Source: Alkalihalobacillus pseudalcaliphilus
Lineage (GTDB): Bacteria > Bacillota > Bacilli > Bacillales > Bacillaceae_D
Length of the DNA: 64,000 nucleotides
Reading direction: 5' to 3'
NCBI GenBank assembly: GCA_001038565.1
Contig: LFJO01000005.1
Location: forward strand, 75,217-139,216
How positions within the stretch are numbered: the first letter of the stretch is position 1; each line of letters starts with the position of its first letter. The position numbers were made by a program, and so were the translations under genes. The notes below the pieces were generated by a model, which was not told the origin of the DNA, did not search any database, and was given only the letters and a program-made list of their open reading frames with translations. Positions 1 to 64,000 of this stretch are shown here, one piece after another.

Positions 1-69
1 ATTAAATTTTCATAATATATGGTAATATTTCCGGGTATATAAATATATGAGTGGTAGGGAGGTACATAT

Positions 70-798
70 GTGGGGGATATTCTTTTTGTAGAATGGGGTT
101 TAACCATTTTAGGGTGGCTTTTATTTTTAATTATTATAACGGTTGTTTATATGAAGCATCAAGATTCGCCATCTTTATGGTTTGCATGGTTACTCGGTTT
201 TATCGGTTTATTTTCTTTTGACTTTCAAATTGAAACATCGGCCTTTAACCGTTATTCATTTCCTATTTTGCCACTTGGGGTAGGAATTTTTTATTTGGTT
301 ACATGGAAAAAGAGAGAGAAGTGGCTTCGTTATCGTCGCTATTTATGGGCAGGTTTTGCTGTTAATTTCGTCTTTTTAGCTCTGTCATTAATAGAACCAC
401 CCTTGTATGAGGGGATCTATCAAAAAGATGAGTTACAGACCTATATTCAAGCTGACTCTGAATTAGAGTTAATTATTACGCACCCTTCTGGGGAGCAGGT
501 TTCACTTGAGCGTCATGTCTTATTTGAAGCAGGTTGGCGTAGAACGGCTTTAGATGGAGCTGCTTTCTATACGGGGGCGATATGGGAAGATGGTGATGGT
601 GATCTCATTGATGAAAAGGATAGAGTAGAAGCATTTCCTTACCTTTTAATAGGCGTAAAGTCTAAGGAGGGAAGTGGATTATATCCACAAGTATTTGTTG
701 AGAGAGACGGACAGGGCTTATTGATTCAGTTGGAAAGTGAGCATTTGTATTTCCGTAGCGAGACGCCTGTTTTGGTCGGAGGTGATACAAATGAATAA
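70..798 (+). CDS. Membrane protein of unknown function
   Basis: A 242-residue protein. The N-terminal half holds about four hydrophobic segments (roughly residues 7-28, 36-52, 60-78 and 88-108). The C-terminal ~130 residues are soluble, acidic, and include an Asp-rich stretch (EDGDGDLIDEKD). The start is GTG, with GGGAGG seven bases upstream; an ATG two bases earlier lies in another frame and stops at once. The stop overlaps the next ORF by 8 bp, so the two are probably translationally coupled. I do not recognise the family. Confidence 0.7.
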   Translation: MGDILFVEWGLTILGWLLFLIIITVVYMKHQDSPSLWFAWLLGFIGLFSFDFQIETSAFNRYSFPILPLGVGIFYLVTWKKREKWLRYRRYLWAGFAVNFVFLALSLIEPPLYEGIYQKDELQTYIQADSELELIITHPSGEQVSLERHVLFEAGWRRTALDGAAFYTGAIWEDGDGDLIDEKDRVEAFPYLLIGVKSKEGSGLYPQVFVERDGQGLLIQLESEHLYFRSETPVLVGGDTNE

Positions 799-1627
799 GA
801 AAAACGGTCTAATCATTGGAGCAATTATATCTTTAGTAGCAGTAACTTTATTTCTAGTTCTCTTCGTTCAAGGTAATCAAGCACCAACTGAGTTGAGTGA
901 AGGAGAAATTCATGAGAAGGTTGCCGCGTATAACAAGGTTGATTATAGAGAGCATGTACCTCTTGAACATGTAAAGGAACTAGAAATCGTGGGGTTGGAT
1001 GAGGAACGTTTACTAATTCGTTTTTATATGGACGGGGGAAAGGAACTCCCTATTTACCAAACCTTGTGGGTATGGGAAAAAGGTGATTGGAATATGATTG
1101 AGGCAACATCGACACACAGCCCAATAGTGTGGGGTGATAAGGATGGAGAAAATCACTTTTTAATATGGAATTTTAATCAAGAACATCAACAATGGCAAGA
1201 GGGTGGGGAGTTATCACTAGAAGTTTATTTGATCCAAAAGCGGAATTATTCTAGCTCGTATAATACTTATTTTACGTATGATCCTCACGTACAACTTTTA
1301 GTAGAACTAGAGTTAGAGGACTCGACAGGTATCTTGGAATTGCCTACTGAATGGCAATATATGATGAACCAAATTGGCTATGAAGGAGTAGATGAATTCT
1401 CGTCAGTCGTTGGTTTTGATTCACTGTACTCAATGATCACCTATACTGTCTTTAATGAGCGAGATCAAGCGATTGGTTATGACTTAATTGAGTCTAAGAC
1501 AAACCCTTCGTTTATTAAGAATTCCGATTATCACTTTTTTGAGATTAACTTTACTCATTTTATTGATATCGAGCAGTGGCATCGTGATAACAATTTTGAA
1601 AGTGGCATTTATGAGAGAAGGAAATAG
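791..1627 (+). CDS. Membrane-anchored extracellular protein of unknown function
   Basis: A 278-residue protein with one N-terminal hydrophobic segment (about residues 5-25: GLIIGAIISLVAVTLFLVL) and no lipobox cysteine, so it is probably an uncleaved membrane anchor with the body outside. The body is acidic and rich in Trp and Tyr. The chosen ATG overlaps the end of the upstream gene by 8 bp and has GGTCGGAGGTG before it. A longer reading from 737 would sit wholly inside the upstream gene and lacks a binding site. Likely a two-gene operon with the upstream membrane protein. Family not recognised. Confidence 0.7.
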   Translation: MNKKNGLIIGAIISLVAVTLFLVLFVQGNQAPTELSEGEIHEKVAAYNKVDYREHVPLEHVKELEIVGLDEERLLIRFYMDGGKELPIYQTLWVWEKGDWNMIEATSTHSPIVWGDKDGENHFLIWNFNQEHQQWQEGGELSLEVYLIQKRNYSSSYNTYFTYDPHVQLLVELELEDSTGILELPTEWQYMMNQIGYEGVDEFSSVVGFDSLYSMITYTVFNERDQAIGYDLIESKTNPSFIKNSDYHFFEINFTHFIDIEQWHRDNNFESGIYERRK

Positions 1628-1643
1628 ACCTTCTCTTTTTTTT
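1614..1643 (+). terminator. Rho-independent terminator
   Basis: AGAGAAGG and CCTTCTCT form an 8-bp stem with a 7-nt loop, followed by eight T. The 5' arm overlaps the last codons of the preceding gene. Ends the two-gene operon. Confidence 0.85.
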
Positions 1644-1740
1644 ATATTTTTTAAAGGGTTGGTTAAACTACGTACGAAAACTGTTTTATTTGATAAAAGG
1701 AAAAGAAAGATACTACTTAGTTAAAAGGAGTCGAACAAAA

Positions 1741-2355
1741 GTGGGAAATGTTAATGTAGCCGTTATTTATTATAGTTCAACTGGGACGAACTATCAGTTA
1801 GCGCAATGGGCTGAGGAAGGTGCAAAAAATGCTGGAGCAACCGTAAAGGTGTTAAAGGTGGAAGAGTTGGCACCTATGGCTGCGATTGAATCTAATCCTG
1901 CCTGGAAAGCTCATTATGAGCAAGCTCATAATGTTCCAGTTGCAACTAATGATGATTTAGAATGGGCTGACGCGATCATTTTTAGTGTGCCAACGCGCTT
2001 TGGAAATGTCCCATCACAAATGAAGCAATTTTTGGATATGACAGGCGGATTATGGGCGCAGGGCAAACTTGCAAACAAGGTTGTAAGTGCCATGTCATCA
2101 GCCAGCAATGCTCATGGTGGTCAAGAGGCAACAATCCTTTCATTATATACGACCATGCATCACTGGGGAGCTTTGATTGCTTCACCAGGATTTACAGATG
2201 CCATACAATTCTCTTCTGGAGGTAACCCTTATGGTGTAAGTGTCACAGTTGACCAAGAAGGTAATATGGCAGAAGATGTCCAAGAGGCAGTGAAATACCA
2301 AGCGAAAAGAACCGTGACTGTTGCTAATTGGGTCAAGCAAGGCAATCAATCCTAA
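1741..2355 (+). CDS. WrbA-like NAD(P)H:quinone oxidoreductase (flavodoxin fold)
   Basis: A 204-residue flavodoxin-like protein, the usual length for the WrbA / type IV NAD(P)H:quinone oxidoreductase family, which binds FMN and reduces quinones by two electrons in the cytoplasm. Visible are the FMN phosphate loop YYSSTGTN near residue 10, the segment SVPTRFGNVPSQMKQFLD with the family's P-T-R-F-G-N-(V/M)-P motif, and the GGQE...LHHWG-like region (HGGQEATILSLYTTMHHWGA). The start is GTG with AAAAGGAG upstream; an in-frame ATG at 1690 would give an unlikely basic extension with no binding site. Single-gene unit with its own terminator. Confidence 0.9.
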   Translation: MGNVNVAVIYYSSTGTNYQLAQWAEEGAKNAGATVKVLKVEELAPMAAIESNPAWKAHYEQAHNVPVATNDDLEWADAIIFSVPTRFGNVPSQMKQFLDMTGGLWAQGKLANKVVSAMSSASNAHGGQEATILSLYTTMHHWGALIASPGFTDAIQFSSGGNPYGVSVTVDQEGNMAEDVQEAVKYQAKRTVTVANWVKQGNQS

Positions 2356-2370
2356 TTTTTAAATTAAAAC

Positions 2371-2407
2371 AAAAAAGCCGATCTGAGTCATTCAGGCCGG
2401 CTTTTTA
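2371..2407. terminator. Bidirectional terminator between wrbA-like gene and minD
   Basis: AAAAAGCCG and CGGCTTTTT arms around an imperfect hairpin, with A and T tracts on both sides. It serves the two convergent genes; its 3' edge overlaps the last codon of the minus-strand minD-like gene. Confidence 0.8.
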
Positions 2408-3241
2408 TGAGCGAATATATTGTTTTTTTGTTGGTTGAAAAATCGTAAATAATTTGGTTTTTCGACGATAATCGTGGTTAGTAGGAGGTAATCGGAATAC
2501 CTTCGTTTGGTTAAAAACAAGATTGCGTGCGATATGTCTAAATCTTAATCCGCTTTCCATATGGCTATATAAGGCGATTGCTTTCCCCTCGTTTGTCGCT
2601 TTAATGATTCTTTCATCCTCGGGTATCATTCCTACAATTGGAATATTTAATTGCTCTTCAATTAGAGTTTCTGATAAGCGATAATTTTTCTTTATTTGTG
2701 CTTCGTTATAATAGTTAAGAATTAATTTATATGGAATTTGATATTGCTTTTCTATCAGACCTATTACACGATCAGCGTCTTGTACAGAAGCACGATCGGG
2801 CGTTGTAATAATAAGAGCCTCCGATGCTACAGAGATGGCAGCTTCAAAACCTTTTTCAATTCCAGCTGGAGAGTCAATCAGAATATAATCGTATATAGCG
2901 GCAGTTTGAAGCTCCTCAATAGCTTGTTGAAATTGTTCTTTTTCATAATCTTGTTCTGTTGCTGTTCGACTACCTGGTATGAGTGATAATTGTGTAAGCT
3001 GCTTATCCTTGATGATAACCTGCTGTATACTTTCACACTTTCCTGATAAATAATCGATTACATCAAAGATAATTCTGTTTGTAAGACCAAGGGGAATATC
3101 CAAATTCCGTAAACCAAAGTCTGCATCAACTAAACAAACTTTATGACCCATTAAGGCTAAAGCTGTTCCAAGGTTAGCGGTTGTTGTTGTTTTTCCAACA
3201 CCACCTTTTCCAGAGGTGATGGCAATTGTTTTTGTCATCAT
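2405..3241 (-). CDS. minD: Orphan MinD-like septum-site ATPase
   Basis: A 278-residue deviant-Walker ParA/MinD ATPase. It has the phosphate loop GKGGVGKTT at about residues 11-19, the signature lysine before GGVGKT, a DADFGLRNLD segment and IDSPAGIEKGF, which is diagnostic of MinD rather than ParA or FlhG. MinD dimerises with ATP on the membrane and recruits MinC to block polar division. The C-terminus (KTKLFTIFQPTKKQ) is basic and amphipathic, as expected for a membrane-targeting helix, though longer than usual. Unlike the standard locus it has no minC or mre genes beside it, so it may be a second copy. Start: ATGATG after AAAGGAG; either ATG could be used. Confidence 0.85.
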   Translation of the reverse strand: MMTKTIAITSGKGGVGKTTTTANLGTALALMGHKVCLVDADFGLRNLDIPLGLTNRIIFDVIDYLSGKCESIQQVIIKDKQLTQLSLIPGSRTATEQDYEKEQFQQAIEELQTAAIYDYILIDSPAGIEKGFEAAISVASEALIITTPDRASVQDADRVIGLIEKQYQIPYKLILNYYNEAQIKKNYRLSETLIEEQLNIPIVGMIPEDERIIKATNEGKAIALYSHMESGLRFRHIARNLVFNQTKVFRLPPTNHDYRRKTKLFTIFQPTKKQYIRS

Positions 3242-3612
3242 ACAGTCTCCTTTCAACATCATGTATGGTTAAATAAGCATTATCGTAGGGCAGAAGTATT
3301 TACAGAGACTATAGTTATTGAGTAATAAAAACTTCATCGTTATTAAGCATATAAGACAAATTGAAAGAAGAACAAAGCAATTCAGCCTGTAATTTGCAAC
3401 AAATTCACAGGTCATAAGTCCTTTTTGTGTATAAGTAATTGTATTTAATGTAAAAAATATCCTGTAAGTGATACTTAGTAATCGGGACATTTGGGTAAAA
3501 GACTGCGAGATTTATAGGTAGTTGGTGGTGTAGTTTAAAATTTAGTTAGGGAGGTATAAGAGAAGGTTAAGCAATAGTATTTATTGATAGATAGGAGCTG
3601 TCAGAGTTTAAA

Positions 3613-4131
3613 GTTCAGATAAGGAAGAGGAAGGAGCGAGTATCTGCATAAAGAAGCGTTTAATGTGCAGATACGGAAGAGAAAAGGGAGAGTACCTGTA
3701 CAAAGAGGCAGTTAATGTGCAGATACGGAAGAAAGAAGAGCGAGTAACTGCACAAAGAGGCGTTTAATGTGCAGATACGGAAGAGAGAAGAGCGAGTAAC
3801 TGCACAAAGAGGCAGTTAATGTGCAGGTACGGAAGAGAGAAGGGAGAGTAACTGCACAAAGAAGCGTTTAATGTGCAGATACGGAAGAGAGAAGAGCGAG
3901 TAACTGCACAAAGAGGCAGTTAATGTGCAGGTACGGAAGAGAGAAGGGAGGTATCTACACAAAAAGGCGTTTAATGTGCAGATACGGAAGAGAGAAGGGA
4001 GAGTAACTGCACAAAGAGGCGTTTAATGTGCAGATACGGAAGAGAGAAGGGAGAGTATCTACACAAAAAGGTGTTTAATGTGCAGTTACGGAAGAGAGAA
4101 GAGCGAGTATCTGCACAAAGAAAGGGCTTGT
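3613..4131. repeat. Tandem array 1: ten units of a 52-bp palindromic repeat
   Basis: Units begin at 3613, 3665, 3717, 3769, 3821, 3873, 3925, 3976, 4028 and 4080; the period is 52 bp except one 51-bp unit. Each unit is GTGCAGATAC, a 17-nt purine-rich loop (GGAAGAGAGAAGAGCGA), the inverted arm GTATCTGCAC (often GTAACTGCAC), then a 15-nt linker (AAAGAGGCGTTTAAT). The first and last units are the most diverged. No open reading frame with a ribosome binding site covers it. The linker and loop are as conserved as the arms, so this is not a CRISPR. Related arrays lie at 26446 and 44081. Confidence 0.9.
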
Positions 4132-4137
4132 TCGAGT

Positions 4138-4480
4138 ACGAGAACAGTGTTTGGTTCTTAAACTGGTGGTCCTTCGTTCAATCAGACTTTTTTCTTCTTT
4201 AATATAGTGAGGTTGTTAGAGAACTCTTTGAACTTGAGGGCGAATTAGCAGTAATCCATTGGCCGGAAACATGCGGACACTCTCTCGAGAAAAGCTCCCG
4301 TAGGAATAAGTAGTGGTGAGATCTTAAACAGTTGGTCCTTCATACAACTCGATCATCATCAGGACTCGCACGACCAAACAGGAGAGGAGTGGCTGCTTAG
4401 GACATATAGTGTAAGATGGATGATAGCTACCCTCAAGGCACAACTATCGCCCCCAAGCAACTCCCATACAAAAAAACTCC
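4138..4480 (+). repeat. Mosaic of dispersed intergenic repeat modules
   Basis: No gene is visible here. Stretches match other gene-free parts of the window. The TTCTTAAACTGGTGGTCC region resembles those near 13740, 48030 and 51180. The run from about 4325 to 4470 (ACTCGATCATCATCAGGACT ... CAAGGCACAACTATCGCCC ... CATACAAAA) is a diverged copy of 48055-48175. Function unknown. Confidence 0.6.
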
Positions 4481-4513
4481 TCAACATTAGAAGGAGTTCT
4501 CATCATCCATTTT

Positions 4514-5383
4514 TTATTTTGGAATGTGTCCTTTTCGGGCGGCAGATGGCGATTCTTTTCGAAACTTTTTATAGGCACGACTAAAGTAATTCGCATCATT
4601 AAAGCCAGTTTGGAGAGCGACTTCCATAATACTTAAATCTGTTTTTGTTAATAACATATGAGCCTTTTCGATGCGGCGCTCATTGACATATTGGACAAAA
4701 CTCCGACCAGTGGCTGTTTTAAATAACCGACAGAAATAATAAGGGCTTAAATTGGACATTTTTGCAGCTGTATCGACAGTTAAGCTATCGCTGTAATTCG
4801 TATCAATATATTCTAGCACCTTATTTAAGCGATTTAAATTCTTTAATCGTGTCGTATACGTTTGTTCATTTAACTGCTTAGCCCCGTAATTTCGGATGAG
4901 ATAGCCAATTAAATAAATGACACTCGATTTAACAAAAAGCTCATAGCCCATTTTTTTTGAGCTTTGCTCCGAAATAAGGTTGTCCATCGTGCTTTTGACA
5001 TGCAAATCATCACGAATCATATTTTTGATTAATGTGTAATCATTAGGCTGAGTGAGAGTTCGGTTTTGCGTATAGGTTTCAATAAAGCTATTGTGTAAAG
5101 AGGTCGTATCCACAATCATACAATAATAGGAGACATCTTTATGAGCCGTAACGCCTTTGTGCAACTCATTACTGTTTACAATAATCAAGTCACCGGGTTT
5201 TACTTCATATGTATCCGAATTTATGCTAATGGTTAGGGTTCCCTCTGTAATATATAATAACTCCATTTCCTCATGCCAGTGCTTTTCAAATAATATTCCC
5301 TCGTGCTTATGCTGCTCAAATGTGATTCTTAAAGGAAAAAAAGGATCTGTATACAATGGTTTTTCATATAAAGATAAATCCAA
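4514..5383 (-). CDS. AraC-family regulator with N-terminal cupin domain
   Basis: A 289-residue regulator. Residues ~15-120 form a cupin/AraC sugar-binding domain (KHWHEEMELLYITEG, GDLIIVNSNELH). The last ~100 residues hold two helix-turn-helix motifs, LTVDTAAKMSNLSPYYFCR and MEVALQTGFNDANYFSRAYK, with the end typical of AraC proteins. TTG start eight bases after AGGAGG. It is divergent from the GH20/ABC operon, so it is the likely activator of that operon in response to an imported amino sugar; the ligand is not known. Confidence 0.9.
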   Translation of the reverse strand: MDLSLYEKPLYTDPFFPLRITFEQHKHEGILFEKHWHEEMELLYITEGTLTISINSDTYEVKPGDLIIVNSNELHKGVTAHKDVSYYCMIVDTTSLHNSFIETYTQNRTLTQPNDYTLIKNMIRDDLHVKSTMDNLISEQSSKKMGYELFVKSSVIYLIGYLIRNYGAKQLNEQTYTTRLKNLNRLNKVLEYIDTNYSDSLTVDTAAKMSNLSPYYFCRLFKTATGRSFVQYVNERRIEKAHMLLTKTDLSIMEVALQTGFNDANYFSRAYKKFRKESPSAARKGHIPK

Positions 5384-5460
5384 TTTTCAAACCTCCTTAT
5401 TTAAATACAGCAAAATTGTGCTGAAAGTGAGCAAAACAGTGAAAGAGATTTAAGTGTTTA

Positions 5461-5476
5461 TAACATTATAATGTAA
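5461..5476. promoter_or_regulatory. Palindrome with TATAAT core between araC and the GH20 operon
   Basis: ACATTATAATGT (5463-5474) is a perfect 12-bp palindrome containing a TATAAT -10 hexamer, in the 223-bp region between the divergent regulator and the sugar operon. It could be a -10 element, an AraC-protein site, or chance in AT-rich DNA. Confidence 0.3.
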
Positions 5477-5606
5477 GAAAGTAATAAGATTTGTAACGAC
5501 AATATTTTCTGAAATCATTCAATTTTCTTACGTCTTGATACCCTTTTATTTTAGCATAAGTTAAGATTATTAGGAGATTGTTTTTTACATACGGGGGTGT
5601 ATATCT

Positions 5607-7514
5607 GTGTTATTACATGTGTTAGGAGAAACAAAAGAAGTAGAAGTAGGGCTAAAGGTATTAGAGAAAAGGCTTAAGATCTCACAATCGCCTGAAGGTC
5701 TCCCAGTTGAAATTAAAAAGGGAGAAGGCTTAGAAGTAATTCTAGAAAGCGGTAAAGCTGTGATTACGTATGAAGACAAGCCACACTTCTTTCGTGCGAT
5801 TGGACTACTTGTCGAACAATTGCAAAAAGGTGAGACAAATTTCGAGGTGAAGGAACAAGCACAATTTGAAACAGTAGGTCCAATGTTCGATTTTTCTAGA
5901 AATGCCGTGATGAATGTCACTAGGTTAAAAGAAATGATTGAAATGCTCGCTCTGATGGGCTTCGATTCGATGATGCTTTATATGGAAGATACTTATGAAG
6001 TAAAAGAAGAGCCTTACTTCGGTTATATGAGAGGTCGCTACTCTGCTAAGGAATTAAAGGAGTTAGATGACTATGGATATCAGTTTGGAATTGAATTAAT
6101 TCCCTGTATTCAAACATTAGCTCATTTAGAGGAATTTTTGAAATGGGATGCTGTTAGACATTTAAAAGATACAAGAGGAGCTTTGCTTGTCGAACAAGAA
6201 GAAACCAATAAATTCATTCGTCATATGATTGAGGCTGTTTCTGCACCGTTCAGAAGTAAACGCATTCATATTGGAATGGATGAAGCAGAAGAGCTTGGGA
6301 GAGGAATTTATTTAAATAAATTCGGATATAAAGATCGTTTTGAGCTTATGAATGGACATTTAAAGAAAGTTCTAGAAGTGACTGAAGAGTTAGGACTCAA
6401 ACCAATGATGTGGAGTGATATGTTTATCAAGTTTGCTTCCCAAACAGGTGATGTCCATTATGATTTAGATGTCAAGATTCCAGAGCATATTCTCGAACAA
6501 ACACCAAATGATGTTCAATTAATGTATTGGGATTACTTCCATACAAAAGAAGAAGAATATTTCCAAATGATTCAAAAGCACAAAGCCTTTGGTCGTACCC
6601 CAGCTTTTGCTGGAGGAATTTGGGTATGGAACACATTTAGTACAAACTATGGATTGTCATTACGTACATCTGATGCAGCACTGAAAGCGTGTAAAAAGGA
6701 AGGAATACAAGATGTCTTTGTCACACTTTGGGGTGATGATGGCTATGAAAACAACGTCTTTACCGCTTTACTTGGACTCCAATTATATGCAGAACATGCC
6801 TATACACCAGGAGAAGTTTCAGAAGAGCGGTTAGCTGAGCGTGTACGATTTTGTACGGGCGTTCCAAAAGAGCACTATCTGTTATTTAATGAACTAGATT
6901 ATTTACCTGGTATTCCAAAGGATAATATGGCTCAAACAAATCCTTCTAAATTCTTACTTTGGCAAGATGTGTTAATGGGGCTGTTCGATGAACATGTAAA
7001 AGGGATAGATTTACACAGTCACTTTGGGGACATTGAAACGAAAATCAAAGAAGTTAGAAATAATGATAACCAATTAGATTATATGTTTGCTGTTCCACAA
7101 AAGTTGGCATCATTACTTGCTGTAAAAGGTGATGTAGGTATTCAGCTCAAACAAGCCTATGATTCTCAAAATCGAGAAAAATTAAAAGAAATAGCCGAGG
7201 ACGTAATTCCAGTTATTATTGAAAAGGTACAACAATTACGTCACGCACATCGTAAGCAATGGCTACATGTGAATAAACCGTTTGGTTGGGAAGTCATTGA
7301 TATTCGTTATGGTGGAGTCCTATCAAGGTTAGATACGGCTATTATGCGTTTGGAAGCTTACCTCTCTGGTGACATTGAGCAAATTGAAGAGTTAGAACAG
7401 GAACGTCTCCCATTTAATAAAAACGTTCATGAATCAACAGGGGCAGGCTGGTCTAGTTATTACTTTAGAATGGCTTCACCGAACGTTTTCTTCCATGTAT
7501 TACCCATTTATTAA
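5607..7514 (+). CDS. GH20 beta-N-acetylglucosaminidase, GcnA-like, intracellular
   Basis: A 635-residue glycoside hydrolase family 20 enzyme, the size of streptococcal GcnA. Residues ~1-90 match the GH20 small N-terminal domain and ~90-400 the TIM barrel. HIGMDEAEELG carries the family's catalytic Asp-Glu pair (D225, E226), in which Glu is the acid and Asp orients the substrate's acetamido group. Other barrel features are GPMFDFSRNAVMN and WGDDGYENN. There is no signal peptide, so it acts on imported beta-linked GlcNAc oligosaccharides. GTG start eight bases after GGGGG. First gene of an operon with two ABC permeases and a binding protein, which fits import followed by cytoplasmic cleavage. 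Confidence 0.9.
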   Translation: MLLHVLGETKEVEVGLKVLEKRLKISQSPEGLPVEIKKGEGLEVILESGKAVITYEDKPHFFRAIGLLVEQLQKGETNFEVKEQAQFETVGPMFDFSRNAVMNVTRLKEMIEMLALMGFDSMMLYMEDTYEVKEEPYFGYMRGRYSAKELKELDDYGYQFGIELIPCIQTLAHLEEFLKWDAVRHLKDTRGALLVEQEETNKFIRHMIEAVSAPFRSKRIHIGMDEAEELGRGIYLNKFGYKDRFELMNGHLKKVLEVTEELGLKPMMWSDMFIKFASQTGDVHYDLDVKIPEHILEQTPNDVQLMYWDYFHTKEEEYFQMIQKHKAFGRTPAFAGGIWVWNTFSTNYGLSLRTSDAALKACKKEGIQDVFVTLWGDDGYENNVFTALLGLQLYAEHAYTPGEVSEERLAERVRFCTGVPKEHYLLFNELDYLPGIPKDNMAQTNPSKFLLWQDVLMGLFDEHVKGIDLHSHFGDIETKIKEVRNNDNQLDYMFAVPQKLASLLAVKGDVGIQLKQAYDSQNREKLKEIAEDVIPVIIEKVQQLRHAHRKQWLHVNKPFGWEVIDIRYGGVLSRLDTAIMRLEAYLSGDIEQIEELEQERLPFNKNVHESTGAGWSSYYFRMASPNVFFHVLPIY

Positions 7515-7573
7515 ATGGTGTAAACATAGATGTGAGATTGAGCCAAATGATAGCTTAATGAAGGGAGAAAAGT

Positions 7574-8539
7574 ATGGCGAAAATAAGCACAACTAAAAAT
7601 AAAGGACTAGATCATATTCCAGTACACAGACAAAGCGCATTTACTCGTTTCTTCAAGCAATGGGATTTACAAATGTTTGTGCTGCCAGGAATCCTCCTTG
7701 TTTTAATTTTTAACTATATTCCAATGTACGGAATTGTCATGGCATTTCAAAATTATAACATTTTTGAAGGGATTACAGGCAGTACGTGGGCAGGAACTCA
7801 GCATTTTGAGCGATTCTTCAATGACCCACGTTTTTGGGAAATTATGAGAAATACGCTTGTGATTAGTAGTTTAAAAATCTTAATTGGTTTTCCGGCTCCT
7901 ATTATCTTGGCATTAGCTTTAAATGAAGTTCGTAATATGGCATTTAAACGTTCGGTTCAAACGATTACTTATTTACCACATTTCTTATCATGGGTTATCG
8001 TAGCCGGCTTTGCGATGTCATTATTATCAACGGATAATGGAAGTATCAATATTTTACTAGAAAAACTCAATTTAATTGAACACCCGATTAATTTCTTATC
8101 GATACCTGAATATTTTTGGACAATTATTGTAACGACCAATGTATGGAAATCGATAGGTTTTGCCTCCATCGTATATATAGCTGCTATTGCCGGGGTAGAC
8201 CCTCAGCTTTATGAAGCTGCTGCCTTAGATGGAGCAAGTCGATTTAAACAAATCTATTTAATTACGATTCCGTCGATTATGCCAATTATTATTATCTTCT
8301 TTATCTTAGAAATTGGTAACCTACTAAATGCCGGATTCGAAGATTTATTACTACTCGGTAATAACCCGATATTATGGTCTGTTGGTGATGTTATTGATAC
8401 GTATGTTTATAAAGTTGGGATAAGTAATGGTCAATATTCCTATGCCACTGCCATTGGATTATTCAAGGCCGTTATTAGTGTTACTTTATTAACAGCTGCC
8501 AACTATGTCGCAAGAAGATCTGGTAACAGCTTATGGTAG
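7574..8539 (+). CDS. Sugar ABC transporter permease (LplB/YtcP-type, first subunit)
   Basis: A 321-residue binding-protein-dependent permease with about six membrane segments and the EAA loop contacting the ATPase (YEAAALDGASRFKQIYLITIP). The opening segment (WDLQMFVLPGILLVLIFNYI) and PMYGIVMAFQNYN are typical of the LplB / polysaccharide-type ABC permeases. No ATPase is encoded in the operon, so, as in B. subtilis, a shared MsmX-type ATPase elsewhere probably energises it. ATG after AAGGGAG. It follows the GH20 gene by 59 bp. Confidence 0.92.
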   Translation: MAKISTTKNKGLDHIPVHRQSAFTRFFKQWDLQMFVLPGILLVLIFNYIPMYGIVMAFQNYNIFEGITGSTWAGTQHFERFFNDPRFWEIMRNTLVISSLKILIGFPAPIILALALNEVRNMAFKRSVQTITYLPHFLSWVIVAGFAMSLLSTDNGSINILLEKLNLIEHPINFLSIPEYFWTIIVTTNVWKSIGFASIVYIAAIAGVDPQLYEAAALDGASRFKQIYLITIPSIMPIIIIFFILEIGNLLNAGFEDLLLLGNNPILWSVGDVIDTYVYKVGISNGQYSYATAIGLFKAVISVTLLTAANYVARRSGNSLW

Positions 8540-8566
8540 GAGCAGATAGGAAGGAGGAATCTTGCA

Positions 8567-9463
8567 ATGCTTAGACCCACTACAGGCGATCGAGTTATGA
8601 TGGCAATCATTTATATTAGCTTAACATTGCTTGCTTTTTCGACTTTTTACCCATTTTGGAATTCATTAGTAATTTCATTTAATACGGGTCAAGATACAGC
8701 ATTAGGTGGTGTCACAATTTGGCCACGCGAATTTACATTTGAAAACTATGCCGTTGTATTTCAAGATAAGCGATTAATGAACGCTTTTATTATCTCGATA
8801 CTTAGAACTGTAATTGGAACGATTATGTCTGTTTTCTTAACAGCGATGTTAGCTTATGGACTTTCAAAACGGGAATTAGTTGGAAGAAAATTCTTTATGT
8901 TATTCTGCGTATTTACCATGTTTTTCAGTGGTGGATTAATTCCAACATTTTTACTTATCCGTGAATTAGGGTTAATGAATTCATTTTGGGTCATGATTAT
9001 CCCAATGTTAATCTCAGTTTGGAACATGATTATCTTCCGTACATTCTTTAATCAATTACCTAAAGGATTGGAAGAGTCGGCAAAAATAGATGGATGTGGT
9101 TATTGGGGAGTATTTTTACGAGTAGTACTGCCATTGTCAGGTCCAGTAATTGCTACATTATCATTATTTACAGCTGTAGCACATTGGAATGATTGGTTTA
9201 TTCCAAGTATTTACCTTACTAGTGAGAATTTAATTCCGATTCAAACATTATTACAGAAAATTCTTAACTCTAATACTGTAACAGCTGCTATGGCAAATCT
9301 TGATGCTGGTGCCCAAGCAATGATGTCTCAACAGATGCAGGTCACCGGTCGTTCCTTATCAATGGCAACAATGATGGTTGCCACCTTGCCAATTATAATG
9401 GTGTACCCTTTTATTCAGAAGTATTTTGTTAAAGGTGTTCTAATTGGCTCTTTAAAAGAATAG
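8567..9463 (+). CDS. Sugar ABC transporter permease (YtcP-type, second subunit)
   Basis: A 298-residue MalG-type permease with six predicted membrane segments and an EAA loop (LEESAKIDGCGYWGVFLRVVLP) in which Ser replaces one Ala. The N-terminal region STFYPFWNSLVISFN is characteristic of the YtcP/LplC group that pairs with LplB. Start ATG after AAGGAGG. It forms the heterodimeric channel with the preceding gene. Confidence 0.92.
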   Translation: MLRPTTGDRVMMAIIYISLTLLAFSTFYPFWNSLVISFNTGQDTALGGVTIWPREFTFENYAVVFQDKRLMNAFIISILRTVIGTIMSVFLTAMLAYGLSKRELVGRKFFMLFCVFTMFFSGGLIPTFLLIRELGLMNSFWVMIIPMLISVWNMIIFRTFFNQLPKGLEESAKIDGCGYWGVFLRVVLPLSGPVIATLSLFTAVAHWNDWFIPSIYLTSENLIPIQTLLQKILNSNTVTAAMANLDAGAQAMMSQQMQVTGRSLSMATMMVATLPIIMVYPFIQKYFVKGVLIGSLKE

Positions 9464-9491
9464 TTCCAAAGCGTTACCTTACTTCAATTTG

Positions 9492-9507
9492 AAGCACTCC
9501 TGTGCTT
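9492..9507 (+). other. Short hairpin before the binding-protein gene
   Basis: AAGCAC-TCCT-GTGCTT: a 6-bp stem with a 4-nt loop and no T tract, between the second permease and the binding-protein gene. Such intercistronic hairpins often stabilise the mRNA of highly needed binding proteins; that role is inference. Confidence 0.45.
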
Positions 9508-9545
9508 TAAATATATATTTTAAGATAATAAGGGGGATTTAAGGT

Positions 9546-11219
9546 ATGTTGATGAAAAAGAATCGTTTTCTTTTAATCTTGGCAGCATTGTTAACGGCGT
9601 TATTATTAGTAGCTTGTAGTGATAACGACACAGGAACAGATCCAGAAGAAGAAGATCCAGATACAACACAAACTGGTGATGATGTAGCTGATGGTGGAGA
9701 CGAAGAGCCAGAACTATTCGAAATTGGTTCAGAACCTCTTAGCTTAACGATGTTTGGTAACTATGATTGGTATACAATGCCTGGTTGGGGAGATGATCCT
9801 GCAACGGCAAACATCAAAGAATTGTATGATATCGATATTATTTCGATTGATGGTGGTGGTAATGCTGCACAAAGATTAAGTACAATGATTGTTGATGGAA
9901 ACTTACCTGACTTTATTTGGACAGATAAAGGTGCAGACGTTGAAAGACTACGTGCCGGTGGAGTTCTCGTCCCGTTAGATGATTATATTGAGAAGTATCC
10001 TAACTTAAAAAATTGGATTAGTGAAGATGCTTTAAATATGTTACGTTCTGAGGATGGAAAAATTTATCAATTCCCTAACTGGTATAATGACCAACCTTTT
10101 GGTAATGCAGGTTGGATGGTAAATAAAGAAATTTATGAAGAGTTGGGATCACCAACGTTAGTAACGACTGATGATCTATACGAATACTTAAAGTTAGTGC
10201 AAGAGAATTATCCAGATGTTGTACCTTTAGAAGTAGGTGTAAATGCACAAGGTGTTAATACGATTTACTCTGCGTTTGCTGAAGGGTTCTCTCCTGCAGA
10301 TGTAGGTAACCAAGTTGCTAGAAGTGGTGACCAATTAACTTCATTATTTGATAGTGAAATTTACGTTGAATCTCTAAAATTTGCAAGTAAGTTATTCCGT
10401 GAGCGCTTATTAACTCAAGATGCTTTAACACAAACAAGAGATGACGTTGTTGAAAAAGTTCATACAGGCCGAGTTGCCGTATTTATTGGTGCAAGCCCAA
10501 CTGACTTTGGTGGCGATGGTCATTATCAATTAGTAAGAGATAATCCAGATGGCGGCTATATGTTCGTGAATCCAATTCATAAAGAAGGTTTAGACCCTAA
10601 TGCTATTCACCCAGGTGATTATAATCAAACTGGTTGGAATGTCAGTGTAATAACAACTTCAGCTGAAGATCCAGAAAGAGTATTTGCTTTCTTAGATTGG
10701 TTAACAGGCCCGGAAGGTCAAATGTTATCGATGTATGGTGCTGAAGGTGAGTATTGGGATGGATGGGTTGAAGAAGGAGTCCTTCCTAACTTCACAGATA
10801 AATATGTAAGTGATCCAGAAGGCTTAACAGAAATTAATAATGGCACCTTGAATTTCCAATGGAATGGAAACTCTAAATTCTTGGATAATGCAAAAGCTGC
10901 ATTTGAATTACAATTACCTGAAGATGAGATTAACTGGACAACTTTCTGGCAGCATGAAATACTATGGGAAACTCAGAAAGATGAAACAGAGTTTGTAGGG
11001 ATTGGACCATTACCTGATTCCGAAGAAGCTATCGTTTCTCAAAGAGTTGGAGAAATTTTTGAAGAATACCGTGCTAAAGCCTTGATGGCAAGTAGTGATG
11101 AAGATGTCGAAAGTGTATTAGCAGAAGCTCATGAACAAGCTATGGCAGTTGGTTATCAAACTCTACTAGACTGGAAAACAGAAAAGTGGCAAGAAAACCT
11201 TGATAGACTAGGTAACTAA
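9546..11219 (+). CDS. Extracellular sugar-binding lipoprotein (LipO-type)
   Basis: A 557-residue solute-binding protein. Residues 1-24 form a lipoprotein signal ending in LLVACS with the lipidated Cys at 24. A very acidic linker (about residues 26-56, Asp/Glu/Thr-rich) follows, then a long binding-protein fold (NLPDFIWTDKGADVERLRA, GWMVNKEIYEELG, WLTGPEGQM). Its size fits the LipO/YtcQ group that partners LplB/YtcP permeases. The ligand is presumably a GlcNAc-containing oligosaccharide, from the GH20 neighbour. ATG nine bases after AGGGGG; a second ATG two codons on is possible. The acidic surface suits an alkaliphile or halotolerant organism. Confidence 0.92.
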   Translation: MLMKKNRFLLILAALLTALLLVACSDNDTGTDPEEEDPDTTQTGDDVADGGDEEPELFEIGSEPLSLTMFGNYDWYTMPGWGDDPATANIKELYDIDIISIDGGGNAAQRLSTMIVDGNLPDFIWTDKGADVERLRAGGVLVPLDDYIEKYPNLKNWISEDALNMLRSEDGKIYQFPNWYNDQPFGNAGWMVNKEIYEELGSPTLVTTDDLYEYLKLVQENYPDVVPLEVGVNAQGVNTIYSAFAEGFSPADVGNQVARSGDQLTSLFDSEIYVESLKFASKLFRERLLTQDALTQTRDDVVEKVHTGRVAVFIGASPTDFGGDGHYQLVRDNPDGGYMFVNPIHKEGLDPNAIHPGDYNQTGWNVSVITTSAEDPERVFAFLDWLTGPEGQMLSMYGAEGEYWDGWVEEGVLPNFTDKYVSDPEGLTEINNGTLNFQWNGNSKFLDNAKAAFELQLPEDEINWTTFWQHEILWETQKDETEFVGIGPLPDSEEAIVSQRVGEIFEEYRAKALMASSDEDVESVLAEAHEQAMAVGYQTLLDWKTEKWQENLDRLGN

Positions 11220-11240
11220 TTATTATATTAAATTTAGACA

Positions 11241-11325
11241 AATTATAGTTTATAAAGTAAAATACAGTCCGATGAATATTATTATATGTTCATTGGACTG
11301 TTTTTTTATACTATAAACTATAGTG
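11241..11325 (+). terminator. Terminator of the GH20/ABC operon
   Basis: CAGTCCGATGAA (from 11265) pairs with TTCATTGGACTG (ending 11300), followed by seven T. Outside this core, TATAGTTTATA (from 11244) and TATAAACTATA (ending 11324) are also complementary, so the whole structure can extend over ~80 nt. Confidence 0.88.
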
Positions 11326-11387
11326 TCGTACAAAAAGGTTCTAGTGAAAATTACTCTTCATAATAGTGAGAATGATAAAGTATCTAT

Positions 11388-11432
11388 ATAAAAAACCTGC
11401 AAAAATTTCTTGTTTAGAAATTTTTGCAGGTT
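11388..11432 (-). terminator. Terminator of the small secreted-protein gene
   Basis: A perfect 16-bp stem (11394-11409 with 11417-11432) with a 7-nt loop. Read on the minus strand it is followed by TTTTTTATA, so it ends the minus-strand gene at 11463-11762. Confidence 0.88.
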
Positions 11433-11462
11433 ATTAATTTATAAAATAGGTAAAGTCTTGTG

Positions 11463-11762
11463 TTAAGGTCTATAAACAGTGCCACAATATTTTGCATGGA
11501 ACAGGCCAGATATTACTCTTACATCACAAACAAGTAATGTACCTATATAGCCACCGCTATTATATTGGATGGCATTTGGATAGCCTTCAGACATAGCATA
11601 AACTCTTGATACAGTAACATATTTACTTGCTTGAATTTCAATTACATTTTCGGAGTAGGAATTAGCTGTAGGTGCTGCGATAGTACCTTGTGGAGATGAG
11701 ATAAAAGCCAACACAATAATTAATGACATAATACTTAGCTGAATAAATTTAAATCTTGTCAT
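11463..11762 (-). CDS. Small secreted protein, function unknown
   Basis: A 99-residue protein with a clear Sec signal peptide (basic MTRFKF, hydrophobic core to about residue 24, likely cleavage near AA-A-P). The mature part is ~65 residues. The Y-N-S-G-G-Y-x-G-T-L motif and the closing C-G-T-V-Y-R-P resemble short surface-protein motifs of the Y-x-G-T-(L/V) kind seen in Bacillus; two cysteines (in LVCDV and KYCGT) could form a disulfide. The start is the ATG after GAGGTGG; an in-frame GTG nine bases earlier lies inside the binding site. It has its own promoter, operator-like palindrome and terminator. Confidence 0.75.
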   Translation of the reverse strand: MTRFKFIQLSIMSLIIVLAFISSPQGTIAAPTANSYSENVIEIQASKYVTVSRVYAMSEGYPNAIQYNSGGYIGTLLVCDVRVISGLFHAKYCGTVYRP

Positions 11763-11805
11763 GATGACCACCTCTATACTTTCTGATTATTTAGAATACA
11801 TAATT

Positions 11806-11834
11806 ATTATAACGTTACATCGTTATAATATCAA
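11806..11834 (-). promoter_or_regulatory. Promoter with a perfect palindromic operator
   Basis: On the minus strand, TTGATA (11834-11829), a 17-bp spacer and TATAAT (11811-11806) form a near-consensus sigma-A promoter for the small secreted-protein gene. The inverted repeat ATTATAACG-6 nt-CGTTATAAT (11806-11829) covers the -10 and spacer and just reaches the -35. This is the expected position for a repressor. Confidence 0.7.
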
Positions 11835-12014
11835 TAAGTATTAATAGACTAATATCATTTGGTTAGATGCAAGCAGAAGGATTCAATAAATAAGAAAAAT
11901 CGATAAATTATTAGAATGAATTTTTCGTCAGTCAATTCTGAAAAAAGGGTTGGGAAAAGTGTTAAATTTGGTTAAAATAGAAGGAGAGCTTTATAGTTAC
12001 TAGGGGGGCTTCGT

Positions 12015-12734
12015 ATGGAATTATCAGGTGTTTGGGGAAGGCTTTTTGAAGTGTCAGAATGGGTAATGAAAATAATGTATATAAATGGGCTTTGGTTATT
12101 ATTTAACATACCGATTTTGTTTCTATTAGCCAATATCCTCTTAGCTCCAACATTTGAAAGTCTGACTGGATTAATTATTTCTCTTATTGTGATTAGCCCA
12201 CTTGTATTCTTTCCTGCAACGACGGCTTTGTTTTATGTCGCAAGGAAATTTGTGATGAGAGCGGAAGTACCTATCTTTCAATCATTTTGGAAAGGTTTTC
12301 GTGAAAACTATCGCAGGAGTTTAGTGGGCGGCATTTTCTTTACACTATTGTGGGTGCTCTGGATTTATAATTATTACTTAGCTCAAATTGAGTGGCAGTC
12401 TCCATTGTTTTATTTTTATATGATCACAACCATCTTTTTAATTAGCTGGAACGCTCATTTTTTCTCTGATACGGTCCATTTTCAAGTTACATTGATTGCG
12501 TCATTAAAAAAAGCTATCTTTCTATCTATTGGATATTTGCCTTATACGATATCAATGGTTGGTGTGGCTGGTTTTACTGTGTATATGCTCTATACATTTC
12601 ATCCTATATTTGCGATTTTCCTTAGTGGTGGGGTATGTGCCATGGTGGCCTTTTATGCCTTTTATTTAATCATTAATCGAGCCTTAAGGCAGCAAGAAAA
12701 ATATAAAAAACAGGATGAACAAACGGCGGTATAA
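12015..12734 (+). CDS. YesL-family (DUF624) membrane protein
   Basis: A 239-residue integral membrane protein with about five or six hydrophobic segments. The opening (GVWGRLFEVSEWVMKIMYIN.LWLLFNIPI) and PATTALFYVARKF are typical of the YesL/DUF624 family, which is commonly encoded beside LplB/YtcP-type sugar ABC transporters and is thought to assist them; its biochemical role is not established. ATG after AGGGGGG. It lies just beyond the GH20/ABC operon, consistent with a link to that transporter. Confidence 0.85.
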   Translation: MELSGVWGRLFEVSEWVMKIMYINGLWLLFNIPILFLLANILLAPTFESLTGLIISLIVISPLVFFPATTALFYVARKFVMRAEVPIFQSFWKGFRENYRRSLVGGIFFTLLWVLWIYNYYLAQIEWQSPLFYFYMITTIFLISWNAHFFSDTVHFQVTLIASLKKAIFLSIGYLPYTISMVGVAGFTVYMLYTFHPIFAIFLSGGVCAMVAFYAFYLIINRALRQQEKYKKQDEQTAV

Positions 12735-12770
12735 TTGAGTCAAAGCATGTCGTTTTAATACTTGGTGGAA

Positions 12771-12798
12771 GAGAACCTTTGAAAAAAAGGTTCTTTTT
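12771..12798 (+). terminator. Terminator after the YesL-family gene
   Basis: AGAACCTTT and AAAGGTTCT form a 9-bp stem with a 5-nt loop, followed by T5. Confidence 0.85.
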
Positions 12799-12816
12799 TG
12801 CTTGCTTGGGCATCTT

Positions 12817-13191
12817 TTAGGAACGGAGTGGTTTGTCTTGAAATCCTTTCCATCGCAAAGGTGTGTATGTATCAATAGAGTGTGCCATGATGGCCCCTGC
12901 TTTAGGATACGCTTTTCTAAGCAAACGACAAGCATTAATTCGATAGTCGTTTAAATGGGTAATATGAGCATGATAGGGAACTAGCACTTCAGCAAAAATG
13001 GCTAATTGTATGAAGTTCTGTTTATGCTTATCGTCATATTGATTGACCATTAATCGAACATCAACAATATCAATCGTATTCGTTTGATAACTTAATAGAT
13101 GTTCTATTTTTCGGGAAATATCTCTATCAACCCATTCATTATCTTTATAAAAATACAAGTTTGCTTCACAATAAGCTTTACCTCTAAACAT
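12817..13191 (-). CDS. Hypothetical protein, 124 residues
   Basis: A soluble protein with no signal or membrane segment (MFRGKAYCEANLYFYKD..., later VDVRLMVNQYDDKHKQ and FAEVLVPYHAHITHLN). The start is an ATG seven bases after AAGGGGG; the same frame remains open 66 bp further upstream without a binding site. A stand-alone gene, not recognised. Confidence 0.6.
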   Translation of the reverse strand: MFRGKAYCEANLYFYKDNEWVDRDISRKIEHLLSYQTNTIDIVDVRLMVNQYDDKHKQNFIQLAIFAEVLVPYHAHITHLNDYRINACRLLRKAYPKAGAIMAHSIDTYTPLRWKGFQDKPLRS

Positions 13192-13336
13192 ATCCCATCC
13201 CCCTTGAATTCCCTCATTATAACAGACCTCATCATACAAAAAAATTGTAACGGCCAAATCAAATTATAAAGAAAATATAAAATATAACAACTAGCTCAAC
13301 AAAATTACCTATACTGATTGAAGGTCACATATTTTT

Positions 13337-13495
13337 GTATGAAAGTTCGCTAATGCTGGAATGCGGAGTTCTATTCGTCGCTACCGAAAATTATGCTCCA
13401 CGTCCTGCGGGGGGGCGCTGAGCTAATCGGCGCAGCCAGCGGATCTCAGCCCGCCACTATCTCCCGCGGGAGTCTCCGCATATTTTCGTCCGCTA
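13337..13495 (-). repeat. Full-length copy of the ~160-bp dispersed repeat
   Basis: Read on the minus strand this runs from AGCGGACGA through CTCCCGCGGGAG, GCTGAGATC...AGCTCAGC, GGACGTGGAGCATAATTTTCGG and AGAACTCCGCAT to CTTTCATAC. It matches 51275-51436 over its whole length, and its 3' part matches fragments at 40870, 44026, 47880, 51045 and 55231. Internal inverted repeats (ATGCGGAG/CTCCGCAT, GCTGAG/CTCAGC, CCCGCGGG) suggest a folded element. No coding capacity. Confidence 0.75.
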
Positions 13496-13556
13496 GGTTA
13501 CTGTTATTCCTCAAGTTCAAAACCGTCATACAACATTCTAAAAAAACAAACCTTTG

Positions 13557-13617
13557 CTTTCATGTTTGTTGGTGATGAGTTGCTAAGGCAAGTCATCATG
13601 GCAGTTTTTTATGAAAC
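13557..13617. repeat. Dispersed ~60-bp hairpin, copy B
   Basis: Outer arms CTTTCAT and ATGAAAC enclose a conserved G-TTTGTTGG segment and an inner stem GATGA-G-TTGC / GCAA-G-TCATC with a TAAG loop. Same layout as copies at 13672, 47955, 51105 and 55170, but with a different inner-stem sequence. Confidence 0.65.
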
Positions 13618-13671
13618 TTAGTGTGAACATGGAGAGGCAAGTAGAACTCCGCATATGAGTATCAGCCTCAA

Positions 13672-13733
13672 TTTTCATACAAAACGCACATGGCGAAGCC
13701 CAGTATTCACTTCGCCACCAACAAAAATGAAAG
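13672..13733. repeat. Dispersed ~60-bp hairpin, copy A
   Basis: Outer arms TTTTCAT and ATGAAAG; inner stem TGGCGAAG (13691-13698) / CTTCGCCA (13710-13717). Conserved single-stranded parts are ACAAAACGCACA on the 5' side and CCAACAAAA on the 3' side. The flank 13618-13671 holds part of the long repeat (AGTAGAACTCCGCATA). Confidence 0.7.
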
Positions 13734-13953
13734 TGGTGTTGGTTCTTTGACTGGTGGAACTTATTCAATTAGCATTTAATCTTTTTACTTGGTACTTTTG
13801 TTACTTTTCATTCATTTATTTTGTATGAGAAGTGCACAAACCAAGAAGCCTGCACCAACCTTAGCGGAGGAAAGCGTGCCCCCATTCCCGCAGCGATATC
13901 CGAAGGGTCAAACTATCGCCTATGGTACACTTTCATACAAAAATATGAAACTT
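13734..13953 (+). repeat. Mosaic repeat fragments before the ABC gene
   Basis: No supported gene. The module after the hairpin (TTGGTTCTTTGACTGGTGGAA) and a later GGTCAAACTATCGCC...CACTTTCATACAAAA stretch match parts of 4150-4470 and 48020-48175. CTTTCATA-CAAAAA-TATGAAAC near 13931-13952 is a hairpin lacking the inner stem. Confidence 0.5.
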
Positions 13954-14005
13954 TTCACAAGTAGGTTCGTATATAAAGTAAAGAACAATGGAGGAGGTAT
14001 GTAGT

Positions 14006-14926
14006 TTGGTTGCACCAGCAATGAAGCTTACAGATGTCAAAAAGAAAATAGGCAAAAAGGAAATTATCAAAGGCCTAACTTTTGAGATAAAAAAAGGTGA
14101 GGTTTTTGGGTTTCTAGGACCTAACGGAGCAGGTAAAACAACAACGATTCGAATGATGGTTGGCTTGATGAGTCTTTCCTCAGGCGAAATCTTAATTCAA
14201 GGGAAAAGTATTCAATCTAACTTCAAGGAAGCGATTCGAGAAGTAGGTGGTATCGTTGAAAATCCCGAAATGTACCCTTTTATGACGGGGTGGCAGAATT
14301 TAAAACACTTTGCCAATATGATTCCTGGTATAAAGGATGAAAGAATCAAAGAGGTCATTCAATTAGTAGGGCTTGAAAAAGCGATTAATGAAAAAGCAGG
14401 GAGATACTCTTTAGGAATGCGTCAGCGCTTAGGAATTGCACAAGCCCTTTTACACAAGCCATCGATCCTCATCTTAGATGAACCAACGAATGGTTTAGAC
14501 CCAGCTGGTATTCGTGAAATTCGTCAATACATAAGAGCCCTAGCTGAAAAAGAAAATGTCTCAGTCATTGTATCAAGTCACTTATTATCTGAAATCGAAT
14601 TAATGTGTGATCGAATCGGTGTCATAAAAAATGGTGAGTTGATTGCGATTCAAGAGGTGAAAGACGAAAGTCAACCAAGCGAGCAATTAAGTCAAATCAA
14701 ATTAACAGTTGAACCTTTGGAAGCCGCAGTTACTTTACTTTCAGAAAAAGGGTACTCCGCTCAAACACAAAATGAGTCCCTATTAGTAGAAATAAAAAGA
14801 GACATGATTCCTACTATGTTAAAGGATTTACTAGAAAATGAGATTTTAGTTTATGAAGTACAAACAGTAAAAACAACGTTAGAAGACAAATTCTTTGATT
14901 TGATTGGGGAGAATGTGATTGAGTAA
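14006..14926 (+). CDS. ABC transporter ATPase, BcrA type
   Basis: A 306-residue ATP-binding subunit: Walker A GPNGAGKTT, the degenerate signature YSLGMRQ typical of the BcrA/bacitracin-resistance group, Walker B ILDEPTNGLDP and switch His in SSHLL. A ~90-residue C-terminal extension follows the nucleotide-binding domain, as in BcrA proteins. Start: TTG eight bases after GGAGGAGG; the ATG at 13988 lies within the binding site. It overlaps the permease gene by 8 bp, forming a two-component exporter. The substrate cannot be read from the sequence; peptide antibiotics are the usual theme. Confidence 0.9.
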   Translation: MVAPAMKLTDVKKKIGKKEIIKGLTFEIKKGEVFGFLGPNGAGKTTTIRMMVGLMSLSSGEILIQGKSIQSNFKEAIREVGGIVENPEMYPFMTGWQNLKHFANMIPGIKDERIKEVIQLVGLEKAINEKAGRYSLGMRQRLGIAQALLHKPSILILDEPTNGLDPAGIREIRQYIRALAEKENVSVIVSSHLLSEIELMCDRIGVIKNGELIAIQEVKDESQPSEQLSQIKLTVEPLEAAVTLLSEKGYSAQTQNESLLVEIKRDMIPTMLKDLLENEILVYEVQTVKTTLEDKFFDLIGENVIE

Positions 14927-15899
14927 TTTCATGCAACTAATAAAAAATGAACAAAATAAAATCTACCGTCTGAAATCGACATGGGCGATGTATATTATTT
15001 TATTCTTGCTAGTTATAGCCGGGGCAATTATCACAAAAGTGGCCTTTGATGATATTCATTTACCTAGCTATAGTGAAAATTGGGAGCAAGAGTTAACAGA
15101 GAGTAATGAACGTATGCAGCAGGAGAATCAGTCATGGTCGGAGGATGACGCAAGTGGCTGGGAATATATGATTGAATATAACGAAGAACAAATAGCGATT
15201 AACGAATATTACTTAGAGAATCAAATTGAGCCGCCTAGTTATGATGGCTGGAGTTACTTGTTTGATAACAGTATGCTTTCTTCCATCATTAGCTTGTTTA
15301 CGATTATAATTGGAGCTGGAATTATTGCGAATGAGTACAAATGGGGCACGATTAAACTTCTCTTAATCAGACCTGTATCACGAACGAAGATTTTATTGTC
15401 TAAATATGTTTCAGTGCTAATCTTTGCCCTGTCAGCTCTAGTATTTATGATGATAGGTTCATTACTCGTTGGTGCGATTTTCTTTGGACTAAACGGGATG
15501 AATCCAACGCTCGTTATGAATAGCGCAGATGGATTAGTAGAGACGAGTTATTTAATTGAGTTTTTGAAGGAATTTGGCTTTAGTAGTGTAAATTTAATTA
15601 TGATGGCGACGTTTGCTTTTATGATTTCTACGATTTTTAGAAGTAGTAGTTTTTCAATTGGTATTGCTATTTTCCTCATGCTGTCTGGTAATACGATTGT
15701 CCAGTTTGTTTCACAGTATGATTGGGCCAAGTATATTTTATTTGCTAATACCGATTTAAGTCGTTATTTTAATGGTATAGGTCCATTAATGGATGGGATG
15801 ACACTTGGGTTCTCGATCACAGTACTCATTGTTTACTATCTTGTATTTATTGGATTGGCATGGATCAGTTTTACGAAAAGAGATGTAGCTGGAAACTAG
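14919..15899 (+). CDS. ABC-2 type permease partner
   Basis: A 326-residue permease: one membrane segment near residues 20-40, a ~95-residue extracytoplasmic loop rich in Glu/Gln/Trp, then five segments clustered from about residue 120. GIIANEYKWGTIKLLLIRPVSRTKILLSKY is the conserved cytoplasmic loop of ABC-2 exporters (the E-x-x-x-G-T-x-k-l-l-L-x-x-P motif). TTG start seven bases after GGGGAG, overlapping the ATPase gene, so coupled to it. Confidence 0.88.
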   Translation: MSNFMQLIKNEQNKIYRLKSTWAMYIILFLLVIAGAIITKVAFDDIHLPSYSENWEQELTESNERMQQENQSWSEDDASGWEYMIEYNEEQIAINEYYLENQIEPPSYDGWSYLFDNSMLSSIISLFTIIIGAGIIANEYKWGTIKLLLIRPVSRTKILLSKYVSVLIFALSALVFMMIGSLLVGAIFFGLNGMNPTLVMNSADGLVETSYLIEFLKEFGFSSVNLIMMATFAFMISTIFRSSSFSIGIAIFLMLSGNTIVQFVSQYDWAKYILFANTDLSRYFNGIGPLMDGMTLGFSITVLIVYYLVFIGLAWISFTKRDVAGN

Positions 15900-15923
15900 A
15901 AGAGTAGAAAAGGAGAATGGAAC

Positions 15924-16364
15924 ATGATGAAACGAACTGGAGAAGTAGTATTAGGTATTATTGGGGCGTTAATTTATGGATTTCTTTCGCTAGTAATGAT
16001 GGGCATTTTCTTCTTGCAAACAGCTGATGGGGAAGCACTTATAAGGGAAGAGTTTCAAAGACAACAAACAGAAATGCCAGGCGTTACAGCCGATATGAAC
16101 GTCGATGGAATGCTTGAGGCTATTCAAAGTATACCAGCCATGCTTATTTTTGCCGTCTTTTCGATTGCGATTGTACTAGGAATTATTGCCATGGTGGTAC
16201 TACGAGGTAATAAAAAGCCGAAACTAGCAGGTTGGTTATTAATTGGAGCGTCCGTTGTTTCGATCATTGTAACACAAGGTGTAGCAATTTTTGCTGGGAT
16301 CTTCTACTTAATAGCTGGAATTATGTGTTTAGCTCGCAAACCACAGGAAATAATAGAAGAATAA
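15924..16364 (+). CDS. DUF4064-type small membrane protein
   Basis: A 146-residue protein with four hydrophobic segments. The opening KRTGEVVLGIIGALIYGFLS and the paired segments ending IFAGIFYLIAGIMCLARK match the DUF4064 family of Bacillus membrane proteins, which has no known function. Start ATGATG after AAAGGAG. It follows the ABC pair by 24 bp and is probably in the same operon. Confidence 0.75.
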   Translation: MMKRTGEVVLGIIGALIYGFLSLVMMGIFFLQTADGEALIREEFQRQQTEMPGVTADMNVDGMLEAIQSIPAMLIFAVFSIAIVLGIIAMVVLRGNKKPKLAGWLLIGASVVSIIVTQGVAIFAGIFYLIAGIMCLARKPQEIIEE

Positions 16365-16429
16365 CTAGGATATAAGAGGGGTGACGAGAAGTTACTCCTC
16401 TTATTCACTACATAAAGGGGAGAGCTTTT

Positions 16430-17128
16430 TTGAGTGTATTACAAGTATCCATTAAACATGCTGGTTATAGTGGCAAAAAAAGAGCGATTGAACAAATCGC
16501 TTTCGAGTTACATAAGGGCGAATTAGTAGGTTTGATTGGTCCAAATGGAGCTGGAAAAAGTACGATGATTAAAACGATTCTAGGTTTAGTTGATGAGATT
16601 GAAGGAGAAATTATCTTTCAAAGGAAAGAGGATTATGCCTACATACCAGAGCACCCAACCTATTATGATGAATTAACTTTATGGGAACATATCGAGCTTG
16701 TAAGAGCCGTACATGGTATTGAAGACGCAGATTATGAAGAGAGGGTTCATACTTTGTTGGATATTTTTCGCTTAGAGCACGCGAAACATGATTATCCAGG
16801 TTCCTTTTCTAAAGGCATGCAGCAGAAGCTCATGATTATCATTGCTGTGCTAACGAAACCGAAGCTGTATATTATCGATGAGCCATTTATTGGACTTGAC
16901 CCAAAAGCGATTAAGGATTTCCTATTAATTCTTGAAGCAGAGAGAAAAAATGGGGCGGCCATACTTATGTCTACGCATGTGTTAGATACGGCGGAAAAAA
17001 TATGTGACCGTTTTTTACTTATTAATCACGGCCATGTCATCGCAGCGGGAACGCTAAGTGAAATTCAAAAAGTGAGCAAATTGGAGGGGTCATTGATGGA
17101 CTGTTTTTATGAACTGATGGATAAATGA
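16430..17128 (+). CDS. EcsA-like ABC transporter ATPase
   Basis: A 232-residue ATPase with Walker A GPNGAGKST, signature FSKGMQQK, Walker B IIDEPFIGLDP and switch STHVL. The segment YIPEHPTYYDELTLWEHIEL, the FSKGMQQ signature and the EPFIGLDP wording are close to EcsA of B. subtilis, whose EcsAB exporter affects secretion, competence and intramembrane protease activity. TTG start after AAGGGGAG. It overlaps the next gene by 4 bp (ATGA). Confidence 0.85.
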   Translation: MSVLQVSIKHAGYSGKKRAIEQIAFELHKGELVGLIGPNGAGKSTMIKTILGLVDEIEGEIIFQRKEDYAYIPEHPTYYDELTLWEHIELVRAVHGIEDADYEERVHTLLDIFRLEHAKHDYPGSFSKGMQQKLMIIIAVLTKPKLYIIDEPFIGLDPKAIKDFLLILEAERKNGAAILMSTHVLDTAEKICDRFLLINHGHVIAAGTLSEIQKVSKLEGSLMDCFYELMDK

Positions 17129-18360
17129 AAACAATAGGGAGCATGACTCCAGGTCGTTTATTTTTACAACGTGTCAAAAATGAATGGCATTACCAATATA
17201 AGATTTGGAAAATGATTGTCGATTGGGTTGTTTGGTTTTACATTTTACTACCGGCTGCTGTGTTCGGTGGCTATCAGCTCCATGCTCTTTGGCAAGGTGA
17301 GATGGAATGGGCTTTTGAAGTGCCACTTATGTTTTTAATGTTATTCTTTATTATGTTTTCCTGGTCGGGCACGCTCAGGTTATTTATATTAGAAGGAGAT
17401 TTGTTATTTTTAAGGAAGAATAAAGAGTGGCTTAAAAAGCTTATGAAATATGGACTCTGTTATTCGGTTTGGATGACCATAGCTTGGACTACAATCTTAG
17501 GTTTACTTATAGCACCACTATTTCTAGTGTACCAGCAAGTAAGTCTCAGCACTTATCTTCTTTTATTAGTATTTATTTGTTTATTACGAATTAATATTCA
17601 ATTTGTCAATCAATGGCTTGAATTAAAGTCTTCACGTTGGCAAAAAATCATCATGACGATTATCTTATTTGTGCTGACAGTTTTGATTGTGACTGCTTAT
17701 GTGTTCAGTCCTTTTATTATGGAATTTATCTTTATTTTTGCTTTATCCGTATTGACTGTGCTTTGCTTAAGGAAAAGGCTTTACATGACCGAGACTTTTT
17801 TCCAGGACTGTTTACGTGAAACGAAGAGAAAAATGCAAGCGGCTTCGTTTTTGATTGGGGTTGAAGGTTATCGGGTGAATCAAAGGCAAAGAAAAAAACC
17901 GATGATTTTACTACGCAATTCAGCCAAGATATTCAAGAAAAGAACGACAAAAAATATAACCGCGGAGCTATTTATTAAACTGTTTATCCGTAATTCCATA
18001 AAGGTTCATGGTGTCTTAAGAATCACAGGAGTATCCGTTTTAGCTATTACGTTAGTACCTGCTGATTGGATTAAATGGATTGCTTTTTTTGTGATGCTGT
18101 TTTTCTTGAATTATTTTATTAAGTCTTGTTGGGAAGAGCTGAAGTCACATACATTCTTTAAACTATATCCGCTATCCAAAAATGACGATACGATCGATGG
18201 TATAAAAAAAGGAATTGCTTTGTTATCGTTACCAGGTGCGATGATGATTGGGGCAACAATGGGTCTAGCTGCTTTATCGCCGGTTTGGATTGTTCCAATG
18301 GCACTTTTATCTGGTGGATTTACTTATTATATGTGTGTGAAGCAGATGTTAGTTTTTTAA
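17125..18360 (+). CDS. EcsB-like ABC transporter permease
   Basis: A 411-residue membrane protein, the length of EcsB, with about eight hydrophobic segments in two groups (residues ~30-215 and ~295-405) separated by a basic cytoplasmic region (RETKRKMQAASFLIGVEGYR, RQRKKPMILL). Starts inside the ATPase stop (ATGA overlap). The standard Bacillus ecs locus also has hit and ecsC, absent here, so this may be a paralogous copy. Confidence 0.82.
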   Translation: MKTIGSMTPGRLFLQRVKNEWHYQYKIWKMIVDWVVWFYILLPAAVFGGYQLHALWQGEMEWAFEVPLMFLMLFFIMFSWSGTLRLFILEGDLLFLRKNKEWLKKLMKYGLCYSVWMTIAWTTILGLLIAPLFLVYQQVSLSTYLLLLVFICLLRINIQFVNQWLELKSSRWQKIIMTIILFVLTVLIVTAYVFSPFIMEFIFIFALSVLTVLCLRKRLYMTETFFQDCLRETKRKMQAASFLIGVEGYRVNQRQRKKPMILLRNSAKIFKKRTTKNITAELFIKLFIRNSIKVHGVLRITGVSVLAITLVPADWIKWIAFFVMLFFLNYFIKSCWEELKSHTFFKLYPLSKNDDTIDGIKKGIALLSLPGAMMIGATMGLAALSPVWIVPMALLSGGFTYYMCVKQMLVF

Positions 18361-18375
18361 TAAGGAGGGATTCAG

Positions 18376-18545
18376 TTGCGAAGGGATATAAGTCAGGAGG
18401 AAAAGGAATTATTCATAAACCTTCCTGAAGAAGAAGCGAAAAGCACTCGAATCGCCTTAAACATCTGACTGAAGAAGGTGTATTTGCGTTAGTTGAAAAA
18501 GATCATTTTTTAAACCGTTGGAAAATTAGCTTACTTAATCATTGA
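18376..18545 (+). pseudogene. Frameshifted small ORF (~56 residues if restored)
   Basis: After a strong AAGGAGGG site, a TTG-initiated frame reads RRDISQEEKELFINLPEEEA and then stops at a TGA. The -1 frame continues as RLKHLTEEGVFALVEKDH...SLLNH to a TGA at 18543-18545. The frames join if one A is added to the AAAA run near 18437. So either a recent one-base loss, a sequencing error in a homopolymer, or an unusual frameshift. It sits between the ecsB-like gene and a two-component system. Family unknown. Confidence 0.55.
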
Positions 18546-18555
18546 GGGTGTTTAG

Positions 18556-19218
18556 ATGAAAATTTTATATATTGAAGATGATTTGGAAATTGGAAGCTGG
18601 GTAAAGGAAGAGCTTGAGAATAGGGGGTATCAAGTAGAGTGGTTGGCTTCTGGGCTACTGTTAAATGATGAGGTGCCTGACTTTATAATTCTAGATATTA
18701 TGTTACCAGGATTAGATGGATTCTCGTTAGGAAAGAGGTTAAAGCGCTCATTTCCTGATGTGCCGTTGTTAATGCTCTCTGCTCGTTCGGCATTGGATGA
18801 TAAATTAGAAGGACTAGAACTTGCCGATGATTATATGACAAAGCCATTTCATATGGAGGAGCTTGCCAAACGAGTCGAAGTACATTTACGAAGATATGAT
18901 AAAGTTGAACAACATATATACCATTTACAGCATTTAATCATTAATGAGAAGAGTAAAATGATTAAAAGGAGTGATCGCAAAGAAGAGATTCTATTAACGG
19001 GTAAACAATTTCAGTTGTTCTTTTATTTTACAAGGCATCTTCAACAAATATTAACTAAGGAGCAACTATTTGAAGCGATTTGGGGGTATCCATATGTCGA
19101 AGGAGATAAAACCTTGATGGTTCATATTCGTTATTTGCGTGAAAAAATCGAAAAAAATCCATCTGAACCGACGATCATTGAAACGGTACGGGGCATTGGT
19201 TATAGGATGAGGAAATGA
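18556..19218 (+). CDS. OmpR-family response regulator
   Basis: A 220-residue regulator. The receiver domain (1-115) has the acidic pair EDD, the phospho-acceptor D47 in LDIMLPGLDG, Ser/Ala LMLSARS and the Lys in MTKPF. The C-terminal winged helix (about 125-218) has the usual YPYVEGDKTLMVHIRYLREKI and ETVRGIGYRM signatures. GADDY is LADDY here. Overlaps the kinase gene by 4 bp, and lies just upstream of a lantibiotic-type ABC exporter that it may control. Confidence 0.93.
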   Translation: MKILYIEDDLEIGSWVKEELENRGYQVEWLASGLLLNDEVPDFIILDIMLPGLDGFSLGKRLKRSFPDVPLLMLSARSALDDKLEGLELADDYMTKPFHMEELAKRVEVHLRRYDKVEQHIYHLQHLIINEKSKMIKRSDRKEEILLTGKQFQLFFYFTRHLQQILTKEQLFEAIWGYPYVEGDKTLMVHIRYLREKIEKNPSEPTIIETVRGIGYRMRK

Positions 19219-20564
19219 AGCGTTTTTTAGACAAGCTCACCACGATACAGTTTAAATTTGTTCTGTTGTTATTAATTGCTCTTGCCTTTATACCATTAAG
19301 TGTACCTTTGGTATCAATGGTTGTCTATTTTCCTGGTATCCTTTTAAATTATGAAGAAACTCCTTATACTGGCTATCGTGATTTAACGGAGATGTGGCAT
19401 GAGGAAGCTAGTCAATTAGGTAATCAAGAGATAGAAGAAATTAATCATCGATTAAAAGAATTAAGTGAACATTATCATGATTCCTCGATATTTTGGGTTG
19501 ATCAAGAAGGTCAATTACAGTCGACATATAACTACGATGATCATTTACCTGAAAGCTGGACGCCATCTTATACGGTGCAATTTATGAAGAGTAGCTATGA
19601 TGCCGATCCGTTTACTGTTGTTGCATTTTTAGGGGCAGAATCTGATCAAGGGTTTATGGTGATTCAGGTCAGTCGTGATTATTTAGAGCCTCCCATACAA
19701 AGGTTAAGCGAACACTATGAAGTCATATTTGGTTTTGTATTTTTAATCGTCATGTCGTTTTTTATTTTTATATGCTTTTTATTTTTCCGAAAGGTGAGAA
19801 ATAGATTAATAGACCTAGGTGAAGCGATGTCTGTTCAAGGAGAAAAAGGGTTGCCTAATAAGGTGGAAATTTCAAATGCAGATGAAATTGGACATCTAGA
19901 GAAAAGCTTTAATGAAATGATTGTAGAACTGCATAGGAGCAAAGACCGAGAGCTTGAGGAGGAGCAATTACGGAAGGAACTCATTGCCAACCTCTCGCAT
20001 GATTTACGAACACCATTAACGATAATCCGCAAGCAAATTGGTCTATTAGAAAAGGAAAAGCTTACTGTACAAGGGGAAGAAGCATTAGTAGCGATTGATC
20101 AAAAAATCGACTTTTTAGCTAATTTAATTGATCACTTATTATCTTTTTCCTTATTACAAAGTGGCAGAATGACATATAAACCTCAAGATGTCGAAATGCC
20201 GCGATTTCTAAGAAAAGTAATAGTAAGCTGGTATTCGCTTTTCGAACAACAAGGATTTGAAATCGAATTTAAGATAGAAGGTGAACAAGTAAGCTGGTAT
20301 GTTGATGAAAATTGGTTAGAGAGAATCCTAGATAATCTTTTGCAAAATGTAAGCAGGCATGCAAATAGTGGGAAATATATTAAGATCGAATTAAAACATG
20401 ATCAATTGCTTATTGAAGACAAAGGAAAAGGCTTGCAGCATCAAAGTGAACAAAAAGGGGCAGGCTTAGGTATGGTTATTGTTGATTTAATGGTAAAGGA
20501 AATGGGACTCAAATGGGAAGTGTACACATCTGATAAGGGGACTAAGATTGTGATAAAAAGTTGA
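19215..20564 (+). CDS. Sensor histidine kinase
   Basis: A 449-residue membrane kinase: TM1 ~residues 14-40, ~125-residue extracytoplasmic sensor domain (acidic, with DQEGQLQSTYNYDD), TM2 ~169-191, HAMP ~192-245, dimerisation domain with phospho-acceptor H262 in NLSHDLRTPLT, and ATPase domain with N box DNLLQNVSRHA, G1 EDKGKGL and G2 GAGLGM. Start overlaps the regulator's stop (ATGA). Partner of the preceding regulator. The large sensor domain separates it from the intramembrane-sensing BceS type. Confidence 0.93.
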   Translation: MKRFLDKLTTIQFKFVLLLLIALAFIPLSVPLVSMVVYFPGILLNYEETPYTGYRDLTEMWHEEASQLGNQEIEEINHRLKELSEHYHDSSIFWVDQEGQLQSTYNYDDHLPESWTPSYTVQFMKSSYDADPFTVVAFLGAESDQGFMVIQVSRDYLEPPIQRLSEHYEVIFGFVFLIVMSFFIFICFLFFRKVRNRLIDLGEAMSVQGEKGLPNKVEISNADEIGHLEKSFNEMIVELHRSKDRELEEEQLRKELIANLSHDLRTPLTIIRKQIGLLEKEKLTVQGEEALVAIDQKIDFLANLIDHLLSFSLLQSGRMTYKPQDVEMPRFLRKVIVSWYSLFEQQGFEIEFKIEGEQVSWYVDENWLERILDNLLQNVSRHANSGKYIKIELKHDQLLIEDKGKGLQHQSEQKGAGLGMVIVDLMVKEMGLKWEVYTSDKGTKIVIKS

Positions 20565-20586
20565 GATGAGACAATATTACGGGAGT

Positions 20587-20620
20587 AAGTGCTTAGAGAC
20601 TAATTCTAAGTACTTTTTTT
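20587..20620 (+). terminator. Terminator after the kinase gene
   Basis: AAGTGCTTAGA and TCTAAGTACTT pair (one G-T) with a 7-nt loop, followed by T5. It separates the two-component operon from the ABC operon. Confidence 0.82.
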
Positions 20621-20650
20621 AACCAAAATTTAAACAACAGTCACACCGTC

Positions 20651-20672
20651 CTTTAAATAGCGTCATTTAAAG
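20651..20672. promoter_or_regulatory. Perfect inverted repeat upstream of the LanFEG-like operon
   Basis: CTTTAAAT-AGCGTC-ATTTAAAG: 8-bp perfect arms, 6-bp spacer, about 20 bp before the ABC start. Candidate response-regulator or repressor site, or a hairpin in the 5' leader. Confidence 0.45.
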
Positions 20673-20691
20673 TTAAGGTGAGGTGATGATG

Positions 20692-21612
20692 ATGAAGGCA
20701 TTTATAGTAGAAACGAAACAACTTTCAAAGAAATTTAACCAAGATTATGCGGTATCTAATGTGAATTTAAAGGTAGAGGAGGGAGATATTTACGGATTTC
20801 TGGGACCGAATGGAGCAGGTAAAACAACGACAATTCGAATGTTGCTAGGATTAACGAAGCCTAGTCAAGGGGAGGTTCATCTTTTTGGTAAGAGTACAAA
20901 AGGAAATCATTTGCATGCCCTCAGGCAAATCGGTTCATTAGTCGAATCACCTTCTTATTACCCACATTTAACGGGGTATGAGAATTTAGAAGCATTACGA
21001 AAAATATTGCAAGTACCAAGTCGTAGAATTCATGAGGTATTAGAAATTGTTCAACTAACCAAATATGCCGATCGTAAGGTAAAGGCATATTCCTTAGGGA
21101 TGAAGCAACGTCTAGGCATTGCCGCATCTTTATTAGGTGAACCGAAGCTACTTATACTTGATGAGCCTACAAATGGGCTTGATCCATCAGGGATTCATGA
21201 AATTCGTGATTTAATTAAAAGTCTGCCTAAAGAATTTGGGATTACCGTTTTAATCTCAAGTCATCTTTTACATGAAATAGACCAAGTAGCAAATAAGGTT
21301 GGAATCATTTCAAAGGGCAAGCTCATATTTCAGGATTCTATTGAAGTGTTACGAGCAAAAGCTCAATCACAAATAAGAATCAAGACAGCTGATCTCCAAA
21401 GAGCGAAAAAGGACTTATGGCAAATAGGGATAATAAGTGAAATCAAACAAGGTACGATTGTTTTTGGGGTGATAAGTGAAGCTGAAATTGCCAACGCTAT
21501 TCGAATATTAGTAGAAAAAGGTCATGATATTTATCGAGTTGAAGAAGTGAGAAGGTCACTTGAAGAGATCTTTTTAGATGTAACCGCCCAAGGGGGATTG
21601 AATCATGCTTAA
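20692..21612 (+). CDS. ABC transporter ATPase, BcrA/LanF type
   Basis: A 306-residue ATPase: Walker A GPNGAGKTT, signature YSLGMKQ, Walker B ILDEPTNGLDP, SSHLL switch, and the ~90-residue C-terminal extension of the BcrA/LanF group. Start chosen at the third ATG of an ATGATGATG run after AAGGTGAGG; earlier ones are possible. It is followed by two similar permeases, the LanF-E-G arrangement of lantibiotic self-immunity and resistance exporters, and preceded by a two-component system. Confidence 0.9.
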   Translation: MKAFIVETKQLSKKFNQDYAVSNVNLKVEEGDIYGFLGPNGAGKTTTIRMLLGLTKPSQGEVHLFGKSTKGNHLHALRQIGSLVESPSYYPHLTGYENLEALRKILQVPSRRIHEVLEIVQLTKYADRKVKAYSLGMKQRLGIAASLLGEPKLLILDEPTNGLDPSGIHEIRDLIKSLPKEFGITVLISSHLLHEIDQVANKVGIISKGKLIFQDSIEVLRAKAQSQIRIKTADLQRAKKDLWQIGIISEIKQGTIVFGVISEAEIANAIRILVEKGHDIYRVEEVRRSLEEIFLDVTAQGGLNHA

Positions 21613-22312
21613 AAGCATACAGGCTGATGCTTTAAAGATGAAAAGAAAGTGGGTTTGGTTTCTTGTCTGTCTAGGTCCATTTGGAGTGATTAGTCTTCAA
21701 GTTGTTAATTATGCTGTTCGTTATGATTATTTAGTACGAAACGGAGCAGATCATTTTCAAGTATTAATGAATAATATTAATATGTTTCTTGCACCGGGAT
21801 TAGTTTTAGGTATGACGATATTAGCTTCCTTATTTGCTTCGGTTGAACATGAACGAAACTCTTGGAAGCAGCTGTTAAGCTTACCAATAATGAAATATCA
21901 GGTCTTTCTTTCTAAATTCATTTTAATCACAAGCTTATTATGTGTTGCTTGTTCTCTTGTATTTATCGGCTCCAATCTTCTAGGCCTTGGACTGGGGTTT
22001 GGAATAGAGCCTAAAATGCTTCTGCCATTTTTCAAGAACAGCTTTTATCCATTGCTAGCAGGTATTCCTATATTAGTCATACAGCTATGGTTATCGGTAA
22101 CGATGAAAAATCAAGCTATCCCCTTAACCATTGGAATCTTTGCATCTGTCTTTGCTGTGTATGGGCATTTTGCTCCTGATTGGGTGTTATGGAAGTGGCC
22201 GCTTTTATATGGTGATTGGTCAACCATTGAATTTGTAGGTGCAGGAGTAGGGATGGGCATGCTGATACTTCTAATGGCTGCTCTACATTTTCATAAGAGA
22301 GAGGTTAAATAA
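21605..22312 (+). CDS. ABC-2 permease, LanE/lantibiotic-immunity type
   Basis: A 235-residue permease with six hydrophobic segments. HERNSWKQLLSLPIMKYQVFLSKF is the conserved loop shared with its neighbour and with MutE/EpiE-type immunity permeases. Overlaps the ATPase gene by 8 bp. It shows no lantibiotic precursor or modification genes nearby, so it serves resistance or sensing, not self-immunity (inference). Confidence 0.88.
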   Translation: MLKSIQADALKMKRKWVWFLVCLGPFGVISLQVVNYAVRYDYLVRNGADHFQVLMNNINMFLAPGLVLGMTILASLFASVEHERNSWKQLLSLPIMKYQVFLSKFILITSLLCVACSLVFIGSNLLGLGLGFGIEPKMLLPFFKNSFYPLLAGIPILVIQLWLSVTMKNQAIPLTIGIFASVFAVYGHFAPDWVLWKWPLLYGDWSTIEFVGAGVGMGMLILLMAALHFHKREVK

Positions 22313-22313
22313 G

Positions 22314-23036
22314 ATGAACAAGTTATTACAAATGGAATGGTATAAACTTCGTAAAACCAATATATTACCACTACTTTTGATTATACCGTTATTTACTTTT
22401 ATAGCTGGGTATGCACCACCGTTATTTGAGGGGAGTTCAAATGAGTGGTATATCACGTTAACCTATATGTCTTTAAGTTATTCACTTCTTTTTTACCCTT
22501 TATTAATCGGTGTGATGGCAAGTTTTCTTTGTCGATATGAGCATCAAGAAGGGGGATGGAAGCAGCTACTTACATTACCTATTAATCGAACACATATATA
22601 TTTATCAAAATTTACGTTATTATTTTTGGTGATTGGTAGTATGCAGCTTTTATTTATTGGAACGTGGGTACTAGTTGGGGTTATGAAAGGGATGGCCGAT
22701 CCGCTTCCGATTGTTGTGATGGTTCAAGTCTTTTTTGGTGGCTGGATTGCAGCCCTACCTATTGCTGCTTTGATGCTTTGGCTTTCTAGCATGTGGTCAA
22801 GCTTTGCCGCTCCACTGACGGTTAATGTGATTTTTACACTCCCGAGTATTATGATTGCTAACTCTGAGACGATTGCTCCTTATTATCCATGGGTACAACC
22901 ATTTTTTCTCATGTTACCTGAAGGGCTAGGCTGGGAGTTTACGGTTTCATTTCTCCCATTCCTCATTGCGATCTTTGGCTTTTTTATCGTATTTTTCCTT
23001 GGAGGGTTTGTTTATTTAAAGAATAAAGAAGTTTAG
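22314..23036 (+). CDS. ABC-2 permease, LanG/lantibiotic-immunity type
   Basis: A 240-residue permease with six hydrophobic segments and the loop YEHQEGGWKQLLTLPINRTH. Paralogous to the preceding permease (shared E-x-x-x-x-x-W-K-Q-L-L-x-L-P-I); together they form the heterodimeric membrane part. Start one base after the upstream stop. Confidence 0.88.
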   Translation: MNKLLQMEWYKLRKTNILPLLLIIPLFTFIAGYAPPLFEGSSNEWYITLTYMSLSYSLLFYPLLIGVMASFLCRYEHQEGGWKQLLTLPINRTHIYLSKFTLLFLVIGSMQLLFIGTWVLVGVMKGMADPLPIVVMVQVFFGGWIAALPIAALMLWLSSMWSSFAAPLTVNVIFTLPSIMIANSETIAPYYPWVQPFFLMLPEGLGWEFTVSFLPFLIAIFGFFIVFFLGGFVYLKNKEV

Positions 23037-23054
23037 GTTAAGCATTATAAGAAA

Positions 23055-23097
23055 AAGAGCTTCTCACAAAAGTTGTATTGTGAAGAAGCTCTTCTCA
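23055..23097. terminator. Terminator after the LanFEG-like operon
   Basis: AAGAGCTTC-TCACA and TGTGA-GAAGCTCTT form a long stem with a ~10-nt loop; A and T tracts on both sides make it usable by the convergent PhzF gene too. Confidence 0.75.
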
Positions 23098-23146
23098 TTT
23101 TCTAATTAAGTTATCTTATCTTTATCACGTTATGTAATCATAGCGC

Positions 23147-24055
23147 TTATTTAATCTTTTCAATCAATTTTATCTCAAAAGTATTCACATATACGGCTTG
23201 ACCGCTCATCTTAATTGTTACATCCCCATGAGTATCAGGTGTTGCCGATACATAGACTCGTCCATTTTTACCAATTTCATAGCCTTGCTCAATCACTAAT
23301 TTTATTGCTTCTTTTTTGTTTGGATTCATAAATTTCTGGTAGTAGGCCGCCATAACACCAGAGGCTGTGCCAGTTACAGCGTCTTCAATCGTTCCAGAGT
23401 AAGGAGATGAAAAGTGCCTGGCATGCATATCTGCTTCTTGATCAAATGTTTCCATACAAAAAGCGTGTAAGGATGCATTTGGTATTTCTTTGAAAATAGA
23501 TGGGAAAGCTTGGTTATTAGGCTTCATTTTCGAAAAAGATGATAAAGAACGAATAGGAACGAGTAATGTCCAAGTTCCGGTACTGCCATACATAATCGGC
23601 AGGTCTTCTGAAATATCTTTAGGTTTTAAGCCGATAGATTTGGTCAGTTCTTCTGGAGAACCAATAAATTCTCTAAATTGAGGTGCTGCGTGTTTGAGTG
23701 TAATAAAATAGTCATCATTTTTCTCTTCGATTTGTATGGGAAGAATTCCTGCATTCGTTTCGATAGTTAGTTCGCTTTTGTCTCCAAGTAAACCTCTAGA
23801 TTTTAATGCGTATAGTGTTGCTACGGTCGCATGGCCACAAAGGTTCATTTCATGACCAGGTGTAAAGTAGCGTAAACGTAGGTCGGCTTTTTTTGAAGAT
23901 AAATGGAAAGCTGTTTCATTAAAACCAATTTTAAAAGCGATTTCTTGCATGGTTTGATCGCTTAAGTGGTCAGCTTCTAAAACGATGCCTGCTGGGTTTC
24001 CTTCATTAGGTTGTAAACTAAATGCGTCGTAATGATACACCGTGACCGATTGCAT
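23147..24055 (-). CDS. PhzF-family isomerase/epimerase-like protein
   Basis: A 302-residue protein of the PhzF / diaminopimelate-epimerase-fold family. Visible are NPAGIVL near residue 20, FNETAFH (with the family's conserved Glu), the RYFTPGHEMNLCGHATVAT loop and DAVTGTASG. PhzF itself isomerises a phenazine precursor, but most Bacillus members have unknown substrates and no phenazine genes are present. A monocistronic gene on the minus strand. Confidence 0.88.
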   Translation of the reverse strand: MQSVTVYHYDAFSLQPNEGNPAGIVLEADHLSDQTMQEIAFKIGFNETAFHLSSKKADLRLRYFTPGHEMNLCGHATVATLYALKSRGLLGDKSELTIETNAGILPIQIEEKNDDYFITLKHAAPQFREFIGSPEELTKSIGLKPKDISEDLPIMYGSTGTWTLLVPIRSLSSFSKMKPNNQAFPSIFKEIPNASLHAFCMETFDQEADMHARHFSSPYSGTIEDAVTGTASGVMAAYYQKFMNPNKKEAIKLVIEQGYEIGKNGRVYVSATPDTHGDVTIKMSGQAVYVNTFEIKLIEKIK

Positions 24056-24203
24056 GCGAAATGTCTCCTCCTCATAAAAGTATGTATGACTTTGTTATTA
24101 GTTTATCATTTTTTTGCATCTTAAGGGGCTAAAATGGAGGAATTGCTGTGAGAGTTTTCGAATTAAAATCACTTTGTGTTCTATGTTAGATCTATATGTA
24201 TAG

Positions 24204-24235
24204 AAGCCGTTTGATTGTAACATCAAACGGCTTAT
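24204..24235. terminator. Hairpin downstream of natB-like gene
   Basis: AAGCCGTTTGAT and ATCAAACGGCTT: perfect 12-bp stem, 6-nt loop. T tracts are short on both sides, so termination may be partial. Confidence 0.6.
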
Positions 24236-24245
24236 TGAACGTCAG

Positions 24246-25412
24246 CTATTTTCCTAAAACGAACTTACTATTCATAAACATTCGATATGCTATCGCAAAT
24301 AGGATACTGATAAAAATGGCTGAGCTTCCCGCAACCAATAGAATATGGGTCAGATTATACACGCCGTAAATAAGCTCTTTAATTAATGCAAAGATATTAA
24401 ATACTGGAATGATAAAATGATAGATGGTAAATTCATTCACAGAAGTTCCGATTAATAGGAAATAAGGGATCATCGTTAAGAACGTTAATGGTGATAAGTA
24501 ATTTCCAGATTCCTTGACGGTGTTAGAAACCAAACTAATCATGATGAAAAGACTAGCCATAATAAAGGCAAATGATACGATACCAACGGTTAAACTTAGA
24601 AGTAAGGTCCCGAGATTATTTTCAATTTGCATCGCTTGAGCAAACTCACCACCGGCAAAGTACACGTATAAGGTAAAGGTAATGACGGAGAAAAATCCAC
24701 TCATCGAACACAGACTTCCGAGTGTTAACCATTTTCCAACGATAAGGTGCAATCGGTTAACTGGCGACATTAATAAAGCTTCCATCGTTTTTCTTTCCTT
24801 TTCTCCAGCGATGATGTCAGCAGCTGGTGAAAAACCACCTAATTGAACAGACAAAACAATAATTAGTTGAGCAAAAATGGTTAACATCATGAGTGCACCT
24901 TGATCACTATCTTCATCTAGTGCTACAGGTACTGTATAAAAAGGTTCAATGACATGATTTTCAACATTTAATTCAATTAAGTTTGTTGAAACGATTTCAT
25001 ACATTTTTTCTGAAAATAGGACCGAGATTTGTTCGCTTGCACCACTCGAATTCATACTAGCAGGGTCAAAATGGAGTTGGATGGCTGGAGATTGACCAGC
25101 TTCTAATGCCTCATCAAAATTAGAATCGAATAAAAGAGCAACATGAACGTCACCTTCTAATAAGAGGTCACGCGGATTTTGACTGAATGTGACGACAGAA
25201 CCTTCTAAATCCTCAAGCCACTCTGTGATATACATAGAATCATGGTCCGACACAGCAATATTCACTTCATCAACTGAGTCATTAAACATAAAGTTGGTCA
25301 TAAAGAACATTAATAACAAATTAAAAGCTATAGGGATAATAACGCTCATCACAATTGTTTTACGATCCCTCAACATGTCGAGCATTTCTTTTTTATAAAT
25401 ATTCCAGGTCAA
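24246..25412 (-). CDS. natB: NatB-like ABC permease (sodium export)
   Basis: A 388-residue ABC-2 permease: TM1 ~residues 20-40, a ~130-residue extracytoplasmic domain, then five segments from ~165. GEKERKTMEALLMSPVNRLH is the conserved cytoplasmic loop, and FSPAADIIAGEKERKTMEAL is typical of NatB. Length matches B. subtilis NatB (~386), which with NatA extrudes Na+. Overlaps natA by 4 bp. Sodium as substrate is from family knowledge. Confidence 0.85.
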   Translation of the reverse strand: MTWNIYKKEMLDMLRDRKTIVMSVIIPIAFNLLLMFFMTNFMFNDSVDEVNIAVSDHDSMYITEWLEDLEGSVVTFSQNPRDLLLEGDVHVALLFDSNFDEALEAGQSPAIQLHFDPASMNSSGASEQISVLFSEKMYEIVSTNLIELNVENHVIEPFYTVPVALDEDSDQGALMMLTIFAQLIIVLSVQLGGFSPAADIIAGEKERKTMEALLMSPVNRLHLIVGKWLTLGSLCSMSGFFSVITFTLYVYFAGGEFAQAMQIENNLGTLLLSLTVGIVSFAFIMASLFIMISLVSNTVKESGNYLSPLTFLTMIPYFLLIGTSVNEFTIYHFIIPVFNIFALIKELIYGVYNLTHILLVAGSSAIFISILFAIAYRMFMNSKFVLGK

Positions 25413-26158
25413 TGTTCTGCACTCCTAACGAGGCGCGACATAAAAATAAAGTTCAGATCACGAGTTTGTTCTTCTTGATATAAGTCTTCCGCTGTACCGT
25501 TATAAACCATTTCGCCTTTATGAATCATAATAATTGATTCACATAATTGACTAACTTCGTCCATAATATGACTGGAGAATATAATCGTTTTTCCTTCTTG
25601 ACGTAAAGAATGAATTAACTCTCGAAACATATTGGCGGAAGTGATATCAAGTCCTGTTGTAGGTTCATCTAACAAGATAATATCAGGGTTATGAATGAGT
25701 GTACGTGCGATCGTCACTTTCTGTCTCATCCCTTTAGAAAAACCTCCCACTTTTCTATCTAAATAATCTTCCATTCCAAAACGTTTCGCCAAATCTTCAA
25801 TTCTAGCTTTTGTTTCTTGCTTCGTCATTCCATATAGCTGGGCGAAGTATGTAAGGTTCTCTCTAGCTGTTAAACGGTCATACATCCCTGTTTCGCTTCC
25901 GAATAAAACGCCAATGTTACTTTTTATGGCCATCGGCTGTTTATGAATATCAATGCCATCAATATGAATAGTGCCTTCACTAGGCTCTAAAATCGTGCTG
26001 ATCATCCGAAGCAAAGTTGTTTTACCTGCCCCATTTTCACCTAGAAGCCCGACAACTTCCCCTTTTTCTATTTCAAAGGTAACTTTCTTTAATGCTTCTA
26101 CGGTTACTTTCTTATCACGAAATGAACGCGATACTTGTTCAACTTTAATCAAAGTCAT
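25409..26158 (-). CDS. natA: NatA-like ABC ATPase (sodium export)
   Basis: A 249-residue ATPase: Walker A GENGAGKTT, signature FSKGMRQK, Walker B LLDEPTTGLD and SSHIM. Segments VLFGSETGMYDRLTARENL and LAKRFGMEDYLDRKVG fit NatA. First gene of a natA-natB pair on the minus strand, with ATG after GGAGGGATG. Na+ export suits an alkaliphile or halotolerant lifestyle. Confidence 0.87.
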   Translation of the reverse strand: MTLIKVEQVSRSFRDKKVTVEALKKVTFEIEKGEVVGLLGENGAGKTTLLRMISTILEPSEGTIHIDGIDIHKQPMAIKSNIGVLFGSETGMYDRLTARENLTYFAQLYGMTKQETKARIEDLAKRFGMEDYLDRKVGGFSKGMRQKVTIARTLIHNPDIILLDEPTTGLDITSANMFRELIHSLRQEGKTIIFSSHIMDEVSQLCESIIMIHKGEMVYNGTAEDLYQEEQTRDLNFIFMSRLVRSAEH

Positions 26159-26445
26159 CCCTCCAATATCTGTTAACTATTTATTATTATACGTGAATAA
26201 GTAGTGGAAAGTAGCACTTTTAGTTAGAAAATGACATTTTTTGTGGAGAAGCATGCCGATAACGTTTAAAATGGGAGGAGCAGTTGAAATAGATTGACAG
26301 GTAGGACTAGTGCGATAGGTCAATAGTTGTAGCGGAGAGTAAGACAATTATTCGAAGGATGTGAAGGAGTAAGTGACGAGAAATAGGCTACCAAAGCAGA
26401 TATTCGATTGGTGCGAGGGAGTGTCTGAACAAAGAGAGCCAAAAT

Positions 26446-26830
26446 GTGCAGATACAGACGTCAGTAACTACACGAAAAAGGCTGAACGTGACAGTTACTC
26501 GGAGGAAGAAGGTGAGTAACGACACGAAAAGGCATGAAGGTGACAGTTACTCAAGGGAAGAGGGTGAGTAACGACACGAAAAAGGCATGAAGGTGACAGT
26601 TACTCGGAAGAAGAAGGTGAGTAACGACACGAAACAGGCTGAAGGTGACAGTTACTCGGAGGAAGAAGGTGAGTAACGACACGAAAAGGCATGAAGGTGA
26701 CAGTTACTCAAGGGAAGCGGGTGAGTAACGACATGAAAAAGGCTAAACGTGACAGTTACTCGAAGAAAGAAGGTGAGTAACTACCCGAAACAGGCTGAAG
26801 GTGACAGTTACTCAAGGGGCAGGATGTCAC
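26446..26830. repeat. Tandem array 2: eight units of a ~52-bp palindromic repeat
   Basis: Units start at 26446, 26488, 26540, 26593, 26645, 26697, 26749 and 26801 (periods 42, 52, 53, 52, 52, 52, 52). Typical unit: GTGACAGTTACTC, purine-rich loop (GGAGGAAGAAGGT), GAGTAACGACAC, linker GAAAAAGGCTGAA. The arms pair through GTTACTC/GAGTAAC. The first, short unit carries GTGCAGATAC as in array 1, tying the two arrays to one family. No coding potential. Lies between natA (minus) and the S66 peptidase (plus). Confidence 0.88.
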
Positions 26831-26939
26831 AATGAGTTCTTGAGCTTAATGATTAGTCGTAATCTGTCATACTGGAAGTGAACTTGACGAGATTCCGTGC
26901 ATCACCCATTAAACTTTCATACAAAAGGAGGGTTTTCAC

Positions 26940-27947
26940 ATGATCCAGTATCCATCATTTTTTCATCAGGCTAAAATTGGTGTAACCGCTCCGTCCTCAG
27001 GTGTGGAGAAAGAATTACATATCCTACTCCATAAAGCCCAGCAGCAGTTTCAAAAGCAAGGGTTCACGCTATGGTTTGGAGATACAGCTTGGACACAAGA
27101 AAAAGCCAAATCGGCATCTGCTCGAAAAAGAGCAAGCGAATTCCAACAATTTATGGCGGATGAACGAATTAATGCAATAATTCCCCCATGGGGAGGAGAG
27201 CTTTTAATAGAAATCATTGAATTGATTGATTTTACGAAATTACCGATTAAATGGGTGATGGGCTATTCAGATACTAGTTTATTATTGTTAGCAATCACAT
27301 TAAAGACAGGAATTGCGACGGCCCACGGTCCTAATTTAGTCGACCTTCGTAGTGAACAGGTGGATGCTACTAGTGTCATGTGGAAAAAAGTGTTGACGAC
27401 AAAACTTGGAGAATCGGTTGAACAAGTCTCTTCCCCCTATTACCAAAAAGAGTGGGACCATTCGACGGATGACCTCCAGTTAACAGAAACGACCAAATGG
27501 AAGACGGCAAAACCAACTGTCAAAGTTGAAGGACGTCTATTAGGTGGGTGTATCGATGTCATTCATCATTTAGTTGGAACACCATTTGGTGACGTTCAAG
27601 CTTTTCGAAGCCAGCACTTAAATCAAGATGAACCGATTATCTGGTATTTCGAAAACTGTGAGATGAGTGTTACAGATTTAAAACGTAGTTTCATTCAAAT
27701 GAAGCTTGCTGGATGGTTTAAAAATTGTACTTCTATATTATTTGGACGAAGTGCGGTCACAGCTGATATTGAAGGGTATCAATTTGAAGACGTTTATCAA
27801 GAGATAGAAAAGGAATTAGGGGTTCCAGTTATTCATGATATTGACTGTGGGCATGTGCCTCCGCAAAATACGTTTATTAACGGTGCTTATGCTGAAGTGT
27901 TTGTCGAGAATGGAAAAGGGAGATTAAAGCAAAGTTTTTTACCTTAA
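26940..27947 (+). CDS. S66-family peptidase, MccF-like
   Basis: A 335-residue serine peptidase of family S66 (LD-carboxypeptidase / MccF). Residues include the nucleophile S110 in GYSDTS after KWVM, the Glu in WYFENCEMS, and the His in IDCGHVPPQN, matching the Ser-Glu-His triad. The YSDTSLLLLAI and HGPNL segments favour the MccF subgroup (hydrolysis of microcin C-type aminoacyl-nucleotide toxins) over LdcA (peptidoglycan recycling), but the two cannot be separated firmly by eye. No signal peptide: cytoplasmic. ATG after AAAGGAGG. Its upstream region ends in CTTTCATACAAAA, a dispersed-repeat terminus. Confidence 0.87.
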   Translation: MIQYPSFFHQAKIGVTAPSSGVEKELHILLHKAQQQFQKQGFTLWFGDTAWTQEKAKSASARKRASEFQQFMADERINAIIPPWGGELLIEIIELIDFTKLPIKWVMGYSDTSLLLLAITLKTGIATAHGPNLVDLRSEQVDATSVMWKKVLTTKLGESVEQVSSPYYQKEWDHSTDDLQLTETTKWKTAKPTVKVEGRLLGGCIDVIHHLVGTPFGDVQAFRSQHLNQDEPIIWYFENCEMSVTDLKRSFIQMKLAGWFKNCTSILFGRSAVTADIEGYQFEDVYQEIEKELGVPVIHDIDCGHVPPQNTFINGAYAEVFVENGKGRLKQSFLP

Positions 27948-28013
27948 TTTTTGAATCGTTTTATCGTATCATAACGTATATAAGGCAGTACATCATGTGG
28001 TGAGGTGAAGGTA

Positions 28014-28724
28014 ATGCAATTGGCATTTTTAATGATTTTTATCGTAGCATTTTTATTTATATTTGCTTATTTAATTTTAGTGAAGCAGTATTATGGATTA
28101 ATTTCTGGTTATTGGAATAAATCTGAGGAAGAGAAAAAGCGCTTATATGAATTAGGTTACCCGCAAAAGATGGGTAAGATTATACTTAACTCAGGTATCA
28201 TTTTATTAGTTGGGGTTATCTTAGTCTTTCTAGGTGTTGCCTACGCAGTTGAAATATCTTTAGTGATTATGTTGATCTATACATTTGCCCATTTACTGAT
28301 CGCAAACAAGCTTGAAACAGGAAAGGATCGTAAGCGTAATTTTTATATTCTAATCGGGTCGATTGTCGTACTTGTTGGTATTTTTGCTGTATTCTTAATC
28401 CCTACAAATGTGAAATTTCATGAGGATTACTTGGAGGTAACAGGTTTGTATGGGGTGGAATGGTCTTATGATGATATTCATACGATTGATAAAACCGATG
28501 AGCTGCCACTCATACAAGTGCGAACAAATGGTATGTCTGTACTAGAAAGAAGATTAGGACATTACCGATTAGAAGGTCTCGGTGGTGGGCGTTTATTTAT
28601 TCAGAGCGGAGAAGGTCCCTATATTTTTATTATGACGGATCAAGAATATTTATTTTTGAATGCTAAGAATCCGGAGGAAACAGAAGCCTGGTTTGCGGAG
28701 CTTGAGAGAGCTTGGGCTGAATGA
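28014..28724 (+). CDS. DUF3784-type membrane protein with C-terminal PH-like region
   Basis: A 236-residue protein. Hydrophobic segments lie at about residues 2-24, 60-80, 85-103 and 112-132; residues 25-60 (SGYWNKSEEEKKRLYELGYP) match the DUF3784 family pattern. The C-terminal ~100 residues (KFHEDYLEVTGLYGVEWSYD) resemble a bacterial PH-type domain. ATG chosen after GAGGTGAAGG; an upstream in-frame GTG sits within the binding site. Function unknown. Confidence 0.7.
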   Translation: MQLAFLMIFIVAFLFIFAYLILVKQYYGLISGYWNKSEEEKKRLYELGYPQKMGKIILNSGIILLVGVILVFLGVAYAVEISLVIMLIYTFAHLLIANKLETGKDRKRNFYILIGSIVVLVGIFAVFLIPTNVKFHEDYLEVTGLYGVEWSYDDIHTIDKTDELPLIQVRTNGMSVLERRLGHYRLEGLGGGRLFIQSGEGPYIFIMTDQEYLFLNAKNPEETEAWFAELERAWAE

Positions 28725-28788
28725 AAATAAAAGCGTAATTAAATAATGGTACAATTTGAGTACTAGCTATGATTGGAGGAAGATGCGA

Positions 28789-29085
28789 ATGCCTTTCTGT
28801 CAACGTTGTCAAAAGCAGTGGAGCTGGAGGCAAACATTCAAGCGATCCTTTACGTTAGATCCAGCTATTCCTTGTCCATATTGTCATAATAAACAATACG
28901 TTACAAAAAAAACGAAACAAAAGATGAGCTTTTTACCTTTTATCCCTATTCTTGGGTTAGTGCTCAATATGTTTAATATTCACCCTGTAATCGTCTTGAG
29001 TTATATGTTTGTTTCTGCAGCTATCATTATCTGTTTGTCGCCTTTAATGATAAAATTAGCAAACGAAGAACAGCATTTAATATAG
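28789..29085 (+). CDS. Small zinc-finger membrane protein (TIGR04104-like)
   Basis: A 98-residue protein: an N-terminal zinc ribbon with CQRCQKQWSWRQTFK and CPYCHNKQY (two CxxC pairs about 28 residues apart), then two hydrophobic segments (~52-70 and ~74-92). This is the layout of a small Bacillus family of putative zinc-finger membrane proteins of unknown role. ATG nine bases after GGAGG; TTG at 28756 lies upstream of the binding site and is not used. Confidence 0.75.
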   Translation: MPFCQRCQKQWSWRQTFKRSFTLDPAIPCPYCHNKQYVTKKTKQKMSFLPFIPILGLVLNMFNIHPVIVLSYMFVSAAIIICLSPLMIKLANEEQHLI

Positions 29086-29089
29086 GAAC

Positions 29090-29115
29090 AAAACCTTCCG
29101 CTTGGAAGGTTTTTG
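29090..29115. terminator. Terminator after the zinc-finger gene
   Basis: AAAACCTTCC and GGAAGGTTTT form a 10-bp stem with a 4-nt loop, A/T tracts on both sides; shared with the convergent small gene. Confidence 0.85.
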
Positions 29116-29131
29116 TCATTAATTTTGGAAG

Positions 29132-29320
29132 CTATGGTTTTCGATCGAGTTTTTTAGAAATTTCTTCTAATTTCTTGATGATTAACACTTGATTATGATT
29201 ATCAGCACTTATATGTCTAAGAATTGAAATGAGGAAATAAAGGATAAATCCAAAAAATAAGAGTGAAAGAATAATTGGAATAACACTAAAAAATCCCAAT
29301 ATTAAGTTGATCGATAACAT
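29132..29320 (-). CDS. Small single-pass membrane protein, 62 residues
   Basis: One long hydrophobic stretch (residues ~4-34) then a basic coiled-coil-like tail (VLIIKKLEEISKKLDRK). A strong AAGGAGG lies eight bases before the ATG. The pattern of one helix plus a charged helical tail is common in small Bacillus membrane proteins; function unknown. Confidence 0.65.
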   Translation of the reverse strand: MLSINLILGFFSVIPIILSLLFFGFILYFLISILRHISADNHNQVLIIKKLEEISKKLDRKP

Positions 29321-29518
29321 ATAGTATTCCTCCTTCCTTTTAACTGGGGATCGCTCATAGCCGTGTAAAGCTATATCTAGATTTTACCATAATCAACGAA
29401 TTAATTAATCAGGAAATGCGATGATGCAAGTCCTTCAAGAAAACTGACTATTACCATATCTAGGTTGACTGAACATTTGCTTGGATAGTTGTCATCTATC
29501 TACCCTTTTTAAATATAA

Positions 29519-29566
29519 GAAAACCAGTGCCTATTACTATGGGAAGTAAGGGTCACTGGTTTTATA
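29519..29566 (-). terminator. Terminator of the AraC/GyrI-like gene
   Basis: AAACCAGTG and CACTGGTTT arms, with TTAC/GTAA pairing inside the loop. On the minus strand the run AAACCAGTG...CACTGGTTT is followed by TCTTATA, so the T tract is modest. Confidence 0.6.
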
Positions 29567-29589
29567 TAAGAATTCACGTTACATTTGGT

Positions 29590-30465
29590 TTATGAGCTTC
29601 TTTTGATAACAGGTATCCAAATTTCGCTTTTGAAAGTGGGTGATGTTGTATCTTTGTCGGCATTCCAGAGGATTTCCGGTCCATTTGTTTGCTCATAGTT
29701 AGAGGTTGGAAACCACTCAGAATAAATTTGAGCCCACGTCGTTTGTAATGTTTCTGGAAATGGGCCTTCTGCTGTAAATACAGCCCAAGTTCCAGCACTT
29801 AATTCAAGTGAATCCGTTTGAGCTGATACCGGGTTGGTTGTAAGAACACCGATATAGTGATCGAGTTCACTCTGTTCTTGGGTCCTTTCACTGAAGTTGG
29901 TAGAGGCACTGACCATACCAACTGGTTCCACATTAGAAAGCGATTTCCACTCTGCGATTTTCTCGGCTGATAAACTTTCCCACATCGAGGCAATTTCTGG
30001 ATTAACACCTTCATAAATCAACTTAACTCTCTTTTTTAAGCCAATAATGGTGAAGGCTTCTTTTTCTACAATACGATAATTCATTGGATTACCACCTTTC
30101 ATCGTTAATTGGAAAGTTAACATCGGATAGGCTTTTAATGCTTGTTGTTGATTGTGAATCTCAGATGGCCGAATACCATGCAAGCGATAAAAAGCATTGG
30201 AAAATGAATCAGGAGATTGATACTGATATTGAAGAGCAATATCCGTTATCTTCTGCTCGGATTGTAATAAATCAAAAGCAGCTCGTGTTAATCTTCGTCG
30301 GCGAATATATTCTGACAATGGTATCCCAGCTAAAGAAGAAAACATTCTTCTGAAATGGTATTCTGAACAATAGGCGACCGAGGCGGCCTTTGCAACGTCG
30401 ATCTCGTCTGTTAAATGCTCTTCGATATAATGTAAGGCTTGATTCATTTGTTTTAGAAAATTCAT
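29590..30465 (-). CDS. AraC-family regulator with GyrI-like effector domain
   Basis: A 291-residue regulator. The AraC helix-turn-helix pair is at the N-terminus ([20 protein letters not shown] and [19 protein letters not shown]), and residues ~125-290 form a GyrI-like/effector-binding domain ([18 protein letters not shown] ... [14 protein letters not shown]). This is the Rob/YdeE-type arrangement that senses small hydrophobic molecules and controls drug-response genes. ATG after AGGAGG. Confidence 0.9.
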
Positions 30466-30620
30466 CTCGATAACCTCCTAAGAAAAAGATAACATGTTGC
30501 CCTCCATGCGACCCGCTTTTCACTTATCAAGTTCTAACGGGTCTGATAAATGAATGGCTATTTTCCATCTATAACAGGTAAAATAGAAATAACTATTCGA
30601 ATATTCCGGGAGTGTTGATT

Positions 30621-30746
30621 GTGGAAAAGAAAAAGAAAAAGAAAAAGGATCACTGGTTTTTTGATTTGATTTTTTATATACCAGAATTAATTATATGGCC
30701 AATCAAGTTCGTTATAAGAGCATTTGCTGCTTTGTTTCGTTACTAG
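30621..30746 (+). CDS. Small Lys-rich amphipathic protein, 41 residues
   Basis: GTG start followed by EKKKKKKKDHWFFDLIFYI, PELIIWPIKF and a basic hydrophobic end (RAFAALFRY). A GGGAG site is eight bases upstream. The basic start and continuous aromatic/hydrophobic remainder suggest a membrane-associated peptide. It precedes the acetyltransferase gene by 21 bp and is probably co-transcribed. Similar short Lys-rich proteins occur in Bacillus; no function known. Confidence 0.6.
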   Translation: MEKKKKKKKDHWFFDLIFYIPELIIWPIKFVIRAFAALFRY

Positions 30747-30767
30747 GCGTAAGAAAGGGAGAAAATA

Positions 30768-31310
30768 TTGTTATTTACTATAGAGTATCTGAAAAAAGAA
30801 GATGAGAAAAGTTTGTTTGATTTTGAAGTGCAAAATCGTTCTTTCTTTGAAACGATGATTCCGAGTAGAGGGGAGGCATTTTATCAAGTCTCTGAATTTC
30901 AACAGCGTCATCAACTTTTGCTAGAAGAGCAAGAGCGGGGCGAGTCTTTATTTTATTTAATCAAGGATCAGAAGAAAAGGATCATAGGCCGTATGAATGT
31001 CACGGATATTAAAACGAGTGAGGCAGAGCTTGGGTATCGACTGGGGCAAGAAGTGGTTGGTAAGGGGATTGCGACACAAGCATTAGCAAAGCTCATTAAT
31101 GAATTGTCGACTAATCAACTGGTTACAAAACTTAAAGCAAAAACGACTTCTAATCATTTCGCTTCTCAAAAGGTATTAGAAAAGAATGGTTTTATCAAGG
31201 TTGAGGAAAGTGCGGATTCATTCAAATTCCTTGGTGAGGACGTCTATTTTGTTCATTATGTATGGGAGGGGGAATCTAATCAACATGAGGACAGCAAAGG
31301 AAATATATGA
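30768..31310 (+). CDS. GNAT acetyltransferase, RimJ/RimL type
   Basis: A 180-residue acetyl-CoA-dependent acetyltransferase. The acetyl-CoA site is the LGYRLGQEVVGKGIATQAL segment near residue 90, followed by the NHFASQKVLEKNGF motif of the RimJ/YdaF group. TTG start after AAAGGGAG. Overlaps the adenylyltransferase gene by 26 bp, so they are one unit. Substrate unknown. Confidence 0.88.
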   Translation: MLFTIEYLKKEDEKSLFDFEVQNRSFFETMIPSRGEAFYQVSEFQQRHQLLLEEQERGESLFYLIKDQKKRIIGRMNVTDIKTSEAELGYRLGQEVVGKGIATQALAKLINELSTNQLVTKLKAKTTSNHFASQKVLEKNGFIKVEESADSFKFLGEDVYFVHYVWEGESNQHEDSKGNI

Positions 31311-32151
31311 ACGGGTATTAAAAGTTGCCAAGGCAGATGATCGAATTCGGCTCGTTGGTTTAAATGGATCACGAACAAATCAAAATGTGCCAGAGGATTG
31401 GCTTCAGGATTATGATGTTGTGTATGTCGTAACAGATATCGATGCATTTGTTCAAGACCCGAATTGGATCGATGTCTTTGGCAAAAGGACGATTTTGCAA
31501 ATGCCAGAAAATATGGCGATGTTTCCACCTGAGCTAGGGAACAGATTTTCCTATTTAATGCTATTTGATGATTATACGAGAATTGATTTAATCTTAGTTC
31601 CATATGAAGAGAAAGAAAATTATTTAGTGGAGAACGGCTTAACGAAGGTATTACTCAATAAAGATGAACCAGATCGTCTTTACCCAACTTCTACAGATAA
31701 AGCATATTGGATTCAACAGCCATCTGAGGAGTTCTATCATGACTGTTGTAATGAATTTTGGTGGGTGACGACGTATGTGGCTAAAGGCTTAGCACGACGG
31801 GAGATTTTGTATGCTCAGGATCATCTCAATCAAATTGTCCGACCGATGTTGCTGAAGATGTTAAGTTGGAGAGTTGGCATTGAAACGGATTTTTCTCTAA
31901 GTGTAGGAAAAAATTATAAATATATTGAACAATATTTGGATGAAGATATATGGCAGCAGTTGCTGCTCACTTTTGCGAGAGGAAGTTACGAGGATATGTG
32001 GCATGCTTTATTTACGGCTTGTGACTTGTTTCATCGCACGGCAAAATTTGTGGAAGAACAGCTTTCCTTTACATATAAGAGTGAGGAAGAGGACAATGTG
32101 CGTGGATTTTTGCAGTTTGTATATAGTGAAGGAGAAATAAAGTATCAATAA
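31285..32151 (+). CDS. aadK: Aminoglycoside 6-adenylyltransferase (AadK/ANT(6)-like)
   Basis: A 288-residue nucleotidyltransferase, the size of B. subtilis AadK. The catalytic centre GLNGSRTNQNVPED...DYDVVYVVTD matches ANT(6), with Asp residues binding Mg, and FDDYTRIDLILVP gives the third carboxylate. ANT(6) enzymes adenylate streptomycin at the 6-hydroxyl. The C-terminal half (NEFWWVTTYVAKGLARREI, AQDHLNQIVRPMLLKML) is also typical. Start ATG after GGGAGGGGG, inside the acetyltransferase gene; the same frame is open upstream. Chromosomal relatives often give only modest resistance. Confidence 0.9.
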   Translation: MRTAKEIYERVLKVAKADDRIRLVGLNGSRTNQNVPEDWLQDYDVVYVVTDIDAFVQDPNWIDVFGKRTILQMPENMAMFPPELGNRFSYLMLFDDYTRIDLILVPYEEKENYLVENGLTKVLLNKDEPDRLYPTSTDKAYWIQQPSEEFYHDCCNEFWWVTTYVAKGLARREILYAQDHLNQIVRPMLLKMLSWRVGIETDFSLSVGKNYKYIEQYLDEDIWQQLLLTFARGSYEDMWHALFTACDLFHRTAKFVEEQLSFTYKSEEEDNVRGFLQFVYSEGEIKYQ

Positions 32152-32186
32152 TCCCCCCTCTATCAGTTGGAAGAGGGGGGATTCTT
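32150..32186. terminator. Terminator after aadK-like gene
   Basis: AATCCCCCCTCT and AGAGGGGGGATT: perfect 12-bp stem, 10-nt loop; T tract weak (CTTAT). Confidence 0.72.
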
Positions 32187-32192
32187 ATAAGG

Positions 32193-32960
32193 TTAGGAGT
32201 GAATGGGCAACCATTTAAGAACTGCTTGAATTTGGTCATCCCAATATTCCCAATTATGATCTCCAGGGCCGTAATCAGTAGTCAACTCGTAACCTGACTT
32301 TTGGCAATGTGCAGTGAAACGTTGGTTATCCTCATACAAAAAGTCTTCCGTTCCACAACTTTGATACAGTAAGGGACGATTGGGGTTATTTTTGTGCTTA
32401 TCAATTAAATGAAACAGATCGGCACTAGTGCCTTGTGGGTCTTTTCCTCCTAAAATGAGGTCAAACTTCCTGCCAGCATCAGCAAGTGTACGGGAGCGAA
32501 TGTCGAGGGCTCCAGATAAAGACGCAGCCGCTGCAAATCGATCAGGATGATTTAATGCTAACTTAAAAGCACCATAGCCTCCCATCGATAATCCAGCAAC
32601 AAAATTATCCTCTCGTTTATCTGACAGGTGGAAAAAGGAGCGAGCGATCTGAGGTAACTCATCACTAACAAATGTCCAATACTTCTTTCCGTATTCCATA
32701 TCCGTATAATAACTATGATCAACGGCCGGCATCACAACGGCTATTCCAGTCGCAGCGACGTAACGTTCAATCGATGTTCTTCTTAACCAAATGCTATGAT
32801 CATCGCTGTATCCATGTAATAAGTATAATGTCTTATGTTTGGTCGTATGTAATTGATTCTCCATCCCAATTTGTGTGTGTGTTTGTTCTGGTAAAATAAC
32901 ATTCATAGAGGAGCTAAGCCCTAATACTTCAGAGAAAAATTGAACTTGCAATAAAGCCAT
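32193..32960 (-). CDS. Esterase, alpha/beta hydrolase (esterase D/tributyrin esterase family)
   Basis: A 255-residue cytoplasmic serine esterase: oxyanion region YLLHGYSDDHSIW, nucleophile in GLSMGGYG, DLILGGKDPQG near the Asp, and C-terminal GPGDHNWEYWD with the catalytic His. Family members act on short acyl esters and S-formylglutathione-like substrates. The ATG is nine bases after AAAGGATG; the earlier in-frame ATG overlaps that site. Stand-alone gene on the minus strand. Confidence 0.87.
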   Translation of the reverse strand: MALLQVQFFSEVLGLSSSMNVILPEQTHTQIGMENQLHTTKHKTLYLLHGYSDDHSIWLRRTSIERYVAATGIAVVMPAVDHSYYTDMEYGKKYWTFVSDELPQIARSFFHLSDKREDNFVAGLSMGGYGAFKLALNHPDRFAAAASLSGALDIRSRTLADAGRKFDLILGGKDPQGTSADLFHLIDKHKNNPNRPLLYQSCGTEDFLYEDNQRFTAHCQKSGYELTTDYGPGDHNWEYWDDQIQAVLKWLPIHS

Positions 32961-33038
32961 ATACGATTTCATCCTTTCTACATCTCATTATGTCTATCTT
33001 AAATCAAAAGGACTATGTTGAAAATAGATAAATGAATA

Positions 33039-33064
33039 TGAATCTTTTTAAAAAAGGCTCCGTC
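33039..33064 (+). promoter_or_regulatory. Candidate ECF-sigma promoter
   Basis: TGAATC, a 16-bp spacer containing a TTTTTAAAAAA tract, and CGTC. This matches the TGAAAC-N16-CGTC/CGTA pattern of ECF sigma promoters in Bacillus, 36 bp upstream of the sigma gene; likely autoregulation. Confidence 0.65.
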
Positions 33065-33099
33065 TTATATAACGACTAACAAAGAAGAAGGTGAAAAGC

Positions 33100-33654
33100 A
33101 TGGGAGATGAAGAGCTAGTAAAGTTAATACTTCAGGGAGATGACAACGCCTTACAAAGGCTTTACGATCGTTATTTTCAAGTCGTATTCCAATATGCTTT
33201 CATTCAAACAGGCAATTATCATGATGCAGAGGAAGTGACTCAGGATGTTTTTAGTAAAATGGCACGTTATTTGCACAAATATCAGCAAAAATCTACGTTC
33301 AAAACGTGGCTTTTTACAATTGGTCGAAATGTCATTATTGATTACCACCGTAAACATAAACGTCAAAAGTCAGTAAGAGGCTTTTACGAAGGTGAAATGG
33401 AAGCATTAGCGACTACTAATAAGGAAAGTGAATGGCAAAACGATAATATGGAAGCAATATTAGACATATTAGCTAAGCTACCTCAGGATTATCGGTCGGT
33501 GATTCAGCTCAGATTCATTGATGGTTTTAGTTTAAATGAAACAGCGGAAATTATGAAAAAAACTCTTTTATCAGTCAAATCCCTTCAGCATCGAGCTAAG
33601 AAACAGCTACAAGAATCATTTCATGAGAGAGAAGGAGGGGTATGGAATGAATAA
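33100..33654 (+). CDS. ECF-family RNA polymerase sigma factor
   Basis: A 184-residue sigma-70 family ECF factor. Region 2: LYDRYFQVVFQYAFIQTG, DAEEVTQDVF, FKTWLFTIGRNVIIDYHRK. Region 4: LAKLPQDYRSVIQLRFIDGF and NETAEIMKKTLLSVKSLQHRAKKQL. ATG after AGAAGGTG. Overlaps the downstream anti-sigma gene by 8 bp. Regulon unknown; envelope stress is the usual theme in Bacillus. Confidence 0.93.
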   Translation: MGDEELVKLILQGDDNALQRLYDRYFQVVFQYAFIQTGNYHDAEEVTQDVFSKMARYLHKYQQKSTFKTWLFTIGRNVIIDYHRKHKRQKSVRGFYEGEMEALATTNKESEWQNDNMEAILDILAKLPQDYRSVIQLRFIDGFSLNETAEIMKKTLLSVKSLQHRAKKQLQESFHEREGGVWNE

Positions 33655-34465
33655 CAGGAATGACGAACAAAAGGTGATCGATATGGTTAAACAAATCTCT
33701 GTAGAACCTTCTAAGCAATTCAAAAATGAAACCTTTAAACTTGTTCAAGAAGAAATTAAATATGCACGAGAGCAGGCAAAGAAAAAAAAGAGCTGGTTTA
33801 GGATCGGTTCCCCTGTATTCACAGCCTCTCTCGCGATGATTGCAACGATTGGATTAGTAAGTATTCTATGGGTAAGTAATGCGCCAATGGATCCAATAGG
33901 TGGACCATTAGGAGACAAACCAGATGAAACCGAGCAAAAATGGGAACAGCCAAAAAAGAATGAGCAGATCGACGAGCCAGACTTATACGGGTTATCTGGT
34001 AGAGAAGAAATAATTGTGGAGGAAGTCGAAATTGAGGGGAAATTTGATACGATTGATTATCAGCTATTAGATCGTGAAACGATTCCATTCTCCACTTATT
34101 ACCGGGGAAATATGTGGGAAATTGTCGAGAGGGAAGAAGAGCAGTACCAGCTCATTGAGCTACAAGCTACGATTGATCCTGAAACAAATATGAGGATATT
34201 TTTATTAAATACAAAAGAAAGGGAGGAAGCGAAGGACTTTTTTGAGGAAGTTATTTTAGCTGATTATCAACAATTTGAGTCGCTTATGGAGGAGGATTCT
34301 ATAGTCAGTGTAAAAGTTCATGACGCCGAGTATGAAGCAACCTATGCATCATTACGGTTTGAGCACGATTACTATTATGTCATATGGCAATCCGCAGCTC
34401 CTGAATTTGGAGACGGTTGGGCCGCCCACTATGAGGTTTTAATGAATGAGTGGCAATGGAAATAA
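33647..34465 (+). CDS. Membrane-anchored anti-sigma factor
   Basis: A 272-residue protein. The ~48-residue cytoplasmic N-terminus is basic and helical (KQFKNETFKLVQEEIKYAR), followed by one membrane segment (~53-75) and an acidic extracytoplasmic domain of ~195 residues. Position directly after, and overlapping, the sigma gene implies it is the cognate anti-sigma. No zinc HxxxCxxC motif, so not a ZAS-type anti-sigma. ATG after GAAGGAGGGG. Confidence 0.8.
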   Translation: MNNRNDEQKVIDMVKQISVEPSKQFKNETFKLVQEEIKYAREQAKKKKSWFRIGSPVFTASLAMIATIGLVSILWVSNAPMDPIGGPLGDKPDETEQKWEQPKKNEQIDEPDLYGLSGREEIIVEEVEIEGKFDTIDYQLLDRETIPFSTYYRGNMWEIVEREEEQYQLIELQATIDPETNMRIFLLNTKEREEAKDFFEEVILADYQQFESLMEEDSIVSVKVHDAEYEATYASLRFEHDYYYVIWQSAAPEFGDGWAAHYEVLMNEWQWK

Positions 34466-34470
34466 AAGAA

Positions 34471-34505
34471 AACGTGAGTGAGGCTAATACCTCACTCACG
34501 TTTTT
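34471..34505 (+). terminator. Terminator after sigma/anti-sigma operon
   Basis: AACGTGAGTGAGG and CCTCACTCACGTT: perfect 13-bp stem, 6-nt loop, T5. Confidence 0.9.
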
Positions 34506-34687
34506 AATTAAATAACCAATCCAGTTGCCTTTTTTGCACCCATCTTTTTACAAAAGGCCTGTGTTTGCTTGTTATCGCTAGTCGCAAAAGTCTAATCATT
34601 TCTGTGATTCAATCCAGTCAGTAAGCTTTGAATCCATTTAATATATGATATGATCAAATTAATTAGACATAGAAGGAGTTGGATAGG

Positions 34688-35452
34688 ATGAAGGAGCTAG
34701 AGACTAAACTAATTGGAGCTAGTTTAGCAATGTCGTTTTTTATTTTATATATCAGTTTATCTGTTTCTTTTAATCTATTTCTAATACATGAGACTCTCAC
34801 GACCTTATGGGTTTGGTTATTTATTTTTGTTTATGGAATCATAAGCTCATTTTTAATTGGTTGGATAAGGAAGAAGTGGAAGCAGGCGGGAGTTGTAACT
34901 GGGTTTCTGTTATACATAGGGTTCGGATATCTTATTTTTATTATAATGAGTCCGAATGAATTTGGGTTGATTGCTGGAACGGTAGGAGCCATTTTTGCGT
35001 TGATTTTTTTAATGGGAGAGAAATGGGCAAAAAGGCAACGTATGGCTAGAGCTGCTTATATGTTGCCTGTACTTGCATTATGCTTGACACCTTTTGAATG
35101 GACCAACAAAGAAGGTTGGACAGAGGTGAGGCAGGGAGAGACGGTTCTCATTCAGTATGAAGCATTTAATGGGGAACACTTAATCCCTATTGAGGCAAAA
35201 GCAGGAGAACAACTATTTTTTAAGGTAGACCATCATTTTCGGGATGGTGGGGAGCACGGTGTAAGTCTTTATGATGAAGAGCATAATCTACGTCCGATGA
35301 CCGAACATCCGCTAGAAGAAGGAGTGTTAGGCGTCGAGCCTAGTGAGGATTCCACCTACTATATCGTGATCCGTGGGATTGCAGCGAAAGAAGGAAAGGT
35401 GGAGGTAACTTGGTGGCAGGAGAATAAGGTAGTTGGGACATTGGATGATTAA
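34688..35452 (+). CDS. Membrane protein with extracytoplasmic domain, unknown
   Basis: A 254-residue protein. Four hydrophobic segments are crowded into residues ~8-105, then another short one (~118-130), then a ~120-residue acidic/histidine-rich domain (VDHHFRDGGEHGVSLYDEEH) that may lie outside. ATG nine bases after AAGGAG; the in-frame TTG upstream overlaps that site. Own terminator. Not recognised. Confidence 0.65.
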   Translation: MKELETKLIGASLAMSFFILYISLSVSFNLFLIHETLTTLWVWLFIFVYGIISSFLIGWIRKKWKQAGVVTGFLLYIGFGYLIFIIMSPNEFGLIAGTVGAIFALIFLMGEKWAKRQRMARAAYMLPVLALCLTPFEWTNKEGWTEVRQGETVLIQYEAFNGEHLIPIEAKAGEQLFFKVDHHFRDGGEHGVSLYDEEHNLRPMTEHPLEEGVLGVEPSEDSTYYIVIRGIAAKEGKVEVTWWQENKVVGTLDD

Positions 35453-35465
35453 ATGCACATGCCTA

Positions 35466-35503
35466 GACAGTTAGCCGTTTCAAATAGGCTAACTGTCATT
35501 TTT
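35466..35503 (+). terminator. Rho-independent terminator
   Basis: GACAGTTAGCC and GGCTAACTGTC: perfect 11-bp stem, 10-nt loop, ATTTTTAT tail. Confidence 0.87.
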
Positions 35504-35648
35504 ATATTAGGCTGTTTTTATTTGTATCATAAAAATACCAAAAATAGCGAAATTTTTACATTATTTTCAGAAAAATCACTACTTTTGTTGTTGATAAATG
35601 TTATTATATGGATATGGTTGTAAATAAAAGAATACTAGGAGGTTATGC

Positions 35649-36482
35649 ATGAAAAAGCATTATATTTTTCCCTTTATCTTATTTGTAAGTCTTTTATTCC
35701 CTACCTTAGTTTTTGCCGATAATCATGATGATGCAAAGGAGGCATTGTCAGAAGGAATTCAAGCTCTTATTGACCACGATTTTGAAAAAGCTGTTCATGT
35801 GATTCTTGATGACCGCTTTCTTCTAAAGCATCAACAAATTGATTTGTATGAAACGATGTATGGAGAATTTGAAAATGGTATTATGGAATTCGAAATTATA
35901 GATTCTAGTAAAGTGAATGATGAACATTATCGTTTTATTGTCATTGAAACCTATTTTGATGGCTATAAAGCTCAAACACCTGTTGATGTGAAAAAATTAG
36001 GCGATCGGTGGAGGATTGTTATCAAAGATGATGTATCAGAAGAGGACCCTGATGCTATCGTTCTTGCACAAGCTAAGCCTGTTTTAATTGAAAAAGAAGA
36101 GCCTATTACTACTCAGATGAATGGTATTCATGTTTGTACGCATACAGAGCGATTTAATATTGGGTCAAAAATACCGACGTCCTGTCTTTTTAATGTTAAT
36201 ACGGGTGCATTAATATTAAATGTGCTTCGACATAATGTCGTCCGTACAGGTGATGGGAGTTATAGCATTGCCGGGCATGGTGTGTATTACAGAGTGTTAA
36301 GAGTTCGTCTACTAGGTACTAATCCTATTTATGGTTCGGTTTATATTAATCGAACAGGGAGTGCTGCTACTGGTAGTTATTCAATTAGAGGAGCTGCTAA
36401 TGAGCCACTTTATGTTAGGGTTGATACAAACTTAGAGCCAAGAAGAGTTGTTTATGACATTCGTTTTGAAATTAGAAGGTAG
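35649..36482 (+). CDS. Secreted protein, two-domain, unknown
   Basis: A 277-residue protein with a Sec signal peptide (residues 1-23, cleavage after VFA-DN). Residues ~28-135 look like an NTF2/lumazine-binding-type domain (EALSEGIQALIDHDFEKAVH ... RWRIVIKDD). Residues ~155-277 form a Cys-containing (HVCTHTERF, PTSCLF) beta-rich domain with repeated GxYSI (GSYSIAGHG, GSYSIRGA). ATG after TAGGAGG. Family not recognised. Confidence 0.65.
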   Translation: MKKHYIFPFILFVSLLFPTLVFADNHDDAKEALSEGIQALIDHDFEKAVHVILDDRFLLKHQQIDLYETMYGEFENGIMEFEIIDSSKVNDEHYRFIVIETYFDGYKAQTPVDVKKLGDRWRIVIKDDVSEEDPDAIVLAQAKPVLIEKEEPITTQMNGIHVCTHTERFNIGSKIPTSCLFNVNTGALILNVLRHNVVRTGDGSYSIAGHGVYYRVLRVRLLGTNPIYGSVYINRTGSAATGSYSIRGAANEPLYVRVDTNLEPRRVVYDIRFEIRR

Positions 36483-36512
36483 TTCTTTATTTTCGTACAA
36501 GATCTATATAAC

Positions 36513-36545
36513 GAAAGAGGCCGATTCTGAACGCGGCCTCTTTCC
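36513..36545. terminator. Terminator between secreted-protein gene and tldE
   Basis: GAAAGAGGCCG and CGGCCTCTTTC: perfect 11-bp stem with a 10-nt loop, between two convergent genes; T tracts are short. Confidence 0.75.
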
Positions 36546-36590
36546 TAATAGTAAATAAGTTATGTCCGAACTTCTAATTCGATGAATCCA

Positions 36591-37943
36591 TTATTCTCCA
36601 CCTACAGATAGTGTTCCTACCTTTAGGCTTGGTGAACCGAGGTAGCCAGATCCCATTATGCTAAAATCTAAGTCGTTACCAATCGCTTCAACTTGATTTA
36701 ATAAAGTAAAGAAGTTCCCAGCGACGGTGATTTGATCAAGTGGCCTTTCGATTTTTCCATTGCGAACGAGGTATCCATTGGCCGCAAGGGAGAAGTCACC
36801 TGTAATCGAATTGGCTCCAGAATGAAGTCCTTGTAAGTCCGTAATTACAATCGTTTCAGACTCGCTTTCCATGAGTTGCTGAAGCGATTCGGAACCTGGT
36901 TGAATATACATATTAGAAGGCGAGATTGAGATTGAACCTTTATATGATGGTTTATAAGCATGCCCAGTGGACTTAACACCATCTTTTTGAGCTGTTTTTG
37001 AATTGTGGAGATAGGTTAAGAGAACACCATTTTCAACAATCGTTTGCTTGGCGGTCGCAACGCCTTCTCCGTCAAAAGTTTGGCTCGCAACCCCATTTCG
37101 ATCATGTGGGTCATCAATAATGGTAATAAGTGAATGACCAATCGTTTCATTTAATTTTCCAGCTAATAATGATTTTCCTTTTTGAACATCATCTGCTGAG
37201 AAGCTTGATGAAAATACTTGTAATAAAGATGAAGCAGCCGTATTTCTAAGTATAATCGGGTACTGGCCGCTTTTAATAGAAGAAGCCCCAACAAAACTTA
37301 ATGCCTCATCGACAACCTCTTTGGCCATCTCTTTTGGAGAAAAAGTTGAAAAGTCATCAGTGACCCAATATTTCATTGCGCTTTTAAATTCATCACCTGA
37401 TTTAACAACGGCAGATAAGATAATGTAAATAAAGTTCCTTTTTTCACGTTTTTCTAAGCCTTTTGTGTTAGCGATAAATGTTTCGCTCTCACGGGATTCT
37501 AGCGTACAATAGTTAATGCTATGAATTAAATCACTTAATGCATAACACTCTTTTTCGGCTTCCTTTAGTAGGTTAATTTTATCATCTGAGGATACTTCAG
37601 AAAGGGATTGAGAATATAAAGAAATATCAGCGTAGCTATCAGAACCTGCGAATAATTCCTCTGGATTGTCGTCCTCGATGATAAGAGCATTATCAGCTGC
37701 TTCTTGGATTAAAAATTCAATTTCAGAATCGGCGATTTTTTCTGTGTAAGCATAGCCCATTTTCCCGTTATAAATTCCGCGGAAAGAAACACCACCTTCA
37801 GAAGAAACTTTATAGCCATCAACTTCCCCATTAAATAATTGTGTATTAAAACGATTCGTGGATTGATAATAAAGTTCCATTTCAGTAAAGCCGTGTTTGT
37901 TTCCTTGTTCAAAAAGTTGTTCCTTGAATTGAATCATATCCAT
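36591..37943 (-). CDS. tldE: TldE/PmbA-family metallopeptidase subunit
   Basis: A 450-residue protein of the TldE/PmbA family, the non-metal-binding half of the TldD-TldE heterodimeric protease. Seen are SxEGGVSFRGIYNGKMGYAY near residue 50, DDPHDRNGVASQTFDGEGV, and the C-terminal LQGLHSGANSITGDFSLAANGYLV. The pair degrades unfolded peptides and, in enterobacteria, matures microcin B17. Its ATG overlaps the tldD stop by one base (TAATG), so translation is coupled. Confidence 0.93.
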   Translation of the reverse strand: MDMIQFKEQLFEQGNKHGFTEMELYYQSTNRFNTQLFNGEVDGYKVSSEGGVSFRGIYNGKMGYAYTEKIADSEIEFLIQEAADNALIIEDDNPEELFAGSDSYADISLYSQSLSEVSSDDKINLLKEAEKECYALSDLIHSINYCTLESRESETFIANTKGLEKREKRNFIYIILSAVVKSGDEFKSAMKYWVTDDFSTFSPKEMAKEVVDEALSFVGASSIKSGQYPIILRNTAASSLLQVFSSSFSADDVQKGKSLLAGKLNETIGHSLITIIDDPHDRNGVASQTFDGEGVATAKQTIVENGVLLTYLHNSKTAQKDGVKSTGHAYKPSYKGSISISPSNMYIQPGSESLQQLMESESETIVITDLQGLHSGANSITGDFSLAANGYLVRNGKIERPLDQITVAGNFFTLLNQVEAIGNDLDFSIMGSGYLGSPSLKVGTLSVGGE

Positions 37944-39331
37944 TACTCGTTCCCCCTTCCACCAACCGTAATTTCACTGACACGGATCATAGGCTGACCG
38001 ACATTAGCTGGAATCGAACCACTCGATGCTCCACACATTCCGGCGCCGTGTGCAAGTTTATTTCCAACCATATCAACCTTTTGTAATGTTTTAGGTCCGT
38101 TTCCGATTAAAGTAGCTCCGCGGACAGGCTCTGCAATTTTACCATTACGAACGATATAGCCTTCATTGACGGCGAAGTTATAATCACCTGTTGCAGGATT
38201 CACAGAACCACCGCCCATATATTTTGCATAAATACCAAACTCGGTATTGGCGATAATTTCATCATGTGTTGATTGTCCAGGTGCGATAAACGTATTTGTC
38301 ATCCTAGAAGTAGGAGCAAATTTATAAGACTCACGTCGACCAGACCCTGTAGAAGCTGTATTCATTCTTCTACCACCAAGTTTATCGATTAGATAGCCCT
38401 TAAGAATCCCATTTTCAATTAATATATTTTCGCGAGATTCTTCACCTTCATCGTCAATATTGGCAGAGCCCCATTCATTCGCAAGTGTTCCATCATCAAT
38501 ATACGTAACAATTTCAGGTGCAACACGTTCGCCAACTCGATCAGCGAAAACAGAATTTTTCTTCGCAACAGAAGAAGATTCTAAGCCGTGCCCACATGCT
38601 TCGTGGAAAATAACACCACCAAACTCATTGTCGATGATAACCGGGAATTTACCGCTTGGACACTCTTTTGCATGGAGCATTGTAACAGCGATTCTAGCAG
38701 CTTCTTCCCCATAGTAAGATAAATCAGCACCTTCTATAAACTCAAAGCCTTGGTGTGCACCGGGTCCATAAAAACCAGTTTGCATCTCTGTCCCACGAGA
38801 GGCAACGGCTTGCACTTTAAAGCGTGTACGAACACGGCGATCCTGAATAAATGTACCTTCAGAGTTAGCGATCAGTACATGCTGATCCTCATCGTTATAA
38901 CCAACTAAAGCTTGTGAGATTTGATTGTCATACTGTTTAGCTGCTTGATAAACTTCTTTCATCTTTTCGACCTTACGAAGCTTTGAAACTTCTTTTGGGA
39001 TTTGTTGAATGATGTGTTTGTTTTCATATTCTTGTTTGGTTAAATTTAATGTGAGGTTTTTCGGTGTTCCATGAATGGCGGCTGCCGCCTCAAGTGCTAC
39101 GGCAATTAATGGCTCACGACTGAATTCATTCGTATATGCATAGACGCTTTGTAGTCCTTTTAATATACGAATACCAATACCGAAGTCTTTTCCAACGATA
39201 CTTGACTCGACCTTACCACCGATTAAGTCAATATTTGTGTTCCATTTATCTTCTACAAATACTTCGGCAAAATCACCACCCGTACTAAGAGCCGCGGTAA
39301 TGATGTCTTCAATAACTGCTTTTGAAAGCAT
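37943..39331 (-). CDS. tldD: TldD-family metalloprotease
   Basis: A 462-residue TldD subunit with the HEXXXH zinc motif at residues 243-248 (HEACGH), DDEGEESRENILIENG, the GSGRRESYKFAPTSRMTN region and a C-terminal MCGASSGSIPANVGQPM. TldD and TldE form a narrow barrel that cleaves unstructured peptides. First of the two-gene operon; ATG after AAAGGGGG. No RiPP precursor is recognisable nearby. Confidence 0.94.
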   Translation of the reverse strand: MLSKAVIEDIITAALSTGGDFAEVFVEDKWNTNIDLIGGKVESSIVGKDFGIGIRILKGLQSVYAYTNEFSREPLIAVALEAAAAIHGTPKNLTLNLTKQEYENKHIIQQIPKEVSKLRKVEKMKEVYQAAKQYDNQISQALVGYNDEDQHVLIANSEGTFIQDRRVRTRFKVQAVASRGTEMQTGFYGPGAHQGFEFIEGADLSYYGEEAARIAVTMLHAKECPSGKFPVIIDNEFGGVIFHEACGHGLESSSVAKKNSVFADRVGERVAPEIVTYIDDGTLANEWGSANIDDEGEESRENILIENGILKGYLIDKLGGRRMNTASTGSGRRESYKFAPTSRMTNTFIAPGQSTHDEIIANTEFGIYAKYMGGGSVNPATGDYNFAVNEGYIVRNGKIAEPVRGATLIGNGPKTLQKVDMVGNKLAHGAGMCGASSGSIPANVGQPMIRVSEITVGGRGNE

Positions 39332-39691
39332 ATGTATCCCCCTTTAAATTGTGGTCAGATCTATCATACATGATGTCTACTCATTATGTACACAAATAAG
39401 TCTGATAATTTAGATTGTTATGTTAATATAATAAAGTTCATGGTTGATTTTACGTTCATTTATAACCTGAAATCCACATATTAGATTCATGATACAAACT
39501 ATTTTTAAATATTATAGAAAATAAGTAGAATGCTTCTTAGCAATCTTAACGATTAGTGATACAATACAATCAGTCTTTTTTATTTATATGTTCTTTAGCA
39601 CAACGAGTTACTAGTAAAAAAGATGTTAGCAGATTGAGTATGTAAACAAATGATAACAAGGAACCATAGAAAGCACGTTCTAGGAGGAATT
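39332..39691. other. Intergenic region between tldD and the second murG
   Basis: AT-rich, 360 bp, no gene found. TTAGCA - 17 bp - TACAAT (39536-39564) is a possible promoter for the murG-like gene; nothing else stands out. Confidence 0.4.
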
Positions 39692-40759
39692 ATGAAAAAA
39701 CTCGTATTTACAGGTGGAGGAACGGCAGGCCATGTCACTCCAAACCTCGCTATTATAAAAGAAATCCGTCATGAGGATTTTCAAATTGACTATATCGGTT
39801 CAAAAAATGGCATTGAAAAAGAGCTAATTGAAAAAACAGGAATTCGCTACCACTCTATAAGTAGCGGTAAATTAAGAAGGTATCTTGATTTTGAAAATGT
39901 AAAGGATATTTTTAGAGTTTTGAAAGGTTGCTTAGACGCAAGAAGGATTCTGAAGAAGTTGAAGCCAGATCTCGTCTTTTCAAAAGGTGGATTCGTATCA
40001 GTGCCCGTTATCATAGCAGCTTCAACACTTAAAATACCGATTTATATTCATGAAAGTGATTTAACACCTGGACTTGCCAATAAGATATCCCAACGTTTTG
40101 CTACAAAAATCTTCACATCTTTTGATGAGACCAAAAAGTATTTGCCAGCTAGCAAAACCGAAGCAATTGGTTCTCCTATTCGAAAAGAAATTCTACAAGG
40201 GTCCGAGGATAAAGGAAGAAGATTTCTTGAGTTTCATAGTCAATTACCGGTGTTACTTATTATGGGAGGAAGTCTTGGTGCTAGAAAAATCAATGAAGCC
40301 GTAAGAAATAATCTTGATGAATTGACGAAGCGTTATCAGATTGTCCACTTATGTGGCAAAGGTAATATCGATGCTTTGTTAGAGAACAGAAGAGGCTACC
40401 GTCAGTTCGAATATGTACATGAGGAGCTTGCTGATATTTTAGCAACAACTGATTTTGTCATTACAAGGGGAGGTTCTAATGCTATTTTCGAATTTGTAGC
40501 TTTAGAAATTCCAATGGTCATTATTCCACTAAGTAGAGCACAAAGTCGAGGTGATCAAATTTTGAATGCAGAATCATTCCAAGCAAAGGGATATTCGGTT
40601 ACATTGGAAGAAGAAGAGTTAACGAGTGAATCGTTACAGGATCATTTAGATATGATAACCGTCAAAAAAGAAGAGATAAGAAGGAAAATGAGAGAAGGCA
40701 ATCAAGCGGGGGCATTAGATAAGCTTGTAGCTGAAATTAGGGCGATTGCCGCAAAATAA
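39692..40759 (+). CDS. murG: MurG-type GlcNAc transferase (stand-alone copy)
   Basis: A 355-residue GT-B glycosyltransferase. The three glycine-rich MurG loops are GGGTAGHVTPN (residues 8-18), KGGFVSVPV and GGSLGARKIN; HESDLTPGLAN and TRGGSNAIFE (UDP-GlcNAc site) are also present. MurG adds GlcNAc to lipid I at the inner membrane face. The usual murG sits in the mur/div cluster; this copy is alone, with its own promoter and terminator, so it is probably the second MurG paralogue found in some Bacillus. ATG after TAGGAGG. Confidence 0.9.
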   Translation: MKKLVFTGGGTAGHVTPNLAIIKEIRHEDFQIDYIGSKNGIEKELIEKTGIRYHSISSGKLRRYLDFENVKDIFRVLKGCLDARRILKKLKPDLVFSKGGFVSVPVIIAASTLKIPIYIHESDLTPGLANKISQRFATKIFTSFDETKKYLPASKTEAIGSPIRKEILQGSEDKGRRFLEFHSQLPVLLIMGGSLGARKINEAVRNNLDELTKRYQIVHLCGKGNIDALLENRRGYRQFEYVHEELADILATTDFVITRGGSNAIFEFVALEIPMVIIPLSRAQSRGDQILNAESFQAKGYSVTLEEEELTSESLQDHLDMITVKKEEIRRKMREGNQAGALDKLVAEIRAIAAK

Positions 40760-40765
40760 AAACAA

Positions 40766-40800
40766 AACCGATCGGAGCTCAATTCCGATCGGTTTTTTTA
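40766..40800 (+). terminator. Terminator after murG-like gene
   Basis: AACCGATCGGA and TCCGATCGGTT: perfect 11-bp stem, 7-nt loop, T7 run including the arm end. Confidence 0.92.
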
Positions 40801-40869
40801 AGCCTTGTAGATGAAGATTTGAAGAGGGTATGCTTACCTTTTATCCTTTTCTTATGGCGTGTCATCAGT

Positions 40870-40952
40870 GCCACCCCGCACGACGCGGAGCATGATTTTC
40901 GGGAGCGATGAGTATAGCTCCGCATATCAGTTTTAAGCAACTTTCATACAAC
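40870..40952 (+). repeat. 3' fragment of the ~160-bp dispersed repeat
   Basis: CCACCCCGCACGACGCGGAG, CATGATTTTCGGGAGCGATG, AGTATAGCTCCGCATATCAG and CTTTCATACAAC follow the same order as 51350-51436. Confidence 0.7.
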
Positions 40953-40967
40953 AGAAAGAAGCATATT

Positions 40968-41723
40968 TTATTCTTTTAGAGCTTCATACATAAAGCTTTG
41001 GAATTGGTACCCTTGCTTTTTGTACATCTCTTTGGGTGAGTCTTGTCCATCTGCTAGAAGAATCGCTGTTTGCTTTGGGAATTCCTGAAATAAAGCTGCT
41101 TGAAGATGCGTACCAATTCCTTTTCTTTGATAGGACTCATCAATTTGAAAGTTATCAAGTTCAAACGTGCTTTCATCGATGCTAATCCCATGTATGAATC
41201 CTATAGGTATTTCGTTCCAGTAAGCGAGCAGAATTGCATACGATGGATTGTTAATTTGCTCCTTCATTAAAGCCGTTTTGCCTAACGCATATTCCTGACC
41301 AAATGTTAAGCAAAACCGGTATTGGAGGTCGAGGTAGTCGTTTGCTATGGGAGTCGAATGAGTGACTTTTTTAATCATAAGCTGTGGAGGTTTCTCGTTT
41401 GATATCCACGGAACAGGTCGGCGCACGTATAATTCCGTACGGTCAAGTTGATAACGATTTTGCTTTAGATATTCTTCTAAAATTGTATCAATTTGATTAT
41501 TTTCTGGAAAGAAAAATTTTAAATGCGTTTGTCCACGCTCAAGATGAAATTGCTTTAGTACTTCTTCGCTTTTTATAAATAATGATAGTGTCGGATTCTG
41601 CTTAAACTCTAAATAATTGGCATCATACATAACTTTTAGTTGCGTAAAATGATTGACCCGAAATAGAGCGTTTTCTAGTGCCGTTTGTCCATATTCATAT
41701 GTTTGATCGATCGAATAATCCAT
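40968..41723 (-). CDS. GNAT-family acetyltransferase
   Basis: A 251-residue protein. The C-terminal GNAT domain (~130-250) has the acetyl-CoA loop QIDESYQRKGIGTHLQAALF and the closing KEMYKKQGYQFQSFMYEAL; residues 1-125 resemble a degenerate first half. ATG eight bases after GAAGGAG; the upstream in-frame TTG overlaps the site. It begins one base after the ABC-F reading frame ends, so probably one transcript. Substrate unknown. Confidence 0.85.
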   Translation of the reverse strand: MDYSIDQTYEYGQTALENALFRVNHFTQLKVMYDANYLEFKQNPTLSLFIKSEEVLKQFHLERGQTHLKFFFPENNQIDTILEEYLKQNRYQLDRTELYVRRPVPWISNEKPPQLMIKKVTHSTPIANDYLDLQYRFCLTFGQEYALGKTALMKEQINNPSYAILLAYWNEIPIGFIHGISIDESTFELDNFQIDESYQRKGIGTHLQAALFQEFPKQTAILLADGQDSPKEMYKKQGYQFQSFMYEALKE

Positions 41724-41724
41724 A

Positions 41725-43589
41725 TTAATAGTCTCCTTCAAGTCGTTTCATTAGTTCAGTCCACTTATACTCTAAATTCTCTTTCGTAGCATGTAGGTGT
41801 TGCATCTTCTCAAGGTCGTTTTCCTTTAGTAGTTTCTGTTCTAGTAATTCTATTTCATTCTCTAAAGTCTCAATGCTCTGTCCCAATTCATGATGATGGT
41901 TTAAAGTCGACTTATATTTATTTTGATGATCATGTTTAATCGGGATAGGTTGAGCTTTCTCATTCCGCATGATGGACTCCTTCATTTTCTCTTTCGCCCA
42001 GCTGTAGTTTCCTGGGAATTCATAGAGTTGTTGATCGTGAATCCAAGCAATTTTATGAAAAAGTTTATCGATAAAATAGCGATCATGTGAGACAGCTAGA
42101 ACGGTTCCTTGAAATGTTGATAGTGTATCTTCTAATACTTCACATGATTCAATGTCTAGATGGTTTGTCGGTTCATCAAGGATAAGAACGTTCATTTCCG
42201 TTTGCATAATGATTGCAAGGCGGAGTCGCATCTTTTCACCACCACTAAGAGATGATAATTTTTGAAAGACGCTAAAGCCATAAAATAAAAATTGAGCTAA
42301 TAGTGAGCGAGCTTCACCTTCAGTCACGTTGACATGCTCACGGAATTCCTCGATAACCGTTTTATTTGTATGTGCCACATATAATTTCTGAGATAAATAA
42401 GCTATTTTAACTTGGCTACCTAACTTTACTACGCCACTATTTGGTGTTAATTGACCTAGAATTAATTGAAGCAATGTTGATTTTCCCGTTCCATTGTCAC
42501 CTAATAAAGCGACGCGCTCGCCGTAACGAACGAGCAAGTTGACGTTAGAGAATAATAAGCGGTGTTCAAAGCTTTTCTCTAAGTCCGTGATCGTTATCAC
42601 GTCTTGACCACTTCGGTCTGTTGCTTGCAAGTCTAATTTTATCTTCTTATGTTCAAGGACGGGTCTATCAAGAAGCATTATTCTTTCGAGAGCTCTTTCC
42701 ATATTTCGAGCCCGTTTATGAAGCCCCTCATTAGGTGGGTTGGCTTGATTGGCCCAGATACGTAGCCGTTTTATTGCCTCTTTCATTTTTTTGATCTTCT
42801 TTTGTTGTTCTTGATAATTTTGAAATTCCTGCAATAATCGTTCTTCTTTTTCCTTGATAAATTGCTGATATCCACATGCGTAGGAGAGGAGCTTACCATC
42901 CTCTAAATCGAGTATTCGATTAACGGTTTCCTCTAAGAAATAACGGTCATGTGAAGTAATCATAAATGCACCGCTAAAACGATTTAAAAAAGTAGTTAAC
43001 CAATCAATGGCTTGTAAGTCTAAATGGTTGGTTCATCTAATAAAAGCAAATCTGGCTCAGTTAATAACACATGTGCTAGGGCCAGCTTCGTTTGTTCTCC
43101 TCCACTTAGACTTTGAAAAGGTTGCGTAAGGAGGTGGCTAATTTTTAAACCGGCAGCGACTTGTTCTATTTTAGAACGGATTTCATAACCGCCATGCGAA
43201 GTGAAATACTCCTGTAGCTCACTGTATTGAACAATTGTCTGTTCTAATCTTTGGCCGATTGTGTGACTCATTTCCTTTTCAAGCTCACTCATTTTCATTT
43301 CTATTTCTATTAGTTCCATAAACGCGGTCTCTAAAAACTGTTTACCATTCCCCATAAAAGTGGGTGATTGTACTTGTGATAAATAGGCGATTTTTGTATG
43401 TTTAGAAAAATGGATGGCACCATTATCAGGCGTTTCCTCTTGTGCGAGCATTTTTAACAGCGTGCTTTTTCCACTTCCATTCCTTCCAATCAGGCCGATT
43501 CGATCATGGGCCTTTATATCAAAACTAATCTCCTCAAAAAGGGGGTCACCCCCAAAGCTTTTTGATACTTGTTGTATGTGTCCGTACAT
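41725..43589 (-). pseudogene. ABC-F protein (ribosome-protection type), broken by a 4-bp deletion
   Basis: Two adjacent frames on the minus strand (43589-43020 and 42963-41725) make one ABC-F ATPase of 622 residues when 4 bp are restored. Domain 1 has Walker A GRNGSGKST, signature LSGGEQTK and Walker B LLLDEPT, where it breaks: the expected DEPTNHLDLQA coding CCAACCAACCATTTAGAC reads CCAACCATTTAGAC. Downstream codons in the new frame (DLQAIDWLTTFLNRFSGAF, then MITSHDRYF) continue perfectly. Domain 2 has GDNGTGKST, LSGGEKMR and LDEPTNHLD. The inter-domain linker and the leader attenuator fit the antibiotic-resistance ABC-F group (Vga/Vml/Msr-like), not a housekeeping EttA type. A slipped-strand event or an assembly error could explain the break. 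Confidence 0.88.
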
Positions 43590-43630
43590 TTTGATGTTCC
43601 TCCTAAGTTAAAGAACATCACCTCAAAAGA

Positions 43631-43663
43631 TAAAAAAGGTGAACGAATCAGAATTCGTTCACC
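43631..43663 (-). terminator. Attenuator terminator in the ABC-F leader
   Basis: GGTGAACGAAT / ATTCGTTCACC: perfect 11-bp stem, 4-nt loop, followed on the minus strand by TTTTTT. It ends 42 nt before the ABC-F ATG, so it must be bypassed for expression. A second GGTGAACG copy 29 nt upstream could compete for the 3' arm. Confidence 0.85.
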
Positions 43664-43739
43664 AAAAACGAGAGAACAAAAGGTTTTCCCCGTTCACCTC
43701 ATTCATATGTGGGTAAAGGTGATGCACTGATTGTGTCAT
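43659..43739 (-). CDS. Leader ORF 2 (26 residues) running into the attenuator
   Basis: ATG-TQSVHHLYPHMNEVNGENL-LFSRFW-stop. The TGA lies in the terminator's 5' arm (GG-TGA-ACG), so a ribosome finishing this ORF would cover that arm. No Shine-Dalgarno, but the ATG is 4 nt after the stop of leader ORF 1, suggesting reinitiation. Its role as a regulatory peptide is inference. Confidence 0.5.
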   Translation of the reverse strand: MTQSVHHLYPHMNEVNGENLLFSRFW

Positions 43740-43743
43740 TTGT

Positions 43744-43863
43744 TTATTTAGTTACTAAAAAAGGACAGATCTCTCCCTTTGTAACTAAAACAGCAAATTT
43801 TGCACGACAAACGAGCATAAATCTACTACGATTATCACGCACACAAACAGCTTGCTTACACAT
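43744..43863 (-). CDS. Leader ORF 1 (39 residues) upstream of ABC-F
   Basis: ATG after a GGGGGGTGTGGGAG site; the peptide is MCKQAVCVRDNRSRF, MLVCRAKF, AVLVTKGEICPFLVTK. The last 13 codons overlap a hairpin (TTTAGTTAC with GTAACTAAA, enclosing AAAGG/CCTTT). Strong binding site, position and tight coupling to leader ORF 2 argue it is translated as part of an attenuation control. It is not part of the ABC-F protein. Confidence 0.6.
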   Translation of the reverse strand: MCKQAVCVRDNRSRFMLVCRAKFAVLVTKGEICPFLVTK

Positions 43864-44025
43864 CTCCCACACCCCCCGTTTCCATTCAGATATGCTAAGT
43901 ATATAGAATAGTCAGTCGATAAGCAAGGCTGATTTAAAGTAGATAGTTAAAGCTCTGATGAAAAATACAAAATAAGAGCTTCAATCAAGTGGCAGAAAAG
44001 ATAAGCAAAATCGACAATTAACTTA

Positions 44026-44200
44026 GCACCACCCCACAGGACGCCAGCATGATTTTCGGTAGCGACGAGCATACCGCTTCGAGGACAACATTAACGCCTC
44101 CACTTCATTTCGATGTCGTCATCTCGGTTTGAGGACAACAAAAATGGCTCTCCACGCTATTTCGTTGTCGTCACTTTTCTCTCCGAGTTATTGTTACTTC
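44026..44200 (-). repeat. Repeat fragment plus array 3 (two ~50-bp units)
   Basis: 44026-44078 is a fragment of the ~160-bp repeat (CCACAGGACGCCAGCATGAT, TTTCGGTAGCGACGAG). From 44081 two units of GAGGACAACA-N-ATTTCGATGTCGTCATCTC (period 50 bp) follow; the second is diverged. The ATTTCG-(A)TGTCG pattern matches array 2 read on the other strand (TTTCGTGTCGTTACTC), so the array family extends here. No gene is seen in 43864-44311. Confidence 0.6.
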
Positions 44201-44311
44201 CCGTCCTCACTTTTCCTACAACTTAGCTTCACTTTTTGCCAGATCCAAAAATTGTATAATGTAGCATCAGCTCCAAGATTTATTCAAAAAAGAAAAATAC
44301 CTTCAGACATA

Positions 44312-44340
44312 TTGAATAATTCTGATAATTGTAGTACAAT
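44312..44340 (+). promoter_or_regulatory. Sigma-A promoter of the T-box/leuA unit
   Basis: TTGAAT - 17 bp - TACAAT, about 20 bp before the start of the T-box leader. Confidence 0.75.
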
Positions 44341-44361
44341 AGTCAAAATATTTCATAAATG

Positions 44362-44620
44362 CGTTGATGAGGAGTAGTAGGAAATGTAGTGGATTAAGAG
44401 AGCTGTTGGTTGGTGCAAAACAGTCATACTTCATTCTGAACTCGCCTTGAAGTAGCTTCATTGAATCTCAGTAGATGAAGCCGGTCCCTTACCGTTACTT
44501 AAGGAGGTAAAAGGATTATTCCTTTACTATCTGAGTGCACACAAATGTGTGAATAAGAGTGGTACCGCGTAGGATTTCAAGTCTTTCGTCTCTTCCAAGG
44601 AGACGGGAGGCTTTTTATAT
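44362..44620 (+). ncRNA. T-box leader, leucine specificity
   Basis: Contains the T-box core AGAGTGGTACCGCG (from about 44557) and the AG-rich stem I start GATGAGGAGTAGTAGG. The specifier loop CTGAACTCGCC gives codon CTC (44441-44443) for Leu. A terminator hairpin (CGTCTC / GAGACG core extended with G-T pairs, then TTTTTATA) lies at 44578-44620. Uncharged tRNA-Leu would favour antitermination and expression of the downstream 2-isopropylmalate synthase. Confidence 0.92.
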
Positions 44621-44692
44621 GTCTCGGTGACGAGTTAATAGAGAAAAGCTTTTCACCAAATACAAAATGCTTGAAGGGGAGAGTGTTAAAAA

Positions 44693-46378
44693 ATGAAAAA
44701 TGTAAGTAAATATGAGCGAGGTTATTTCCTTCCACCAGTTACAAGTAATGAATGGATGAAAAAAGAGTACATTGATGCACCACCTATTTGGTGTAGTGTA
44801 GATTTACGTGATGGCAATCAAGCATTAATCATTCCAATGAGTTTAGAAGAAAAGCTAGAGTATTTTCAGCTACTGGTCGATGTGGGTTTTAAAGAAATAG
44901 AAGTAGGATTTCCAGCCGCTTCTGAAACTGAATATGCTTTTTTAAGAGCGTTAATCGAGCAGGAATTAATTCCTGATGATGTGAAAATACAAGTTCTGAC
45001 ACAATCAAGGGATCATATAATTGAAAGAACATTCGAAGCATTAAGAGGGGCAAAAAAAGCCGTGGTCCACTTGTATAACTCGACATCTGTTGCTCAGCGA
45101 GAACAAGTTTTTAGAAAACCAAAAGAGGATATTATTGAAATTGCTGTTTCTGGTGCAAAGCTTATTCAAGAATGTGCTGCAAAAACAGAAGGCAATTTTC
45201 AGTTTCAATATTCACCAGAAAGTTTCACTGGAACGGAGATGGAGTTTGCTCTAGCGATCTGTAATCGCGTCCTCGATGTCTGGCAACCATCAGCGGAAAA
45301 TGAAGTCATTATTAACTTGCCTGCAACGGTATCCATGTCAATGCCACACGTTTATGCGAGTCAAATTGAGTATATGTCAACTCACTTAAAATATCGTGAA
45401 CACGTCATTGTGTCCGTTCATCCTCATAATGACCGTGGTACGGGGGTGGCGGATGCTGAACTAGGGATGTTAGCTGGGGCAACACGAGTTGAAGGAACGC
45501 TATTTGGAAATGGGGAAAGAACGGGCAATGTTGATATCGTAACGTTGGCTCTAAATATGTATTCGCATGGTGTTAACCCAGAACTTGATTTTGGAAAAAT
45601 TTATCAAATTAGAGATGTATACGAGCGATTAACAAGAATGAGAGTACCGCAAAGACATCCATATGCAGGAGAACTTGTTTTTACGGCTTTTTCTGGCTCG
45701 CATCAGGACGCGATTGCTAAAGGCATGGCATACCGTGAAGAAAAGCCAAAGACAGCTTGGAGTGTGCCTTATTTACTCATTGATCCAAAAGATATAGGTA
45801 GAGAGTATGAAGGAGACATTATTCGTATTAACTCACAGTCTGGTAAAGGTGGAATTGGTTACATTCTGAAGCAACATTACGCCTTGGATTTACCAAAAGA
45901 GATGAGGGAAAGCTTCGGTTATGCGGTGAAGGATGTTTCCGATAAAAAGCACGCCGAGCTTCAGCCTGAAGAGATTTATGACATTTTCTTTGAGAACTAT
46001 GTGAACATCACCAATCCGATCGAATTTTTAGGTTATACATTTGTTAATTATGATGATTATCAAACGATTATCCGTATTAGCGAGGATGGAGTAGAGAAGG
46101 AATTAGTGGGAAGTGGTAACGGTCGTTTGGACGCAATTAGTCAAGCATTACAAAAGCACTTAAATATTGACTATTCTAATCTTATTTACAGAGAGCATGC
46201 ATTAGAAACAGGCTCTGAATCACAAGCCGTATCTTACGTAGGTGTTTCTGATAAACATGGACAGCTACATTGGGGTTGTGGACTTGACCCAGATATTATG
46301 ACATCTTCGGTAAAGGCATTATTTGGCTGCATTAATAAGTTAGTACGTGTCGGAGAGCAAAAAGAAGTATCGAATTAA
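44693..46378 (+). CDS. leuA: 2-isopropylmalate synthase (long, LeuA2-type)
   Basis: A 561-residue enzyme that condenses acetyl-CoA with 2-ketoisovalerate, the first committed step of leucine synthesis. HMGL-like barrel motifs: WCSVDLRDGNQAL near residue 34, SVHPHNDRGTG and VEGTLFGNGERTGN. The C-terminal ~130 residues form the leucine-binding regulatory domain. WMKKEYIDAPPIWCSVDLRD and total length fit the type II (LeuA2) form. It stands alone, without leuBCD, under a leucine T-box. ATG after GGGGAG. Confidence 0.92.
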   Translation: MKNVSKYERGYFLPPVTSNEWMKKEYIDAPPIWCSVDLRDGNQALIIPMSLEEKLEYFQLLVDVGFKEIEVGFPAASETEYAFLRALIEQELIPDDVKIQVLTQSRDHIIERTFEALRGAKKAVVHLYNSTSVAQREQVFRKPKEDIIEIAVSGAKLIQECAAKTEGNFQFQYSPESFTGTEMEFALAICNRVLDVWQPSAENEVIINLPATVSMSMPHVYASQIEYMSTHLKYREHVIVSVHPHNDRGTGVADAELGMLAGATRVEGTLFGNGERTGNVDIVTLALNMYSHGVNPELDFGKIYQIRDVYERLTRMRVPQRHPYAGELVFTAFSGSHQDAIAKGMAYREEKPKTAWSVPYLLIDPKDIGREYEGDIIRINSQSGKGGIGYILKQHYALDLPKEMRESFGYAVKDVSDKKHAELQPEEIYDIFFENYVNITNPIEFLGYTFVNYDDYQTIIRISEDGVEKELVGSGNGRLDAISQALQKHLNIDYSNLIYREHALETGSESQAVSYVGVSDKHGQLHWGCGLDPDIMTSSVKALFGCINKLVRVGEQKEVSN

Positions 46379-46389
46379 TTAATCGTGAG

Positions 46390-46416
46390 GAGGCATCCAC
46401 TTTGGGTGTCTCTTTC
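46390..46416 (+). terminator. Terminator after leuA
   Basis: GAGGCATCC and GGGTGTCTC pair (two G-T) with a 5-nt loop, then TTT. Confidence 0.6.
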
Positions 46417-46568
46417 ATATTCTTTACCATAAGTTACAAACAGGTACGTGGTGAGATAAATGTGGGGAAGAGGTTGATTTTTAGAGGGAAATTTGGTTAA
46501 ATAGTTAGGTATATTTTATACAAAAACGGAACACCAATCTGCGTTTGGATGGTCTGTTGGTTTAATCT

Positions 46569-46596
46569 TTGGTGCTAAAAGTAGCGCCTTTTTGTA
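46569..46596 (+). terminator. Possible small terminator upstream of trhO
   Basis: GGTGCT / AGCGCC (one G-T) with a 6-nt loop and TTTTT. Lies ~65 bp before the TrhO gene; may attenuate it or be fortuitous. Confidence 0.35.
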
Positions 46597-46659
46597 CGTA
46601 ATTAGTACAAGAACAGTTAGAAATATTATACAAAGAGGAAATCGTAAGGAGGCAACATC

Positions 46660-47643
46660 ATGAGTAACAAACCGATGCGTGTACTTCTGTATTATTTTTA
46701 CACAACGATTGAAAATGCAGAAGATTTCACAGAAAAGCACTTGAAATTTTGTAAGGAATTAGGCATTAAAGGACGTGTCCTTATTGCTGATGAGGGGATT
46801 AACGGGACTGTTTCTGGTACAGTTGAGCAAACGGAGGCTTATAAAGCTGAGCTAGAGAACGATCCACGCTTTCATGGAATTGTCTTTAAAGAGGATGAAG
46901 AGGAAGAGCATGCCTTTAAAAAAATGCATGTACGATATCGTCCTGAGCTAGTAACGCTACGCCTTGAAGATGATGTTAATCCATTAGAATTAACGGGTAA
47001 CTATCTAAGCCCTAAAGAATTCTATGAGGCGATGCAAAATGAAGATACGGTAGTTATTGATGCAAGAAATGATTATGAGTTCGATTTAGGTCATTTCCGT
47101 GATTCAGTTAGACCTGATATTCGCAGCTTTAGGGAGCTACCTGATTGGATTCGAGATCACAAAGAGCAATTTGAAGGCAAAAAAATCTTAACCTATTGTA
47201 CGGGTGGAGTTCGTTGTGAAAAGTTTTCAGGGTGGTTAAAACGCGAAGGCTTTGATGATGTGAGTCAGTTACATGGTGGAATTGTTACGTACGGTAAGGA
47301 TCCAGAGGTTCGAGGAAAGTTATGGGATGGACAATTATATGTATTTGACGAACGAATAAGCGTACCTGTTAATCAAGTCGATCCAGTGATCGTAGGTAAA
47401 GATCATTATGATGGAACACCTTGTGAACGCTATGTGAATTGTGGTAATCCAGAATGTAATAAACAAATCCTAACATCAGAAGAGAATGAGCACTTCTATA
47501 TGCGTGGATGTTCAGATGAATGCCGCGTACACCCAAGAAATCGTTACATTGTTGAAAATAAAATGTCTGAAGAAGAGGTTGAAGAAAGATTAACCAAAAT
47601 TGAGGAAAAAAGATCCGGTGAAGTTGCTTACGAGCAAGTGTAA
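46660..47643 (+). CDS. trhO: TrhO-like rhodanese-domain tRNA uridine-34 hydroxylase
   Basis: A 327-residue protein: N-terminal acylphosphatase-like region ([28 protein letters not shown]), central rhodanese domain with active-site Cys in [11 protein letters not shown], and C-terminal Cys-rich zinc region ([26 protein letters not shown]). This is the UPF0176/TrhO family, which in E. coli and B. subtilis makes 5-hydroxyuridine at tRNA position 34. ATG after AAGGAGG. Confidence 0.93.
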
Positions 47644-47683
47644 AAATCGAGCTCAAGAGTGTCTAAATCTTATACAGGATAGC

Positions 47684-47714
47684 AAAAGGCAGGATACACA
47701 GTTCTGTCTTTTTG
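47684..47714 (+). terminator. Terminator after trhO
   Basis: AAAGGCAG and CTGTCTTT pair (one G-T) around a ~12-nt loop, then TTTTTG. Confidence 0.6.
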
Positions 47715-47877
47715 TTATTCCACGAAGTACACATTCATAAAAAGTATGCTTTGCCCTTTGTCTGGTGGCTTTTTATTCATAAACGATTTTGAGTATTTTT
47801 ACATTGTGTCATAGCCCCGAGGCTTTTTGGATATTGCTCCTAAGAGCGGATTCCAAAAAGATTCAGCATATCACGTA

Positions 47878-48180
47878 AACAGCCACCCCGCGAAGGACGC
47901 GGAGCATGATTTTCGGGAGAGGCAAGTAGAACTTCGCAAATAATCATCAGATCACTTTCATACAAAACCCACATAGGAAAGCCGATTGACTTCGGCTCCA
48001 ACAAGATGAAAGTAATGGCGACTTTTTAAACAGATGGCACGTTTAAAACTCGATCACCATTAGGAGTCGGCTGAACTAGCAGGGAGCACGTCCTGTTAAG
48101 GACATTTATCACGAGATGGATGTCCAGCTAACTTCAAGGCACAAACTATCACCCATAAGTACACTTTCGTACAAAATCAA
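47878..48180 (+). repeat. Mosaic dispersed repeats with hairpin copy C
   Basis: 47880-47935 is a 3' fragment of the ~160-bp repeat (GACGCGGAGCATGATTTTCG). Hairpin copy C follows at 47955-48012 (CTTTCAT ... AGCCGA/TCGGCT ... ATGAAAG). From 48055 a module matching 4325-4470 holds GGACAT...ATGTCC and ends CACTTTCGTACAAAA. No gene is seen in 47644-48405. Confidence 0.7.
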
Positions 48181-48405
48181 TGCTAGATTATCTACGTCCT
48201 AAATGTATGAAAATACAAATCTGATAACTAGGAATTTAATTCCAACGTACAAAAAATAAATCACGTAAAGCGATATTACATTATATTTTTACTGATAAAT
48301 AGGAAATTTTAAAATAAATAGTAAAAAAATAGTGTGGATAAAGTCCTAGTATGTTATCTTAATAATAAGTGCATGTTTATTCTAAATTAATGAATAGGTG
48401 ATAGT

Positions 48406-50205
48406 ATGGAGCTGTTAGCTCGGATGATTAATAACCAAAATATATTTATCCATGCTTGGCCAGATTATGTACAAACTAGCATTAGTTTTACCTCACTAGT
48501 GAATGGGTTATTTGTAGTACAAATTATACCTGCTTTATTAGTAATCTGTGCTATGTTTTACCTATTAAAATATCATCTATGTCCCAAAGTCATTCATGAA
48601 TTAGATGAATTACAGTGCGAGGTAATTAACTCATTTGAATATGGGTTAATCATTACAGATGACCATGAACAGGTTATTCATACGAATGATGTTTTTAATC
48701 ACATACTCCAACAACTTGGTAGAGAAGCACCTGAGGATCTCACTGAACTAGATCCAAACTTAGTAGACTTTGAATGTTCAACTATTGATATTCAATTAAA
48801 ATCAGCGACTAAAGAAATGCTTATCCGTGTTACCAAACAAAAAGCGGTGATTAATCATCAAATAAGACATATTTGGCTCTTTCTTGATATTACAAAAAAT
48901 AAGCAGTTAGAATCAGAACTACGTCATATGGCTTTTCATGACCAGCTCACAAAGCTACCAAATCGCCATTATATTGATGAAAAAATAAATGAATCGATTC
49001 GTTTAAATAGAAAAATATCCTGTTTACTTTTGGATATAGACCGGCTGAAGTTTACCAATGATTCTTTTGGTCACCTAGCGGGCGATCAATTGCTCATTCA
49101 GCTTTCAAATCGTTTTAGGAAAGTGATTAGTGACGATGATATTCTAGCCAGGATTGGTGGGGATGAATTTGTTATTATAATATTTGATGAGCGAGTTCAA
49201 GAGATTGAAGCCATTGCTGATGCTTGCATTTCTCAGGTTAAAACGCCTTTTATTATAGCCAATCAGAGAATTAGGGTTACATTAAGCGGTGGGATTAGTT
49301 GTTATCCAGATGATGTCACAAGTGCTGATGAATTAATTCGAATCGCAGATTTTGCTACTTATGATGCTAAGAAAGCAGGAAAAAATCAAATTTCGTTCTT
49401 TAATGCAACAATTGAAAAGGAAGTTAGGCGAAGACTTCTTATGGAAGAACTTTTACATACGGCTTTAGAAGCAGATGAATTTTATCTTGTATATCAAACG
49501 AAAGTCGATTTAGTAACCGAGAAAATTAAAGGGACAGAAGCGTTACTTCGCTGGAAAAGCCCTGAATTAGGGCAAATTTCCCCTGGTGAATTCATAACTG
49601 TCTTAGAAGAGTCTGGACTTATTATCGAAGTAGGCGATTGGGTATTAAAACAAGCGTGTATACAATGGTCAGCATGGCAAAGGTTAGGTATGTCACCAAT
49701 TCTAATGGCTGTTAATATTTCACCAATACAATTTACTAATGATTCATTTATTGATGATTTGAAGCTGATTATTGCTGAGACTGGTATCGATCCGAATTAT
49801 TTGGAGCTAGAGATTACGGAATCATCAGCGATAGCTTATACGGATGAAACGATAGAAAAACTAAACGCCCTCAAAAATATGGGAATTAAAATGGCGTTAG
49901 ATGATTTTGGTACAGGATATTCCTCTTTTAAACATTTAAATGAACTTCCTTTAGAAATGTTAAAAATTGACCGCTCCTTCCTAAAAAATTTATTAGGTAA
50001 TCAAGCTCAAGAAGCGATCGTTCGTTCCATGATTCAATTGGGTCATAATATGAACCTCCGTGTCTTAATGGAAGGAGTGGAGGAACAAGCCCAAGTTGAC
50101 TGGTTAAGAGGAGAAGGTTGTGATTGGGTACAAGGTTTTCTATTTAGTAAACCTGAAAAGCCTGAAATTGTTACGAAAAAACTAATAGGTCAGTTTGCAG
50201 GGTGA
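48406..50205 (+). CDS. Membrane GGDEF-EAL protein (c-di-GMP turnover)
   Basis: A 599-residue protein. Hydrophobic segment ~30-55, PAS-like region ~68-165, GGDEF domain ~170-335 with intact GGDEF (251-255), and EAL domain ~345-597 with EAL at 378-380, EITES and LALDDFGTGYSS-type loop. The allosteric RxxD site before GGDEF is SxxD (S242), so product inhibition is probably lost. Both active-site signatures are intact, so it may make or hydrolyse c-di-GMP. Monocistronic with its own terminator. Confidence 0.92.
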   Translation: MELLARMINNQNIFIHAWPDYVQTSISFTSLVNGLFVVQIIPALLVICAMFYLLKYHLCPKVIHELDELQCEVINSFEYGLIITDDHEQVIHTNDVFNHILQQLGREAPEDLTELDPNLVDFECSTIDIQLKSATKEMLIRVTKQKAVINHQIRHIWLFLDITKNKQLESELRHMAFHDQLTKLPNRHYIDEKINESIRLNRKISCLLLDIDRLKFTNDSFGHLAGDQLLIQLSNRFRKVISDDDILARIGGDEFVIIIFDERVQEIEAIADACISQVKTPFIIANQRIRVTLSGGISCYPDDVTSADELIRIADFATYDAKKAGKNQISFFNATIEKEVRRRLLMEELLHTALEADEFYLVYQTKVDLVTEKIKGTEALLRWKSPELGQISPGEFITVLEESGLIIEVGDWVLKQACIQWSAWQRLGMSPILMAVNISPIQFTNDSFIDDLKLIIAETGIDPNYLELEITESSAIAYTDETIEKLNALKNMGIKMALDDFGTGYSSFKHLNELPLEMLKIDRSFLKNLLGNQAQEAIVRSMIQLGHNMNLRVLMEGVEEQAQVDWLRGEGCDWVQGFLFSKPEKPEIVTKKLIGQFAG

Positions 50206-50206
50206 G

Positions 50207-50230
50207 AGGTCTCTTTTTGAGGCCTTTTTT
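50207..50230 (+). terminator. Terminator after GGDEF-EAL gene
   Basis: AGGTCTC and GAGGCCT pair (one G-T) around TTTTT, followed by T5. Confidence 0.78.
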
Positions 50231-50242
50231 CATAGTGATTAA

Positions 50243-50291
50243 TTGGTTGACTAGACCAAAAATATATGTAGTATAATGGTATATACCAATA
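50243..50291 (+). promoter_or_regulatory. Promoter with two GntR/NagR-type operators
   Basis: TTGGTTGACTAGACCAA (50243-50259) covers a TTGACT -35; TGGTATATACCA (50277-50288), a perfect palindrome, touches the TATAAT -10 (50272-50277). Both resemble the TGGTNTANACCA-like dre sites of NagR in B. subtilis. Suggests autoregulation of the downstream GntR gene. Confidence 0.7.
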
Positions 50292-50313
50292 CTATATAAG
50301 AGGGGGCTTTTTC

Positions 50314-51042
50314 TTGATAGATAAATCTTCACCATTACCCATATATTATCAAATTGAAGAACAGATAAAAGAGCAGATTATGAGTGGGATTTTAGAGCCT
50401 GGTGATATGTTGAGATCGGAAAGAGAGTATGCGGAATACTATCAAGTAAGTCGAATGACCGTGAGGCAAGCGATTAATAACCTTGTTAGTCTAGGACTGA
50501 TATACAAGAAAAAAGGTAGTGGAACTTTTGTTCAAGAGAAAAAAATAGAGCAGGCATTACATGGTTTAACGAGTTTTACAGAAGACATGCGCTCACGTGG
50601 TTTAACGCCGAGTAGTCGTTTGATAGATTTTTCAATTATTCCAGCAACCCAGGTAGTAGCTAAGGAATTAATGATTGAGGAACACACTCCAGTATATGAA
50701 ATAAAAAGGATTCGACTAGGTGATGATATCCCCATTGCGTTTGAAACGAATATCATTCCAGCTAATCTTGTTTTAGGTTTAACGGAAGAAATTGTGGCAA
50801 ACTCGATTTATAACTATGTGGAAAATAAATTAAAGTTGCACATTGGGAGTGCTACACAAGTAATCGAATCAGCAACTGCGACTAAAGCAGAAGCAGAGCT
50901 ATTAGATATCCCTAAACAAAGTCCAATCCTATTAATTGAGCGTAAGACGTTTCTGGCAAATGGAACACCACTTGAATTAGTTAAATCAAGCTATCGAGGC
51001 GATCGTTATAAATTTATGATCAATATCAATCGAAAATCATAA
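50314..51042 (+). CDS. nagR: GntR/HutC-family regulator, NagR (YvoA)-like
   Basis: A 242-residue regulator: winged helix (residues ~8-72; LRSEREYAEYYQVSRMTVRQ) and UTRA effector domain (~95-238). Length and motifs fit NagR, which represses GlcNAc-use genes and is released by amino-sugar phosphates. TTG start after AGGGGG. It is convergent with the SIS-nagB-nagA block, and operators of the same type occur before nagA. Confidence 0.88.
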   Translation: MIDKSSPLPIYYQIEEQIKEQIMSGILEPGDMLRSEREYAEYYQVSRMTVRQAINNLVSLGLIYKKKGSGTFVQEKKIEQALHGLTSFTEDMRSRGLTPSSRLIDFSIIPATQVVAKELMIEEHTPVYEIKRIRLGDDIPIAFETNIIPANLVLGLTEEIVANSIYNYVENKLKLHIGSATQVIESATATKAEAELLDIPKQSPILLIERKTFLANGTPLELVKSSYRGDRYKFMININRKS

Positions 51043-51044
51043 CG

Positions 51045-51436
51045 GCGACGTGAATGACGCACAGCATGATTTTCGGTCGCGATGATTAACGCTCTATGTT
51101 CGCACTTTCATACAAAACTCGCATGGCGAAGCCCAATTCACTTCGCTACCAACAAAGATGAAAGTAGGTTTTGGCACTTTAACTGTTGGCACTTTAATTA
51201 ATTAGTTTTTTTCATTCTCATTTTAAATGAATAGTGTTAGATTGTTTTGAGAACTTGAGAATGAGCAGTAACCCAGCGGACGAGTCATGCGGAGACTCCC
51301 ATGGGACGTAGTGGCAGAGCTGAGATCCAGCGGCGTAGCCGATTAGCTCAGCGCCACCCCATAGGACGCGGAGCATGATTTTCGGTAGCGACGAGTAGAA
51401 CTCCGCATACCAGCATTAAATAACTTCCATATAAAA
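51045..51436 (+). repeat. Dispersed repeats: fragment, hairpin copy D and a full ~160-bp copy
   Basis: 51045-51104 is a diverged 3' fragment (GACGCACAGCATGATTTTCG). Hairpin copy D is 51105-51164 (CTTTCAT, TGGCGAAG/CTTCGCTA, ATGAAAG). 51275-51436 is a full copy of the long repeat, opposite in direction to 13337-13495, with TCCCATGGGA, GCTGAG/CTCAGC and CGGC-GTA-GCCG stems. No gene is seen in 51043-51529. Confidence 0.75.
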
Positions 51437-51462
51437 ACCCGCACGTGAAATGCGGGTTTTTT
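51433..51462. terminator. Bidirectional terminator
   Basis: AAAACCCGCA and TGCGGGTTTT: perfect 10-bp stem, 7-nt loop, A and T tracts on both sides. Ends the minus-strand SIS gene unit and separates it from nagR. Confidence 0.88.
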
Positions 51463-51529
51463 GGCATTTCTGCCGTCTATAACTAACTATCTTAGGGGGA
51501 ACTATGATAGAAAGCACCAATAAGGTTGT

Positions 51530-52261
51530 TCAAAGCTTATCAATGAGCGGCTGGTATTTGGCAAGCAAGGCTTCATTATGCTCGGCTCCACCATCCACAT
51601 TACCGCTTCGAAAAATGGGAGGATTCACACCTAATTGTAAAAGTTGGTTTGTTGCTTCTACGATTAAACTATTCATAATCGCGATACCTGTGACAGAAGA
51701 GCCTGGTCCAACGCCAATACTTTCATTGTCGAATTGAATTAATGCGTCACCAACAGGAATATGATTATGAATCACCGTATCGACGACTTCCGATAGGTGG
51801 GAGCCAGTTGAATGTCTGGAGCTCTGTTGTTCCTTATAATAGATTGATGTAATACCTACTACGTGTGTCCCTTTATTTTTAGCATAAAGACTTACATCAA
51901 TGGGAACTGGGTTTCTTCCTGATGTAGAAGCGACTATTAGAAGATCTTTTTCGGTAAAATGAATGTCCTTTAGAAAAGTGAATGCAAAATCAGGATCCTT
52001 TTCAAAATCGGATGAGCGTGCACCACCTCGATGTAACATTAGGTCTTCGATTAGGACGGGATATATAGGAACAAGTCCGCCTGCTCTGTAAAACACTTCC
52101 TCAGCGAGCATGTGTGAATGCCCACAGCCAAACACATAAAGTAAACCATCATCGGCTAACGTATTTGCGATTTTTTTTGCTGTAGTTAAAATAACTTCTT
52201 TTTCATTGATTTCGATATCTTTCAGCAGGTTCTGAAGCTGCTGCAAATAGCGTGAAAACAA
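51530..52261 (-). CDS. SIS-domain sugar-phosphate protein (UPF0309-type)
   Basis: A 243-residue protein with one sugar-isomerase fold: FGCGHSHMLAEEVFYRAGGL near residue 43, VASTSGRNPVPIDVSLYAK (phosphosugar loop), and SSVTGIAIMNSLIVEA. UPF0309 SIS proteins resemble MurQ-type etherases and isomerases; the reaction here is unproven. TTG start eight bases after AAGGAG. It follows nagB by 13 bp in the nagA-nagB-SIS operon, pointing to amino-sugar phosphates. Confidence 0.85.
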   Translation of the reverse strand: MFSRYLQQLQNLLKDIEINEKEVILTTAKKIANTLADDGLLYVFGCGHSHMLAEEVFYRAGGLVPIYPVLIEDLMLHRGGARSSDFEKDPDFAFTFLKDIHFTEKDLLIVASTSGRNPVPIDVSLYAKNKGTHVVGITSIYYKEQQSSRHSTGSHLSEVVDTVIHNHIPVGDALIQFDNESIGVGPGSSVTGIAIMNSLIVEATNQLLQLGVNPPIFRSGNVDGGAEHNEALLAKYQPLIDKL

Positions 52262-52274
52262 TAGATTCACTCCT

Positions 52275-53015
52275 TTATACGGTTACGTGAGAAATATGCT
52301 TCAGTGCATCGCGGTCAGCGATGATGGTTACATTTGAATGCTTCTGCAAAATAGATGCAGGAAAAGCTTCACTGATTTCTGCATGTAAAAGTTGGTTAAG
52401 AGCTTCTGCTTTTCTCTCTCCAGATGCGAGTAGGACAATTTCTTTTGCTTGCATAATCGTATGAATACCCATTGTGATTGCCTCTTTAGGCACTTCATAA
52501 ATGTTAGAAAAATAGCGTGAATTCGCTTCTCTTGTTGAGTCGGTTAGTTCGATAACATGTGTGTGTGAATCAAAAGCAGTGCCTGGTTCATTAAAACCGA
52601 TATGCCCATTTTCTCCAATACCTAAAACTTGGACGTCAATACCACCGTATTGTTTGATTAGACGTTCGTAATTTTTGCACTCTTCTTCAATATTTGTTGC
52701 TAAACCATTCGGTAAATGTACGTGTTCATCGTTGATATCAATATGATCAAATAATGTTTTCCACATATATGAATAATAACTATTTGCGTCGTCCTTAGGA
52801 AGTCCTATATATTCGTCTAAATTAAAAGTTGTAACACCCTGATACGAGGTATGGTTATTTTTATGGTCATCAATTAATAAACGATACATTCCTTCGGGTG
52901 TGCCACCTGTTGCCATACCGAGTATAATAGCAGGATTATCCTGGACTTTTTTTATTAAAAAATGAGCAGCTTTTTCACTCATTTCTTGATAGTTGTTCGT
53001 TTCAATGATTTTCAT
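52275..53015 (-). CDS. nagB: Glucosamine-6-phosphate deaminase
   Basis: A 246-residue NagB, converting GlcN-6-P to fructose-6-P and ammonia. Motifs: ILGMATGGTPEGMYRLL, FNLDEYIGLP (catalytic Asp), GIGENGHIGFNEPGT with the ring-opening His, and VLLASGERKAEAL. Length equals B. subtilis NagB, without the allosteric C-terminal extension of the enteric enzyme. Start overlaps nagA by 14 bp, with AAGAGGTG upstream. Confidence 0.95.
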   Translation of the reverse strand: MKIIETNNYQEMSEKAAHFLIKKVQDNPAIILGMATGGTPEGMYRLLIDDHKNNHTSYQGVTTFNLDEYIGLPKDDANSYYSYMWKTLFDHIDINDEHVHLPNGLATNIEEECKNYERLIKQYGGIDVQVLGIGENGHIGFNEPGTAFDSHTHVIELTDSTREANSRYFSNIYEVPKEAITMGIHTIMQAKEIVLLASGERKAEALNQLLHAEISEAFPASILQKHSNVTIIADRDALKHISHVTV

Positions 53016-54201
53016 GTGCAACACCTCTTTTATCATAGACTATTCTTCCTTCTGAGATTGTTAGGAGTACTTCAAAATCGTGGCTAAGAACAGTAAGGTC
53101 AGCATCTTTACCATTTCGAATACTGCCTTTTGAGTCGAAAAGACCAAGTTGTTTTGCTGGGTTTGCACTTGCCATGACGGCCACTTCTTCTAATGAACAA
53201 CCTGAGAAATGCACCATATTTTTAACAGCTTCATTCATTTTTAAAACACTTCCCGCTAATGAGCCATTATCCAATAAAGCTTGCCCGTTTTGATACTTCA
53301 CTGTTTGACCACCTAAGTCATAGGTTCCCTCTTCAAGCCATTTTGCTCTCATAGAGTCGGTGATTAAAATGATTTTATCAGCACCTTTTGCGGCCAAAGT
53401 AGTTTTCACAACATCAGGATGGACGTGAATGCCATCCACGATAAGTTCCACAAATAGCTCTGAGCTGGAAAGAGCAGTTCCTGCTACGCCTGGTTCACGA
53501 TGGTGGAAGCCTCTCATTCCATTGTATAGATGGGTGATATGACGAGCACCGGCACAAATAGCATCCTTTACTTCTGTAAAAACAGCATCTGAATGGCCGA
53601 TAGAAGGGATTACACCAAGCTCTTTTAGGTGTCTTGTAAAGGTAAGACCATTTTCCTTTTCAGGTGCATAGGTAACAAGATGAATCAACTCATTAGATGC
53701 AGTGTACCAATCATTGAACTGTTCAATTGATGGGTTTGTTATATAATGGAGCGGTTGAGCGCCGGCACGCGGAGCTGAAATAAATGGACCTTCAAGATGG
53801 ACTCCAAGTATTTTCGCTCCCGTATTTTGTTGTTCATTTTGTACGGTGGATGCAACATTTTTGAGTGCCTCTTTAATAAGTTCAGGCGACTGGGTAATCG
53901 TTGTTGCTAAAAAAGAAGTCGTTCCTTCTTGGGCAATTGTATGAGCGATATTAGATAGAGCCTCGGGTGTTGCATCCATCACATCGGAACCATTTGCTCC
54001 GTGAATATGGAGGTCGATAAAACCTGGCAGAATGAAGGCGTTGTCAGGGAGAGTGATTTCAAGATTAGAATGAGTGACATGTTCATGTGATTGCGGAAGA
54101 ATGTTCACAATCTTTCCGTTCTCAATGTAAAGGGTACTATTTGTATGGGTACGATCTTCTGAGATGATGGTTGCACCACTTAAAACAAAACTATTGGTCA
54201 T
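53002..54201 (-). CDS. nagA: N-acetylglucosamine-6-phosphate deacetylase
   Basis: A 399-residue amidohydrolase: GFIDLHIHGANGSDVMD, GVHLEGPFISAPRAGAQ, IGHSDAVF, HLYNGMRGFHHREPG and LITDSMRAKW (catalytic Asp). It removes the acetyl group from GlcNAc-6-P to feed NagB. First gene of nagA-nagB-SIS; ATG after AAAAGGAG. Two NagR-type operators lie upstream. Confidence 0.95.
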   Translation of the reverse strand: MTNSFVLSGATIISEDRTHTNSTLYIENGKIVNILPQSHEHVTHSNLEITLPDNAFILPGFIDLHIHGANGSDVMDATPEALSNIAHTIAQEGTTSFLATTITQSPELIKEALKNVASTVQNEQQNTGAKILGVHLEGPFISAPRAGAQPLHYITNPSIEQFNDWYTASNELIHLVTYAPEKENGLTFTRHLKELGVIPSIGHSDAVFTEVKDAICAGARHITHLYNGMRGFHHREPGVAGTALSSSELFVELIVDGIHVHPDVVKTTLAAKGADKIILITDSMRAKWLEEGTYDLGGQTVKYQNGQALLDNGSLAGSVLKMNEAVKNMVHFSGCSLEEVAVMASANPAKQLGLFDSKGSIRNGKDADLTVLSHDFEVLLTISEGRIVYDKRGVAHENH

Positions 54202-54254
54202 TTCAAGAGCTCCTTTTGTTTTACTTATATGAATAGTATAACAATTATTTGAAT

Positions 54255-54270
54255 AGTTGTATAGACCAAT
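54255..54270 (-). promoter_or_regulatory. NagR-type operator upstream of nagA
   Basis: ATTGGTCTATACAACT on the minus strand, close to known dre-type sites of NagR, ~55 bp before the nagA ATG and just upstream of a TATACT -10 hexamer. Confidence 0.65.
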
Positions 54271-54403
54271 ATTGATAATGCATGTAAAACTAATGTAAAT
54301 AGGCTGTCTAAATTTAGAAAGATGAGAAGAGACAATGACTAGTTCTTATCAATAGCTAGTAAAGGTGTGTTATTGGATTGATAGGAGATGAAGGTTACTG
54401 GAA

Positions 54404-54418
54404 TGTGTATAGACCAGA
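54404..54418 (-). promoter_or_regulatory. Second NagR-like half-palindrome
   Basis: CTGGTCTATACACAT on the minus strand shares TGGTCTATACA with 54255-54270. ~200 bp before nagA, directly after the PTS IIB gene. Weaker second site. Confidence 0.4.
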
Positions 54419-54468
54419 GTGGAGTGAATAAGCAAATACCTAGTTGGAGGTATTTGCTTTCGTTTTGT

Positions 54469-54774
54469 TCATTCATATGACAGGCTTTGAATTTGTTCGA
54501 TAATTATTTGGGTATTGAGTGTTCCGAATGCAGCTCGGTCGAGGATAGCTACTTGGATCGGTGTATGTGCGACTGATGCTTTAATACGGTTTTCGAGAAA
54601 GCGAATTTGTGGGCTTATTAAGATGATACTGGTATTTTCTAACATTTCTTCGTAGGTTGACTCAGAACAGGATTGGATCTGGTAGTCTAAATTGTTTGTA
54701 TGAACGGTTTGTTGGAGTTTCTTTGCTAAGATACTGCTTGACATGCCTGCTGAACAGATGAGTAGTATTTTCAT
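54469..54774 (-). CDS. chbB: PTS lactose/cellobiose-type EIIB component
   Basis: A 101-residue EIIB with the phosphocysteine loop LICSAGMSSSILAKK (Cys8) and SPQIRFLENRIK. It passes phosphate from EIIA to the incoming sugar. The family includes cellobiose and N,N'-diacetylchitobiose permeases; nag genes and ChbG nearby favour chitobiose. ATG after AAAGGAC. It is separated from the IIA gene by 542 bp of repeats. Confidence 0.9.
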   Translation of the reverse strand: MKILLICSAGMSSSILAKKLQQTVHTNNLDYQIQSCSESTYEEMLENTSIILISPQIRFLENRIKASVAHTPIQVAILDRAAFGTLNTQIIIEQIQSLSYE

Positions 54775-54843
54775 TTATGTGTGTCCTTTCTTTTATATGA
54801 AAGTTAGTGCTAATGCTCATGTATGTTGACCTTTCGGTCTTTG

Positions 54844-54972
54844 TTTTTGGTCCGTTTTTGAAAATCGAAATCGCCTTATCAGATGAATGAATTCATCTGA
54901 ATGGCGGTTTCGATTTTCAAAACTTCACGCGAGCGTGAAGTAGCCAAGCGAGCATGGCTAACGGTCCAAAAA
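54844..54972. other. Cloverleaf-like four-stem junction element
   Basis: Closing stem TTTTTGGTCCGT (54844-54855) / ACGGTCCAAAAA (54961-54972), one mismatch. Inside, without gaps, are three arms. Arm 1 is a 20-bp stem (54856-54875 with 54903-54922) capped by TCAGATGAAT/ATTCATCTGA. Arm 2 is CTTCACGC-GA-GCGTGAAG (54923-54940). Arm 3 is TAGCCA-AGCGAGCA-TGGCTA (54941-54960). Single copy in this window, inside the PTS operon between IIB and IIA. Confidence 0.8.
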
Positions 54973-55159
54973 CACTTGGATATTGAATACTAATCCCAAA
55001 ACGTACAAACTATTTTTTTAGTTGGTTGGGGCTCGTGTGCGGTGAACTGAAATTAGTTTTGGAAGCACTCTTCGAGGTCTTCCTTAGTTGGGCATGGTTA
55101 CAGCTGAATATGAGAATTCTCAAAAGCATCAATTAAATAAAAAGCCGAGTTGTTAAGGG

Positions 55160-55316
55160 CGATCCGCTACTTTCATGTTTGTTGGTGGCGGAGCAGGTTT
55201 TTGCTCCGCCATGGGCATTTTATATGAAAGTTACCGGCGAACATGGTGCGTTGCTCGTTGCTCCCGGAAATCATGCTGTGCGTCCTGTTGGGGGAGGCGC
55301 TGAGCTAAAACGTCTT
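55160..55316 (-). repeat. Hairpin copy E and repeat fragment between IIA and IIB
   Basis: Hairpin 55170-55230: CTTTCAT, TGGCGGAGCA (55186-55195) / TGCTCCGCCA (55202-55211), ATGAAAG. 55231-55316, read on the minus strand, is a 3' part of the long repeat (AGCTCAGCGCC, AGGACGCACAGCATGATTTC). The element abuts the last codons of the IIA gene. Confidence 0.7.
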
Positions 55317-55640
55317 TCATCTTTTTTGGGGTGTTATCTGTGTTTGTAATTGATGGTGCATGTCTATCAGTTCTGTTATTAGTTCTAGGCTGTTCATAGC
55401 ATTCATGACGTGGTCTTGGGCATGAATGAGCAGTAGCGATGGTAGTTGTTTGCTGTTCGATGAAATGAGCTTGGTTTGTTGTTGGTGTGCTTTACTGATT
55501 TCTTTTTTGCTCGCTTCAAGATCCATTTTAGCTTGTTCAAATTCCCCTTTTTTGGCTTTTTGTAAGGCGGAGAAGGCAAGTGATTTACCTTCACCAGCGT
55601 GTAAAATTAGCGAAAATGCTAGTTGTTCATTAAGTTCCAT
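55317..55640 (-). CDS. chbA: PTS lactose/cellobiose-type EIIA component
   Basis: A 107-residue all-helical EIIA: LILHAGEGKSLAFSALQKAKKGEF and the phospho-His region LLLIHAQDHVMNAM. Receives phosphate from HPr and gives it to EIIB. ATG after AAAGAGTG. It follows the IIC gene by 15 bp. The last residues (ITPQKR) are encoded by sequence continuous with a dispersed repeat. Confidence 0.9.
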   Translation of the reverse strand: MELNEQLAFSLILHAGEGKSLAFSALQKAKKGEFEQAKMDLEASKKEISKAHQQQTKLISSNSKQLPSLLLIHAQDHVMNAMNSLELITELIDMHHQLQTQITPQKR

Positions 55641-55655
55641 GTTTGACTCACTCTT

Positions 55656-56948
55656 TCATTGTCGGTGTAAGTTTAGTAGAAAGTGCTTACTCATGACACT
55701 TTTCTCAGAAAGTAAAATAAAAGGAATATAGATAATGATAGCTATTACTAAATTGAAGGCTTGCAAAAAAGCCCCCCGAATATCTCCACCTGTTACTAAG
55801 TATCCGCTAATAAAAGGGGGAGTTGTCCAAGGTAAAATCGCGACGGTTTTAGGAACGATACCAAGGGATAGTGCCCAATAGCTTATCATCGTTAAAATGA
55901 TGGGCACAAGGACAAAAGGAATAAGCAAAAATGGATTTAATACAATCGGTAGTCCAAATAACATCGGTTCATTGATATTAAAAACAGCTGCAGGTGCACT
56001 TAACTTACCAATCGAACGATAATGCCGTGTTTTGGCAATGAGGAGAATCGCTATGAGCAAAGCTAAAGTTGTGCCAATCCCACCCATATAAACAAAGGTA
56101 TCAAAGAAAGGTTTCGTAATAATATATGGAACATCAAAAGCACTCATCCCTTGGTGGAAAAAGCTTTGGTTCTCTAGAATTAAGGGAAGATAGAGAGGTT
56201 CAATAATCGGGCTTAAAATATTGGAACCGTGCAACCCGAAAAACCAAAGTAGGTGGCTCATAAAAGCGACTATGAGTGCACTGAATAACGTATTAGATAA
56301 CTCATGTAACGGTAGCTGAATAATGGAATAAATAAATTGATGTACACTTTGATTAAAGAAAAAAAGTAGTACAGCTTTGAGTGAGCTAAATATTAATAAA
56401 ATGAGCAATGCCGGAACTAATGCACGAAATGAGCGTTGAACGCCCTCTGGTACACTTTCTGGCATCGAAATCGTCCATTTAGAGCGGATAAAGTAACGAA
56501 ATAATTCAGGAACCAAGATGGAAGTAAGGATAGCCACAAATAATCCCTGAGAGCTCGTCCAATCTAATGTCAGTGTACGAGTATCTGTAATCGGTAACAA
56601 AATAAATAAGGAGCATATAGATATGAGGGCTACCGATAAGCCATCAAGCTTATAGGAGCGTGCAAGCTTATAACTAATAGAAAAAGTAATTAAAAGACTA
56701 ACAACGGCATACGAGCTATTACTTATCGCCGTCCCAATTACTTTCCATTGCTCGCCAAATGAAGTTAACATGATGCGTTGGAAACTTTCAATTGGCAGAT
56801 TATTAATCAAGATCGCAAAGGAACCAATAATCATAATCGGCATAATCGCGACAAAACCATCTCTAATCGCAGTCAAGTGACGCTGTGAACCTATTCTCGC
56901 AGCTAGTGGGAGTAATCGCTTTTCTAATATTTCCATTAATTTATTCAT
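55656..56948 (-). CDS. chbC: PTS cellobiose/chitobiose-type EIIC permease
   Basis: A 430-residue EIIC with ~10 membrane segments. MEILEKRLLPLAARIGSQRHL, AIRDGFVAIMPIMIIGSFAIL, FFGLHGSNILSPI and FNINEPMLFGLPIVLNP are typical of CelB/ChbC proteins; NEP is the sugar-binding loop. First gene of IIC-IIA-(repeat)-IIB; ATG after GGAGG. It is divergent from the second GntR regulator. Confidence 0.92.
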   Translation of the reverse strand: MNKLMEILEKRLLPLAARIGSQRHLTAIRDGFVAIMPIMIIGSFAILINNLPIESFQRIMLTSFGEQWKVIGTAISNSSYAVVSLLITFSISYKLARSYKLDGLSVALISICSLFILLPITDTRTLTLDWTSSQGLFVAILTSILVPELFRYFIRSKWTISMPESVPEGVQRSFRALVPALLILLIFSSLKAVLLFFFNQSVHQFIYSIIQLPLHELSNTLFSALIVAFMSHLLWFFGLHGSNILSPIIEPLYLPLILENQSFFHQGMSAFDVPYIITKPFFDTFVYMGGIGTTLALLIAILLIAKTRHYRSIGKLSAPAAVFNINEPMLFGLPIVLNPFLLIPFVLVPIILTMISYWALSLGIVPKTVAILPWTTPPFISGYLVTGGDIRGAFLQAFNLVIAIIIYIPFILLSEKSVMSKHFLLNLHRQ

Positions 56949-57153
56949 GACTTATCCTCCGAATATAGTTTCGGTAAGATGTACGGAAAATGTACATGAC
57001 CAAGGCTCTGTTGCTATATACCTAAATGTTGAATCTATTACTTATGATAGCAAGGTTTTGTCATGAAAGCCACAGCCTATCCACATTTATTCGCTGAAAA
57101 CCTAACCACTTTTTATTTGTCACGACAAGTTGAGATAATGCTATCCAATTGAA

Positions 57154-57174
57154 TTGACAAACTTGTACTTGTTT
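57154..57174. promoter_or_regulatory. Promoter/operator region between PTS and GntR genes
   Basis: TTGACA at 57154 and an imperfect palindrome AAACTTGTACTTGTTT (57159-57174), the GTAC-centred form bound by many GntR/HutC proteins. ATGTAC-7 nt-GTACAT lies nearer the IIC gene (about 56979-56997). Likely sites of the adjacent GntR protein. Confidence 0.45.
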
Positions 57175-57230
57175 TCTGAAAATATGTTACAATAAAAGAT
57201 ATGAAAATGGTATGAATGGGAGATAGTGAG

Positions 57231-57959
57231 TTGAAACCAGACAAATTAGAGGGAAAAGCCTTACATATTCGTGTAAAAGATGAAATTAAACAAGCGATTA
57301 AAAGCGGTGAATATCGAATTAATACAAAACTACCTACTGAGGCAGATTTTTGTGAAATGTTTGATGTGAGTAGAACAACCGTGAGAACGGCTTTAAATCA
57401 ATTACATATTGAAGGGTATGTATATAAAATTCAAGGTAGTGGCACGTATGTAGCCGACAATAAAGTCAAACAATCTTTAACAGCCACAGTCGATAATTTT
57501 AATACTCAGCTGCAATTACAGGGGAAAAGTCCATCTATTAAGGTGACGAATTTATTAGTTATTCCAAGTGATGATTTCATTAGCAGAGGATTAGGATTAG
57601 ATAAGGGAGCACCTGTTAATAAGTTAGAACGTGTTCGTTTTGCCGATGATATTCCTATTCAATATGAAGTATCTTATTTACCATGGGCTGATACCCCAGG
57701 GCTAAATAGGGATGCTTGTGAAGTTTCGTTATATTCTTTAATACGAGATGATTATCAACTTATGATTAAGAAAACGGTTGAACAAATTGAAATCATTTTA
57801 GCGGATCCGTACACAGCACAGGTGCTGGAAATTGAAGAAGGATCGCCGTGTTTTATGATTGAAACCGATGCTTATTTAGAGAATGGAAAAAAGATTGAGT
57901 ATTCAAAGGCTTATTTCCGTGGTGATAAAGCTAACTTTATTATTGAGCGCTCCTATTAA
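57231..57959 (+). CDS. GntR/HutC-family regulator
   Basis: A 242-residue regulator: winged helix (LPTEADFCEMFDVSRTTVRT) and UTRA domain (about 95-240; PVNKLERVRFADDIPIQYE). Start taken as TTG eight bases after GGGAG; an ATG five codons earlier is also possible but has no clear site. Divergent from the PTS genes and followed by the ChbG-like deacetylase, so it likely controls both. Paralogous to the nagR-like gene. Confidence 0.87.
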   Translation: MKPDKLEGKALHIRVKDEIKQAIKSGEYRINTKLPTEADFCEMFDVSRTTVRTALNQLHIEGYVYKIQGSGTYVADNKVKQSLTATVDNFNTQLQLQGKSPSIKVTNLLVIPSDDFISRGLGLDKGAPVNKLERVRFADDIPIQYEVSYLPWADTPGLNRDACEVSLYSLIRDDYQLMIKKTVEQIEIILADPYTAQVLEIEEGSPCFMIETDAYLENGKKIEYSKAYFRGDKANFIIERSY

Positions 57960-57987
57960 CTTGCCTATAAGAGAAAGGAGACTATAA

Positions 57988-58686
57988 ATGCTTATCGTCA
58001 ATGCCGATGATTTCGGTTTATGCGAAGGTGTCAATTTGGGAATCATTGATGGCTTTCAAGCTGGGGCAATAACTTCAACCTCGTTTATGATAACGGGAGA
58101 AGCCAGTGAACATGCCAGGCAATTATCCTTGCAAAATCCAAATTTAATAGTTGGTATCCATTTAACATTAACATCAGGAAAGCCTATTACTGATGTTCCT
58201 AGTTTAGTAGACGAAACAGGTTATTTTAAGTTGTCGAGTCGATTTGAACAAGAAGACTGGGAAATTAACTTAGATGAAGTAGAGCAAGAATGGATGAAAC
58301 AGATTGAGTGTTTTTATAAACAGTTTCAATATTTACCTAATCATATAGATAGTCATCACCATATTCATGGGTGGAGCAAGCTGCACCCCGTTCTTGTTCG
58401 GTTAGCGAAACGATACCAGCTCCCTTTTCGTCACCTCACTGGCATTAGGGATTTACTCATTACAAAAAGAACAAGCTATTTTCATGATCAGTTTTATGGT
58501 GAAAATTTAAAGCTAGAGCATTTACAAGAAATAATCAATAAACATCGTTATCACACGTTGGAAATCATGTGTCACCCTGGATATGTGGATGACTCCTTAA
58601 AAAGGCAATCATCTTATGTGGAAAAAAGAAGAGAAGAGTTGCGCATTTTAAAAGAGTGGATGAAAGAGGAAAAGGTGAGCTCCTAA
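57988..58686 (+). CDS. chbG: ChbG/YdjC-type carbohydrate deacetylase
   Basis: A 232-residue metal-dependent deacetylase: NADDFGLCEGVN (catalytic and metal Asp), GIHLTLTSGKPI, HIDSHHHIHG (metal His) and EIMCHPGYVDDSL. ChbG in E. coli removes one acetyl group from chitobiose-6-phosphate so that it can be split. Beside a chitobiose-type PTS this role is likely. ATG after GAAAGGAG, 28 bp after the GntR gene. Confidence 0.9.
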   Translation: MLIVNADDFGLCEGVNLGIIDGFQAGAITSTSFMITGEASEHARQLSLQNPNLIVGIHLTLTSGKPITDVPSLVDETGYFKLSSRFEQEDWEINLDEVEQEWMKQIECFYKQFQYLPNHIDSHHHIHGWSKLHPVLVRLAKRYQLPFRHLTGIRDLLITKRTSYFHDQFYGENLKLEHLQEIINKHRYHTLEIMCHPGYVDDSLKRQSSYVEKRREELRILKEWMKEEKVSS

Positions 58687-58708
58687 CGTTGCTCCCTTTT
58701 CTTTTTTT
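58669..58708 (+). terminator. Terminator after chbG-like gene
   Basis: GAAAAGG-T-GAGC and GCTC-C-CTTTTC pair around a 10-nt loop, then T7; the 5' arm overlaps the gene's stop. Confidence 0.75.
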
Positions 58709-58840
58709 ACGTCGTGTTATTTAACTCATGATTTCACTTCATTTGTCAGTAGTTTTATAAAAAGAACGGTTTTTAATTATGATATAGTAGAAGTAAGTAA
58801 AATCTAATGAATGAGAGATGTAAGATAAAGGAGTATAAAG

Positions 58841-59629
58841 ATGAAGCAAGAACAATCTACAGAAATTAAACCATTATCACTTATGATGCTTAAGCCAAAG
58901 TCTGGCAAGGAATGGGCTATATGCCTCGTTGGCTGGATGACTAGTTTAGGTATCATTTATTTATCAGTTTTTTATGAAGTTGTCTACCGAGCTACCGTCC
59001 TTTTATTTTTAGTCAGCTTTGCGGTTATTGTGTTACAAAAATTAAGAGAAATGAAGAGTTTATTAGAACGAAAACAGGATAAGGAAGGAGAGCAAACAGC
59101 TCCGATTGCAAACGAAGTAGGGGAAGAAGAAGCTACTGTGACTGTCGAGGCAACGAATGAGCAAACGCGGATTTTTGAAGGGGTTAAGGAAAAGGAACAA
59201 GCTTTACGTAAAATTGAACTGGATCAAACGTTATTAATGGAAGATTTATTTAAAAAAGCGGACCTCGATGAGATTGAGAAGCAGCAATTCCGAAGCCGAT
59301 TTGAAGAAAAACAAGTAGAACGCACAACCTTACTTACCGAACTAAGTAACGCTAAAGCAAAAATTCAGCAGGCATTTCTTGATACGAAGAGTTTGTTTGT
59401 AAAAGAGGATCCAGTTAAGGAGTTAGCCACATTATTAGAGTTAGATAGTTTTGAAGACCCTAATCTGGAGCAATTAAACCAGAGAATTAAATCAATTAAA
59501 AGTCTACTGAAAGATTCACATGTTCATACTTTACAAAAAGATGGATATTTGGACGAACAATATAAATTAACGAGGCTTGGTTATAAAGCTTTAATAAGAT
59601 TTACGCCGAAAAAACAAGGGGAGAAGTGA
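58841..59629 (+). CDS. Membrane protein with long charged coiled-coil tail
   Basis: A 262-residue protein: two hydrophobic segments (~28-46 and ~49-66), then ~190 cytoplasmic residues, highly charged and predicted helical (EGVKEKEQALRKIELDQTLL, KADLDEIEKQQFRSRFEEKQ). The C-terminal ~25 residues (DEQYKLTRLGYKALIRF) look like a short winged-helix end. ATG after AAAGGAG. Four bases before a pentapeptide-repeat gene. Not recognised. Confidence 0.7.
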   Translation: MKQEQSTEIKPLSLMMLKPKSGKEWAICLVGWMTSLGIIYLSVFYEVVYRATVLLFLVSFAVIVLQKLREMKSLLERKQDKEGEQTAPIANEVGEEEATVTVEATNEQTRIFEGVKEKEQALRKIELDQTLLMEDLFKKADLDEIEKQQFRSRFEEKQVERTTLLTELSNAKAKIQQAFLDTKSLFVKEDPVKELATLLELDSFEDPNLEQLNQRIKSIKSLLKDSHVHTLQKDGYLDEQYKLTRLGYKALIRFTPKKQGEK

Positions 59630-59633
59630 TGTA

Positions 59634-60284
59634 ATGGCTGCCTCATTTAAGAGACAATTACCCAAAATCAAGCAACACCTAGAGGTGAAGTCTTGGTCTG
59701 ATTGTTATGAGCAAGATAAATATATGGATAGCTGTGTCATAGAAAACGAGATGATTCAAGTAGAAGAATATGATAAAGTTTTCTTTGACCAAATGATTTT
59801 TAAAAACGTAACATTTATTGGTAGCTTTTTTCAGCTATTAGAATGTGTGGATGTTATTTTTGACCATTGTGACTTTTCAAATGCTCGGTTAAATCAGGCT
59901 GTATTTCATCGAGTTGAATTCCGTCAATGTAAAATGGCGGGTACACAGCTAGCAGAGGCACATTTTCAGCATGTATTATTTGTAGATACGTTAGCTCCTT
60001 ATCTAGAGTGCCAATTTACAAGCTTCAAACATGTCATGCTGGAGAAATCGGTGTTAAAACATGCAAACTTTTTTGAGGCGAAATTAATGAAAGTAGAATT
60101 TCAAGAATGTCAGCTTGATGAAGCTTCTTTTTATGAAGTCGATTTAGCTGGAATCGATTTAAGTGCAAGCTACTTCGAACGAATTGCTGTGACAAGTGGT
60201 AAGCTTAAAGGCTGCATCATTTCTCCTGAACAAGCGATCGGTTTTGTGAAGGCGTTTGGAATGGTCGTTAATGAAAAGGGATGA
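59634..60284 (+). CDS. Pentapeptide-repeat protein
   Basis: A 216-residue protein built of A(D/N)LxF-like five-residue steps over residues ~50-185 (IFKNVTFIG, IFDHCDFSNARLNQAVF, ASFYEVDLAGIDLSASYF), forming a right-handed quadrilateral helix. Size is near Qnr/MfpA proteins that shield DNA gyrase from quinolones, but such repeats serve other roles too. Start ATG after GGGGAG, probably co-transcribed with the preceding gene. Confidence 0.85.
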   Translation: MAASFKRQLPKIKQHLEVKSWSDCYEQDKYMDSCVIENEMIQVEEYDKVFFDQMIFKNVTFIGSFFQLLECVDVIFDHCDFSNARLNQAVFHRVEFRQCKMAGTQLAEAHFQHVLFVDTLAPYLECQFTSFKHVMLEKSVLKHANFFEAKLMKVEFQECQLDEASFYEVDLAGIDLSASYFERIAVTSGKLKGCIISPEQAIGFVKAFGMVVNEKG

Positions 60285-60330
60285 ACATGTGTGAAAGAAG
60301 GACAAATATAATCAGGTAGGTTTCGGTCGT

Positions 60331-61164
60331 ATGAGGAGAAGAATTAAATGGTTTATAGGTGTGTTAATAGCCGTATTAGTAGGGGCGTTATTCTTTCATG
60401 ACCAAAATAACCGTATTGTCGTGACGGAGCATGAAATTGATTTGGATATTCAGCACGGTCAGGAATTGGCGGTTGTTCATCTTTCAGATCTTCACAGTAA
60501 GGGATTCGGGACACAGCAACAAAAGCTTTTAACAAAAGTAAGTGCCGAGAAACCGGATCTTATTTTTATGACGGGTGACCTTATCGATGCTAAAAAAGCT
60601 GATTCTAAAGAACCGCTTGAACTTATGAGAGGCTTAGTCCAATTGGCCCCTGTTTATTTTGTAACGGGTAATCATGAATGGTGGTCAGGTGAGTATGGGC
60701 AATTAGAGCAAGCGTTAGACCAGCTAGGAGTGGTCGTGTTAAGGAATGAATCTATGAATGTCACGGTGCATGAGAGGGAATTTACCTTGATCGGAATTGA
60801 TGATCCGGCAATGCTAAATCAAGAAGAGGAGCAAACTGTCGTGGAATTTATGCAGCAGGCAATGGACGGAAATAACGCTGAAACCGATTTCACACTTTTG
60901 CTAGCACACCGACCGGATTTTTTTTATTTGTATCAAGAATTTGATATTGATCTAGTTCTTTCAGGCCATGCCCATGGTGGTCAGATAGGTTTGCCTTATA
61001 ATGGTGGGTTAGTTGCTCCAAATCAAGGCTTCTTTCCGAAATATGTAAAAGGGGCCTATGAGGAAGATGAGACGATAATGATTGTGCATCGTGGTTTAGG
61101 AAACAGTATCATTCCTCAGAGGTTATTTAATCAGCCAGAAGTTATTCGAATTTCCATCAAATGA
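60331..61164 (+). CDS. Membrane-anchored metallophosphoesterase (YkuE-like)
   Basis: A 277-residue protein with one N-terminal membrane segment (~5-22) and the five calcineurin-type motifs: HLSDLHS, TGDLID, GNHEWW, LLAHRP and SGHAHGGQ. YkuE-type enzymes act outside the membrane on phosphoesters; the substrate is not known. ATG after AGGTAGGTTTCGG, a weak site. Confidence 0.9.
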   Translation: MRRRIKWFIGVLIAVLVGALFFHDQNNRIVVTEHEIDLDIQHGQELAVVHLSDLHSKGFGTQQQKLLTKVSAEKPDLIFMTGDLIDAKKADSKEPLELMRGLVQLAPVYFVTGNHEWWSGEYGQLEQALDQLGVVVLRNESMNVTVHEREFTLIGIDDPAMLNQEEEQTVVEFMQQAMDGNNAETDFTLLLAHRPDFFYLYQEFDIDLVLSGHAHGGQIGLPYNGGLVAPNQGFFPKYVKGAYEEDETIMIVHRGLGNSIIPQRLFNQPEVIRISIK

Positions 61165-61198
61165 ATCTTATTTTAGTCGGAGCAAAATCTGATTTAAT

Positions 61199-61239
61199 GC
61201 CGTTGTCATATTACCGAGGTAATGTGGCAACGGCTCTTT
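61199..61239 (+). terminator. Terminator after metallophosphoesterase gene
   Basis: GCCGTTG-TCA-ATTACC / GGTAAT-GTGG-CAACGGC: ~15-bp stem with minor mismatch and a tight loop, then TCTTTG. Confidence 0.75.
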
Positions 61240-61768
61240 GTTTGATAGGGGTCAACGAAAGGGATTAGGCTCGATCATATTGCACCAATTGACGAGAGTA
61301 AACAACACATTGCATGAAAAGCCGTGTTGTACAGAGCTGCCTGAACTCTCATTTTTGCTGGTAGAGGCGTGTGGTTTGAGGTGTAGAGTGGTTAATGGCA
61401 ACTGGTGAAGGTGGAAGAGAAGAACGAGTAGTAGATAAAAGGGGTTTAATGGCAATTCCTAAAGCTACTGGAAGCCTACTAGTTGCAAATAACCGCATAT
61501 AATGACGATCTCTCACACTCTCAGTGACTACTCGATTGTATGTAACCGAAAAAGAATGGCTATTAATTTTATGGTGCCGATAGACTGTAAACCAAGACAT
61601 TTCGTCAAGGGAAATGGTCAAGAAAGAGCTCTTAAGAAGGGTAATGTAAAATATTTAAAAAAAATTGAAAAATATTGAAACTTTTTACCATCCTAAAGCG
61701 TCTCTTATATGAATCTATTTTTATAGATTGCTAAAAAGAAAAAGAATTTAATTTAAAGGGGTTAGGTT
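61240..61768. other. Gene-free region before the MacAB-like operon
   Basis: About 530 bp with no supported gene. A 36-codon plus-strand frame (61394-61504, ATG-ATGEGGREERVVDKRG...) has no binding site at its first ATG. AAAAGGGG precedes an internal ATG (61450), leaving only 17 codons. The longest minus-strand frame lacks a binding site. The last ~100 bp are very AT-rich and likely hold the promoter of the exporter genes. Confidence 0.4.
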
Positions 61769-63016
61769 ATGACAAAGAAAAAAGTTGGTTTAATTGTCAC
61801 GCTGTCAATTGCAGGTGTACTAGCTTTAGGTGGAACTGGTTTTGGAGCTTATATGTATTGGAATAGTTCTGTCCAAGCTGGTGGAGGGTTTGATGATCAT
61901 GGATCGGAGCTTTACGCGGAGCCTGTGTCAATGATGGCGATGGGCATGGATATGTATTCACCGTATACATACTCAGGGAAAATTGAACCTGAGAAATCAG
62001 AGCGAGTTTATTATGAACCGGAAAAAGGGAAAATTGCGGAGCTCCTTGTAGCTGAAGGTGATACCGTTGAGGAAGGAACACCTTTATTTGAATATGAGGT
62101 AATGGAAGATGACTCCTTAGAGCTCGACCAATTAAAGATCTCATTAGAGATGGCTTATATGCAAATTAATCGAACAACGAAACAAAAAACGAGATTAGAA
62201 AAATCAATAAAAGAAGCAGAATCTAAAGAAGAGAAAGAAATATTTGAAGAAGAACTTGAGCAGGTTAATTTTGACTTGCGCTCACAGAATCTTGAAGCTG
62301 GACATACGCAAAAACAAATTGAAGCGATAGAGAAGGAAAAAGAAGGAAATGACCATATTGTTGTAGCAAAGCAAGCAGGTATTGTGCAGACTATTAACCA
62401 CGATATTATTGAAGGGGCAATTGGAGAAGGAGCTCAAACCCCTGTTATCTCGATTGTTTCGACAGGATCTTATTTTATTAAAAGTCAGGTAAATGAATTT
62501 TTATTAGATTCTTTAGAAGTAGGTAGTCAAGTTAGAATTATGAAAAAGGTTTATGACGGTCAAGAATGGTTTGGTACGATTACTGATATCGGAAAGCTGC
62601 CTGTTGGTTTTGAAGAAGGTGGCGATGATATGATGATGGACATGTATTATGGTGGTGGGAATCCGCAATCATCGAATTATCCATTTACGGTTCAAATTGA
62701 TGAGCATGAAGGCTTAGAAATTGGTTTTCATGTGAATATAGAGCCTTATATGGAGCAAGAGGTGCCAACTAGTGAGCACGTTCAAATTTATGATTGGTAT
62801 GTAGGTATGGATGAAGAAGAGCCATATGTATGGAAAGTGGATGAAAACAATCAGACGGTCAAACAAATCGTTGAAGTTGGAGAAGTTAATGAGTTTGGTT
62901 TAATTGAGATTATAAGTGGTTTAACGATGGATGATTATGTGGTGTATCCAGATCCGAGCATCAAAGAAGGAAGCGAGGTTCAGATGTTTGATGATTTCAT
63001 TGAAGAATTTGAATAA
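61769..63016 (+). CDS. HlyD/MacA-type membrane fusion protein (YknX-like)
   Basis: A 415-residue adaptor: N-terminal membrane anchor (~7-30), biotinyl-lipoyl-type domain halves (~70-115, KGKIAELLVAEGDTVEEGTP, and ~195-235, IVVAKQAGIVQTINHDIIEG), a helical coiled coil between them (~118-195), then beta-barrel domains. Met/Gly/Asp-rich patches (SMMAMGMDMYSPY, DMMMDMYYGGG) are unusual. In Gram-positives such adaptors pair with MacB/YknYZ exporters for peptide efflux. ATG after AAAGGGG; overlaps the ATPase gene. Confidence 0.9.
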   Translation: MTKKKVGLIVTLSIAGVLALGGTGFGAYMYWNSSVQAGGGFDDHGSELYAEPVSMMAMGMDMYSPYTYSGKIEPEKSERVYYEPEKGKIAELLVAEGDTVEEGTPLFEYEVMEDDSLELDQLKISLEMAYMQINRTTKQKTRLEKSIKEAESKEEKEIFEEELEQVNFDLRSQNLEAGHTQKQIEAIEKEKEGNDHIVVAKQAGIVQTINHDIIEGAIGEGAQTPVISIVSTGSYFIKSQVNEFLLDSLEVGSQVRIMKKVYDGQEWFGTITDIGKLPVGFEEGGDDMMMDMYYGGGNPQSSNYPFTVQIDEHEGLEIGFHVNIEPYMEQEVPTSEHVQIYDWYVGMDEEEPYVWKVDENNQTVKQIVEVGEVNEFGLIEIISGLTMDDYVVYPDPSIKEGSEVQMFDDFIEEFE

Positions 63017-63686
63017 ATCATACAAAGTAGGTAAGGATGATGTGCCGATTTTACGTGATATTCAATTACACGTAAAAGAGGGTGAATTCCTTGCGATAAT
63101 GGGACCGTCTGGATCAGGTAAATCAACACTTATGAATATAATTGGCTGCTTAGATAAGCCAACGAGTGGCGAGTATTTTTTAGATGAAAATGATATGTTA
63201 CAAGGTAAAGAAGGGAAACTAGCTAAGCTTCGTAATAATGAAATTGGATTTGTTTTTCAAACTTTTCACTTATTACCTAGATTAACAGCCCTCCAAAACG
63301 TTGAATTGCCTTTAGTTTACGCAGGAATGAGAAAAAAAGAACGAAGGCAACGTGCGTTAGACGTTTTACAAAAGGTGGGTCTTGCTGACCGAGTAGGTTT
63401 TTCGCCGACTCGACTATCGGGTGGGCAAAAGCAACGTGTAGCGATTGCACGTGCACTAGTGAATAATCCACGCTTTATTTTGGCAGATGAACCAACAGGA
63501 GCATTAGATACAAAAACAGGTGAGCAAATTCTTAGCCTTTTTGCGGAATTAAATAAAGAAGGCGTTACAGTTATTATGATTACGCATGATAAAGAGGTAG
63601 CGGATAAAGCTGATCGGATTGTTTATATTCGAGATGGTGAACTGCGTAGTCAGGAGCAAGTGGAAGAGGTGAGTTCAAATGTTTGA
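62991..63686 (+). CDS. MacB/YknY-type ABC ATPase
   Basis: A 231-residue ATPase of the MacB/LolD family: Walker A GPSGSGKST, signature LSGGQKQR, Walker B ILADEPTGALD and MITHD. The TGALDTKTG and FQTFHLLPRLTALQNVELPL wording is typical of the MacB family. The ATG is 26 bp inside the adaptor gene; the same frame is open upstream but only within that gene. Confidence 0.93.
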   Translation: MISLKNLNKSYKVGKDDVPILRDIQLHVKEGEFLAIMGPSGSGKSTLMNIIGCLDKPTSGEYFLDENDMLQGKEGKLAKLRNNEIGFVFQTFHLLPRLTALQNVELPLVYAGMRKKERRQRALDVLQKVGLADRVGFSPTRLSGGQKQRVAIARALVNNPRFILADEPTGALDTKTGEQILSLFAELNKEGVTVIMITHDKEVADKADRIVYIRDGELRSQEQVEEVSSNV

Positions 63687-64000
63687 AAATATTAAATTAT
63701 CCTTTCAATCTATCTTTGCTCATAAAATGCGTTCTTTACTTACGATGTTGGGTGTCATTATTGGGATTGCCGCAGTCATTGCAATCGTTTCAATTATTGA
63801 AGGAAATAGTGAGGCGATGAAGCGTGATTTAATTGGTATGGGGGACAATACTATTAATGTTGTATATGAAGAAAACAACATGTATGGTGAGGATGACCCG
63901 TGGAGTGGATCAGGCATGTCCTATATAGCTGCACCACCTATTAAGTCCGAAACTTTAGATATGATTAAGAGTGATCCACGTGTAAATTTAATCTCAACTT
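63679..64000 (+). CDS. MacB/YknZ-type FtsX permease, 5' part
   Basis: The first 107 codons of a permease: FENIKLSFQSIFAHKMRSLL, TMLGVIIGIAAVIAIVSIIE (first membrane segment), then the start of the extracytoplasmic domain. Overlaps the ATPase gene by 8 bp. Runs off the window end. Third part of an adaptor-ATPase-permease exporter. Confidence 0.92.
   Translation, partial: MFENIKLSFQSIFAHKMRSLLTMLGVIIGIAAVIAIVSIIEGNSEAMKRDLIGMGDNTINVVYEENNMYGEDDPWSGSGMSYIAAPPIKSETLDMIKSDPRVNLIST

Follow-up and report, generated by a model that had tools for sequence, protein, structure and literature searches.

The leader of Bacillus subtilis vmlR and those of lmo0919/rli53, cplR and lsaA resemble the leader described here in having an ABC-F gene as target and in switching by a uORF-dependent set of anti-antiterminator, antiterminator and terminator; they also share a pause hairpin with TTNTTT and a hairpin covering a Shine-Dalgarno sequence (PMC9226507, PMC10201436). 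Their uORFs are 3–4 codons long (MIN, MR[I/M], MK[L/Q] and MAGN), while the one discussed below belongs to a family of 31–45 codons with a conserved core. The leader of B. subtilis tlrB (yxjB) is alike in that a Shine-Dalgarno sequence is sequestered by RNA made later and in that a pause hairpin is needed; NusG-dependent pausing there lets the leader peptide start before this sequestration (PMC6851288). It differs in its nine-codon peptide, MIIQFIRYR, with an RYR motif, in its target, an rRNA methylase gene, and in sequence and structure. The bmrB leader of B. subtilis bmrCD contains a long ORF, of 53 amino acids, that overlaps the attenuator structures and is induced by ribosome drugs (PMC4191407); the likeness seen here is one of architecture, and the target is an ABC transporter. 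In the leaders of vmlR (PMC9226507), tlrB (PMC6851288), rli80/hflXr (PMC6310831) and bmrBCD (PMC4191407), the same logic has been demonstrated experimentally. In Bacillus thuringiensis an ABC-F gene is under a ribosome-dependent leader, the ribo-regulator RppA (Cai et al. 2021, cited in PMC10201436), which may be related. Listeria rliI was initially described as a small RNA with mRNA targets and is still listed as one in a review that also cites term-seq evidence for its acting as a conditional terminator before the ABC ATPase gene lmo2760 (PMC8079631).

The window, by which we mean the whole 64,000-nucleotide stretch of Alkalihalobacillus pseudalcaliphilus DNA that was analysed, contains a leader on the minus strand that runs from position 43863 to the start of an ABC-F gene at 43589. 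Very likely, this locus senses the ribosome and thereby attenuates transcription of an uncharacterised ABC-F gene, with a single uORF being functional and with the switching proposed below. The 311-nt leader folds into a structure more stable than its shuffled versions (z −4.9, 0/100). Its first ORF, uORF1 (43744–43863), has 39 codons, with the ATG at 43863, the stop codon at 43744 and the product MCKQAVCVRDNRSRFMLVCRAKFAVLVTKGEICPFLVTK; a Shine-Dalgarno sequence, GGGGGG (43877–43872), lies 8 nt upstream of the ATG. The 3' part of this sequence and the uORF1 AUG form the 5' strand of helix P1 (43860–43874), whose partner is the C strand (43711–43725). Within uORF1 lies a hairpin, H1 (43757–43777, GGGAGAGATCTGTCC followed by TTTTTT; family consensus GGGANNNGTNTGYCC followed by five or six T). 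Two terminator-like structures are predicted further downstream: T1 (43666–43704), followed by TTTTT, and T2 (43632–43663), an 11-bp stem at 43663–43638 followed by six T. A second ORF, uORF2 (43659–43739), has 26 codons from the ATG at 43739 to the stop codon at 43659 and spans the C strand and T1. In the minimum free energy structure a last hairpin, at about 43592–43620 (GATGTTCTT...GGAGGAACATC), covers the Shine-Dalgarno sequence of the ABC-F gene. The initial annotation had located uORF1, uORF2 and the 11-bp, T6 terminator, and all three are present on the minus strand where it placed them; it had overlooked T1, the hairpin over the ABC-F Shine-Dalgarno sequence, the sequence conservation of H1 and a frameshift in the ABC-F gene.

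For the comparative analysis we used 80 ABC-F orthologues from Bacillaceae-type genomes plus the genome of a sister species of the same genus, 81 loci together. A homologue of uORF1 is present in 79 of them, with the peptide core [FL]Y..RA[KI]F[AH] and the family consensus MLNQAVLVHGFWTEFLYFCRAKFAVLVVNGIRMPFFNN; the two loci without a recognisable uORF are L036 and L056, the latter labelled Bacillus subtilis. Selection on the encoded peptide is evident. Frame 0 of uORF1 is open in all 53 leaders compared and the other two frames in 5 and 21; among codons differing by a single nucleotide, the synonymous fraction is 0.45, against 0.20 for random changes. This constraint is seen in the N-terminal half, where third codon positions are the most variable. 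Conservation of the peptide is strong over codons 7–25, and alignment columns 21, 22, 24 and 31 hold an R, A, F and G, respectively, that are invariant or nearly so. The C-terminus and the stop codon vary widely among relatives: in two genera of one family the uORF ends just past the core (RAIFHDVA* and RAIFHGMAF*), with the RNA hairpin that follows retained. The initial annotation had proposed frame conservation as a check on its attenuator; the frame of uORF1 is kept across the Bacilli, so that lack of conservation does not count against it.

Searches blind to the ABC-F gene, with the rliI family and with a profile of the uORF peptide, gave the same association: this ABC-F gene follows immediately in 45/45 of the best loci, a set that includes the window itself and one genome twice. 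Twenty loci from the low-scoring tail of the peptide profile search were inspected; some, with E-values of about 0.005–0.01, are chance matches, and most lie upstream of an ABC-F gene and have diverged uORFs. In one group of loci (L141–L150 and L152–L156), CAITH, ANITH, AAITH or RAIIH replaces RA[KI]F in uORFs preceding the same ABC-F gene and H1 is almost unaltered; such diverged cores beside a nearly constant H1 give a hint as to which uORF residues matter. A search of plasmids for the uORF peptide returned no match.

These data bear on the idea that uORF1 simply encodes a functional small protein, with the RNA structure around it incidental. The strong conservation of codons 7–25 would fit; however, the C-terminus and stop codon are highly variable, uORF1 invariably lies directly upstream of the same ABC-F gene, and covarying helices enclose it, with terminators coming after. 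We regard this idea as very improbable.

The second ORF fares differently. In the initial annotation, uORF1 and uORF2 formed a coupled pair, and a ribosome slowed on uORF2 was to cover the 5' arm of T2 and so allow read-through. The geometry invites this reading, as the ATG of uORF2 lies 4 nt past the stop codon of uORF1 and its own stop codon falls within the 5' arm of T2. Yet no Shine-Dalgarno sequence precedes uORF2, the sister species has no ATG-initiated ORF of at least ten codons at this position, and the ORFs found there in other relatives are scattered, with start, length and frame not kept in the 79 loci; moreover, the stretch is taken up by conserved RNA strands, C and T1. The coupled uORF2 was dropped on these grounds of conservation, and masking of the terminator arm by a ribosome on it is highly unlikely. 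Lying across the C strand and T1, uORF2 has probably arisen by chance. What stands of the earlier interpretation is a uORF-dependent transcription attenuation of the ABC-F gene: the attenuator itself is real and the wrong ORF had been taken for the active one. The long, double uORF had also been called unusual, but neither a long leader ORF nor paired uORFs are unprecedented, given the bmrB leader ORF described above and the paired leader peptides ErmBL and ErmBL2 (PMC8274638).

A consensus fold of 26 leaders contains 55 base pairs, arranged as a three-way junction of helices P1, P2, P3 and P4 and the hairpin H1. In the alignment, 94% of the cells are paired, against 41–49% when the partners are slid; compensating changes occur at 14 pairs, and the covariation score is 0.177, against 0.04–0.06. 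RNAalifold applied to all 46 diverse leaders at once returned only 13 pairs, because the alignment breaks down at P1, and alignment class by class was then used. A test of co-evolution that depends little on alignment compares the pairing of strands from the same leader with that of strands from different leaders. It gave z −10.5 for P1 (0/5000 permutations), −8.4 for P2, −6.6 for P3, −10.4 for H1/P4 and −9.8 for T1, with controls near zero. When all pairs of sequence windows were scanned, a strong signal was seen only for P1, P2, P3, P4/H1 and T1, and a weaker one for the antiterminator. Helix P1, which closes the junction, sequesters the start site of uORF1 by pairing its Shine-Dalgarno sequence and AUG with the C strand; unlike in the vmlR-type leaders, the junction thus closes over the start of the uORF itself. 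The covariation of P1 and P2 supports an anti-antiterminator that overlaps the uORF. The proposed logic equals that of the leaders of vmlR, rli53, cplR, hflXr and bmrBCD, from which the present leader is set apart by the long conserved peptide, the junction closed over the uORF start and the ABC-F family.

Downstream of the junction, at least one terminator is present in 79/80 leaders and at least two in tandem in 59/80; T2 of the window on its own is more stable than shuffled sequences (z −5.4). Pairing of the C strand with the 5' arm of T1 is the expected antiterminator, because it is exclusive of both P1 and T1. In the scan of all pairs, C with the 5' arm and loop of T1 gave z −4.1, and a refined test gave z −2.8 (15/5000), with p < 0.05 in 30% of the leaders when compared with dinucleotide shuffles. 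Taken singly, neither the window nor either uORF class shows a significant pairing, and narrower windows, covering a simple pairing of C with the T1 stem, were negative. The putative antiterminator is therefore moderately supported, with the T1 loop included. The hairpin over the ABC-F Shine-Dalgarno sequence has little counterpart elsewhere: in relatives, 4.17 of the 6 nt are paired against 3.71 in shuffles, a slight excess, and a general Shine-Dalgarno-sequestering hairpin was rejected as a shared feature.

Combining these parts, a mechanism can be proposed. As P1 can only be completed once C has been transcribed, the ribosome has to start on uORF1 early. Known NusG-dependent pauses have a hairpin 11–12 nt upstream of the RNA 3' end, abutting a TTNTTT motif at 11–6 nt (PMC12288461). 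A hairpin abutted by TTNTTT is found in the window (TTTTTT) and in 41/53 leaders; the sister species has AATTTT after H1 instead. The geometry of this motif suggests that RNA polymerase would pause at H1, and the ribosome would gain time to start uORF1 before C is made. If the ribosome does not stall, it would complete uORF1, and C would pair with the uORF1 Shine-Dalgarno sequence and AUG; the closed P1 would block further initiation on uORF1 and act as an anti-antiterminator, so that T1 and T2 end transcription. A ribosome stalled in uORF1 and any further ones held up upstream of it would keep the 5' strand of P1 open; C could then pair with the 5' arm and loop of T1, and the ABC-F gene would be transcribed. 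This direction of switching is inferred from the parts and their pairing. The model proposes no antiterminator for T2. The stall would most likely occur at RA[KI]F or immediately beyond it, and the most likely inducers are antibiotics, one or more, that target the ribosome.

In a variant of this scheme, uORF1 would sense a general slowdown of translation, for example through ribosome defects or starvation, and not a drug acting on its particular peptide; RA[KI]F would then be kept mainly by pairing in P3. The CGT and TTT codons of the core are almost invariant, more so than the peptide demands, and P3 uses the same strand, so the conservation of RA[KI]F may in part be due to this helix; also, defects in ribosome assembly induce vmlR (PMC9226507). 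On the other hand, V7, G11, E15 and FLY are conserved outside the helices, with their third positions free, and the core survives where the remaining uORF diverges. We consider general sensing a possibility of some weight but rather unlikely, and prefer a peptide-specific stall.

The closest named RNA to the leader is rliI. The consensus of its Rfam family (RF01487) translates to MLLSNARTSTAKFLYIVRAIFSGIAVTLAKSAQKTA and encodes the core ...FLYIVRAIF... at the same place in the fold. Relatives of the leader align to rliI over its full length, at 20–39 bits against a gathering cut-off of 45, and no rliI match to the window was listed up to an E-value of 10. Overall fold and peptide core are shared; the loop of H1 is different. 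The literature searched reports no uORF in rliI, which is annotated as a small RNA. Following that annotation, the transcripts ending at T1 or T2 could simply be trans-acting small RNAs, as was proposed for rliI with its mRNA targets. The strict linkage to the ABC-F gene and the conserved uORF argue against this, as does the evidence from term-seq, cited in the review mentioned above, that termination ahead of lmo2760 is conditional, and we give such a role very little credence compared with that of a cis-acting attenuator.

H1 itself is conserved at the nucleotide level in the family. We searched for it with the pattern AMGGGANNNGTNTGYCCTTTTT (GGGANNNGUNUGYCC, then U5–6). It occurs in 101/399 Bacilli genomes and the reversed pattern in none, a control that guards incompletely against ordinary terminators. 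The pattern is rare outside the Bacilli: three of the five genomes matched in that search fall outside the class. The H1 of the window departs from the pattern by one letter (A for G), so the 101 genomes do not include that of the window. Eighty sites were inspected: 41 lie before the present ABC-F gene, 6 before Msr/Vga-like ABC-F genes and 4 before Cfr; Mef-like genes, RlmA-like genes and one MFS family account for three each, FexA for two, Mph and Erm for one each, and 16 sites are others. Two of the sites, in glycine (gcvT) riboswitches, may be ordinary riboswitch terminators. Leaders with H1 (L157–L240) also precede unnamed MFS and methyltransferase genes, and most of the leaders in this set have a uORF of their own. 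Several leaders with ErmDL-like uORFs (e.g., MTHSMRLRFPTLNQ), of the ErmDL/ErmK type, share H1, possibly by descent; these encode a short peptide with an RLR motif that ends upstream of H1 and lacks the long conserved core. The N-terminus of ErmDL is MTHSMRLR (PMC8298421).

H1-like hairpins are also found 3' of FMN aptamers and before ribD in two loci (L175 and L178, in the latter about 16 nt after the aptamer), where they are candidate riboswitch pause sites; NusG-dependent pausing is known at the FMN riboswitch of B. subtilis ribD (PMC12288461). In two further loci (L184 and L185, around 1420–1560 on the minus strand), RidA-like genes follow a conserved 21-codon ORF (MKKRAIRFLSMGIGFSTAVFF) and H1; these genes have no obvious link to ribosome drugs.

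The elemental pause signal consists of G-10, Y-1 and G+1. The conserved letters of H1 fit this signal provided that the U preceding the last G of the loop is the 3' end of the RNA; together with the TTNTTT motif of NusG, they would allow a single part to hold the polymerase for a ribosome or a ligand. No description of the H1 motif was found in the literature searched. From these patterns, we put at about even the chances that H1 serves as a portable element, conserved in sequence, at which RNA polymerase pauses, and that it does so in the leaders of many ribosome-drug resistance genes of the Bacilli and also in FMN riboswitches.

The ABC-F gene of the window is interrupted. Its ORF starting at 43589 stops at 43020 after 189 codons (43020–43589, minus strand), within the Walker-B/D-loop motif DEPTNHLD, and continues in a different frame from 42963 (41725–42963, 412 codons). 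Compared with relatives, the sequence is 4 nt short, in the context of a short direct repeat, and 78/80 relatives are intact at this place; either a true mutation or an assembly error may be responsible. With its target frameshifted in this strain, the attenuator may act on a gene that is no longer intact. A closer second copy of the ABC-F gene was sought in the genome and none was found, the next best match having 37% identity. Members of the family have about 625 amino acids; the general model for "ribosomal protection-like ABC-F" proteins, NF000355, is the only one that intact relatives pass, and they fall below the cut-offs of the curated resistance subfamilies (Vga, Lsa, Msr, Sal, OptrA, CplR and others). 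VmlR2 was considered for its similar length and rejected, as relatives align to it only in part, with scores no higher than those against EttA. At curated Rfam thresholds, the only match in the window is a T-box leader (RF00230, 124 bits) at 44355–44596 on the plus strand, which precedes a divergent gene (44693) for a product resembling 2-isopropylmalate synthase; weaker matches are due to chance.

If the proposed attenuator is correct, the uncharacterised ABC-F family found across the Bacilli would be a ribosome rescue factor inducible by drugs or stalling, and Listeria rliI, long annotated as a small RNA, would be the leader of an ABC-F gene and contain a reading frame that had escaped notice. 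The peptide core conserved in uORF1 is a candidate for a new natural ribosome-stalling sequence. Should the role suggested for H1 also hold, this hairpin would be a single cis element tying polymerase pausing to ribosome sensing, and its sharing among leaders would provide a simple sequence signature for inducible resistance genes in the Bacilli.
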